Source: a virus
Length of the DNA: 36,119 bases
Reading direction: 5' to 3' (one strand)
IMG/VR virus record: IMGVR_UViG_3300049483_000139
Coordinates: 1 to 36,119 of that record
Shown here: piece after piece, positions 1-36,119 of the stretch
How positions within the stretch are numbered: the first letter of the stretch is position 1
How the letters are laid out: each line of letters opens with the position of its first letter
Program-made: the position numbers and the translations under genes
The notes under the pieces: model-generated
Seen by the model: the letters and a program-made list of their open reading frames with translations, nothing else
Databases searched by the model: none
Told to the model about the DNA's origin: nothing

Positions 1-1914
1 GTACCAGGGGGCAAGCCTTCCGATACTGATTTTTATACTGAGATGCTGAATATAAAGCAGGGGTATTACCGAAGCATTATTGATGAATTAAAAAGTATCA
101 AAGGCCCGGATGAACAGAAGCGGTTTAAAGAATCAAAACTACCATCATTCTCTATATCTTGCCGCTGTAAAGATTGGCGTAAAGAAGAAAATATTATCTC
201 GCACTCCGGGTTATTAAACATTGATGTTGATGGTGAACAAAACCTTCACATTGATGACTGGAATGAAATGCGGGACAGGTTATCTGAGCAACTACCAACT
301 ATCGTTTCATGTTTTATAAGTGCAAGGGGTAACGGCCTTTCATTTGTAGTAAAAATAAAACCAGATAAACACCGTGAAACTTATAACAGCGTTGGTTTTC
401 ATCTTCAGAAATCGTATAATATTTACATAGACCCTTCCTGCAAAAACCCTACCCGTTTACGATTTGTCAGCTACGATCCCGATGCTTATATAAACTTTGA
501 TTTTGACAGTATCCCGGTTGTTATTCCATCAAAGGAATATATTGATAGTGTAAAGCAACTTCCTAAATTATCACTTCTTAGTGTAACCAAGGCAAACAGT
601 AAGGAGCTATTTGAAAACGCTATTCACTTCACCGAATCTAAATACCAATCAGGGCAGCGTCTTACATTCAAAGACGGAATGAAATACTGGTATCTGATTA
701 CACTTGCTGGTTATTGTAACTCACATGGGATGGATGCTGATTACTGCAAACAGATGGTTACAGAAAAATTCTCACCCCTTACTTCCGATGATATTATACG
801 GCCTGTTGAAGATATTTATAAAAGCTACCAGCACCAGTTTGCTACGATACCGTTTAATGACCAGGAGGCAGAAATACTCAGGGACAAACTAAGGATTGAT
901 CTTTATGAAGATATTGCGCCGTCCCCTTCCGTTATCGAGGTATTCTATAACGATGAGTTTTTACGCTTTGCTACATTGGGTAACTTTTCGATGATAATAG
1001 GTAAAGCAAAAAGCAGAAAAACATTTTTCATATCCATGATAGCAGCCTCTTTTCTTAGGGGCGTTTTATTTATGGATAAGCTGATAAGGCGGTTTACTGC
1101 CAACAAAACAAAGTTGATAGTTTTTGATACTGAGCAGGGTCGGTACGATGTGCAGCAACTGGCAAAGAAGATTATGCGACTATCAAGCATGGATCACAAT
1201 ACGAATATTGAGGTTTACCATCTTCGCACCCTGGACACAAAGCAGCGGATCGAGTTTATAGAAAACGTGCTTTATAATACTTCTGAAATATGCATGGCTG
1301 TGATTGATGGTATCCGGGATCTTGTTTACGATATTAACAGCCCGGAGGAGGCTACCCACATTGCTACTAAACTATTGAAGTGGTCTGAAGAGTTGGATAT
1401 ACACATTCTTACCGTTTTGCACCAAAACAAAAATGACGCTAATGGCCGGGGGCATTTAGGAACTGAATTAACCAACAAAGCGGAATCAGTCCTATCAATA
1501 GCCAAAGATCAGAAAGTTCCTGATTTCTCAGTAGTAACTCCGGAGTACTTCAGGGGTAAAGAGTTTGGCCCGTTTGCCTTTAAGATAGGCGAAAATGGCC
1601 TCCCATTTATTGTGGATGACTTTAACCAGCCGTCACAAGATCAGGCAGGGAAGCGGGTTATTAATGCCAACAATATACCGGATATTACGCATAGAGGTGT
1701 TTTGATAGAAGTGTTTAGTATGGGAGCCAGGCAGAAATACAGTGATTTAATTACTCAGATAAAACTATCATTCCAGGCTTACGGGATGTCTTTTGGAGTT
1801 AACAAGGCCAAAGAGTTTTTCACCTACTATAAAAACAACGGGTGGATTAAGGAAAACACAGACCGGGAACCAGGAGAAAAGACGTTAACCTACTCATCAA
1901 ATAAGGTGGTTTAA
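1..1914 (+). CDS. Primase-helicase, VirE_N domain plus RecA-like ATPase (5' partial)
   Basis: The frame is open from base 1, so the gene probably starts upstream of the window; the first ATG is at 43 (623 codons from there). Residues about 30-155 from that ATG look like the VirE_N/BT4734 domain common in Bacteroidota mobile elements, a primase-like fold, with NIDVDG and the block DPSCKNPTRLRFVSYDPD. About residues 310-500 form an AAA_25/RepA-like ATPase: Walker A variant GKAKSRKT near 320, Walker B-like MAVIDG near 418, then LTVLHQNK as sensor strand. The last 80 residues look like a winged helix. The likely job is priming and unwinding phage DNA in the cytoplasm. The family assignment is by recognition of motifs. 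The AKSRKT loop departs from the usual GxxGxGK[ST] but is typical of AAA_25. Confidence 0.85.
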   Translation, partial: VPGGKPSDTDFYTEMLNIKQGYYRSIIDELKSIKGPDEQKRFKESKLPSFSISCRCKDWRKEENIISHSGLLNIDVDGEQNLHIDDWNEMRDRLSEQLPTIVSCFISARGNGLSFVVKIKPDKHRETYNSVGFHLQKSYNIYIDPSCKNPTRLRFVSYDPDAYINFDFDSIPVVIPSKEYIDSVKQLPKLSLLSVTKANSKELFENAIHFTESKYQSGQRLTFKDGMKYWYLITLAGYCNSHGMDADYCKQMVTEKFSPLTSDDIIRPVEDIYKSYQHQFATIPFNDQEAEILRDKLRIDLYEDIAPSPSVIEVFYNDEFLRFATLGNFSMIIGKAKSRKTFFISMIAASFLRGVLFMDKLIRRFTANKTKLIVFDTEQGRYDVQQLAKKIMRLSSMDHNTNIEVYHLRTLDTKQRIEFIENVLYNTSEICMAVIDGIRDLVYDINSPEEATHIATKLLKWSEELDIHILTVLHQNKNDANGRGHLGTELTNKAESVLSIAKDQKVPDFSVVTPEYFRGKEFGPFAFKIGENGLPFIVDDFNQPSQDQAGKRVINANNIPDITHRGVLIEVFSMGARQKYSDLITQIKLSFQAYGMSFGVNKAKEFFTYYKNNGWIKENTDREPGEKTLTYSSNKVV

Positions 1915-2009
1915 AAACAGGTGGTTTAATGCCTATTCTATATATAGGCATTAAACCACTTAAACCGGTTGTTTAATTAAACTAGTTTAAACCACTTAAA
2001 CCGGTTGTT
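1905..2009. repeat. Cluster of GGTGGTTTAA repeats (iteron-like or operator)
   Basis: Four copies of a GTGGTTTAA core lie within 105 bases: two forward (1905-1914 and 1920-1929) and two reversed (1951-1960 and 1987-1996). The reversed copies sit in a 23-bp exact direct repeat (1951-1973 and 1987-2009, 36 bp apart) that also holds the palindrome AACCGGTT. They directly follow the replication gene. Repeats of this form next to a replication protein are often initiator or repressor binding sites; this is inference. Confidence 0.6.
1922..1958. repeat. Perfect 15-bp hairpin after the replication gene
   Basis: The arms 1922-1936 (TGGTTTAATGCCTAT) and 1944-1958 are exact reverse complements around a 7-base AT-rich loop. 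No T-run follows directly, so it is a poor intrinsic terminator. It overlaps the repeat cluster and could equally be an operator or origin structure. Confidence 0.6.
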
Positions 2010-2093
2010 CAGTTTCACATTAAAATTAGGCTTCCTCTACATAATTTGCAGATCCCTCCCCCAATTCCAAAAAATTATTCTAACTTGCTGAAT

Positions 2094-2276
2094 ATGGCCG
2101 CCGTTACAAAAATTGACATAAACCTGCTAAAAGAAAACCCTGATAACCCCAGGACTATCACGGAGTAAAATATATAACTTTTGTAAGGAAACGAATTGAA
2201 GGGAAAGAAATCGTAGTTTTTACTTATTGTGATAATAAAATCCATTACCTAACTTTACCTGAATTAAATGAAATCT
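2094..2276 (+). pseudogene. Decayed ParB-like N-terminus and adjacent peptide fragment
   Basis: An ATG at 2094 opens a 24-residue frame (MAAVTKIDINLLKENPDNPR, then TITE and stop). It matches the start of ParB-like nuclease domains, where an NPxNPR block follows the first strand. A second frame, open from 2147 to 2276 without a start codon, encodes a sensible-looking peptide (HGVKYITFVRKRIEGKE followed by VVFTYCDNK). The two look like leftovers of one or two genes replaced by the intact ParB-like gene at 2268. The 1915-2267 gap otherwise holds only the repeats listed here and a possible promoter box TAACTTTA at 2250-2257. Confidence 0.45.
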
Positions 2277-2816
2277 GAATTAGTAAACATATCCCGGCTT
2301 AAAAATAACACCGGTCAGGTCCCATGGTTGCCAAAGAATCCCCGGATGATCAAAGATGATAGATTTGATAAGCTGAAAAAATCTATTCAAGACGATCCTG
2401 AAATGTTAGAACTTCGGGAGGTCATCGCTTATCAGTTTAACGGCGATCTTGTAGTTATTGCCGGTAACATGAGATTAAAAGCCTGTATTGATTTGGGCAT
2501 AAAAGAAATACCGATAAAGATTTTACCGACTGACACACCTATTGAAAAGTTAAAGGCTTACACGATAAAAGATAACGTCCCTTTTGGTGAGAATGATTGG
2601 GAAGCCATTATCAGCGACTGGCCGGAAGCGCCGGAATGGGGGCTGGATATTCCTGAAATGTTCATAAAGAAAGAGGCGGTTGAAGATGATCCACCTGGTT
2701 ATGCAGATATGTCATCGCAATGGTTTTTAAATGTTAGATGTAACGATGAACCGGAAACTAAAATGCTTTACGAAAAACTAACCGCAGAAGGATATGACTG
2801 CAAAATTATTACCTGA
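2268..2816 (+). CDS. ParB/Srx-fold nuclease-like protein
   Basis: 182 residues. The N-terminal half carries the ParB-like domain signature: WLPKNPRMI near residues 20-28 and AGNMRLKA near 65-72, matching the G-x-x-R box of the fold. There is no recognisable helix-turn-helix, so it is not a typical partition protein. Single-domain ParB-like proteins are common beside phage terminases and DNA-modifying enzymes, where their exact role is uncertain. The gene overlaps the start of the next one (2794) by 23 bases, so the two are probably translated together. The ATG is preceded by TAACTTTA at 2250-2257, a fair Bacteroidota -7 box. Confidence 0.75.
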   Translation: MKSELVNISRLKNNTGQVPWLPKNPRMIKDDRFDKLKKSIQDDPEMLELREVIAYQFNGDLVVIAGNMRLKACIDLGIKEIPIKILPTDTPIEKLKAYTIKDNVPFGENDWEAIISDWPEAPEWGLDIPEMFIKKEAVEDDPPGYADMSSQWFLNVRCNDEPETKMLYEKLTAEGYDCKIIT

Positions 2817-3513
2817 AAGCGTTGAAGTTTTTTTACAGTCGCCAGTATCTGACTCATTCAGGTGTAAGCTTGCGGCCAATAGTCTTGACATTGATGTGGC
2901 TAAAAAATCTATTCACCATCTAAAAATATCAGGTATAAAAATTCCAGGCGAATGGAGTGTAGGGATAATTTATGGTGCATCCGGTAGCGGTAAAACAACA
3001 TTAGCGAAAAAGATTTTCGGTGAAGATGTTTTTAAAATAAGAATAAGTAATGACCTGCCAATAATTGAGCAATTTGCAGAATCATACACCTACGATGAAT
3101 GTTCGGCAATGTTAAATGGAATCGGACTTACATCGGTACCATGCTGGATAAGACCCGTATCAACTTTATCAAATGGGCAACGAGTCAGGGCTGAAGCTGC
3201 GTTACTAATGAGTCAGCCGGGTATGACGGTGATTGATGAATGGACATCCGTTGTAGATCGTACGGTCGCAAAAGCGATGAGTCACTGCGTTCAGAAATAC
3301 GCTAAACGAAATAATAAACAGATCATACTACTATCATGCCATGCCGATATTATAGAATGGGTAAATCCAGACTGGATTATTGATTGTAATTCACAGGAGT
3401 TTAAACTACCTAATTCTAATGAGTTTTTTTTTGCCCAAAAGAACAACTTATATTCGACATCAGGCCCGTTAACAGAAGTACATGGCAACAATTTAGCAAG
3501 TATCATTATCTGA
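2794..3513 (+). CDS. ABC-type ATPase, probable N-terminal part of an ATPase-GNAT fusion
   Basis: 239 residues in the zero frame. A complete ABC nucleotide-binding set is visible: Walker A GASGSGKTT near 66-74, signature LSNGQ near 127, Walker B MTVIDEW near 148 with D-loop VVDR, and H-loop LLSCH near 180. No membrane segment is present, so it is a soluble ABC protein, not a transporter. At codons 211-213 the gene reads through nine T (3424-3432). The residues after it in this frame (AQKNNLYSTS onward) look unlike a domain, while the -1 frame continues into a GNAT domain. A -1 shift there gives a 377-residue ATPase-GNAT protein. Substrate unknown. Confidence 0.8.
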   Translation: MTAKLLPESVEVFLQSPVSDSFRCKLAANSLDIDVAKKSIHHLKISGIKIPGEWSVGIIYGASGSGKTTLAKKIFGEDVFKIRISNDLPIIEQFAESYTYDECSAMLNGIGLTSVPCWIRPVSTLSNGQRVRAEAALLMSQPGMTVIDEWTSVVDRTVAKAMSHCVQKYAKRNNKQIILLSCHADIIEWVNPDWIIDCNSQEFKLPNSNEFFFAQKNNLYSTSGPLTEVHGNNLASIII

Positions 3514-3926
3514 GTGATAAATTACCGGGTGGTTCAATATACTGCTTTGGATTATTCTTAAATAATCAGCAGATCGGTTTTCAATGTTTCGCAAACTATA
3601 CCCCTGATCGTAAAGGGGAAAAAAGAATATATCACAGTAATAGAACTGTGATTCATCCTGATTATGCGGGGTTAGGATTAGGTATTCGTTTAATTAATTT
3701 TACTAGTCAGCACATGATTGATAACTACCCAGTCAGGGTAATGGCAAAATATTCAAGTACTCCCGTTTATAAAGCCATGATTAAGCAATTATGTTGGCGA
3801 TATATTGAAACAAAAAGATTGATGAGTAAGATGCCAAAAGGGGGTAATCTTCAACGCAGGACAGGCTTTAGAGAATACGGAATAAAAACATACCATTTTG
3901 AATATATCGGAATAAAAGACGTGTAA
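3423..3926 (+). CDS. GNAT-fold acyltransferase domain, no start codon of its own
   Basis: This frame is open from 3423, directly after stops at 3417 and 3420, to the stop at 3924-3926. It encodes FDIRPVNRSTWQQFSKYHYL, a hydrophobic strand GGSIYCFGLFLNNQQIGFQC, then VIHPDYAGLGLGIRLIN, the acyl-CoA loop of GNAT enzymes (Q/RxxGxG/A type). No ATG or TTG lies before the GTG at 3648, which would cut off half the fold. The upstream T9 tract is therefore the most natural entry, by -1 ribosomal shifting or transcript slippage. A genuine inactivating indel or a homopolymer sequencing error would look the same. The KYHYLS element recalls GNAT proteins of mobile elements; the acceptor is unknown. Confidence 0.7.
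   Translation, partial: VFFCPKEQLIFDIRPVNRSTWQQFSKYHYLSDKLPGGSIYCFGLFLNNQQIGFQCFANYTPDRKGEKRIYHSNRTVIHPDYAGLGLGIRLINFTSQHMIDNYPVRVMAKYSSTPVYKAMIKQLCWRYIETKRLMSKMPKGGNLQRRTGFREYGIKTYHFEYIGIKDV
3424..3432 (+). other. T9 slippery tract joining ABC ATPase to GNAT frame
   Basis: In the ATPase frame the codons are GAG TTT TTT TTT GCC, so a slip back by one base on TTT TTT keeps perfect pairing and enters the GNAT frame at TGC (3432). The open part of that frame begins exactly here. No clear downstream stem-loop was found. Confidence 0.55.
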
Positions 3927-3966
3927 TTTTAGACCGTTTTTAATATCGTTTTCCGTATATTACTAC

Positions 3967-4227
3967 ATGGCAAATCTGCATATTATAATAAAAAGAAAAT
4001 ACTTCGATCAGATCGTTTCCGGCGAAAAGAAAAAAGAATATAGAATAGTAAAGCCCTATTGGGTAAATAAGCTTGTCGATCGCTCTTATGACAGTATTAT
4101 TTTCCAGGCTGGTTATAGAAAAGATTCTCCACGTCATATTGTCCCATACACCGGGTATATTATCGAGAACATTACTCACGAATTTTTCGGCAACGAAGAA
4201 ATTAGCGTATTTGCTATTTTGTTGTAG
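3967..4227 (+). CDS. ASCH-domain protein
   Basis: 86 residues. The order IIIKRKYFDQIVSGEKKKEY near 6-25, then a strand YDSIIFQAGY and a C-terminal strand EISVFAILL, matches the ASCH fold, a PUA-like beta barrel with the G-E-K-x-x-E-x-R signature (here GEKKKEYR). ASCH proteins bind RNA or modified nucleic acid and some are nucleases or esterases. It sits between the ATPase-GNAT gene and the small terminase. Its presence with a ParB-like and a GNAT protein hints at nucleic-acid modification, which is inference. Confidence 0.75.
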   Translation: MANLHIIIKRKYFDQIVSGEKKKEYRIVKPYWVNKLVDRSYDSIIFQAGYRKDSPRHIVPYTGYIIENITHEFFGNEEISVFAILL

Positions 4228-4232
4228 CTTTG
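4225..4232 (+). promoter_or_regulatory. TAGCTTTG, Bacteroidota -7-like box before small terminase
   Basis: TAGCTTTG fits the Bacteroidota -7 consensus TAnnTTTG and ends four bases before the ATG at 4237, so a transcript from it would be nearly leaderless. No TTTG at the normal spacing upstream is obvious; one lies only 11 bases away. Confidence 0.35.
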
Positions 4233-4236
4233 TCCT

Positions 4237-4587
4237 ATGGCAAATGAGCAACTTCAAAATGCAATGATTGAGGCAATGATCACATCATTAGGTGTGGTAA
4301 CTACTGCCTGCAAAGCCTGCGGAGTATCCAGGCAAACACACTACGGCTGGCTGAAAGAAGATGAATCATACAGGAAGAAGATCGAAGAGCTGCGGGAAAT
4401 AAAGAAAGATTTCATTGAATCTAAACTTATGCAGTTAGTTAATAGTGGTGATACGGCAGCAACGATCTTCAGCGCAAAGACACAGCTTAAAGACAGGGGC
4501 TATGTTGAGAGGACAGAACAGGACTTGAATATAACCGGTGCATCAATACAACTCATTATGCCGCCAGATGAACCCGCTGAAAATTAA
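4237..4587 (+). CDS. terS: Terminase small subunit
   Basis: 116 residues. An N-terminal helix-turn-helix (TTACKACGVSRQTHYGWLKE near 22-41) is followed by a charged helical region and an oligomerisation-type segment with SGDTAATIFSAKTQLKDRGY near 66-86, typical of phage small terminases that treat each protein as a DNA-binding ring subunit. It recognises the packaging site and hands DNA to the large subunit. It overlaps the first part of the split large terminase (start 4568) by 20 bases, as packaging genes often do. Confidence 0.85.
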   Translation: MANEQLQNAMIEAMITSLGVVTTACKACGVSRQTHYGWLKEDESYRKKIEELREIKKDFIESKLMQLVNSGDTAATIFSAKTQLKDRGYVERTEQDLNITGASIQLIMPPDEPAEN

Positions 4588-4954
4588 TTTAACCCCAACA
4601 GCTAAACGAACACTTTTAGCTATTCAGGATAAATACCCCGTCATCGTTAATGAGGGCGGCGCTCGATGTTTTCATGCAGGGCAATTAGTTATAACAGAAT
4701 ACGGACCTGTCCCTATTTCAAGTTTATCGCCGGGGCAAAAAGTATTAGCACATGATTTTGATACAGGAGAGGATATTTATGCAACAGTTAGTGGTTTAGC
4801 TGAATTGGATAATATAAAGTCGTGTGTTAAAATAAAACTCAAGTCAGGGAAAGAAATAATATGCACTGAAGATCACAAAATATATTTTAGCGGAAGGTGG
4901 TGCGAAGCAAAAGAAATATTATCTTTGTTTGATGAAGCAAACAAAAAACTTTAG
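4568..4954 (+). CDS. terL: Large terminase N-extein (33 aa) fused to N-intein
   Basis: From the ATG at 4568 the first 33 residues end in NEGGAR, the left half of the terminase P-loop. Residue 34 (codon 4667) is Cys and begins intein block A: CFHAGQLVITEYGPVPISSL. Block B follows as CTEDHKIYFSG with the usual T-x-x-H. After 95 intein residues the frame stops at 4952-4954, before any block F/G. The matching C-intein is in the same frame at 5432, separated by an endonuclease gene in another frame. The product therefore has to splice in trans with that protein. Longer starts such as 4538 are possible, but 4568 overlaps terS in the usual way. Confidence 0.9.
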   Translation: MNPLKINLTPTAKRTLLAIQDKYPVIVNEGGARCFHAGQLVITEYGPVPISSLSPGQKVLAHDFDTGEDIYATVSGLAELDNIKSCVKIKLKSGKEIICTEDHKIYFSGRWCEAKEILSLFDEANKKL

Positions 4955-5447
4955 CCGCTATTTTACCACAGAGGATGGGCATATTTATTCATTGAATTAT
5001 AAGAGAACCGGTAAAACTAAGATTATGAAGCCAGCCATATCTACTGACGGGTATTTAAAAACTGTATTACTTGACGATGGCGGGAAATATCATACAATTG
5101 CAGTTCACCGATTTATTGCATTGGTTTACTTTGGCGAAAAGCCTTTTAAACATGAAGTCAATCATAAAAACGGAATTAAAACGGATAATCGTGTTTGTAA
5201 TTTAGAGTATATTACACATCAGCAAAATGTTCAACATTCATATAAAACAGGATTACAAAAACCAAAAAACGGGAGTGCAAATCATTATGCTAAACTGAAC
5301 GAAGATCAGGTAACAGAGATTAGAAGGGTAGCTGAATCAGGTGGAAGATATTACGGGCGAAAAGAACTTGCAATGAAATTCGGGGTAGCTGAATGTACTA
5401 TAAAGGACATTGTAACAAGGAGAAGAAATTCATGGTATCATGTTTAA
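4932..5447 (+). CDS. HNH homing endonuclease (NUMOD4/HNH) inside the fractured terminase
   Basis: 171 residues from the ATG at 4932 (a TTG lies one codon before). Residues about 7-45 look like NUMOD4 (FTTEDGHIYSLNYKRTGK). The HNH core follows: AVHRFIALVYFG near 57, EVNHKNGIKTDNRVCNLEYI near 77-96, with HQQNVQHSY after it. The C-terminus has a helix-turn-helix DNA-binding segment (GRKELAMKFGVAECTIKDIV). It starts 23 bases inside the N-intein gene and ends 16 bases inside the C-intein gene. It probably cuts intein-free terminase alleles and so spreads the whole insert. It is a free-standing frame, not fused to the intein. Confidence 0.88.
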   Translation: MKQTKNFSRYFTTEDGHIYSLNYKRTGKTKIMKPAISTDGYLKTVLLDDGGKYHTIAVHRFIALVYFGEKPFKHEVNHKNGIKTDNRVCNLEYITHQQNVQHSYKTGLQKPKNGSANHYAKLNEDQVTEIRRVAESGGRYYGRKELAMKFGVAECTIKDIVTRRRNSWYHV

Positions 5448-6664
5448 CCTTAAATGATATTGAAAGCTGGGAGCGAGTTGAACTTCCTATTGTTTATGAT
5501 TTGTCAGTAGAAAATACTGTAAACTACTATATTGATTGTGATAAACCGATACTCGTTCATAACTCAGGCAAATCATACGGCATCATTCAATGCCTGATAT
5601 ATCTCGCTCAAACAACTCCGGGAATTAGAATATCTGTAGTGTCTCATTCACTTCCTCATATCAAACGTGGCGCTTTCAGAGACTTTAGACTGATCATGCA
5701 TGATTGGGGGCTGTGGGATGATGGTAAATTTTCTTATACCGATTTTATATTCACATTTGAAAATGGAAGTTACATTGAATTATTTGGCCTCGAGGATGAA
5801 AGTAAGGCCCGGGGACCGGGAAGGGATATTTTATTCGTAAATGAAGCCAACCTGATAAAGAAAACATTATTTGACCAGTTGGCAATGCGAACGACGGGAC
5901 AAATATTAATAGATCTTAATCCCGCTGATCTTGAATGCTGGTGTTATGATTTAGCTGATAATACAAGCAATAAGTGCATACACTCTACGTATAAGGACAA
6001 CAAGATTTATATAAATGGACAGTGGCAGTCTAATCTTTCACAAACTCAGATTTCATACATAGAGGCATATAAAGACGGAGATCCGTACATGTGGGAAGTA
6101 TATGGATTAGGTATGCGTGGCCGGGCTACTGATATTATCTATACCCACTGGAAACTTTGCCCGGAGTTGCCAATGAAAGGTGAGTTGTTTATGGGGTGTG
6201 ATTTTGGCTATAATGTTCCGACATCATTAGTTTTGTGTGAGCTATATGAAGGGTCTGTATATGTAAAAGAAATTATTTACCAGACTAAGCTTACAACTAC
6301 TGATCTTATTTATAAATTTGAAGATGTTGGTGTATCAAAAACGATACAAATATTCTGTGACAACGCAGAGCCAAAAACAATAGAAGAGATACGGAGAGCC
6401 GGATATAATGCATGGGAGGCCGACAAAGATGTGACAGAAGGAATAAGAAGGGTAAAATCAATGCCTTTATTTATAACAGAAAATAGTAGTAATATTGTAA
6501 AAGAAATAAAATCATATAAGTGGCGGACAGATGTTAACGGAAAAGTCATTAAAGACAAAGACAGGGACGAACCGGTAAAACTTAATGATCACGCAATGGA
6601 TGCAATGCGTTACGCTATATTCACAAAATTATACCAACCGCATTATAGCTGGGTGGCAATGTAA
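5432..6664 (+). CDS. terL: C-intein fused to large terminase ATPase/nuclease
   Basis: The chosen ATG at 5432 has AAGGAG 9 bases upstream; another ATG in frame is at 5393. Residues 1-44 are the C-intein: block F LPIVYDLSVENTVNYYIDC and block G ILVHN. Splicing would occur after Asn (codon 5561) with Ser +1 (5564), giving SGKSYG, the right half of the P-loop. Next come Walker B ILFVNEAN near residue 133, the RNase H-like nuclease start MGCDFGYN near 254, a second acidic strand IFCDNAEP, and LNDHAMDAMRYA near 384. The spliced enzyme would be 33 + 366 = 399 residues, a normal size for this family. It drives DNA packaging and cuts concatemers. Confidence 0.92.
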   Translation: MVSCLTLNDIESWERVELPIVYDLSVENTVNYYIDCDKPILVHNSGKSYGIIQCLIYLAQTTPGIRISVVSHSLPHIKRGAFRDFRLIMHDWGLWDDGKFSYTDFIFTFENGSYIELFGLEDESKARGPGRDILFVNEANLIKKTLFDQLAMRTTGQILIDLNPADLECWCYDLADNTSNKCIHSTYKDNKIYINGQWQSNLSQTQISYIEAYKDGDPYMWEVYGLGMRGRATDIIYTHWKLCPELPMKGELFMGCDFGYNVPTSLVLCELYEGSVYVKEIIYQTKLTTTDLIYKFEDVGVSKTIQIFCDNAEPKTIEEIRRAGYNAWEADKDVTEGIRRVKSMPLFITENSSNIVKEIKSYKWRTDVNGKVIKDKDRDEPVKLNDHAMDAMRYAIFTKLYQPHYSWVAM

Positions 6665-6666
6665 TA

Positions 6667-7989
6667 ATGGCTAATATATTAAATCAAATACGAAAATCTA
6701 TAGCTGGTATCATCGGCGGATTTCGTACGGCAACAACAAGGTTTTGGTCATTTGGAAACAAAGAGGTTTACCCGGAAGTAGAGCAGGGTAACGCAATATC
6801 ATACGGCTTCAATGCAAACGGAGCCGTTTATTCAATCGTAAAAAAATATGCAAAAAAAGCGTCATCAATAGAAAGATACCTGGAAAATAAAGCAGATGAC
6901 ACTGAAATAGAAGATCACGACCTTATAAAACTATTGGAGCGCCCAAACGAAAATCAATCCGGGGCAGCATTCTTTAAAGTTGTTTATTGTTACTTCAAAG
7001 TATGCGGGGAGGCTTTTATATGGTTAAACCGCGGTGACGTATCTCAGGCCATAGATGAAAATGGAAATATAGTTGAAAGAACAAATAAAGAATATTTGTC
7101 TCAGCCGGTTGTTGAAATGTTTGTTATACCCCCAAATGAGATAACTATAATAGTTGATACATCAGATCCTAACCTGATAATTGAATACCTTCTTACAAAT
7201 AATAATACTGTAAAATTCAGGAAAGAGGATATTGTACATTGGAAAGATGTCAATCTTTCATGGGATGAACTTGCAAGGCCACAGCTAAGGGGAATGACAC
7301 CATTAAAACCAGGTAGCAAAACATTGGCCGCCGATAATAGTCTTATTGAGTCTATGCTAAGAATGGCGCAGAATGATGGCGCCAGGGCTATTGCCTATAA
7401 TAAATCTCTTAATCAGCCAACGCCACAGCAGCAGACTCAGATCGAAAGCGTATTTGGCGACAAGATTAATAATAAGGACCGTAAAAATCAGGTGCAGGCA
7501 TTACAGGGAGACTGGGGATTACTACAGCTGGGGCTTACCAGCGTTGATATGGATACGCTTAATGCACGTGAATTTATCTATAAAGAGCTTTGTTTCATTC
7601 TTGATGTCCCTTATGGTTTTTTTGACTCGCATACGCCTTATGCTGAAAAACAATTGGCAGCAAGAGATTGGATAAGCAACTCAATAAAACCAGACGTTAA
7701 AGAACTTGATCAGGAGTTGCAGCGCATGTTATTCCCTGCTTTTAAGTTAACAGATAAGATGGCTAAGCTTTGCAGCGACTTTGATTCATTACCGGAATTG
7801 CAGGAAGATAAAGCAAAGCAGATAGAGTGGTTGATGAAGTCTCCATTAACGCCAAATGAGGTTAGGGAAGCAATGGAATATGAGCCAATAAAAGACCCTA
7901 TCATGGATGAGGTATTCATGCCAACCGGAAGTAGCTCTATCATGGCTGAGCCAGATGTAATACCAAATGATCAGAATGCTTACCCCTGA
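6667..7989 (+). CDS. Portal protein (HK97 family)
   Basis: 440 residues directly behind terL. The N-terminal half holds NANGAVYSIVKKYAKKASSI near 48-67 and the block EDHDLIKLLERPNENQSGAA, followed by FKVCGEAFIWLNRG and IVHWKDVNLSWDE, all characteristic of the HK97-type portal wing and stem. The C-terminus ends in a proline/acid-rich tail. It forms the dodecameric DNA gate at one capsid vertex and docks the terminase. Start ATG at 6667, two bases after the previous stop. Confidence 0.9.
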   Translation: MANILNQIRKSIAGIIGGFRTATTRFWSFGNKEVYPEVEQGNAISYGFNANGAVYSIVKKYAKKASSIERYLENKADDTEIEDHDLIKLLERPNENQSGAAFFKVVYCYFKVCGEAFIWLNRGDVSQAIDENGNIVERTNKEYLSQPVVEMFVIPPNEITIIVDTSDPNLIIEYLLTNNNTVKFRKEDIVHWKDVNLSWDELARPQLRGMTPLKPGSKTLAADNSLIESMLRMAQNDGARAIAYNKSLNQPTPQQQTQIESVFGDKINNKDRKNQVQALQGDWGLLQLGLTSVDMDTLNAREFIYKELCFILDVPYGFFDSHTPYAEKQLAARDWISNSIKPDVKELDQELQRMLFPAFKLTDKMAKLCSDFDSLPELQEDKAKQIEWLMKSPLTPNEVREAMEYEPIKDPIMDEVFMPTGSSSIMAEPDVIPNDQNAYP

Positions 7990-8134
7990 GCAGATATGGA
8001 ATATGGTAATGGAGAGATACCCTGAATTACAGAGAGAGATAACCTGCTGGCAATTAAAGCAATCACGAGATAATAAAAGAGAGGCATACAGGCAGCGATT
8101 AATAAAAGAACTCAATGACACCGAAACAGCGTAG
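7976..8134 (+). CDS. Small conserved-position protein between portal and minor head gene
   Basis: 52 residues, start ATG 7976 inside the end of the portal gene and stop at 8132-8134 inside the next gene. The sequence MLTPEQIWNMVMERYPELQR is followed by a long, basic, probably helical segment. I do not recognise the family. The double overlap fits translational coupling, and short helical ORFs at this position are frequent in HK97-like phages. It may be a real small virion or assembly protein. Confidence 0.6.
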   Translation: MLTPEQIWNMVMERYPELQREITCWQLKQSRDNKREAYRQRLIKELNDTETA

Positions 8135-9017
8135 ATCATATTCAGAAGTTCATACCAGGATTATCAGAAAGATGTCTGCCAAATATGTCAGGGGTATATT
8201 AATTGCATTAAAGGAACAGGTGGCTTCTTTTACAGCTGTTTTGAGATCATCAAATATTAATCATGCCAGGCATGAAATAGACAGAACTATAATTAACTCA
8301 TCGTTGATAAAGCCGATATCAGATCTCTATAAAGATTTTGGTGCAATGATGTTCAGAAGAACCGCCAATGAGATTAAACGATCTGCAAAGATTAGCGTCG
8401 TAAAAGAAAGAAAGGCCGGATTTGGAATTAATGAAGAACAGATTTTAGAAATCATAACGTTCCTTAGAGAGCGGCTTTTAATTAACTCTATTATTCCAAT
8501 TACAGAAACACTAAGAAAGTCCATTTTAGCAGAACTGATCATCGGCCAGGAGTCAGGATTGGGTGTTGATGAAATTGCAAGAAAACTAGAAAGTCCTGAG
8601 TTTTTATTGTGGCGGGCAAGAATGATAGTAAGAACTGAGTCGTTAATAGCAATGGAGTATGGAAGAAAGGCTGCAACAAGGCAAAGTAAATTTGAAACAG
8701 AGTCTGAGTGGATAGCAGCCAATGATCACAGGACAAGACATGCTCACAGGGATGTAGATGGAGTAAAGGTGGATGAAGGAAAACGTTTTAAGGTTCCAAA
8801 GTATAAGAAGAATATTATTGTTGGGTATGATTTAATGACAGGACCGGGCGATCCAACAGCGAGCGCAGGGAATGTTATTAACTGTAGGTGCACTATGGCT
8901 ACGACGGCAAAAAGAGACGCTGGTGGAAGATTAATAACAAAAAAAATTGGTAATTCAAGAATTTCTGTAATTTTACCCGGGCAACAAAGAAGCCGCTTAC
9001 CAATAATAACAATATAA
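8115..9017 (+). CDS. Mu F-like minor head / head morphogenesis protein
   Basis: 300 residues. The C-terminal part carries the Mu F/SPP1 gp7 signature: RMIVRTESLIAMEYGRKAA near 173, ANDHRTRHAHRDVDG near 205, and the closing SAGNVINCRCTM near 250-261. The N-terminal half is helical and basic. Proteins of this family enter the procapsid at the portal vertex and take part in head assembly or DNA ejection. It lies between portal and prohead protease, the normal place. The protease gene follows with no gap. Confidence 0.88.
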   Translation: MTPKQRRSYSEVHTRIIRKMSAKYVRGILIALKEQVASFTAVLRSSNINHARHEIDRTIINSSLIKPISDLYKDFGAMMFRRTANEIKRSAKISVVKERKAGFGINEEQILEIITFLRERLLINSIIPITETLRKSILAELIIGQESGLGVDEIARKLESPEFLLWRARMIVRTESLIAMEYGRKAATRQSKFETESEWIAANDHRTRHAHRDVDGVKVDEGKRFKVPKYKKNIIVGYDLMTGPGDPTASAGNVINCRCTMATTAKRDAGGRLITKKIGNSRISVILPGQQRSRLPIITI

Positions 9018-9725
9018 ATGGGGGCAACTGAATATAAATCAATGGCGCTTGAGCTTTCCGAAATGGATCGTGAAAGAAGAACTGCTGTAATCGCCCACTC
9101 AGTTTACAATAACATAGATCGGTTTGGTGACATATCCAGAAAGGGTATGTTTAATAAATCGTGGTCGGAAAGAAAAGCATCAAGCATCAGGTTCGATATT
9201 GATCACGATCCTACGCAACAGCCAGGAAGAACAATAGGCGTCTATGAGAACGAACAGAAAGCTTTCACAAAAGTTAAGTTCAGTGAGTCGACTCTCGGAA
9301 ATGATACGATGATAATGATGGATGAGGGTATAATTACAGGCGCCTCTTTTGAGTTTATTACCGAAAAAAAGGGTGAGCTTGTTATTAAGGGCAAGAAGGT
9401 TAGAGAGCTAAAAGAAGTAAAACACATAGCTACGACAGTAACATTATCCCTGCCTCCTGTAAATCCACTTGCCGGCGTTATAAGTGTTACAAAAGCCGGA
9501 GATGTTGATTTGAATGAACTAAAGGCAAGAATTGATAAGATGGAAAAGTTCTGCCGCAATACAAATGCGTCGGATGACTGTATAAAAAATCTTCTGCAAG
9601 AGATTGCGGAAGTAAAAGGCATATTATCTGCAAACGATACCGTTTCCACTCAGCCGATCACTGAGCCGGATGCCAGCGTTAAGGAGTTTTCAAATGCTCT
9701 TCGATTATTAACGCTGAAACTTTAA
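9018..9725 (+). CDS. Prohead protease (HK97 gp4-like, S78)
   Basis: 235 residues. The catalytic pieces of the herpesvirus-assemblin-like fold are visible: IDHDPTQQPGRTIG near 55-68 supplies the His, and GIITGASFEF near 94-103 the nucleophile Ser in GASFEF. Residues about 160-235 form an acidic and coiled region, probably scaffold-like. It matures the capsid by cutting the delta domain of the major capsid protein encoded next. Start ATG at 9018 touches the stop of the minor head gene. Confidence 0.87.
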   Translation: MGATEYKSMALELSEMDRERRTAVIAHSVYNNIDRFGDISRKGMFNKSWSERKASSIRFDIDHDPTQQPGRTIGVYENEQKAFTKVKFSESTLGNDTMIMMDEGIITGASFEFITEKKGELVIKGKKVRELKEVKHIATTVTLSLPPVNPLAGVISVTKAGDVDLNELKARIDKMEKFCRNTNASDDCIKNLLQEIAEVKGILSANDTVSTQPITEPDASVKEFSNALRLLTLKL

Positions 9726-9754
9726 CCGCACTACATAGCCCGGTTTATGTTTTC

Positions 9755-9772
9755 AGTAATTTTTTAATTACT
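9755..9772 (+). repeat. Small hairpin in the major capsid leader
   Basis: AGTAATT-TTTT-AATTACT, a 7-bp perfect stem 13 bases before the capsid ATG. It may be an mRNA leader structure or a stability element. It is too weak and GC-poor for a convincing terminator. Confidence 0.35.
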
Positions 9773-9785
9773 AAAACTTATTATC

Positions 9786-10997
9786 ATGGAAAATGATATA
9801 AAAGAAGCCGTTGAAACCATTGAACTAAAAATGAAAGAGTTCAAATCGGATCTCAGCGATTCAACAAAAAAAGAAATAAAGGCCCTTCTTGAAAACAACG
9901 AAAAAGAAAAGAAGGCACTGGAAGAAAAGGTAAAGGCGTCAAACGAAAAAGTGATCGCCCTGGAAGGAACGGTCGGAGACATGCAGGAAGAAGTAAAAGA
10001 GATTAAAGCTAAGGCTGGAAGATGGAAATCCGGGGGCAGCCCTTCTGGTAATGGGCTGCGTGCAACATTATCCGATGAGATAGCTAAGGGGATATTTGAG
10101 TGCAAGTCTGATATTATGCAATCGGCAGGCGGAGAGCTTATGAAGCCTCATGAGATAAAAGCGGTTGCGAATATAGCCAGCGCAAATCTGACTGTTGATA
10201 ACTTTATCAGCTACCTGGACTGGCGCCCGGGAATGGAGCCGACGGGGCAGTTTCACTTCCGCAACCTGGTAAGGACTATATTGTCAGAGACCGACTTCGT
10301 GCAATACCCTCGTGCCAATACTCCGATAGGAGAAGGCTCATTCGGTCGTCAAACTGAGGCCGCTACAAAGGCGCAGACTGACCGGGATTACACAATGCAG
10401 ACATTAACCTTGCTGCCAATGGCCGCATATTCTGTATGCTCACGCCAGGCATTAAGGAATATTGTATTCCTGCAAACGTGGTTACCTGAATCACTGATGA
10501 ATCAGATGGAGGAAAGCGAAGACACAAACTTTGCAAACTCATTGGTGGCTGCTGCTACCGGATCGAGTTCAACGACCGGATTTAGTGGAACAGCAAATGT
10601 GGCCGATAAGCTGGTTTATTATATCAAAAACCTGATCGCCGCGAAATACAATCCAAACGGTATTGCATGCGATCCAAACGTGTGGGCTAACCTGATATTG
10701 CTTAGGCCTGGTACAGCCGGAGAAAACTATGCAGGACCTCCTGTCGTTTCAGTAGATCAGAATGGCGTTACCCGTGTATTGGGTCGCCCGATATATCCCG
10801 TTAACTGGCTTACAGGTAACAGGGTATTGGTAGGCGACTGGACAAAGGCTGGTATTGTTCAGAGTGAAGGCCTGAGACTTAGACAGAGCGATTCACATGC
10901 CTCTTTATTCACCAGCAATGAGATAGCGTTCCTTCTTGAACGTACTGAAGGGTTGGCTATTTTCCGCCCGGATGCGTTTATTACGACAACTGTATAA
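9786..10997 (+). CDS. Major capsid protein (HK97 fold)
   Basis: 403 residues. The first 80 or so are a highly charged coiled coil (KKEIKALLENNEKEKKALEE), the delta/scaffolding domain removed by the protease. The body from about residue 95 has HK97-type landmarks: a P-domain region with RNLVRTILSETDFVQYPRAN, then TLLPMAAYSVCSRQALRN, QMEESEDTNFANSLVAAATG, and a closing GDWTKAGIVQSEGLRLRQS followed by NEIAFLLERTEGLAIFRPDAF. A strong terminator follows at 11029. The delta domain boundary would be near GRWKSGG (residues 78-84). Confidence 0.93.
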   Translation: MENDIKEAVETIELKMKEFKSDLSDSTKKEIKALLENNEKEKKALEEKVKASNEKVIALEGTVGDMQEEVKEIKAKAGRWKSGGSPSGNGLRATLSDEIAKGIFECKSDIMQSAGGELMKPHEIKAVANIASANLTVDNFISYLDWRPGMEPTGQFHFRNLVRTILSETDFVQYPRANTPIGEGSFGRQTEAATKAQTDRDYTMQTLTLLPMAAYSVCSRQALRNIVFLQTWLPESLMNQMEESEDTNFANSLVAAATGSSSTTGFSGTANVADKLVYYIKNLIAAKYNPNGIACDPNVWANLILLRPGTAGENYAGPPVVSVDQNGVTRVLGRPIYPVNWLTGNRVLVGDWTKAGIVQSEGLRLRQSDSHASLFTSNEIAFLLERTEGLAIFRPDAFITTTV

Positions 10998-11028
10998 TAC
11001 TTTGCCCGGTTACTTTGATGCTGATTTA

Positions 11029-11058
11029 CCCCGGTTTGACATAGCCGGGGTTTTTTTT
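11029..11058 (+). terminator. Rho-independent terminator after major capsid gene
   Basis: CCCCGG (11029-11034) and CCGGGG (11045-11050) form a 6-bp GC stem around a 10-base loop and are followed by eight T (11051-11058). It would end or attenuate the head operon. Confidence 0.85.
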
Positions 11059-11071
11059 GTTATAAAGGTTA

Positions 11072-11079
11072 TATCTTTG
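11072..11079 (+). promoter_or_regulatory. TATCTTTG promoter box
   Basis: An exact match to the Bacteroidota -7 consensus TAnnTTTG between the capsid terminator and the ATG at 11085. The start codon is five bases away, implying a leaderless or very short-leader transcript. The -33 region is only T-rich. Confidence 0.5.
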
Positions 11080-11084
11080 ACCCC

Positions 11085-11633
11085 ATGAGTACAGTAGTTT
11101 TTACCAGGTCGGGCGATACTATAACCTACACAATAAATGGGGTTTCGTTTAATCTCACCGGACAAACTCCGATACTTTTTTCTAATGGCAAAGAAATAGT
11201 GATGGATGCCATAGGGAAACAATTGCATTTTCAGTCAATAGATAGCATTACGGTAAACGGTGTGCTATTAACAGAACAGGAGCCGCATGAGATAGTGGAT
11301 ATAATCAGGTCGCAAATATTCGGGATAAATTACCAACAGACTTATAAGCAGTATGTGGCATTGCTTACACAAAGCGGGACTAATGCGCCGGTAGCAACGG
11401 TGCTGGCTAATACATTGGGTGGTACAGTGGTGTGGAGTTATGATGCTTCTGGTCAATATCATTGTACATTATCAGGAGCTTTTGTCACAAACAAAACATG
11501 GATTACCCCGATAACTATTGACGGGTCTGGTGCTGGCTTAAATTTGGTTGACGCTAACACTGTTTCAGTATATAGTCCTGCCGGTGATGATGTATTGGTT
11601 AATACATCAATAGAAATCCGTGTGTACTACTAA
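11085..11633 (+). CDS. Putative virion protein with beta-rich C-terminal domain
   Basis: 182 residues with no recognised catalytic motif. The N-terminal 60 residues are beta-rich (YTINGVSFNLTGQTPILFSNG). From about 85 the sequence QYVALLTQSGTNAPVATVL, then NTLGGTVVWSYDASGQYHCT, resembles a domain seen often in Bacteroidota phage structural proteins; this is recalled, not searched. It has its own promoter box and is walled off by a terminator upstream, so it is expressed separately from the head operon. Candidate capsid decoration or fibre protein, and a possible target of the glycosyltransferases encoded next. Confidence 0.6.
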   Translation: MSTVVFTRSGDTITYTINGVSFNLTGQTPILFSNGKEIVMDAIGKQLHFQSIDSITVNGVLLTEQEPHEIVDIIRSQIFGINYQQTYKQYVALLTQSGTNAPVATVLANTLGGTVVWSYDASGQYHCTLSGAFVTNKTWITPITIDGSGAGLNLVDANTVSVYSPAGDDVLVNTSIEIRVYY

Positions 11634-11653
11634 AACAAAACAGCCACTGATAT

Positions 11654-11671
11654 AATCTACAAAGATTTTTT
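11654..11671 (+). terminator. Weak terminator-like hairpin
   Basis: AATCT-ACAA-AGATT with T-run 11666-11671. Only five base pairs, AT-rich. It lies after the gene at 11085 and its T-run overlaps the -33 element of the following promoter. Confidence 0.3.
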
Positions 11672-11698
11672 GTCACTCCGAAATAATTACTATCTTAG
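11669..11698 (+). promoter_or_regulatory. Bacteroidota-type promoter for the glycosylation operon
   Basis: TTTG at 11669-11672, 18 bases, then TATCTTAG at 11691-11698. This is close to the Bacteroidota sigma consensus TTTG-N19-TAnnTTTG (one mismatch in the last box). An 8-base-loop hairpin TAGCTGT/ACAGCTA (11696-11717) follows in the leader. It would drive 11817-16820 and beyond. Confidence 0.55.
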
Positions 11699-11718
11699 CT
11701 GTATCGTTTAACAGCTAC

Positions 11719-11784
11719 ATGAAAAATATTCTAAACTTTACGGCGGCTTTTTCAATGAATCTTCACTTTAATGTGGCAGGTTAA
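11719..11784 (+). CDS. Possible 21-residue leader peptide
   Basis: An ATG opens the frame MKNILNFTAAFSMNLHFNVA plus G and stop, downstream of the promoter and before the first clear gene. It has no recognisable family. It may be a leader peptide or chance. Confidence 0.2.
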   Translation: MKNILNFTAAFSMNLHFNVAG

Positions 11785-11816
11785 ACGACATTGGATCAGT
11801 CGCCTATTTTTATTTT

Positions 11817-12014
11817 ATGGCAACTACAGAAAAGAAACCACGCAAATCACCTGTTCCTGCTAATGCTGAACGCATAACCGAAGGTGCTTTAAAACTTCCG
11901 TTAGAGGAAAGGATTGATCTTAATAAGATTCTTTCCGATTCAATAAAAAATGAAATGGAAGCCGGAAAGAAAAAGCTTGAGGACTTGACAATGAAGCTTA
12001 ACGGTGTAAAATGA
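11817..12014 (+). CDS. Small charged protein heading the glycosylation operon
   Basis: 65 residues, lysine- and glutamate-rich, with a helical core (ALKLPLEERIDLNKILSDSI) and a coiled-coil-like end (MEAGKKKLEDLTMKL). I do not recognise the family. Its stop overlaps the start of the first glycosyltransferase as ATGA, so it belongs to the same transcript. It could be a small regulatory or structural factor. Confidence 0.65.
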   Translation: MATTEKKPRKSPVPANAERITEGALKLPLEERIDLNKILSDSIKNEMEAGKKKLEDLTMKLNGVK

Positions 12015-12652
12015 ACTCATCCGAATGGCAATTAATATCATCGGCTTACTGCCTTAACCTTGATAAGAATATTACAACGAGGTGGCCGAAGGCGCATGAT
12101 CAGTTCATTTCTGTTGGTATAGAAATAACACGTGTTAATTGTGTTGAAAGCACCGAAAATAGATTTATTAGTTTTAACCAGTCGCACTACAACACAGTTA
12201 AAAGTGGTTATGAAACAGGTAAACCATTTGCGATATTTGAGGATGATATTGTTTTTGATCCGATGTGGAAATTTGTATCGGAGGCCAGTAGCGAACTACC
12301 GGAAGATTGGGAATTATTGTATTTGGGTTGCAACTTTCATGGGGAGTGGTTAAGACCGCAAAGATATTCATCCCATTTGGTTACGCTGCCAAACGCATGG
12401 CAATCTCATGCCATAATTTACTCTTTAAGAGGGGCAAAATTTGTATTGGATAATTTCAACCCGGACATAATAACGGCAGAAAATCCGGTATATGATGAGT
12501 GGTTACGGGTAAACGCTATGACCAGGGGAAAAACATACCTTACTAATCCAATGATATGCTATCAGAGACCATGCTTTAGTGACGTATGGATGGTAGATGC
12601 CGATTATACGTCGGTGCATATTGATGGCAATAAAATATTAAGCAGATTATGA
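12011..12652 (+). CDS. Glycosyltransferase family 25-like (LPS type)
   Basis: 213 residues. YCLNLDKNITTRWPK near 13-27 resembles the opening INLD..RW block of GT25 enzymes, ENRFISFNQSHY continues it, and PFAIFEDDIVFDP near 72-84 holds the E-D-D metal/nucleotide-sugar motif. LYLGCNFHG near 102 matches the YLG block. GT25 enzymes transfer galactose or related sugars onto lipopolysaccharide or protein glycans. ATGA overlaps couple it to both neighbours. The acceptor here is unknown and could be virion or host surface glycan. Confidence 0.8.
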   Translation: MNSSEWQLISSAYCLNLDKNITTRWPKAHDQFISVGIEITRVNCVESTENRFISFNQSHYNTVKSGYETGKPFAIFEDDIVFDPMWKFVSEASSELPEDWELLYLGCNFHGEWLRPQRYSSHLVTLPNAWQSHAIIYSLRGAKFVLDNFNPDIITAENPVYDEWLRVNAMTRGKTYLTNPMICYQRPCFSDVWMVDADYTSVHIDGNKILSRL

Positions 12653-13407
12653 TACGACTTATAACATTCAGTGATGATAATATGACCCAAAGTGCAGAGG
12701 TGTGTTATCATTCGGCATTGGCTAATGGGGTTGATGAAGTCTGTAAGAATTCTCCACAAAGCATAAGTCCTGAGTTTTATAAAAATAATTGGCAGACACT
12801 TATCCAAAAAAGAGGTTGCGGTTACTGGTTATGGAAGCCATATATTATATACAATGCTATGTTATCATTAAAAGACGGGGACTATTGCGTTTATTCTGAT
12901 GCCGGGGTAAAGTGGATAAACAATGTGAATGAAATCATTTCGAGAATGGATCAGGATATATTTCTTTTCTCAAATGGTCATTCTCATATACATTGGTGTA
13001 AAATGGATGTATTTCAAGCGGTATTGCACAGGCCACTGCAACCAGCGTGGCATCCTTTAGACATTCAATACCAACAAGTACAAGCCTCAGTGATTTTCAT
13101 TAAAGTAAATCAGAACACCCGTAATTTTATTAAAGAATGGTTGCTTTGGTGCCAATTCCCTGGTTTCATAGATGATAGTCCATCTAATTTACCAAACCAT
13201 CCTGAATTTGCTGAACACAGGCATGACCAAGCAGTATTGACCTGCCTTGCGATAAAATATGGATACAAATTACATTGGTGGCCAGATGCAAAATGGTATC
13301 TTAGTCAGCGTTACCGTTGGCCGGAAGATACTTACCCGGAAATGTTGGAGCATCATAGAAACAGGGACAAAGGAAAAGGAGACGGGGTCAACCCGGAATG
13401 GGAATGA
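12649..13407 (+). CDS. Probable glycosyltransferase (GT-A-like, capsular type)
   Basis: 252 residues. KRGCGYWLWKPYIIYNAM near 54-71, then GDYCVYSDAGVKW near 76-88 with an SDAG in the place of a DxD motif, and HRHDQAVLTCLAIKYG near 194-209 follow the pattern of polysaccharide glycosyltransferases in bacterial surface-glycan loci. No signal peptide or membrane segment. It lies inside the overlapping glycan operon, which supports the call. Sugar donor and acceptor cannot be told from sequence. Confidence 0.65.
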   Translation: MIRLITFSDDNMTQSAEVCYHSALANGVDEVCKNSPQSISPEFYKNNWQTLIQKRGCGYWLWKPYIIYNAMLSLKDGDYCVYSDAGVKWINNVNEIISRMDQDIFLFSNGHSHIHWCKMDVFQAVLHRPLQPAWHPLDIQYQQVQASVIFIKVNQNTRNFIKEWLLWCQFPGFIDDSPSNLPNHPEFAEHRHDQAVLTCLAIKYGYKLHWWPDAKWYLSQRYRWPEDTYPEMLEHHRNRDKGKGDGVNPEWE

Positions 13408-13892
13408 TAATCGGAACCGGTGATATAGCATCTGTAATAACAGACATGGAAGATATAACATTCTTCGCCTCAGGTGTATCTGATAGTAAATGCACTGATC
13501 CGGCAAAATTCAAGCGGGAGGTTGATCTGTTAAAAAAAATGCCACGCCATCAGCATCTTGTTTATTTTTCTACGCTATCAATTTATTATAATTGTAACCC
13601 TTATGTTGCGCATAAGAAAAGAATGGAGCAGTTGGTGAAAGACCTTTTTAATACTTTTACTATTGTAAGAATTGGCAATATAAGATGGGGTAATAATCCT
13701 AATACGCTGATAAACTATTTGATTGAGCATCCAAAAGCCGACATTCAGCAGGTATGGAGGCACATTGTAGATAAAGATGAATTTAAGTATTGGATTAACC
13801 TTATTAAGCCAGGAGAAAGCACTGAAATGAACATACCAGGTCAAATGGTGTGGGTTCCATTTTTATTCAAAACAATACACGGAAATGTCTGA
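13398..13892 (+). CDS. Compact SDR-type epimerase/dehydratase or reductase
   Basis: 164 residues, about half the length of a nucleotide-sugar epimerase. An N-terminal GTGDIAS near 6-12 resembles a shortened NAD(P)-binding glycine motif, HLVYFSTLSIYY near 53-64 carries the catalytic Ser strand, and YVAHKKRMEQLV near 69-80 the YxxxK pair. The C-terminal substrate domain is much reduced. It could finish a sugar donor for the neighbouring transferases. The start overlaps the previous gene by 10 bases. Confidence 0.65.
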   Translation: MGMIIGTGDIASVITDMEDITFFASGVSDSKCTDPAKFKREVDLLKKMPRHQHLVYFSTLSIYYNCNPYVAHKKRMEQLVKDLFNTFTIVRIGNIRWGNNPNTLINYLIEHPKADIQQVWRHIVDKDEFKYWINLIKPGESTEMNIPGQMVWVPFLFKTIHGNV

Positions 13893-14454
13893 CATAGTAA
13901 CGCTAAATAAAGAATCGTTAAGTATTTGGCAGGCCAATGATCTTGAGCCGATGCGATACGATTATGATATAAAACCGGGAGATATTGTTTTGGATATAGG
14001 CAGTTATCAAAGAGAGTGGGGAAAAGTATTTGAAGAAAAGGGATGTAATGTAGAGTATTTCGATGCACTTGATAACAGGGCTGCATGGAAGTGTGATGGT
14101 GAATTAATGATGGCCGGGGCCTATTATTATACTTCCATGTACGGAAAACAAAATGCTTCATATAAGTGTGTTGATATAGCCCCATATCTTCAAAAAGAAA
14201 TAGCCTTAGTGAAAATAAATATTGAAGGCGGGGAGTATGAGCTGATTGAATATATTATAAGTAAGGGGCTGCATGAGAATATCATAAATTTGCAGGTACA
14301 ATTTCATTTAATTGACGGAAAAGATTGCGAAGCTATGTATAAGGTTATTTCAGACCTTTTGAAGGAAACACATAAATTGATATGGAGATATCCTTTCTGC
14401 TGGGAAAGCTGGCAAAGAAAAGACGAATATTATAAAAAATTTGCAAATGCATGA
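13885..14454 (+). CDS. FkbM-type methyltransferase
   Basis: 189 residues. GDIVLDIGSYQREWG near 32-46 is the SAM-binding motif I, VEYFDALD near 56 the following strand, and IALVKINIEGGEYELIEY near 109-126 the conserved I-x-x-E-G-x-E block of FkbM enzymes, which O-methylate sugars or amphiphilic glycans. It overlaps both neighbours by a few bases. Likely role is methyl capping of the glycan made by this operon. Confidence 0.75.
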   Translation: MSDIVTLNKESLSIWQANDLEPMRYDYDIKPGDIVLDIGSYQREWGKVFEEKGCNVEYFDALDNRAAWKCDGELMMAGAYYYTSMYGKQNASYKCVDIAPYLQKEIALVKINIEGGEYELIEYIISKGLHENIINLQVQFHLIDGKDCEAMYKVISDLLKETHKLIWRYPFCWESWQRKDEYYKKFANA

Positions 14455-15016
14455 TTTTGTAAAAAAATACGGATACAATATAACATCCCAAAATAATGAG
14501 AACGGAATTATACGGGAGTGTCTTGAAAGGATCAATCCTGAGTTAAAGATAGCTGTTGAATTTGGTGCGCCCGATCAAATGTATTGCAGCAACATTTATC
14601 CGCTTAAAGAACATGGTTGGGACTGTTACTACTATGACGACAATACTACCGACCCATTTGTAACAAAGAAAAAAATAACAGCTGATAATATAAACGAGTT
14701 GCCTAAATGCAGCGTTCTAAGCATGGATACCGACGGGTGTGATCACGATCTTTGGCTGGCCTATAATGGTAAGCCTGATATTGTGATAATAGAGATCAAT
14801 AGCAGCCTGCCACCAATGATTGAGCATAGCAGTTATGATAAAGGGGCAAGCTATATATCTATGCTGGTAACCGGAATTGCAAAGGGATATTTTCTTTTGG
14901 CGCACACCGGGAATTTAATCATGTTGCTTAATAAGCACAGGTGCCTTTTCCCGGAAGTCGAAGGGGACGGAATAGATAATTATGAATTGTATTTTAATAA
15001 AAGCTGGCTTCAATGA
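14441..15016 (+). CDS. Methyltransferase-like protein
   Basis: 191 residues. IAVEFGAPDQMYCSNIYPL near 37-55 sits where SAM-binding motif I is expected, CYYYDDNTTDPF near 62 follows, and CSVLSMDTDGCDHDLWLAY near 90-108 with DIVIIEINSS after it mirrors the FkbM arrangement in divergent form. It may be a paralogue-like partner of the preceding gene. The stop overlaps the next start as ATGA. Function within glycan modification is inferred from position. Confidence 0.55.
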   Translation: MQMHDFVKKYGYNITSQNNENGIIRECLERINPELKIAVEFGAPDQMYCSNIYPLKEHGWDCYYYDDNTTDPFVTKKKITADNINELPKCSVLSMDTDGCDHDLWLAYNGKPDIVIIEINSSLPPMIEHSSYDKGASYISMLVTGIAKGYFLLAHTGNLIMLLNKHRCLFPEVEGDGIDNYELYFNKSWLQ

Positions 15017-15789
15017 TCACCGCTAAATCACTTGCAACAGGAGGATTGGGACGTTTTGGCAATCAAATGTTTACCATTGCCGGGTGTATCGGAGTTGCTG
15101 TCAAGTCCGGCCAACCCTATGCCTTCCCTGAATGGAAAACACATGATAATGCAATCTTCGGCAATCCTATTGATAATATAAACGATTTTTTATTAAAACC
15201 ATTACCGGGACTTGCAACAACATCAGGCTTTCAGGATTACGGTTATTTTTGGGGATATAGAAATGTTTATCTTCCCTGGGGGGACTGGTCAATAGATGCC
15301 CACATGCAATCGGACAAGTTTTTCAATAATTGTCTTCCATTAATAAGAGAAACATTTACTTTCAAAGACGAACCAGAACAAACCGATTGTGTTGCTATTC
15401 ATTACCGGGCAGGTGATTATATAGATAATCCCGATGCTTATCATCCACGATGTAGTAAAGAATATTATGAGAATGCAATGGCATTATTTCAGGCAGGCAC
15501 AAGGTTTATGTTATTCAGTGATGATACGATAGAATTTATGAAGTTGGCAAAGCTGATGCCATACGGCACATCGTGTGAATTTAGCATCGGTAAAAATTAC
15601 ATCGAAGATTTCAAGATAATGAAACGCTGCAAATCATTCATAACCGCAAATAGTTCATTTTCATTAATGGCCGCAATCTTAGGGGATCATCCAGACAAAA
15701 AAATAATTTGTCCAAAAAGATGGTTCGGTTCACAGGCTGGGGACATTGAAACAAAAGATTTATATCCTGAAAATGCAATAATAATATGA
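15013..15789 (+). CDS. Alpha-1,2-fucosyltransferase-like (GT11)
   Basis: 258 residues. LGRFGNQMFTIAGCIGVA near 12-29 is the GRLGNQMF opening of GT11, VAIHYRAGDYIDNPDAYHP near 127-145 contains the HxRxGDY donor motif, and CKSFITANSSFSLMAAILG near 210-228 the third conserved block. Full length for the family. It uses GDP-fucose or a similar donor, which would have to come from the host since no GDP-fucose synthesis gene is visible. ATGA overlaps join it to both neighbours. Confidence 0.85.
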   Translation: MITAKSLATGGLGRFGNQMFTIAGCIGVAVKSGQPYAFPEWKTHDNAIFGNPIDNINDFLLKPLPGLATTSGFQDYGYFWGYRNVYLPWGDWSIDAHMQSDKFFNNCLPLIRETFTFKDEPEQTDCVAIHYRAGDYIDNPDAYHPRCSKEYYENAMALFQAGTRFMLFSDDTIEFMKLAKLMPYGTSCEFSIGKNYIEDFKIMKRCKSFITANSSFSLMAAILGDHPDKKIICPKRWFGSQAGDIETKDLYPENAIII

Positions 15790-16820
15790 AAGTACTTTGG
15801 TCAATACACTTATACCCCCCCACCCATAATTGCGGAAGTGAGTACGTCGCACATCATGTTAATAAATTTCTTATCAGCAGAGGACACGAATGCAGGGTTA
15901 TCCTTCATCAGGATAAAAACATAAATACACCTTATGATCATGAGGGAGTATATTGTATGGGCAGCAATGTAGGGACAAGAATAGATGCCTATGCGTGGGC
16001 TGACATTATCCTTACCCATCTTGATATGACACAGTTTTCTATTGTAATGGCAAGGGAGGCGAGAAGACCATTAGTCCACTTTGTTCACAATGATATACCA
16101 TATCAATCTATCACAAACAATTTTGGAAATGTATCAGCGGTATATAATTCAAAATGGATATGCGATAAAATTGGATATACTATACCCGGCATTGTATTAC
16201 ATCCACCATGTAATACAGACCACTATACAACCGAAACAACGGGTGAGTTCATAACACTTATTTCTTTGAATGAAAGAAAGGGTGGATACAGGTTTTATGA
16301 GATTGCTAAGGCAATGCCTGATAAAAAGTTTTTGGGCGTCATAGGCAGCTATGATAATCCGGGACCGCTAAAAAAGGCACAGGTTGATATTATAAACGAA
16401 TGCCTGCAACTGCCCAACTTCACCCTGGTAGCAAATACTCCTGATATACTATCAACATACAGAAGGACAAGGCTTTTACTGATGCCGTCTGATTATGAAA
16501 GTTGGGGGCGCACGGCGACAGAGGCCATGTGTTCGGGCATCCCGGTTATCTGCACACCGACGCCCGGACTTAAAGAGAATTGCCAGGATGCTGCGGTATA
16601 TGTCGGCAAGCCTATCAAAGATTGTCAGCCGGGAGATGCTCAGGTTGATATTGGCACTGTGGATGATTGGGTGGCGGCTATTCGTAAATTCGACGATCAT
16701 GAATACTACCAAAAATATTCGTTACTTTGCAAGGAAAGGGCGAAACAGCTTGATCCGGTGAAAGAATTGGAAGCCCTTGAAAGTTTCCTATATGAGCAGC
16801 AACAGAATTATAAACGTTAG
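15786..16820 (+). CDS. Glycosyltransferase family 4-like (GT-B)
   Basis: 344 residues. MKVLWSIHLYPPTHNCGSEY opens the acceptor domain, and the C-terminal donor domain has LLLMPSDYESWGRTATEAMC near 227-246 with the E-x(7)-E pattern and GIPVICTPTPGLKEN. This is typical of GT4 retaining transferases. The last gene of the glycan operon overlaps the head-tail connector gene by 29 bases, showing that cargo and structural genes share one transcript. Confidence 0.85.
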   Translation: MKVLWSIHLYPPTHNCGSEYVAHHVNKFLISRGHECRVILHQDKNINTPYDHEGVYCMGSNVGTRIDAYAWADIILTHLDMTQFSIVMAREARRPLVHFVHNDIPYQSITNNFGNVSAVYNSKWICDKIGYTIPGIVLHPPCNTDHYTTETTGEFITLISLNERKGGYRFYEIAKAMPDKKFLGVIGSYDNPGPLKKAQVDIINECLQLPNFTLVANTPDILSTYRRTRLLLMPSDYESWGRTATEAMCSGIPVICTPTPGLKENCQDAAVYVGKPIKDCQPGDAQVDIGTVDDWVAAIRKFDDHEYYQKYSLLCKERAKQLDPVKELEALESFLYEQQQNYKR

Positions 16821-17415
16821 CAGATATGAATCGTCGCCATCTGAGCCGGTTACGCTGGCTCAGGTAAAGTCTCACCTAATCATAACATTTACCGATGACG
16901 ATACTATGATTACATCTCTGATAACTCAGTGTCGTAAGGCCATAGAAGAATATTGCGCAATAAGTATAGTAATGCAGACTGTGACGCTGATTGCTGATCT
17001 GTTTAAAGAATGGGAGCTACCTTATGGCCCTGTAACCGGATTGTTGTCTGTTAAAACGAGAACAGGCAATGAAGGCAGCGGGCCGGGAACTTACGAAACG
17101 CTTTCATCGGGATGGACTTATGACGGAAACGACTTTGTTACATTCACACCAGCTCCTACAGGAGGTTTTAATCCGGGGGCTCCATTTACAGGACATTTCC
17201 AGTGGGGGCCATATTCGTCGGATAGATCATTGGTGAACAGATATAAGATAGTATATACATCGGGATATGCTAATGTGCCAGATGCGCTAAAGCTGGCAAT
17301 ATTGAATGAGATTACTTACCGTTACGAAAACCGGGGCAGTGAGGCACAATTGGAAGGAATATGTTTTGCAGCGAGAACGATGGCAGAACCGTATAAAAGA
17401 ACCCTATGGTTTTAA
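16792..17415 (+). CDS. Head-tail connector (gp6-like)
   Basis: 207 residues from the ATG at 16792 (a TTG at 16777 is also in frame). SSPSEPVTLAQVKSHLIITF near 13-32, then DDTMITSLITQCRKAIEEYC, is the classic opening of gp6/DUF3168-type connector proteins, and the last third has YKIVYTSGYANVPDALKLAI. It forms a ring beneath the portal. The gene ends CTATGGTTTTAA; the same 14 bases occur again at the start of the next structural gene 508 bases on. Confidence 0.85.
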   Translation: MSSNRIINVSRYESSPSEPVTLAQVKSHLIITFTDDDTMITSLITQCRKAIEEYCAISIVMQTVTLIADLFKEWELPYGPVTGLLSVKTRTGNEGSGPGTYETLSSGWTYDGNDFVTFTPAPTGGFNPGAPFTGHFQWGPYSSDRSLVNRYKIVYTSGYANVPDALKLAILNEITYRYENRGSEAQLEGICFAARTMAEPYKRTLWF

Positions 17416-17417
17416 TT
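17404..17417 (+). repeat. Left 14-bp direct repeat flanking the RNA element
   Basis: CTATGGTTTTAATT, containing the last codons and stop of the connector gene. It is identical to 17912-17925. Both also have AC three bases before, so 16 of 17 bases agree. It reads as a target duplication or recombination scar. Confidence 0.75.
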
Positions 17418-17423
17418 ATGACA

Positions 17424-17882
17424 TACCGAAAACAAATAATTAGTTGCGATTAATTTTTCTTATGACAAAAAATAAAAATTCAATTAATCGCAACTTTGTA
17501 AAGGGCAGTATTATCAATTAAATTAAAAAAGTCTTATAATGTTCATTCGCATTATGTTACATAGGATATTGCGTTTTGTACTTTACTTCAAAACAAAACG
17601 CATGAAGGTCATAAGCGCAGAATTTTGATGAAAAAATATTCGGGTAAAAACGAAAATTCCCTTACATTGGGTTGTAAGGGAGTTCGAGCCGGTTACTGAT
17701 GCGGTATTAGACGGTTTCCATCTACTGGCACTTTCGTCGCTCTATTTTCGTACGTATGATGAGTCCTCAAAACTATGAGGACTTTTCTTTTGTGCGTAGG
17801 TGAGCGCAGGCATCCTATTTACACATAATGCGTATTATAAGACTTTTTCTTCCTTGCCCTTTACAATTATTTGTTTTCGGTA
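17424..17882 (+). ncRNA. Predicted large structured RNA, about 460 nt, family unknown
   Basis: A protein-free stretch folds into nested helices: 17424-17441 with 17865-17882 (18 bp perfect), 17497-17507 with 17855-17865, 17526-17540 with 17834-17848 (15 bp), 17548-17557 with 17823-17832, and 17561-17567 with 17812-17818. Side hairpins branch from this rod: 17442-17454/17483-17495 (13 bp), 17571-17579/17593-17601, 17620-17626/17653-17659, 17660-17666/17673-17679, 17688-17693/17724-17729 and 17762-17769/17776-17783. Helices were found by eye. The form resembles the large ornate RNAs of phages (GOLLD, ROOL) in style, but I cannot match it to any family. No intron core motif is evident. Strand is assumed from the operon. 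A MITE-like DNA element is the main alternative. Confidence 0.7.
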
Positions 17883-17911
17883 ATGGTCCCATGTATTTTA
17901 TTATCTTTACT

Positions 17912-17925
17912 CTATGGTTTTAATT
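17912..17925 (+). repeat. Right 14-bp direct repeat flanking the RNA element
   Basis: CTATGGTTTTAATT, holding the start codon (17914) of the head closure gene. Second copy of 17404-17417. Collapsing the two copies makes the stop of the connector gene and the start of the closure gene overlap by 10 bases. Confidence 0.75.
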
Positions 17926-18288
17926 CAAGGGTTCCATATCGGCCAAATGAGATCATCTGTTCATTTCCTGAATAATGTACCTACGCAGTCTGCGAATAAT
18001 GAACATGAAGAAATAACGACAGGAGGCTGGAATGATGTTTATGGGACTTTACTTTTAACCAGGGGGCGGTTAAGAAAGCAATCGGGAGGCCGGGATCTGG
18101 CTTTCGGGCTAATAGCTGGTAATGATAGTTATGAATTGATTTGCCGGTTTCAGGCGACACTGGAAGCAGCATTGCAGGTAAATGGAAAAGTAATTGTAGA
18201 TAGTGTTAATTACACTATTGCATCATGGGAAAAGGTTGATCAGATAAATCACATTTATAAGTTCAAATTAAATACACAGGTTGCCTAA
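17914..18288 (+). CDS. Head closure / head-tail adaptor protein
   Basis: 124 residues. The order MRSSVHFLNNVPTQSANNEH near 12-31, TTGGWNDVYGTLLLTRGRLR, then IDVDSVNY-like KVIVDSVNYTIASWEKVDQI near 93-112 follows SPP1 gp16-type head-tail adaptors (phage_H_T_join). It plugs the connector after packaging. TATCTTTA lies just before the start at 17902-17909. It is separated from its partner at 16792 only by the RNA element. Confidence 0.78.
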   Translation: MVLIQGFHIGQMRSSVHFLNNVPTQSANNEHEEITTGGWNDVYGTLLLTRGRLRKQSGGRDLAFGLIAGNDSYELICRFQATLEAALQVNGKVIVDSVNYTIASWEKVDQINHIYKFKLNTQVA

Positions 18289-18790
18289 TACCGTAACCAT
18301 AAAAGGCTTTAAAGAATACAGCGATAAGCTGAATAAGCTGTCAACACAATTCCCCGAACAACTTGACGACATTGCAGAAATAGCGGCGCAGCAGTGGGAG
18401 CAATTAGCGAAAAGAGATGTTCCCGTTGATCAGGGTTTTTTAAAGTCAGGGATAAGCCACAAACAAGAGGCGTTAAACAAGTGGGAAATTGTCAGTAGTA
18501 AAGAATATTCGCCTTACATGGAATGGGGTACAAAGTCCCGGGTAAATGTCCCGGCTGAATTACAAAGCTACGCTGCACAGTTCAGGGGTGGCAGTCCCGG
18601 CGCCAAAGTAAAGGGATTGATTTATGAATGGGTGTTAAGAAAAGGGATACCAAAAGAGGCACAATGGCCGATATTTATTTCTATCATGAGAAACGGTGTA
18701 AAACCTCATCCGTTCTTTTTCATTCAGCGCCCAATAGTAGAAAAGCAATTGATGAATGATCTAAAACAGTTGATTGAAACATTAGATTGA
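18281..18790 (+). CDS. HK97 gp10-like neck / tail completion protein
   Basis: 169 residues using a TTG start that overlaps the previous stop by 8 bases; no ATG fits the N-terminus. IKGFKEYSDKLNKLSTQFPE near 6-25 and RDVPVDQGFLKSGISHK near 45-61, followed by YSPYMEWGTKSRV near 76, are the gp10 family landmarks. The protein sits at the head-tail interface. A C-terminal extension with GIPKEAQWPIFISIMRNGVK is also usual for this family. Confidence 0.82.
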   Translation: MPNTVTIKGFKEYSDKLNKLSTQFPEQLDDIAEIAAQQWEQLAKRDVPVDQGFLKSGISHKQEALNKWEIVSSKEYSPYMEWGTKSRVNVPAELQSYAAQFRGGSPGAKVKGLIYEWVLRKGIPKEAQWPIFISIMRNGVKPHPFFFIQRPIVEKQLMNDLKQLIETLD

Positions 18791-18791
18791 T

Positions 18792-19232
18792 ATGAAGGAT
18801 ACAATGAGAATTTTTCGCAAAGCGGTTTATGATTGTTTAAATACTTTCATTATTTACAAGTCTGCCAACGTCGCTGTTTATGATGAAAAAGTAAAAGCAG
18901 GTCAATCGCCAAACCTTTATGTACTATTTCAAAGCCAAAGGGAAACCGATACAACACAGACTGATTGCGGATGGGAATGTAAGGCAAATCTTGACTTACT
19001 GATAGTGGATAAAACCGGCTCAGAGGTTAGCAAAGATACGGTTGACGAAATTTCTGACCAGATATACGAATTATTACTAAATTTGCCGGGTAGTGATAAT
19101 CTGGCAGCGCAATCTGGGTTTAAAATAATGATGTTAAAAAGGGAAAGTGCAGTAACGGGATTGCTCCAGATTACACCGACACAAAGCGAATTACAAAAAT
19201 TAATAACTTTGACAGCAACAATTTCACAATAA
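18792..19232 (+). CDS. Tail terminator-like protein
   Basis: 146 residues. FRKAVYDCLN near the N-terminus, LYVLFQSQRETDTTQTDCGW near 42-61 and a following ECKANLDLLIVDKTG strand fit the alpha-beta fold of tail terminators that cap the finished tube (DUF3168/gpU-like). Position between gp10-like and tail tube genes supports this. Assignment rests mainly on gene order. Confidence 0.6.
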   Translation: MKDTMRIFRKAVYDCLNTFIIYKSANVAVYDEKVKAGQSPNLYVLFQSQRETDTTQTDCGWECKANLDLLIVDKTGSEVSKDTVDEISDQIYELLLNLPGSDNLAAQSGFKIMMLKRESAVTGLLQITPTQSELQKLITLTATISQ

Positions 19233-19243
19233 AATTTTAAGCC

Positions 19244-19663
19244 ATGAGTGTACCTACTCCGATTTTAGCATCAGCAGTCCCTGTTGCAATAAGCAACGAC
19301 AGCGGCTCTACATTTAAGTATGTCGTATGTAAAAAAGCATGGGACTATGCGGGCAGTGCAACGCTGATAGAAGAAGAAACAGACTGCGATGTATTAACGG
19401 CGGTAGGAGCGATCAAGAACGTATTTAATTTTGAATTTGTTCTTAATACTACCCCTAACGGGGCAACAGAATGGGGCAGCGATTCTATCATGACGTTCTT
19501 CCAGAATAAAACATCGCTTGTTGTCAAGTTTACATCCGGCAGTTCTTTTTACCGGTCAATATCCGGGTATATCAGCAACTATACAGAAACAGCAGCGCAG
19601 GGCGGCATGGTTATCGGCAAAGGAACATTCAACGGATCTGGATCACTTGACATTACAGCATAA
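19244..19663 (+). CDS. Major tail tube protein
   Basis: 139 residues. Beta-rich throughout, with KYVVCKKAWDYAGSATLIEE near 25-44, VFNFEFVLNTTPNGATEWGS near 60-79 and a final GGMVIGKGTFNGSGSLDITA typical of the tube-forming tail proteins of siphoviruses. It precedes the frameshifted chaperone pair, where the tube gene is normally found. Tube subunits stack around the tape measure. Confidence 0.78.
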   Translation: MSVPTPILASAVPVAISNDSGSTFKYVVCKKAWDYAGSATLIEEETDCDVLTAVGAIKNVFNFEFVLNTTPNGATEWGSDSIMTFFQNKTSLVVKFTSGSSFYRSISGYISNYTETAAQGGMVIGKGTFNGSGSLDITA

Positions 19664-19665
19664 TC

Positions 19666-20067
19666 ATGGCATCATTAAACACCCTTCCCCGGCAACGGTT
19701 TGAACTTATATTATCAGACGGAACAATTATTCCCGGTCAATTCGGCACGTATGCAACATCTTTATTCGGAAAGAAAAAGGGTTTGGCATTGTCTGAGATA
19801 TATAAAAACTTTCTTATCGAGAAGCCGGAAAAAGATGCTGATGGAAATCCTGTATACGATGTCCGGCTGCATGATATGATTGATTTTATTATGTGTGCAT
19901 GTGAGGCTGCTGCAAGGTTGAAGGGGGAACGATTTAATTTTACCGATGCTCAATTATGCCAATGGGCAGATGATACCGATATACCAAATATCCTGATAAC
20001 ATTATACGGGCATTCAGTGGCAAATAAGGATGAAAAAAAAAGTCAGGATCAACCGGCAAGCAATTAG
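19666..20067 (+). CDS. Tail assembly chaperone, short product (gpG-like)
   Basis: 133 residues. The protein starts with RQRFELILSDGTIIPGQFGT and has the helical DMIDFIMCACEAAARLKG segment common in tail chaperones. Near its end the frame crosses nine A (20033-20041). Ribosomes that do not slip end at the TAG at 20065-20067. The short form and the shifted long form coat the tape measure before tube polymerisation in the lambda model. Confidence 0.75.
   Translation: MASLNTLPRQRFELILSDGTIIPGQFGTYATSLFGKKKGLALSEIYKNFLIEKPEKDADGNPVYDVRLHDMIDFIMCACEAAARLKGERFNFTDAQLCQWADDTDIPNILITLYGHSVANKDEKKSQDQPASN
20033..20041 (+). other. A9 slippery site for -1 frameshift in the tail chaperones
   Basis: Zero-frame codons are GAT GAA AAA AAA AGT. 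Slipping back one base on AAA AAA moves into the frame of the gpT-like extension, which is open with no stop from there to 20384. The result is a 239-residue long product. Confidence 0.75.
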
Positions 20068-20384
20068 GGTGGGACGAATTGCAACGGTTATTTTTAGCGG
20101 CAAACCCCTCAATAGAATTATTCTGGCAAAGCACTTTCGAAGAGGTGCTATTAACTATACAGGGCTTAGTTGATAGACAGCGTATTGAACGGCGAAATTC
20201 TTATAATCTGTATTGTGCCTGGACTGAAAAGCCTATCTCAATCTTCGATTATTCCCCATTACCTTACGATGAAGAATTAAAAGAGGTCACCAATGACCAG
20301 GGTATGACCGATGCTGAAATTTATGCCTTAGTTAAAGCGGCAAATGCTAACTTTGATATACCAATAATATTCAATGGCAGATAA
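20040..20384 (+). CDS. Tail assembly chaperone extension (gpT-like), made by -1 frameshift
   Basis: The -1 frame continues as KSGSTGKQLGWDELQRLFLA, then NPSIELFWQSTFEEVLLTIQ. The WDELQRL start is typical of the T part of G-GT chaperones. There is no ATG; the only start-like codon is TTG at 20079, which lacks the GWDE residues. So the fusion with the preceding gene is the likely product. It binds tube subunits and delivers them to the tape measure. Ends 11 bases inside the tape measure gene. Confidence 0.75.
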   Translation, partial: KSGSTGKQLGWDELQRLFLAANPSIELFWQSTFEEVLLTIQGLVDRQRIERRNSYNLYCAWTEKPISIFDYSPLPYDEELKEVTNDQGMTDAEIYALVKAANANFDIPIIFNGR

Positions 20385-22170
20385 TATTCTTTCAGCGAAG
20401 GTTGATGTAACGGCACCGGGAGCGGTGCAGGCATTATCATCTGTTGGCAAGTCTGTTGAAATATTACAATCTCAATTACAGCGGTTACAGAAAATACTAT
20501 CACAGGAGGGGTTGAGTTTTACACAGGTTCAAAGGGTGTCGGATTTATTAAGAAAAACACAAGGTGACCTAAATAAACTTAATGCCGCTAATGCAACTAC
20601 TTCTTTAGGCAAACTTGGGGTTGCCTCAAATCAATCTACATTAGCATTAACAAATTTAGGCCGTGTTGTTCAGGATGCCCCGTTTGGATTTTTGGGTATC
20701 GCAAATAACTTAAATCCTTTATTAGAATCATTTCAGCGATTAAAAGCAACGACAGGTACAACAGGCGGGGCACTAAATGAGTTGGGTAAATCATTAACTG
20801 GAGCCGGAGGTTTAGGATTCGCTTTGTCATTAGTATCATCGGCATTGATTGTATTCGGGGATAAATTATTTGGGAGCAAAGCAGCATCGGAGGCCTCTGA
20901 ACAGGCGTTAAGAAAATATACAGATGCCTTAGATGAAAGTAAAAGAAGCGTTGAAAGCCTTTCATCTTCATTACAGTTCTTTAATCAACTGGGAAGTATT
21001 AATGTAAAAATATTCAACCAGGGCGATCTGGAAGACCTTAGGCAGCAATCGGTTGCTCAAAGGCAAGCAACTGAAGATCTTAAATCAGAACTTGAAAAAA
21101 GAAAAGCAATTGTAAAAAGTATTGAATCTGATGAAGTTCTAAACAAAAAAGACAGGATTGATGCACTAAGATCTGCAAATGCAGAGGTATTTGAAATCAA
21201 TAAACAGATAACAGATTCAGAGAGAAAACAGTCTATAATTTACAGGCAAATACAATTGCAGAAAAATAAAGATGAAAAGGATGCTCAGGACAAGTCGCTA
21301 GAGAATTGGAATAAATATCTGAAAAGCTTACAGGATGATCGTGATTTTTTAGATGGATTATTTAAAAATGAATTCAATTCAATAAAATCTTTTTATGACT
21401 CATTAAATGCCAAAATACGGATTCAGAATGATCAAAAGGCAAGGATAAAAATTTCTGCGGACATAGAACTCGAAACTTTATCTACAAATTTTGATAAGCA
21501 AAAACAAATATCTTCTCAACTACAGGAGCGGATAAATACCCTTATAAAAAATAATCCAATATTAATAAGAGCTAACGCTAAAGTTGAATTAACTCCCGAT
21601 GAAAAAGCATTGCAAGCTGCACTTGACAATATAAACAACATCCTTGCAGACACATTACGGCAATCCTTAGTATCTTTCGGCGAAGGCTTAGGCGAAGCAC
21701 TTGCCGGAGGTGATATACAAAAAGCATTTCAATCATTCGCCGGGCTTGTCGGTGGAGCTGTAAAGGCGATAGGTGAGCAGTTAATTGCATTAGGTACAGC
21801 GGCATTAGCTGCGAAAGTTGCACTGAAAAGTCTGTTTAAAAATCCTGCTTTGCAAATAGCTGCGGGAATTGCTTTAGTTGCCGTTGGTTCAGCAATGCAA
21901 AGCCTATTATCGGGAGGTATCAAAGGCTTTGCTGGTGGAGGTCAGTTGCCAGGTGCCGGTGTCCCGGTATTAGTTGGTGAACGTGGCCCCGAAATATTTA
22001 TTCCAGATACCGGTGGAAGAATAATTCCTAATCATAAAATAGCAACAGGAGGTGTAAACGGAGGTAGCGGGAGCATAAACGTAGTAGTAAATGGATACCT
22101 TACTGGAAGGGGTAATGACCTAATCGCTGTTATAAGTTCAGCACAACGCAGTAATAATAGGTTAACATAA
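20374..22170 (+). CDS. Tape measure protein
   Basis: 598 residues. A long helical, Lys/Glu/Gln-rich middle (residues 200-400) is flanked by hydrophobic segments: GGLGFALSLVSSALIVFGDK near 145-164 and LIALGTAALAAKVALKSLFK near 470-489. The C-terminus has GFAGGGQLPGAGVPVLVGER near 515-534, then GPEIFIPDTGGRIIPN, the standard end of tape measure proteins. At about 1.5 angstrom per helical residue a tail of up to roughly 90 nm would follow. It sets tail length and crosses the host envelope during DNA entry. Confidence 0.9.
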   Translation: MADNILSAKVDVTAPGAVQALSSVGKSVEILQSQLQRLQKILSQEGLSFTQVQRVSDLLRKTQGDLNKLNAANATTSLGKLGVASNQSTLALTNLGRVVQDAPFGFLGIANNLNPLLESFQRLKATTGTTGGALNELGKSLTGAGGLGFALSLVSSALIVFGDKLFGSKAASEASEQALRKYTDALDESKRSVESLSSSLQFFNQLGSINVKIFNQGDLEDLRQQSVAQRQATEDLKSELEKRKAIVKSIESDEVLNKKDRIDALRSANAEVFEINKQITDSERKQSIIYRQIQLQKNKDEKDAQDKSLENWNKYLKSLQDDRDFLDGLFKNEFNSIKSFYDSLNAKIRIQNDQKARIKISADIELETLSTNFDKQKQISSQLQERINTLIKNNPILIRANAKVELTPDEKALQAALDNINNILADTLRQSLVSFGEGLGEALAGGDIQKAFQSFAGLVGGAVKAIGEQLIALGTAALAAKVALKSLFKNPALQIAAGIALVAVGSAMQSLLSGGIKGFAGGGQLPGAGVPVLVGERGPEIFIPDTGGRIIPNHKIATGGVNGGSGSINVVVNGYLTGRGNDLIAVISSAQRSNNRLT

Positions 22171-24753
22171 ATGGCTCAATACGGGATAATATACACGCTT
22201 CAATGGAATACAGTTCCTTCGGTAATGAGTTCATCGCTAACTATACCGGCACAGGAGATGATAGTAAATATCTATGATACATCTGTATTGATTGAAGATT
22301 CTCAAACTCCGCTGATAGTAGAATTATTAGCAGATGCAAATCCGCTGGTAATACGCATAATAAATAATGATGAGGATAAATTTTCTCCCATAAGGGCAAA
22401 GCAGGCAACTATACAATTCAAGTCAGACTCTCTTTCATTTGAGGACAGCCTTACATTCGCAGACGCTTCTGATAATAATTTTTATGTGGAAATTACAGCA
22501 GATGGAGAATTTATATTTAAAGGCTTTTTGATGTTATCTGATAGCCAGCAATTGCATTTACCAGATCCGAATGTAGTTGTGTTAACGGCAAGTGATCATT
22601 TGGCTTTATTAAAAGATATCGCTTTAGTAACTGAGGAAGGGGAAAATCCAACTGGTAAATACAGGATAGCGCAATTAATATCTTTCTGCCTTCGCAAAAC
22701 GGGGTTAATATTGGATATTGTAGTAATTAATAATCTTAGACATGGAGGGCTTGAATACATTTCAGATGTAACATTTAATTCAGGTACAAATACAATAACA
22801 GGATTAACAGATACATCCTTTTTTTATGTTGGGATGTTACTGATTATTTCTGATACGGCTTTTAATGATATGACAACCGTTGTAACTAATGTAACAGAAA
22901 CGGTGGTAACTGTAGCAAGTGCATTGACAACAGACTTTCAGCCGGACGCTAAATTTACAGACAGTAACAGCGACGGACATTTTTACGAGAAAGTTTATTT
23001 GGATTCTTTGACCTTTGAAGATAGTATCGGAGTGAGTGAAAATTGTTATACGGTGTTGGAAAAAATATTGGGTGAAGATTGTTTTTTAACTCAGTGGAAA
23101 GGGAAATGGTATATTATGCGAATTGATGAGTATGATGGTAATCCTATTTACCCGGCTACGTTTAATGCTTTTGGAGTGTTTCAGTCTTTCGATACGGTCA
23201 CAACATTTGCAAAATCGGTTGGCGCAAATGAAACAAGAAGGCTGGCAAATGCAGATGCTTTAAGAAGATATGACCGGCCTCATGCTTATGTAAGAGAAAC
23301 ATTCGATTTTACTTATCCGGCTGAAATACCCTGTAATGTTGACTATGCAAGAGGCGACGAAACATCAGACCCGGATGTTCAGGTAACGGGATATACTGCT
23401 TATGAATTAGATTGTTGGGATCCCCGCAGATTGTGGGGTACAGCTTTAGCAGCAGCAAATTTCAAAGCTGCTATTCTAAGATCATTTGATGACTTGGACA
23501 GAGAAGATCAGCGGTTTATAATGCTGACACAGCCAGCAAGCCCAACGGGTTCATTTGAATATATAAGGTCATCAGCGATACCCGTTTCTTTTTATGACCG
23601 CTTTAAGTGGTCATTTGAAGCAGCGGCAATGTCAGCGCCTTCTGGCGATGGTTCTATACTTGTGTGTATGATTATTCTTTACGGAGTTGACGGTAGTGTT
23701 TATGTGCTGAGGAATTCAGATATAACAGCTAACTGGAATCAGGATAGTACGGATGTAAATACTGTTTGGAGGTTGTCAAATGTAAATGTTAGCCTATTCA
23801 GGGACGGTATGCAATGGGGTATATATGACGATGCAGATCATGCACCAAAAACTGACTGGGTAAATTTCACAATGGAAGGGGCGCCGGTCCCGGTGGGGGG
23901 AAATGTTTATATACATCTTTTTTCTGCCAATCAGTTTGCGGGAACATTTGATGATTTTGCTATCAAATATCAAAACTTATCATTTGAGTATTATCCTTAT
24001 ATCGGCGGGACTTATCGTAAGTATATAAAGTTTCACAACAAAGTAACCCGTGACCCGATAGGATATTTTAATGTAAACAGGGATAAAACGGTTTATATCA
24101 CAGACAGCCCGAAGCCATTATTTAAGGGTGCAATGTTTATAGCTTCCGGTGGAACGGTATTATTTGATGGTACATTAACCTTTGCTGCGCCAAACTCAAT
24201 ATCAACACCACTGGCTTCTGGCGATTATAGTACAACTTTCCATGCTGGAATGTATATTTTAATAACGGGTACAAATCCTGGACGATATAGAATACTGAGC
24301 GTTACCTATCATGTTGTACCAAATAACACAGAAATAATAATTGACGGGACAATAACGACGGTAACCGGATCGGCGATGATATATGAATTGTCATACGTTC
24401 TAACATCCCGTTGGTACACAGCAGCTCCTTTTGCTTTAGCCGCCCCACCAGACACAACATACCTTCATACTTACGGATATATTCAGGCTTTCAGCGTTTG
24501 GAATCAGTATAAAAATGCAAACAGAATTTTAAGCACATCTGTATTGGGTTTAGGTTCAATGTGGCCTGATGCTTTAGACAAGTGGAGCATAACAGATACA
24601 AACCCTCATGTCAATAACCGTTATTTTTTATTAATTTCGTTCGAGCAAAACTGGAAAACATGCCTATGGTCAGGTGTATTTATTGAAGATTACAGAACTG
24701 ATATCGGCAAAGAGTATGATGACGAATTTGAGTTTAAATATTTAACTAAATGA
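22171..24753 (+). CDS. Tail tip / distal tail protein, large
   Basis: 860 residues directly after the tape measure, where distal-tail and tail-associated proteins lie. The first 200 residues (VNIYDTSVLIEDSQTPLIVE, then FKGFLMLSDSQQL and VLTASDHLALLKDIAL) recall baseplate-hub-like proteins of Bacteroidota siphoviruses. The middle holds acidic, beta-rich sequence, probably carbohydrate-binding or structural. No peptidase motif was seen. Function is inferred mostly from order. Confidence 0.65.
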   Translation: MAQYGIIYTLQWNTVPSVMSSSLTIPAQEMIVNIYDTSVLIEDSQTPLIVELLADANPLVIRIINNDEDKFSPIRAKQATIQFKSDSLSFEDSLTFADASDNNFYVEITADGEFIFKGFLMLSDSQQLHLPDPNVVVLTASDHLALLKDIALVTEEGENPTGKYRIAQLISFCLRKTGLILDIVVINNLRHGGLEYISDVTFNSGTNTITGLTDTSFFYVGMLLIISDTAFNDMTTVVTNVTETVVTVASALTTDFQPDAKFTDSNSDGHFYEKVYLDSLTFEDSIGVSENCYTVLEKILGEDCFLTQWKGKWYIMRIDEYDGNPIYPATFNAFGVFQSFDTVTTFAKSVGANETRRLANADALRRYDRPHAYVRETFDFTYPAEIPCNVDYARGDETSDPDVQVTGYTAYELDCWDPRRLWGTALAAANFKAAILRSFDDLDREDQRFIMLTQPASPTGSFEYIRSSAIPVSFYDRFKWSFEAAAMSAPSGDGSILVCMIILYGVDGSVYVLRNSDITANWNQDSTDVNTVWRLSNVNVSLFRDGMQWGIYDDADHAPKTDWVNFTMEGAPVPVGGNVYIHLFSANQFAGTFDDFAIKYQNLSFEYYPYIGGTYRKYIKFHNKVTRDPIGYFNVNRDKTVYITDSPKPLFKGAMFIASGGTVLFDGTLTFAAPNSISTPLASGDYSTTFHAGMYILITGTNPGRYRILSVTYHVVPNNTEIIIDGTITTVTGSAMIYELSYVLTSRWYTAAPFALAAPPDTTYLHTYGYIQAFSVWNQYKNANRILSTSVLGLGSMWPDALDKWSITDTNPHVNNRYFLLISFEQNWKTCLWSGVFIEDYRTDIGKEYDDEFEFKYLTK

Positions 24754-25463
24754 ACCGAAAAGTATTAGGAAAAAATGTAATTGTGTCCATGCTTGTTGAT
24801 GGCGATTACTATCCTATATTTTGCGGTAAAACGGCAGATTTGGGTTTAGTTCAGGACAAGATTGAGGTAACTTATATTAACAGCGGGGCTCATAGGAATT
24901 ATGTTCCTGGAATGAGCGATTCTACTTTATCTGTAAACGGGGTTACTCTGATAAATAACGATGAACATAAAGTATCTGTATTGTATTTAAGCCAGCTTGC
25001 CATAAGAAGGTCTATAAATACATACAGGGTATTGTTAACTGATCAGGATTCTACACAGGTATCAGTATCATTCAGCGCATTCGTATTAAGCACAAACCTG
25101 TCAAGAGATGCTATTGCATGGTCTCAATCATCGGTTGTTTTTCAGATAACAGATGACTGGACATTCAGCACAATAATACCACCGCCAACCGAACCAACAT
25201 GTGAAATGCAGGACACTTTATATAAAACGCTTGCGTCATCAGATACTTATGTAACGGACTCTTTACTTATACCAGCATCAGGTGAAACAATAACTATAAT
25301 ATCTGTAAGCAGGTCAGGAACGGTGTATTATGAAACAAGTTCAACTCCGGGATCTCTTGAGTTCAAATATACATCAGCGTCTGGAAAGATTGAGTTTGAC
25401 CCACTTAATCCCGGCAACCCTGGCGGAGAACCAGTTTCTATCGAGTATAAACTTGAAGAATAA
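24750..25463 (+). CDS. Tail protein with tube-like domain and C-terminal repeat domain
   Basis: 237 residues, start overlapping the previous stop (ATGA). Residues 1-150 resemble a tail-tube-type fold: GKNVIVSMLVDGDYYPIFCG, then EVTYINSGAHRNYVPGMSDS. The last 60 residues (TIISVSRSGTVYYETSS, later SASGKIEFDPLNPGNPGGEP) form a small beta domain that recurs as the entire next gene. It may be an additional tail-tip ring or baseplate component. Confidence 0.55.
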   Translation: MNRKVLGKNVIVSMLVDGDYYPIFCGKTADLGLVQDKIEVTYINSGAHRNYVPGMSDSTLSVNGVTLINNDEHKVSVLYLSQLAIRRSINTYRVLLTDQDSTQVSVSFSAFVLSTNLSRDAIAWSQSSVVFQITDDWTFSTIIPPPTEPTCEMQDTLYKTLASSDTYVTDSLLIPASGETITIISVSRSGTVYYETSSTPGSLEFKYTSASGKIEFDPLNPGNPGGEPVSIEYKLEE

Positions 25464-25735
25464 TGGCTGTATTTAGTAAAACATATTTTGGAGAACCAGG
25501 TAACTATTACATACTTGATGCAGAGATATCAAACGTTACTATATTAAAATTAACGAGAAGCGGCATAGTACACTATCCGACAGGTAATGAAAGCGCTGTA
25601 AATTTGGAGTATATTTACAGTGCTGCGTCTGGTGGTATTGTATTTGATCAGAATAATCCTTTTAACGGACCAACGGGAGGTGGTCGCCCGAACAGAAGAT
25701 CACTTGAAGTTATAACAGTAAATTACAAGGCATGA
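25463..25735 (+). CDS. Small tail protein, stand-alone copy of the preceding C-terminal domain
   Basis: 90 residues. ILKLTRSGIVHYPTGNE and then SAASGGIVFDQNNPFNGPTG align by eye with the last 60 residues of the preceding protein (matching RSG.V.Y, ASG.I.FD..NP). It starts on the previous gene's last base and ends overlapping the next start, so it is in the same transcript. Function unknown; a duplication of a tail domain is the simplest origin. Confidence 0.6.
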   Translation: MAVFSKTYFGEPGNYYILDAEISNVTILKLTRSGIVHYPTGNESAVNLEYIYSAASGGIVFDQNNPFNGPTGGGRPNRRSLEVITVNYKA

Positions 25736-27900
25736 AAAAGTTAATAATAATCATACTATCATTAATATCAATTATATCGTATTCTCAGCCCACATATACA
25801 ACTATTAATAGTAAGTATAATTGGCTGGCAGGCGCCTTTTCTGCGCTTAATGTTCCGGCAGGAAATACAGTTACCAGGCAAACAGGACAGTATGTGAGGT
25901 CGGGTGCATTATGGTATGATTCAACTGGGGCTGATAGTGGTCTATACGTGAGTCATGGTAATTATTGGGTATTAGTGGGGGGTGGAAGCGGAACAGTAAC
26001 AGGGGCTAATAATGGAGTATCATTAAGTGGAAGTAATGTGCAGTTGGGGCAGACTATTGCTGCATCAGGAAACCCAGCTTTAATATCTGCAAACAGAGAA
26101 ATACCTTTTTCTGGTGGAAGTTATCTTGACTTTATAGATGGTGCGGGTGATAATGTAAGGATAGTTCCGGCTGGTGCAGTTCAAACATTTAACCCTGCGG
26201 GAGGTGGATTTGTGGCATATACTAATGGGACGGATGCTTACCCCGGCCTATATCATTTTTTTGGCACAATGTCTTCGGGTGTGTTACAATCATTTTCTGG
26301 CACACACTGGACACCGAGTGACAAGCATTATGATATGATAGATTTGAGAGGTTCGTTAGATCGTGCAGAGATCCAGTCCTTTGGTGTAGGAATGGCCAGA
26401 TTTAGAACAAATGGCGACATATCGTTAGGGGTAATGGGAACGAGACGGGTAGGGATTAATACTGAAACTCCCGTACATACATTAGATGTTACAGGGTCAT
26501 TTAAGTTCACAGACAGCGCATACTTTTTTTCCAGAATAGGGGCTACTTCAGACAGCGTTTATACTAAGCGTTCAGACGGAACATTAGGAGCAGTTGCTCA
26601 ATCTTCAATAGTAGGTTCTACGCCTACATTTCAACAGGTGTTGAATCAAGGAGGCGGGGGTGCTGAATTGTTTCAAAATACTGTATTATCAAATACCGGG
26701 TTATATACTTTCACAGTAATGGATAATGCGGATGAATCAATTCTTCAATTAAGGGCAGGAGATGCATCCGGGAAATTTGTTTTAGGTAATCATGTTTCGG
26801 AAGATTTGATAAGAAATAATGAAGGGTATATGTACATAGCCAATGGCGATTCTATTGTCTTTAGTCAGGGATCAGAAGGTATATATAGTTTTCGACATAT
26901 ACCGTATGGTAGTATTGATACATCAACGTATAAACCAGCGGCATTTACGGCGGCGGGAAGGATGGTCAGAATGAACTCATGGGCGCAGGTATCAGGTGGT
27001 GGATCAGGCTCCGGCACAGTAAACTCAGGAACACAGTATAGAATTGGCTATTACGTAACCACTGGAACTGCAATAAGTGAGGCGGCAGCGATAACGGCAG
27101 CGAGAGCATTAATCAGCGATGCAAACGGAGTTCCTACACACTCATCAGTTACATCAACAGAATTAGGATATGTAAGCGGTGTGACATCAGCTATTCAAAC
27201 ACAGTTTGGTAGTAAGTGGGATGTAGCGGGCAACTCAGTTACATATCCGGGTTTTATTGGATCTACCAATAATCAACAGTTAAGATTTAGAACAAACAAC
27301 ACGCAAAGATTTGTTTTAGATTCTGCAAAGTCAAGATTTTTTGTCGGGAGCACATCTGGTATGACAGACGCATCGGGAGCAGATGAAGGATCATTTATAA
27401 AAATGACTGATAATTCAAACGGAGGTATTACACTTGCAAATAATGCCAATAACAGCACTTTATTATCACTATCTGCAAATGGCATACAAAGTAATCAGCA
27501 GGTTAAATTCGTAAGTACAGGAAGCGGTTTTTATTTTAACAGCTCTACAGGAGGTTCTTATTTTGGAGGTGTGGGTACAGCAACATCAACTGTCCATGTT
27601 AATGGGTCTTTTGCAACAGCATACAGGGCTATAACAGCTTTAAGGACTTTGGATGCAACAGACCATACTATTGAAGTTACGGCCAATACTTTTACAGTTA
27701 CACTACCAACAGCAGTAGGTATTACGGGACGAACATACGTTATAACGAATAGCGGTTCCGGTGTATTGACATTGGCAACAACGAGCAGCCAGACATTTGT
27801 AAACGTTACAGCAACTCCGACAACACTGACATTAAATCAATTCGCTACCGTTACCGTTCAATCTAACGGAGCTAACTGGTTAAGAATAACAAGTCTTTAA
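25732..27900 (+). CDS. Tail fibre-like protein with N-terminal signal peptide
   Basis: 722 residues. MKKLIIIILSLISIISYSQ is a textbook Bacteroidota Sec signal ending SQ. The rest is Gly/Ser/Thr-rich with fibre-type segments: GSGTVTGANNGVSLSGSNVQ near 84-103, RRVGINTETPVHTLDVTGSF near 239, and AATITAAR-type stretches. Fibre proteins near tail tip genes bind host receptors. A Sec signal on a virion protein is odd, because virions assemble in the cytoplasm. The signal may instead be an uncleaved anchor or a leftover from host exon shuffling. Confidence 0.7.
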   Translation: MKKLIIIILSLISIISYSQPTYTTINSKYNWLAGAFSALNVPAGNTVTRQTGQYVRSGALWYDSTGADSGLYVSHGNYWVLVGGGSGTVTGANNGVSLSGSNVQLGQTIAASGNPALISANREIPFSGGSYLDFIDGAGDNVRIVPAGAVQTFNPAGGGFVAYTNGTDAYPGLYHFFGTMSSGVLQSFSGTHWTPSDKHYDMIDLRGSLDRAEIQSFGVGMARFRTNGDISLGVMGTRRVGINTETPVHTLDVTGSFKFTDSAYFFSRIGATSDSVYTKRSDGTLGAVAQSSIVGSTPTFQQVLNQGGGGAELFQNTVLSNTGLYTFTVMDNADESILQLRAGDASGKFVLGNHVSEDLIRNNEGYMYIANGDSIVFSQGSEGIYSFRHIPYGSIDTSTYKPAAFTAAGRMVRMNSWAQVSGGGSGSGTVNSGTQYRIGYYVTTGTAISEAAAITAARALISDANGVPTHSSVTSTELGYVSGVTSAIQTQFGSKWDVAGNSVTYPGFIGSTNNQQLRFRTNNTQRFVLDSAKSRFFVGSTSGMTDASGADEGSFIKMTDNSNGGITLANNANNSTLLSLSANGIQSNQQVKFVSTGSGFYFNSSTGGSYFGGVGTATSTVHVNGSFATAYRAITALRTLDATDHTIEVTANTFTVTLPTAVGITGRTYVITNSGSGVLTLATTSSQTFVNVTATPTTLTLNQFATVTVQSNGANWLRITSL

Positions 27901-27901
27901 T

Positions 27902-28636
27902 ATGAGATATATCATCACGTTAGCGATAATGATCAAACTGTCAATAATGTCCTTCTGCCAGGCACGTGTTGACAGTATGGGTAATATCATTGGCTATACA
28001 AAGCAGTCGGATAGCTCAGGCGTTTACACCAGTAAGTACCGTGGGGATTCAATGCGAAACAATCTTTATACTACTATTGCGAATAAGCAGGCTACTTTGG
28101 TTTCTGGGACAAATATTAAAACGGTCAATGGATTATCATTATTAGGACCCGGAGATTTACCAATATCGGGTACGGCAGCATGGGGTTCTGTAACGGGAAC
28201 GCTCAGTAATCAATCTGATTTGCAAACGGCATTAAGCGGGAAATTATCTTCAAATGGTTCAGCGGCATCATTAACATCTATTCCCGTTAATCAGGCTACC
28301 GGTGTTTTACCTTTTGCCAACGGAGGCCGGGAAGGCAGCGCAGCTACGAGTGCGACAACGGGAACTATGACCGTTAACATGACCACAAGTATTATCACCA
28401 TTACTCCAACAGGAGCGTGTACATTCAATGCCAGTGGCGGGACGGTTGGGCAGATAGTAACTTTTGCAATAACAACATCAGGAACAACATCGTTTACATT
28501 AACGTTTGGAACTAATTTCAGAAAGACCGGAACGCTGGCAACAGGAACAACGTCTGCAAGGTTTTTTTCTGTATCATTCGTTTGTATTAATGGAACTATA
28601 TGGCAGGAGATAGCGAGAACAGCCGCTCAAACATAA
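27902..28636 (+). CDS. Tail fibre-like protein with signal-like N-terminus
   Basis: 244 residues. The first 20 residues MRYIITLAIMIKLSIMSFCQ have a hydrophobic core ending CQ. Then come KQATLVSGTNIKTVNGLSLL and GPGDLPISGTAAWGSVTGTL, both common in phage fibre collagen-like or bead segments, and a Thr-rich beta end (FTLTFGTNFRKTG). It starts one base after the fibre at 25732 and probably joins or continues it in the virion. Confidence 0.6.
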   Translation: MRYIITLAIMIKLSIMSFCQARVDSMGNIIGYTKQSDSSGVYTSKYRGDSMRNNLYTTIANKQATLVSGTNIKTVNGLSLLGPGDLPISGTAAWGSVTGTLSNQSDLQTALSGKLSSNGSAASLTSIPVNQATGVLPFANGGREGSAATSATTGTMTVNMTTSIITITPTGACTFNASGGTVGQIVTFAITTSGTTSFTLTFGTNFRKTGTLATGTTSARFFSVSFVCINGTIWQEIARTAAQT

Positions 28637-28671
28637 TCATGAGACTACTTTTATACATTAAAATTAAATAT

Positions 28672-29121
28672 ATGAAAAAAATCCTTTCATTACTACTGTT
28701 AATTATTCCTGCTATATCATTTTGTCAGGATAGCTCAAGATTAAAGCCGTCAGTTACATTGCAGGCAAGAGATTGTGAGTTTATTGCAAGTTTTATTCAG
28801 TTGGAAACAAAATTTGTTGACCTTGATAGTGTGCTTATATCAAAATTTAGAATAACAACATCACCAACCGGTACAGATAATGTTGTTATCCCGGCTGTAG
28901 AAAACAGGGTATGGATAGACATTTATAGAAGGCTTTCACTTAGTTCAGTTGCCTTGAGACAAAATACATTTACCAGATTTGAAACAGCATTGACGGCTAC
29001 AGCTCATACATGGTTGACAAGTAGAATAACGGCCAATCAAACGGATAATCAGGATCAGTTTAGTGCAACAAGAAAATATGGCCGTGAAAGACTTAAGAAA
29101 GAGTTGATTGAACAATTTTAA
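28672..29121 (+). CDS. Small protein with signal peptide, tail-region
   Basis: 149 residues from the ATG at 28672; the frame is open further upstream (to 28600), but this start gives a complete signal peptide, MKKILSLLLLIIPAISFCQ. The mature part is mostly helical (RDCEFIASFIQLETKFVDLD, then IYRRLSLSSVALRQNTFTRF) with no recognised motif. Third consecutive gene with a signal peptide. It may be a fibre tip, a chaperone, or a periplasmic factor. Confidence 0.6.
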   Translation: MKKILSLLLLIIPAISFCQDSSRLKPSVTLQARDCEFIASFIQLETKFVDLDSVLISKFRITTSPTGTDNVVIPAVENRVWIDIYRRLSLSSVALRQNTFTRFETALTATAHTWLTSRITANQTDNQDQFSATRKYGRERLKKELIEQF

Positions 29122-29148
29122 AAAACAATATATGAAAAACATCCAATC

Positions 29149-29553
29149 ATGAAAAAGTATCCTGACTTTTGGAGTGTGCTTTTAGGGAAGGGAGCGCATG
29201 GTTTTTTCTTTGGTTACATAACGGTAGCGATTATATCAGCTATTGGCATGATACTAATAATGGCCTCTCAGAAGTACAAAAAGAATCCCGATAGTCCTGA
29301 TAAATGGTCATGGAAGTATTTCTGGGCTAACAATGCAGGTAATTTCGGAGCCTGCTTGTTCATCATGCCAATTATAATAAGGGTTATGGTAGAGTTTGTG
29401 GATGACCCTAAATGGATGCTTTTAATAAGTGTGGGAGCAGGTTTTGGATTTTACAGATTAGCTAAATTGGCAAATGATTTTGGTATCTGGACAACAGATA
29501 AGATCAGCGAAAAAATAGCAGATAAAATTAAACAGCAAGAAACTAAACCTTAA
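29149..29553 (+). CDS. Membrane protein, possible holin
   Basis: 134 residues with probable transmembrane segments near 20-42 (FFFGYITVAIISAIGMILIM), 67-84 and 92-106, and a charged C-terminal helix ending KIADKIKQQETKP. First gene of the lysis region. Holins of Bacteroidota phages are poorly conserved, so the call rests on size, topology and position. It could also be a superinfection exclusion protein. Confidence 0.5.
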   Translation: MKKYPDFWSVLLGKGAHGFFFGYITVAIISAIGMILIMASQKYKKNPDSPDKWSWKYFWANNAGNFGACLFIMPIIIRVMVEFVDDPKWMLLISVGAGFGFYRLAKLANDFGIWTTDKISEKIADKIKQQETKP

Positions 29554-29558
29554 ATAAA

Positions 29559-29738
29559 ATGGCAAACACAGTAAAGAAAGATTGGTTAGCGTATTTAAAG
29601 GCCGTTAAGAAGTATGTAAAGGATTTGGATGCGTGGATTAAATCAAAGACAACAGCAGAATTTGAAACATTAGATGAAGGAGGAGGTAGCAACCCACCAG
29701 TTCCGCCTACTCCACCTAAACCACCGGGAGAGGCATGA
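29559..29738 (+). CDS. Small protein with proline-rich tail
   Basis: 59 residues, ATG at 29559, stop overlapping the next start as ATGA. A basic helix (KKDWLAYLKAVKKYVKDLDA) is followed by a flexible tail GGGSNPPVPPTPPKPPGEA. No family recognised. The proline-rich end suggests a linker or peptidoglycan-crossing element. Confidence 0.6.
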   Translation: MANTVKKDWLAYLKAVKKYVKDLDAWIKSKTTAEFETLDEGGGSNPPVPPTPPKPPGEA

Positions 29739-30118
29739 TAAGAAAGTATGCCTCAGCTTACCTTATCTTAATTAGCCTGAGTATAGGTGAGATTCATACT
29801 TTTTGGGAGAAATCAGCCATTAAAGAAGTAAACTGGATTTATTCGGTTTATGTACCTATGTCAATTCAATGGAATGTAAAGTTCTTAACAAGCGGTATAA
29901 ATAGCATACTTATTGCTTTAGCTATGTTTTTATACCAAAGAAACAGGTTCAATAAATCAGTAGCTATCGGATATATTTTCTTTACCATTTTTGACATATT
30001 ATTGTACTTTTACAACTATAAAACAAGTTATACGTACAGTTTTATTTATGGCGGATTTGGTGCAGTAGCTCTTGTGGCGTTTTATTATAACAAAATAAAG
30101 GCTTTGTTTAAGAGATGA
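29735..30118 (+). CDS. Multi-pass membrane protein in lysis region
   Basis: 127 residues with about four hydrophobic segments (near 6-20, 50-66, 76-93 and 102-118). No motif recognised. It overlaps both neighbours (ATGA and a 4-base overlap), so the set is co-translated. Candidate holin or antiholin. Confidence 0.5.
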   Translation: MIRKYASAYLILISLSIGEIHTFWEKSAIKEVNWIYSVYVPMSIQWNVKFLTSGINSILIALAMFLYQRNRFNKSVAIGYIFFTIFDILLYFYNYKTSYTYSFIYGGFGAVALVAFYYNKIKALFKR

Positions 30119-30360
30119 AAAAGGAAATAACAATCGGGCAGTTACTATCAGTAGGAGCTACCCTTTTAATAGCTATCATTACGGGGTGGGTCACATTGAA
30201 TAATAAGGTGAGTTCTCAGGCAGTAGAAATAAAAGTATTACAGGAAAATCAAAACAAGTGGGACAGGGTTGTGGAAAGAATTGAAGCAAAGATTGATCTT
30301 AATAATGAAAAGACAAACCAAGTCTTAATTGAATTGCAGAATAAAAAAAACCGGGAATAA
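30115..30360 (+). CDS. Single-pass membrane protein with coiled coil (XhlA- or spanin-like)
   Basis: 81 residues. One N-terminal membrane segment (ATLLIAIITGWVTL near 15-28) is followed by a charged coiled coil (VEIKVLQENQNKWDRVVERI) reaching the C-terminus. This form occurs in phage hemolysin XhlA-like proteins and in inner-membrane spanins. Stop and next start overlap. Confidence 0.5.
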   Translation: MKKEITIGQLLSVGATLLIAIITGWVTLNNKVSSQAVEIKVLQENQNKWDRVVERIEAKIDLNNEKTNQVLIELQNKKNRE

Positions 30361-30452
30361 TGATAGCTAAAAATCATCACAAAGATAATTGGACTATATA
30401 CGTATTTACGGCTGCGGTTTTAGCAGCAATTCTATATATGTTCTTTCATTAA
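30360..30452 (+). CDS. Tiny single-pass membrane peptide
   Basis: 30 residues from ATG 30360 (overlapping the previous stop): MIAKNHHKDNWTIYVFTAAV then LAAILYMFFH. One transmembrane segment after a short charged head. Size and place fit a small lysis accessory protein. Confidence 0.45.
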   Translation: MIAKNHHKDNWTIYVFTAAVLAAILYMFFH

Positions 30453-30462
30453 AAAGTATCAA

Positions 30463-30996
30463 ATGAAGAATAAACCACAATTCAAAACGGACGGTTACGG
30501 AGGATGCCTGGTATGGATAATCCTGCTCTTAATGATAGGATGCAATTCCGTTCGTAAGGCAGCTAAGATATTCGATAAGCATGAGCCTGACGCAGCTATA
30601 TACTGCGCTGTGAAGTTCCCGGTGAGGGATACAATTATTCAGGGTGATACCGTTACTACAACCGATACGCTGTGGGGCATGGAGTTAGTTCATGACACTA
30701 CGGTTAATAAGACAATGGATACCGTTACTATACACATCACTAAGCCTGTAACTGTTACCCGTACACTTACTATTCATGATACCGTTTACCGGGAGAATAC
30801 TGCCCGTGTAACCGTCTTACAGAACGCCAACAGCGAGCTATCCCGTAACGTTGCCGACCTTACTGAGCAGCGTGACAACCTGCAAGCCTTCAAAGACAGA
30901 ATGAGAGGTAAAGTTCACATTCCCTGGTGGTGGTTATTAGTAGCTGCTATAATTGGAGGCGTGGCAATTAAGTTTCGTAAACTAATACCTTTTTAA
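30463..30996 (+). CDS. Lipoprotein with C-terminal membrane anchor, u-spanin candidate
   Basis: 177 residues. A lipobox LLMIGC ends near residue 27, so Cys27 could be lipidated and sorted to the outer membrane. The middle (40-110) is rich in beta-forming DTV/TIT segments (VRDTIIQGDTVTTTDTLW) and then a coiled coil (NANSELSRNVADLTEQRDNL). A single hydrophobic segment, WWWLLVAAIIGGVAIKF, lies near the C-terminus. This is the unimolecular spanin plan: one end in each membrane, fusing them in the last lysis step. It lies just before the endolysin. Confidence 0.65.
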   Translation: MKNKPQFKTDGYGGCLVWIILLLMIGCNSVRKAAKIFDKHEPDAAIYCAVKFPVRDTIIQGDTVTTTDTLWGMELVHDTTVNKTMDTVTIHITKPVTVTRTLTIHDTVYRENTARVTVLQNANSELSRNVADLTEQRDNLQAFKDRMRGKVHIPWWWLLVAAIIGGVAIKFRKLIPF

Positions 30997-30997
30997 T

Positions 30998-31198
30998 ATG
31001 AACACAAATATCCTTTGGACGGCAACCGTTGTTTTTGCCTTCATTTCAGTTATTCTTTTCTTCCAGGTTGATTCAGCATGGGCTGATACTCATCATGCCA
31101 ATACTACAATTATTATAGCCGGTATTGTGTCAGGCCTTATAGCTATCGGTGCTTTTATAAAAGTGGCTAAAGATTGGGGTTCAGGATCACAACCATGA
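30998..31198 (+). CDS. Two-pass small membrane protein, holin-like
   Basis: 66 residues with two transmembrane segments (LWTATVVFAFISVILFF near 6-22 and TIIIAGIVSGLIAIGAFI near 37-54) separated by a short charged loop. Size and topology match class II holins. Ends with an ATGA overlap into the next gene. Confidence 0.55.
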   Translation: MNTNILWTATVVFAFISVILFFQVDSAWADTHHANTTIIIAGIVSGLIAIGAFIKVAKDWGSGSQP

Positions 31199-31539
31199 TC
31201 TACTCTATCGCAATATGGCTCCTTACGCTGCTGATTAAGCTGTGGTTTGACATACGCCGGTGGTACGGTAATAAACCAAATCATCATAGCTTAGGGGCAG
31301 CGATTGTGTTTATGGCGCTATCTGCCTGCACATATCTTCAACCTCACCCTGTTTGGTTTCTGTCGTATTGGGCTATCTTCGATATGCTATGGGGAAAGCT
31401 TACGAGAAACGGGTGGTTGTATATCGGAACTACTGCCCGCCTGGACAGGATACAAAGAAGGTACCCGGCTTTAATGTGGGCTAAAATAATATCAGCATCA
31501 GCATCTATTGTGTGGTATGCAATAACAAAAGCGGCGTAG
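31195..31539 (+). CDS. Membrane protein of unknown function
   Basis: 114 residues from ATG 31195 (a TTG at 31174 is also in frame). Hydrophobic stretches lie near 3-16, 34-46, 53-66 and 97-110. No motif recognised. The stop lies inside an 8-bp GC hairpin. Possibly a lysis-region accessory. Confidence 0.5.
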   Translation: MIYSIAIWLLTLLIKLWFDIRRWYGNKPNHHSLGAAIVFMALSACTYLQPHPVWFLSYWAIFDMLWGKLTRNGWLYIGTTARLDRIQRRYPALMWAKIISASASIVWYAITKAA

Positions 31540-31549
31540 AAACGCCGCT
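31530..31549 (+). terminator. GC-rich hairpin between lysis region and endolysin
   Basis: AGCGGCGT-AGAA-ACGCCGCT, 8 bp perfect, overlapping a stop codon. Only a short GTTTT follows, so termination would be partial. Confidence 0.4.
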
Positions 31550-31606
31550 CGAAGGTTTTACCAAAATCCAAAACATGTCGTATGACTATTAAATAAATAT
31601 ACAACT

Positions 31607-32068
31607 ATGCTTACAGACGAACAAATAAAAATTAAATATGGAAGGCCAGGGGATATAAGTAATCTGACTGTGATTAAGCTGCCATATCCAATGCGGATAG
31701 CATGGGATACAAAGTCTAAGATTATTAATATGCAGTGTCATAAGCTTATTGCAGATAATCTGATTGCTGTATTTAATGATCTGCTGGCGCATTACGGAAT
31801 TGATAAGTTACAGCAGTTAGGCATAGACCTGTTTGGCGGATGTTATAATTTTAGGCAAATGAGGGGTGGCACTAAATGGTCCCGACACAGCTGGGCCATA
31901 GCAATAGATTTGGACCCAGAAAGGAATGGGTTAAAAACTCCATGGGTGCATGCTCAGTTTTCAAAGCCAGAATACAGTTTCATGGTAGATACATTTTATA
32001 AACATGGATTTTTTTCCTACGGCAAAGAAAGAAATTTTGATGCTATGCATTTTGAAATAGCGTCGTAG
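31607..32068 (+). CDS. Endolysin, M15 family peptidase
   Basis: 153 residues, no signal peptide. WSRHSWAIAIDLDPERNG near 85-102 holds the first zinc ligands (S-x-H-x(6)-D), and FDAMHFEIA near 144-152 the third (H-F-E). This is the VanY/M15 L-Ala-D-Glu or D-Ala-D-Ala peptidase plan. NFRQMRGG upstream is the substrate-binding R. It cuts peptidoglycan stem peptides at lysis. Release probably depends on the holin-like genes upstream. Confidence 0.85.
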   Translation: MLTDEQIKIKYGRPGDISNLTVIKLPYPMRIAWDTKSKIINMQCHKLIADNLIAVFNDLLAHYGIDKLQQLGIDLFGGCYNFRQMRGGTKWSRHSWAIAIDLDPERNGLKTPWVHAQFSKPEYSFMVDTFYKHGFFSYGKERNFDAMHFEIAS

Positions 32069-32078
32069 GCTTCATAAA

Positions 32079-32110
32079 AGCAAGGCGGCTACTCAATTCG
32101 CCGCCTTGCT
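32079..32110. terminator. Bidirectional terminator between converging genes
   Basis: AGCAAGGCGGC (32079-32089) and GCCGCCTTGCT (32100-32110) form an 11-bp stem around 10 bases. CTTTTTATTC follows on the + side and TTTTATG on the - side. It closes the phage late operon against the opposing - strand genes. Confidence 0.7.
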
Positions 32111-32149
32111 AATGTAATCCTTTTTATTCAACAACTCAGTTATTAAGGA

Positions 32150-32476
32150 CTACAGCACCGGCATATTTATTTCCTTCGGTGCGCACGGAAAGCTTTTCAT
32201 TATCTGCAAATGATTTGAAAACTTCATAGTCTGGGTATAATTTATACCATCCATTAATTGCCCAATCAGCTTTTTATCCATATTCCCACCAGGATAATTT
32301 ATCAATACCGATCTTTTTTCTTTTTCCGTTAATGGTTGGAAATATAAATTACACTTTTCAAGCCTTATAATTCTTGAAGCGAATTTTATGCAATCCTCAT
32401 AAAAGGCTTCTGATAACATGGGGTTTGGCAAAATAGCCACTTCCGAATGTACCTTCAACTGAATATCGCTGTTCAT
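32150..32476 (-). CDS. Hypothetical protein
   Basis: 108 residues from an ATG at 32476 (a TTG three codons earlier is possible). MNSDIQLKVHSEVAILPNPM, then EDCIKFASRIIRLEKCNLYF, reads as ordinary soluble protein, with no family recognised. It faces the endolysin across a terminator and is the last of the - strand genes. It may be part of the accessory array. Confidence 0.5.
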   Translation of the reverse strand: MNSDIQLKVHSEVAILPNPMLSEAFYEDCIKFASRIIRLEKCNLYFQPLTEKEKRSVLINYPGGNMDKKLIGQLMDGINYTQTMKFSNHLQIMKSFPCAPKEINMPVL

Positions 32477-32534
32477 CTGTACCAAGTAATTGATTTTTAT
32501 ATTTTCAAATGTGGCTACTTAGCCAAGCCCTATT

Positions 32535-32657
32535 CGATATACAAAATTTGCTGCCGCACAAAACCCCTGCTCACACGGTAGCGGGAGTTGCCCGGAAGTC
32601 TATCTATTTTCGACTTTTTAGACCGGGCAACTCCCGCTACCTAAATTTTGTATATCG
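32535..32657. repeat. Long double inverted repeat (123 bp hairpin)
   Basis: Outer arms 32535-32549 and 32643-32657 (CGATATACAAAATTT, exact) enclose inner arms 32577-32595 and 32623-32641 (GGTAGCGGGAGTTGCCCGG, exact). A third short stem AAGTC/GACTT lies in the loop. A near-identical inverted copy of GATATACAAAATTTGCTGCC lies at 32692-32713. No gene is supported in 32477-32898; only these repeats and the next element are seen. Confidence 0.75.
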
Positions 32658-32689
32658 GATTTCGCAAGAAAAAGAAGGGGGTCGTTTAC

Positions 32690-32905
32690 AGCGGCAGCAA
32701 ACTTCGTATATCACTGCATTGCCGCTATTTTACCCTTCTTTTTCACCGCTGTTTTTCATTTCCGGTATTTAAAAATGCGGGGGCAATATTCCTCTAATCC
32801 TTGCCATCGGACTTCTCAGGTACACTCGTTAGAGTGCTCAGAGTTATTCTTCCCGCTTTTTAAATCCCTTCATTCAAACAGCGGCAATGCGAAATCCGTT
32901 AGGCG
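32690..32905 (-). repeat. attC-like inverted repeat after the RHH gene
   Basis: On the - strand the element opens with GCCTAAC (32899-32905, overlapping the stop codon of the RHH gene) and continues with arm GCATTGCCGCT (32880-32890), which pairs with AGCGGCAATGC (32716-32726). It ends near GTTTGCTGCCGC. The spacer of about 150 bases is longer than typical attC sites. Confidence 0.45.
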
Positions 32906-33066
32906 TTATTGCTACCAGCCTTTAATTTCGCAGAGTAAGCCTCAATCAGTTTTCTTATTTCAGTCTCACAGAAATTCTTACGGCTGCGACCTTCTTCCTT
33001 TGCCAACTTATCCAGTAGCTTAACCTCCTTTGCTTCTAAGTGTATCTCTATTCTTACCTTACTCAT
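32899..33066 (-). CDS. Ribbon-helix-helix (CopG-like) protein
   Basis: 55 residues. MSKVRIEIHLEAKEVKLLDK and then LAKEEGRSRKNFCETEIRKL: a beta strand RIEIHL followed by two helices with the G-R-S-R-K-N-F turn is the RHH fold of small DNA-binding regulators and antitoxins. It starts as an ATGA overlap on the preceding gene (33063-33386), so the two form one operon. Its stop lies in a GCCTAAC box, as expected for an integron cassette. Confidence 0.75.
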   Translation of the reverse strand: MSKVRIEIHLEAKEVKLLDKLAKEEGRSRKNFCETEIRKLIEAYSAKLKAGSNNA

Positions 33067-33386
33067 ACTATCTGATTTTTAAGGTAAGCACTTAGTTCCT
33101 TGTGAAATCTTTGCGGCACTTCATAACCGATAAATTCACCCATTGCATCCGTAAAGAACTTTGGTAGCTTGCCGCCTTCAACATAAGCCCAATGCCTATC
33201 CTCTACACCGTTATCATCATTGCCTTCATTTCTTACTAATACAAGCCGTGTCTTTTCACATTCATTCGGTTCAAAGTCGCTTTCTTTAAAAGTTAGGTTA
33301 TCGCTGAAATGATTGTCAACAATATCCTGATGTTCATCATCGGTGTAGTGTTCAATGCACCACTCATAAATTACTTTGTTTCGCAT
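33063..33386 (-). CDS. Acidic hypothetical protein, partner of the RHH gene
   Basis: 107 residues, acidic (MRNKVIYEWCIEHYTDDEHQ, later GNDDNGVEDRHWAYVEGGKL). No motif recognised. Overlap with the RHH gene by four bases suggests a functional pair, perhaps toxin-antitoxin-like, but no toxin fold can be named. First gene of a putative cassette bounded by attC-like repeats. Confidence 0.65.
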   Translation of the reverse strand: MRNKVIYEWCIEHYTDDEHQDIVDNHFSDNLTFKESDFEPNECEKTRLVLVRNEGNDDNGVEDRHWAYVEGGKLPKFFTDAMGEFIGYEVPQRFHKELSAYLKNQIV

Positions 33387-33479
33387 AACTTTAAGTTTAA
33401 TTATACGATAAAGATACGATAAATAAACGACACCACCAAATTTATTTTTAGACGTTGATTACCAATACCCGCAACAAAC

Positions 33480-33600
33480 GCCTAACAAACGGTTTTGTGC
33501 AAGCCCCGTCTGACACCTAAATCCCATCTTCACCTATTTGTCAACTAAGTGCAAAGCCAAGCGATAGAATAGCTTGCACAAAGCCGCAAACGTTGTAGGC
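33480..33600 (-). repeat. attC-like site
   Basis: Read on the - strand it opens with GCCTACAAC and closes with GTTAGGC, matching the integron R' consensus GTTRRRY. The arms 33480-33505 and 33571-33600 pair imperfectly: TTTGTGCAAGC with GCTTGCACAAA is an 11-bp exact block and CGG/CCG another, with unpaired bases between. The length of 121 bp is within the normal attC range. It lies between two - strand genes. Confidence 0.65.
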
Positions 33601-33643
33601 AATGCAGAGACACCCTAAGCGAATGTCGCTACTGCCTGACAAT

Positions 33644-33949
33644 TTAAAACAGTTTATTATCGTACCACTTTTTCTCTGTGCTGTCGGGTTCGTTAATATA
33701 CTCTGTTAGTTTGGTAGTCAATTCCGCCCTTGTGCTGATAGCAAATGTGTGGCATCCAACACGAACAATAAATCCTCTGTTTACTTCTTCAATGTTGATT
33801 TGTCTAATCTTGTTGGCTTGAATTGGTGTTGGTGCAGCCATTTCTTGATTGCTTACACATCTGTCCTGTTCAGGTCGGCAAGTATCGTTTAACGTACTAC
33901 CATAATTACTTGTTGGCACATTTCCGCTTGATAACATTCCTTCGTTCAT
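33644..33949 (-). CDS. Small hypothetical cassette protein
   Basis: 101 residues. A disordered N-terminal half (SGNVPTSNYGSTLNDTCRPE) precedes a compact beta/alpha domain: RQINIEEVNRGFIVRVGCHT, then FAISTRAELTTKLTEYINEP. The latter form is frequent in small accessory proteins of Bacteroidota phages, function unknown. It is bounded on both sides by attC-like sequence. Confidence 0.65.
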   Translation of the reverse strand: MNEGMLSSGNVPTSNYGSTLNDTCRPEQDRCVSNQEMAAPTPIQANKIRQINIEEVNRGFIVRVGCHTFAISTRAELTTKLTEYINEPDSTEKKWYDNKLF

Positions 33950-34006
33950 AATTTAAAATGGGTTTTATAAGTCCGCCCAGAACTTTATCGTTTGACGAGA
34001 AGCACT

Positions 34007-34030
34007 GCCTACAACAAGGGGTTTTGTGCA
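34007..34030 (-). repeat. Half attC-like site
   Basis: On the - strand it reads TGCACAAAACCCC, then TTGTTGTAGGC. The site at 33480-33600 ends almost identically (TGCACAAAACCG, then TTTGTTAGGC). The expected left arm is not found, so the site looks truncated or diverged. Confidence 0.45.
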
Positions 34031-34057
34031 ATACAGACTTGACGTTCTGAATTTCAA

Positions 34058-34486
34058 CTAATCATCCCAACAGCTTTTACCCTCTTCTAAAAAATCAACG
34101 CTTTCTGAATAATATCCATTTGACGAACCGAACCATTTAATATCAACATAGCCTTTAATCGTTGCCAGTTTATAAAAAGTCCATGTAAAACTTTCATCGC
34201 TGTCATACCAATAGCCATCTTCTGCCTTTTCTTTCTCTTTTTGCTTTTCAGCTTGCCTTTCAGGTGTATGCTCATTTGATGTCGTTTGCTCTGCAAGCGT
34301 AATCGGAGAACCAACCAGGTCTTGCAAATCGCCGTTAATATCATCAATTGAAACACCTTCGCAGCAATCTTGCTCATGGTACATAATATATCTTTTACCG
34401 TCTTCGCAAGTAAAGATTAATCTGTCATCACCTTCTCTTTCTACGGCAGTTAATGTTTTGCCGATTAAATCTGAAATTTGTGCCAT
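34058..34486 (-). CDS. DUF7448-like protein
   Basis: 142 residues. LIFTCEDGKRYIMYHEQDCC near 23-42, then DDINGDLQDLVGSPITLAEQ and the closing SFTWTFYKLATIKGYVDIKW with SNGYYSESVDF match a domain of unknown function I know from phages and bacterial cassettes (DUF7448). A charged linker (QAEKQKEKEKAED) divides the two halves. No enzymatic residues stand out. Confidence 0.7.
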   Translation of the reverse strand: MAQISDLIGKTLTAVEREGDDRLIFTCEDGKRYIMYHEQDCCEGVSIDDINGDLQDLVGSPITLAEQTTSNEHTPERQAEKQKEKEKAEDGYWYDSDESFTWTFYKLATIKGYVDIKWFGSSNGYYSESVDFLEEGKSCWDD

Positions 34487-34556
34487 CGTTTATTTATTTA
34501 AAGTTTATAAAAATTGTTACTCTCTGAATGCTCCGCAGCACAAGGGTACCGCATTT

Positions 34557-34678
34557 AACAAAGGGCTTGCAGCAATTGGTCTGCGACTTAACACTCATCA
34601 TTAGTTCGCTATTAATCTGCATCTATGGGCTGAACAGCGGTATTTAAAATATCCAACTGCTGCAAGCCCCGATACGTT
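34557..34678 (-). repeat. attC-like site
   Basis: Read on the - strand, arms at 34653-34678 and 34557-34579 pair as GGGGCTTGCAGCAGTTGG against CCAATTGCTGCAAGCCC with one extra base. The element closes with GTTAAAT (34554-34560), an exact match to R' GTTRRRY. It shares CGGGGCTTGCA with the 33480 site. It separates two - strand genes, as cassettes require. Confidence 0.65.
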
Positions 34679-34686
34679 GGCAGCAA

Positions 34687-35049
34687 TTAAGCAGACCGCT
34701 TATCAACGTAAAATCCTTTGCGACTTTTCTTATACTCTTTACCACAACCAGTGCAGACAAATTTTGCGACCCATCCGGGCAAACCGTTTTCATCCATATC
34801 ACCTTTGCCCCCAAAATGTTCCTCTTTCATAATAGCCAACCTATGCTTATACGGGTCGGCAAAAACAGGATTTTTACACTTTGACTTTGTTGTGTATGGA
34901 GCATCAAATCCGAAATCAGATTTGAAGTTGTTTTGAACTTCGCTTTTAAAGTAACCCATTGTAAAAAATTTAACTGCTGAAAACAAATGTATTGCCAAAA
35001 GCGGGGCAGACGTAGCCGCAATCAACAACAGAATTACTATGAACTTCAC
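34687..35049 (-). CDS. Membrane-anchored or secreted protein with CxxC
   Basis: 120 residues. An N-terminal hydrophobic segment (FIVILLLIAATSAPLLAIHL) may be a signal or anchor. The C-terminus has FVCTGCGKEYKKSRKGFYV with a CTGC pair, and an earlier Cys near 58 could complete a metal site. No family recognised. Another cassette gene bounded by attC-like repeats. Confidence 0.6.
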   Translation of the reverse strand: MKFIVILLLIAATSAPLLAIHLFSAVKFFTMGYFKSEVQNNFKSDFGFDAPYTTKSKCKNPVFADPYKHRLAIMKEEHFGGKGDMDENGLPGWVAKFVCTGCGKEYKKSRKGFYVDKRSA

Positions 35050-35119
35050 CTAATTTGCTACCTGGCGGAGGTAATTCTATTTCCCCGCCTTCGGCAATAA
35101 ACAGCGTTGGGACCGCAAT

Positions 35120-35382
35120 CCCTGACACCCTGAAATTATAAAAGTGATAAAGAACAATCATTTAAACATTACAAGTACAAAAAAAAGTAGTAACATAATT
35201 ATTATTAAAATTGATTGAATTTTTTCTTTTAATCTTGGTTGTTTGTCATATTTTATATTTCTAACCATATTAAAATGAGAATTAACCCATATCCAAAAAT
35301 TATTATTTTTATCATTATCCATTTTTAATAATTTTAATTATTAATAAAATACATTCACTTTTTTCAAATCAGGGTGTCAGGG
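35120..35382. repeat. Long-spaced inverted repeat around a small gene, attC-like
   Basis: CCCTGACACCCTGA (35120-35133) and TCAGGGTGTCAGGG (35369-35382) are exact reverse complements. On the - strand the outer boundary carries GCCTACAAC (35392-35400), the same box that opens the 33480 site. The 235-base interior contains a small membrane-protein gene, which is unusual for an attC site. Confidence 0.55.
35158..35322 (-). CDS. Small membrane protein inside the inverted repeat
   Basis: 54 residues: MDNDKNNNFWIWVNSHFNMV, a basic stretch NIKYDKQPRLKEKIQ, then a transmembrane helix (LIIIMLLLFFVLVMF). Very AT-rich compared with its neighbours. It is too short for most gene finders. No family recognised. 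Confidence 0.5.
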   Translation of the reverse strand: MDNDKNNNFWIWVNSHFNMVRNIKYDKQPRLKEKIQSILIIIMLLLFFVLVMFK

Positions 35383-35409
35383 AACGAAGTCTTTCCGTTG
35401 TAGGCAATA

Positions 35410-36081
35410 CTACCAGCCTTCTATTCGTAGCTGCGACTTGTATAGCTTAAATCTCTTTTCGGACAAATCAAAGTACTCCTTGTCAATCTCAATGCCGGTA
35501 AAATCAAAGCCGTCAACATCTGCTGCAATTCTGCTACTCCCTGAGCCTAAATGGGTATCAAGTATTTTGTCTCCAGATTTAGCATACTTTTTTAAAACCC
35601 ACTTATAAAGCTGTATTGGCTTTTGCGTTGGATGAATACGGTCTGGTTGGTTAGGATTTTTTTTATAAATTCTTGTCCCGCCAAACCTTACCCAAGCCAT
35701 TTCACATTCAGCAAAATCCCTTCCATACATTGTTTCCCCTTTGTCCCAAATAGCAAAATATCTACTTACAGGCAGTTCAAAATAATTGCCACCCCAAATA
35801 ATCTGATTTTTAGACACCCTGAATAGTTCATCAAAATACTCTTTATTTGGCACTGATTTATCCCATTCTTTTTCATCTTTATTAAATACAGAATTTCCCA
35901 TTTCCATCCCGTTCCTATCAATCCCATACGGCGGGTCAACAATAGCCAAGTCAAACTGATTGTCCGAAAAGCCTTTCATAACTTCGACACAGTCTCCCAG
36001 GATAACCGTACTGCCTACAACAGTTTGCTTGCCAAAAGGCAGGGGGACGGAACCGCTATCATCTTTTATTTCTTCTATCAT
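35410..36081 (-). CDS. DNA methyltransferase (N4/N6 type)
   Basis: 223 residues. DLAIVDPPYGIDRNG near 49-63 contains the catalytic DPPY, HPTQKPIQLYKWVLKKYAKS near 154-173 and DKILDTHLGSGSSRIAAD near 175-192 hold the SAM-binding motif in the beta-class order (catalytic before SAM motif), and FTGIEIDKEYFDLSEKRF closes it. It methylates cytosine N4 or adenine N6 in a DNA target, probably shielding phage DNA. No restriction partner is visible; orphan methylases are common in phages. Starts 38 bases from the window end. Confidence 0.88.
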   Translation of the reverse strand: MIEEIKDDSGSVPLPFGKQTVVGSTVILGDCVEVMKGFSDNQFDLAIVDPPYGIDRNGMEMGNSVFNKDEKEWDKSVPNKEYFDELFRVSKNQIIWGGNYFELPVSRYFAIWDKGETMYGRDFAECEMAWVRFGGTRIYKKNPNQPDRIHPTQKPIQLYKWVLKKYAKSGDKILDTHLGSGSSRIAADVDGFDFTGIEIDKEYFDLSEKRFKLYKSQLRIEGW

Positions 36082-36119
36082 CTTTTTTCTAATTTGCTAT
36101 TGAGCGACATTAATTCTAT

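Follow-up and report, generated by a model that had tools for sequence, protein, structure and literature searches.

Phage late operons are regarded as tightly packed protein genes. The window analysed here, which is the whole 36,119-nucleotide stretch of the IMG/VR virus record IMGVR_UViG_3300049483_000139, contains a siphophage late operon in which 494 bases are inserted between the head-tail connector and the head-closure genes. The features at this joint are as follows (window coordinates):

16777-17415 (+): upstream neighbour, the head-tail connector gene (Pfam Phage_connect_1, 5.8e-12; PHROG head-tail adaptor), from the longest frame to the ORF end; the real start may be slightly further downstream
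17404-17417 (+): 14-bp repeat, left copy, with the stop codon of the connector gene
17418-17911 (+): the insert, a protein-free element with no substantial ORF, flanked by the repeat and strongly folded (z -11.0)
17902-17915 (+): TATCTTTA[C/G]TCTAT, the right end, common to the window and the homologue L024
17912-17925 (+): 14-bp repeat, right copy, with the start codon of the closure gene (ATG 17914)
17914-18288 (+): downstream neighbour, the head-closure gene by position, with homologues in the same place in the relatives L010, L022 and L024

That the block between the connector and closure genes is protein-free, as the initial annotation had claimed, is borne out by an ORF scan, in which no frame longer than 34 aa is found inside the insert, the ends of the flanking frames excepted. 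Both neighbouring genes are complete without splicing; the head-closure frame has neither a Pfam nor a PHROG match. The direct repeat CTATGGTTTTAATT is exact over 14 bp with a spacing of 508 bp (17 bp if one mismatch is allowed) and, as had been described, one copy contains the stop of the connector gene (ORF to 17415) and the other the start of the closure gene. Repeated 14-mers within 600 nt occur at 15 positions in the window and are thus not rare alone, so that this repeat gains its weight from where it lies and from the empty alleles in relatives. The right-end motif, which is not seen in the third copy (L073), is a candidate recombination edge or promoter remnant. A promoter scan of the element gives chance-level results, and a terminator-like hairpin is found in the variable tip of the window element and none in the L024 block.

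Relatives of this phage were located via searches with the major capsid protein and the connector. Removal of the block and one repeat copy had been predicted to leave an overlap of 10 bases between the two genes, and this ancestral joint is real, because connector/closure overlaps of 10 bases occur in L010 (exactly 10 bases, ATGGTTTTAG), in L022, a stretch of phage DNA within a genome bin of Saprospiraceae (ATGGATTTGA), and in L073 (ATGGCTTTGA); empty alleles are thus at hand in three relatives.

A second copy, L024, carries a homologous block (~4619-5173) at the same connector/closure joint. By blastn it is 71% identical to the window across the 5' arm, with additional pieces in the 3' arm, and the flanking genes of the two phages are 59-62% identical (codon alignment). 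On the two sides of the block the DNA of L024 is 88% and 82% identical to that of L010, which is empty. L024 retains TACGTCAATTATGGTTTTAG downstream of its block, a sequence that in L010 forms the coding end of the connector; L024 is therefore most simply read as having acquired the element in a genome resembling L010. Its connector now has another terminus, RMLWI, provided from the left side.

The third copy came from a covariance model, R2, built on the 5' arm and consisting mostly of sequence, which matches a contig of the L007 phage (L073) with an E value of 0.0016. As this match is weak by score alone, the identification rests on shared fold, motifs and place. In L073 the element fills a gap of ~405 bases between a tail terminator-like gene and that of the major tail protein, a joint that is closed in the window, L024, L022 and L010, and the gap sequence is folded (z -8.7) on the same plan as the window element. 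CGTCAGAATCCTTAA, in which the upstream gene presumably used to end, lies downstream of it and is followed by a spacer that aligns to the empty L022 allele. Related phages therefore have the element at two distinct joints, and its orientation is the same at both. The initial annotation had called the block mobile-looking, and mobility is supported by the empty alleles, by presence and absence between the close relatives L024 and L010, and by the homologue at another joint of the operon.

All three copies are oriented with late transcription and lie between virion genes. The neighbouring genes are intact, since each side of the element has an end for the upstream gene: in the window as an exact 14-bp copy on both sides, in L024 and L073 as a replacement gene end at the left with the former end as a remnant at the right.

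On the + strand the insert folds with -170.2 kcal/mol, against a mean of -102.5 for shuffled sequences (z -11.0), and the - strand gives z -11.9; the 500-base window starting at 17401 is the top outlier among 1,167 windows taken from the window and its relatives. The L024 element folds with z -5.0. Helices P2 to P7 are common to all three copies. The 5' and 3' arms form a rod (P3-P6), with the P2 hairpin at its 5' foot and P7 as a side hairpin on the 5' side of the inner junction, after which the tip follows:

17424-17441 (+): P1, left strand of a perfect 18-bp outer helix (partner 17865-17882), in the window only
17442-17495 (+): P2 hairpin (arms 17442-17455 and 17482-17495)
17496-17507 (+): P3, left strand (partner 17855-17866)
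17508-17525 (+): AT-rich bulge separating P3 from P4, asymmetric, about 17-18 bases, present in each of the three copies
17528-17540 (+): P4, left strand, conserved core (partner 17834-17846)
17550-17557 (+): P5, left strand, conserved core (partner 17823-17830)
17562-17567 (+): P6, left strand, conserved core (partner 17812-17817)
17571-17601 (+): P7 hairpin (arms 17571-17578 and 17594-17601)
17602-17787 (+): tip of about 185 nt, unrelated in sequence in each copy, with the terminator-like hairpin (stem 17761-17784, + strand)
17788-17864 (+): 3' arm, with a TTTTGTG motif, AGGC and the right strands of P6, P5, P4 and P3

The P2 loop ACAAAAAATAA and, 3' of it, CGCAACTT are common to the window and L024. 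The perfect 18-bp outer helix noted initially exists in the window, but no counterpart of P1 is seen in L024 or L073, and P1 is therefore placed outside the conserved fold.

Covariation had been named as a check on this structure, and it is positive. Among 57 pairs aligned across the three copies, 27 are changed on both sides (shuffled mean 8.8, maximum 17 in 5,000 shuffles, a test that ignores the relatedness of the copies), and the alignment contains 3 broken cells against a shuffled mean of 43. The pairs were aligned by hand, with helices picked from predicted folds and the inserted P4 pairs of L024 omitted. The clearest case is the exchange in P3 (GTAAAGGGCA/TGCCCTTTAC, TACAAGGGCA/TGCCCTTGTA, TTACCCTGA/TCAGGGTAA). 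A comparison of two copies over the helices gives 14 double changes and zero single changes. Of the 169 cells of the conserved core, a single one is G-U. A maintained structure is thus strongly supported by the two-sided changes in the compared sequences. Of the large structure first described, P2-P7 are conserved, whereas each homologue has an unrelated tip in place of the one that contains several of the local hairpins. Tips measure 140-200 nt across the copies and contain hairpins in the window, a possible ORF in L024 and a 22-bp helix in L073. The possible ORF, 58 aa on the minus strand, has no relatives in PHROG, phage or PDB searches and only a weak match in 198 genomes; it may be a chance frame. 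By eye, the window tip has a possible resemblance to a 16S rRNA motif.

The initial annotation could assign the block to no known RNA, intron or transposon class, and this agrees with Rfam, where no match, including to GOLLD, ROOL and the introns, was obtained for the window at the gathering score or for any of the three copies up to E 10 with permissive filters. Likewise, annotated phage and plasmid records give no blastn match to the element, and exact-pattern scans of IMG/VR return L024, the other matches being judged chance. A covariance model of the two joined arms with the tip removed (R1), in which L024 letters had been edited to force the alignment, failed because real tips are 140-200 nt. 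No hit to R2 at E 0.001 was found in 375 Bacteroidota genomes and no element pattern in 395 genomes; these samples are a small fraction of the phylum and had no positive control, so that absence there means little.

Further structured or mobile features are present in the window and its relatives. In the large terminase subunit of the window (4538-6664) a split intein seems to break up the Walker A motif (GGAR^C...HN^SGKS), with an N half at 4538-4954 containing a Hint domain, an HNH endonuclease frame at 4929-5447 and a C half at 5393-6664; in the L013 terminase the motif is uninterrupted (GGARSGKSYG). A second strongly structured stretch without convincing genes lies at ~32530-32901 of the window, adjoining the stop of a minus-strand frame of ~55 codons; the region 32400-33060 folds with z -11.6 (+) and -8.3 (-) and contains inverted repeats of 14-29 nt, and blastn of the stretch against phages, plasmids and 296 genomes gives no match. 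In most relatives the major capsid gene and the connector are separated by a cassette of sugar-transferase and methyltransferase-like genes (seen in the window at 11085-17415, in L006-L013 and in L022), and a frame at 35803-36348 of the L007 contig (L074/L075) resembles, by eye, a free-standing HNH homing endonuclease within this cassette. Folds better than expected (z -2.5 to -3.5) occur at the end of the major capsid gene and just after it in L008, L009, L010, L011, L014, L018 and L022, and are possibly a shared terminator or RNA. On the L010 contig, the region L077 (4250-4700) is structured, without obvious genes and unrelated to the element, and contains AAAGGGCAATCAAT...ATTGATTAGCCCTTT. 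At L010 17795-18187 the closure gene appears to extend ~390 bases further in the 3' direction than its counterparts in the window and L024; the gap between the L010 closure and gp10 genes has no unusual fold and is apparently part of this longer closure gene.

Among the systems already described, the nearest in spirit are GOLLD and ROOL, large RNAs of phages whose function is unknown and which often lie near tRNA islands (PMC12286853); they too are structured non-coding phage sequences of several hundred bases (PMC12286853). The element differs from them in lacking an Rfam match, in its position among virion genes instead of near tRNA genes (of which the window has none), and in being a rod with an exchangeable tip that moves between joints. 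Like phage morons, it is accessory DNA inserted between genes that adjoin in relatives, both of which are left intact, but it has no clear protein gene and its conserved content is the fold. It shares with MITEs and foldback transposons a short, protein-free make-up, an inverted-repeat character and empty sites in relatives; it differs from these and from IS-derived elements in that the outermost repeat is missing in two copies, the outer helix of the window is off-centre and the inverted repeats are not at the ends. Target duplication is not constant either, the gene ends of L024 and L073 being non-identical. With integron attC sites it has in common, as a resemblance only, an imperfect hairpin, one-sided unpaired bases and a variable terminal part, whereas it is much longer and has here no known integrase and no cassette array.

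Considering all these data, we see about an even chance that the element is a member of a new mobile, protein-free family (about 370-550 nt, known from three copies, all metagenomic) in siphophages of Bacteroidota-like hosts, which acts as structured RNA cargo. The more general reading, a new class of mobile element in which a folded scaffold, RNA or single-stranded DNA, carries an exchangeable tip and moves between late-operon joints leaving a working gene end, could equally well prove right or wrong. Judging from gene orientation, the + strand should be copied by late transcription, which would yield the element as RNA; this RNA would fold and then either act or be cut out of the late mRNA. 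The element would in this way be a structured RNA gene carried as accessory phage cargo, an RNA "moron", whose arms would serve as scaffold and whose tip would be the exchangeable part. Recombination within the genes on either side would be the main route of its spread between phages, and one or more true moves to a different joint would presumably have been made by some enzyme.

What was first called a structured RNA stands as far as the maintained structure is concerned, but RNA as the acting molecule is unproven, as the pairing is strand-symmetric and the core nearly free of G-U. Fold stability is about equal on both strands in all copies and the G-U counts give no clear strand; such symmetry and the near-absence of G-U are uncommon for an RNA under selection on a single strand and leave room for a role as folded DNA. 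The main rival to the RNA gene, which we regard as less probable than it, is a foldback element at the DNA level, whose arms would fold as single-stranded DNA during replication and be acted upon in trans by a recombinase of the phage or the host, in a manner akin to an attC hairpin or a non-autonomous single-strand transposon; the tip would be a passenger and transcription incidental. No recombinase or transposase is linked to the element, its ends have no motif conserved in all three copies, the target duplication varies, and it is far longer than known attC sites. Strand-symmetric pairing, the core almost devoid of G-U and the movement between joints speak in favour of this rival, as do the asymmetric bulge and the variable tip, which in our own comparison are reminiscent of attC hairpins with their extrahelical bases and variable terminal structure (PMC5371416). 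Transversion-rich compensations were dropped as evidence for DNA, since unpaired sites have the same bias.

It is rather improbable that the element acts solely in cis on the late mRNA, separating, stabilising or tuning virion genes as a processing site or insulator and having no function off the mRNA. Its constant operon sense between virion genes and the terminator-like hairpin in the window tip would suit such a role, but it is missing in the close relative L010, which has the same gene order, and both the joints and the tips differ between copies, while a dedicated regulator would be expected in one place. Less probable still is a palindrome kept perfect by template switching in replication without any selected function: the changes from Watson-Crick to Watson-Crick pairs with hardly any G-U intermediates are of the kind expected, yet all three copies retain the asymmetric bulge and the internal loops, conservation extends to unpaired motifs, and the paired arms lie about 260-400 nt apart; the transversion excess does not favour it, because unpaired sites show the excess too. 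Least credible is a self-splicing or retro-type element that has lost its protein: ORF-less group I and group II introns and retron RNAs are likewise mobile and structured, of similar size and equipped with a variable domain, the one of L024 possibly containing a small ORF, but no copy conforms to the group I or group II intron models or has a core match in Rfam even with permissive filters, a reverse transcriptase (PF00078) is absent from eight phage records, possibly incomplete, in which the controls were recovered, and the neighbouring genes need no splicing.

If the reading as a structured RNA gene or folded scaffold is true, these siphophages would carry a new type of mobile element or a mobile non-coding RNA gene, in which structure is conserved more than sequence.
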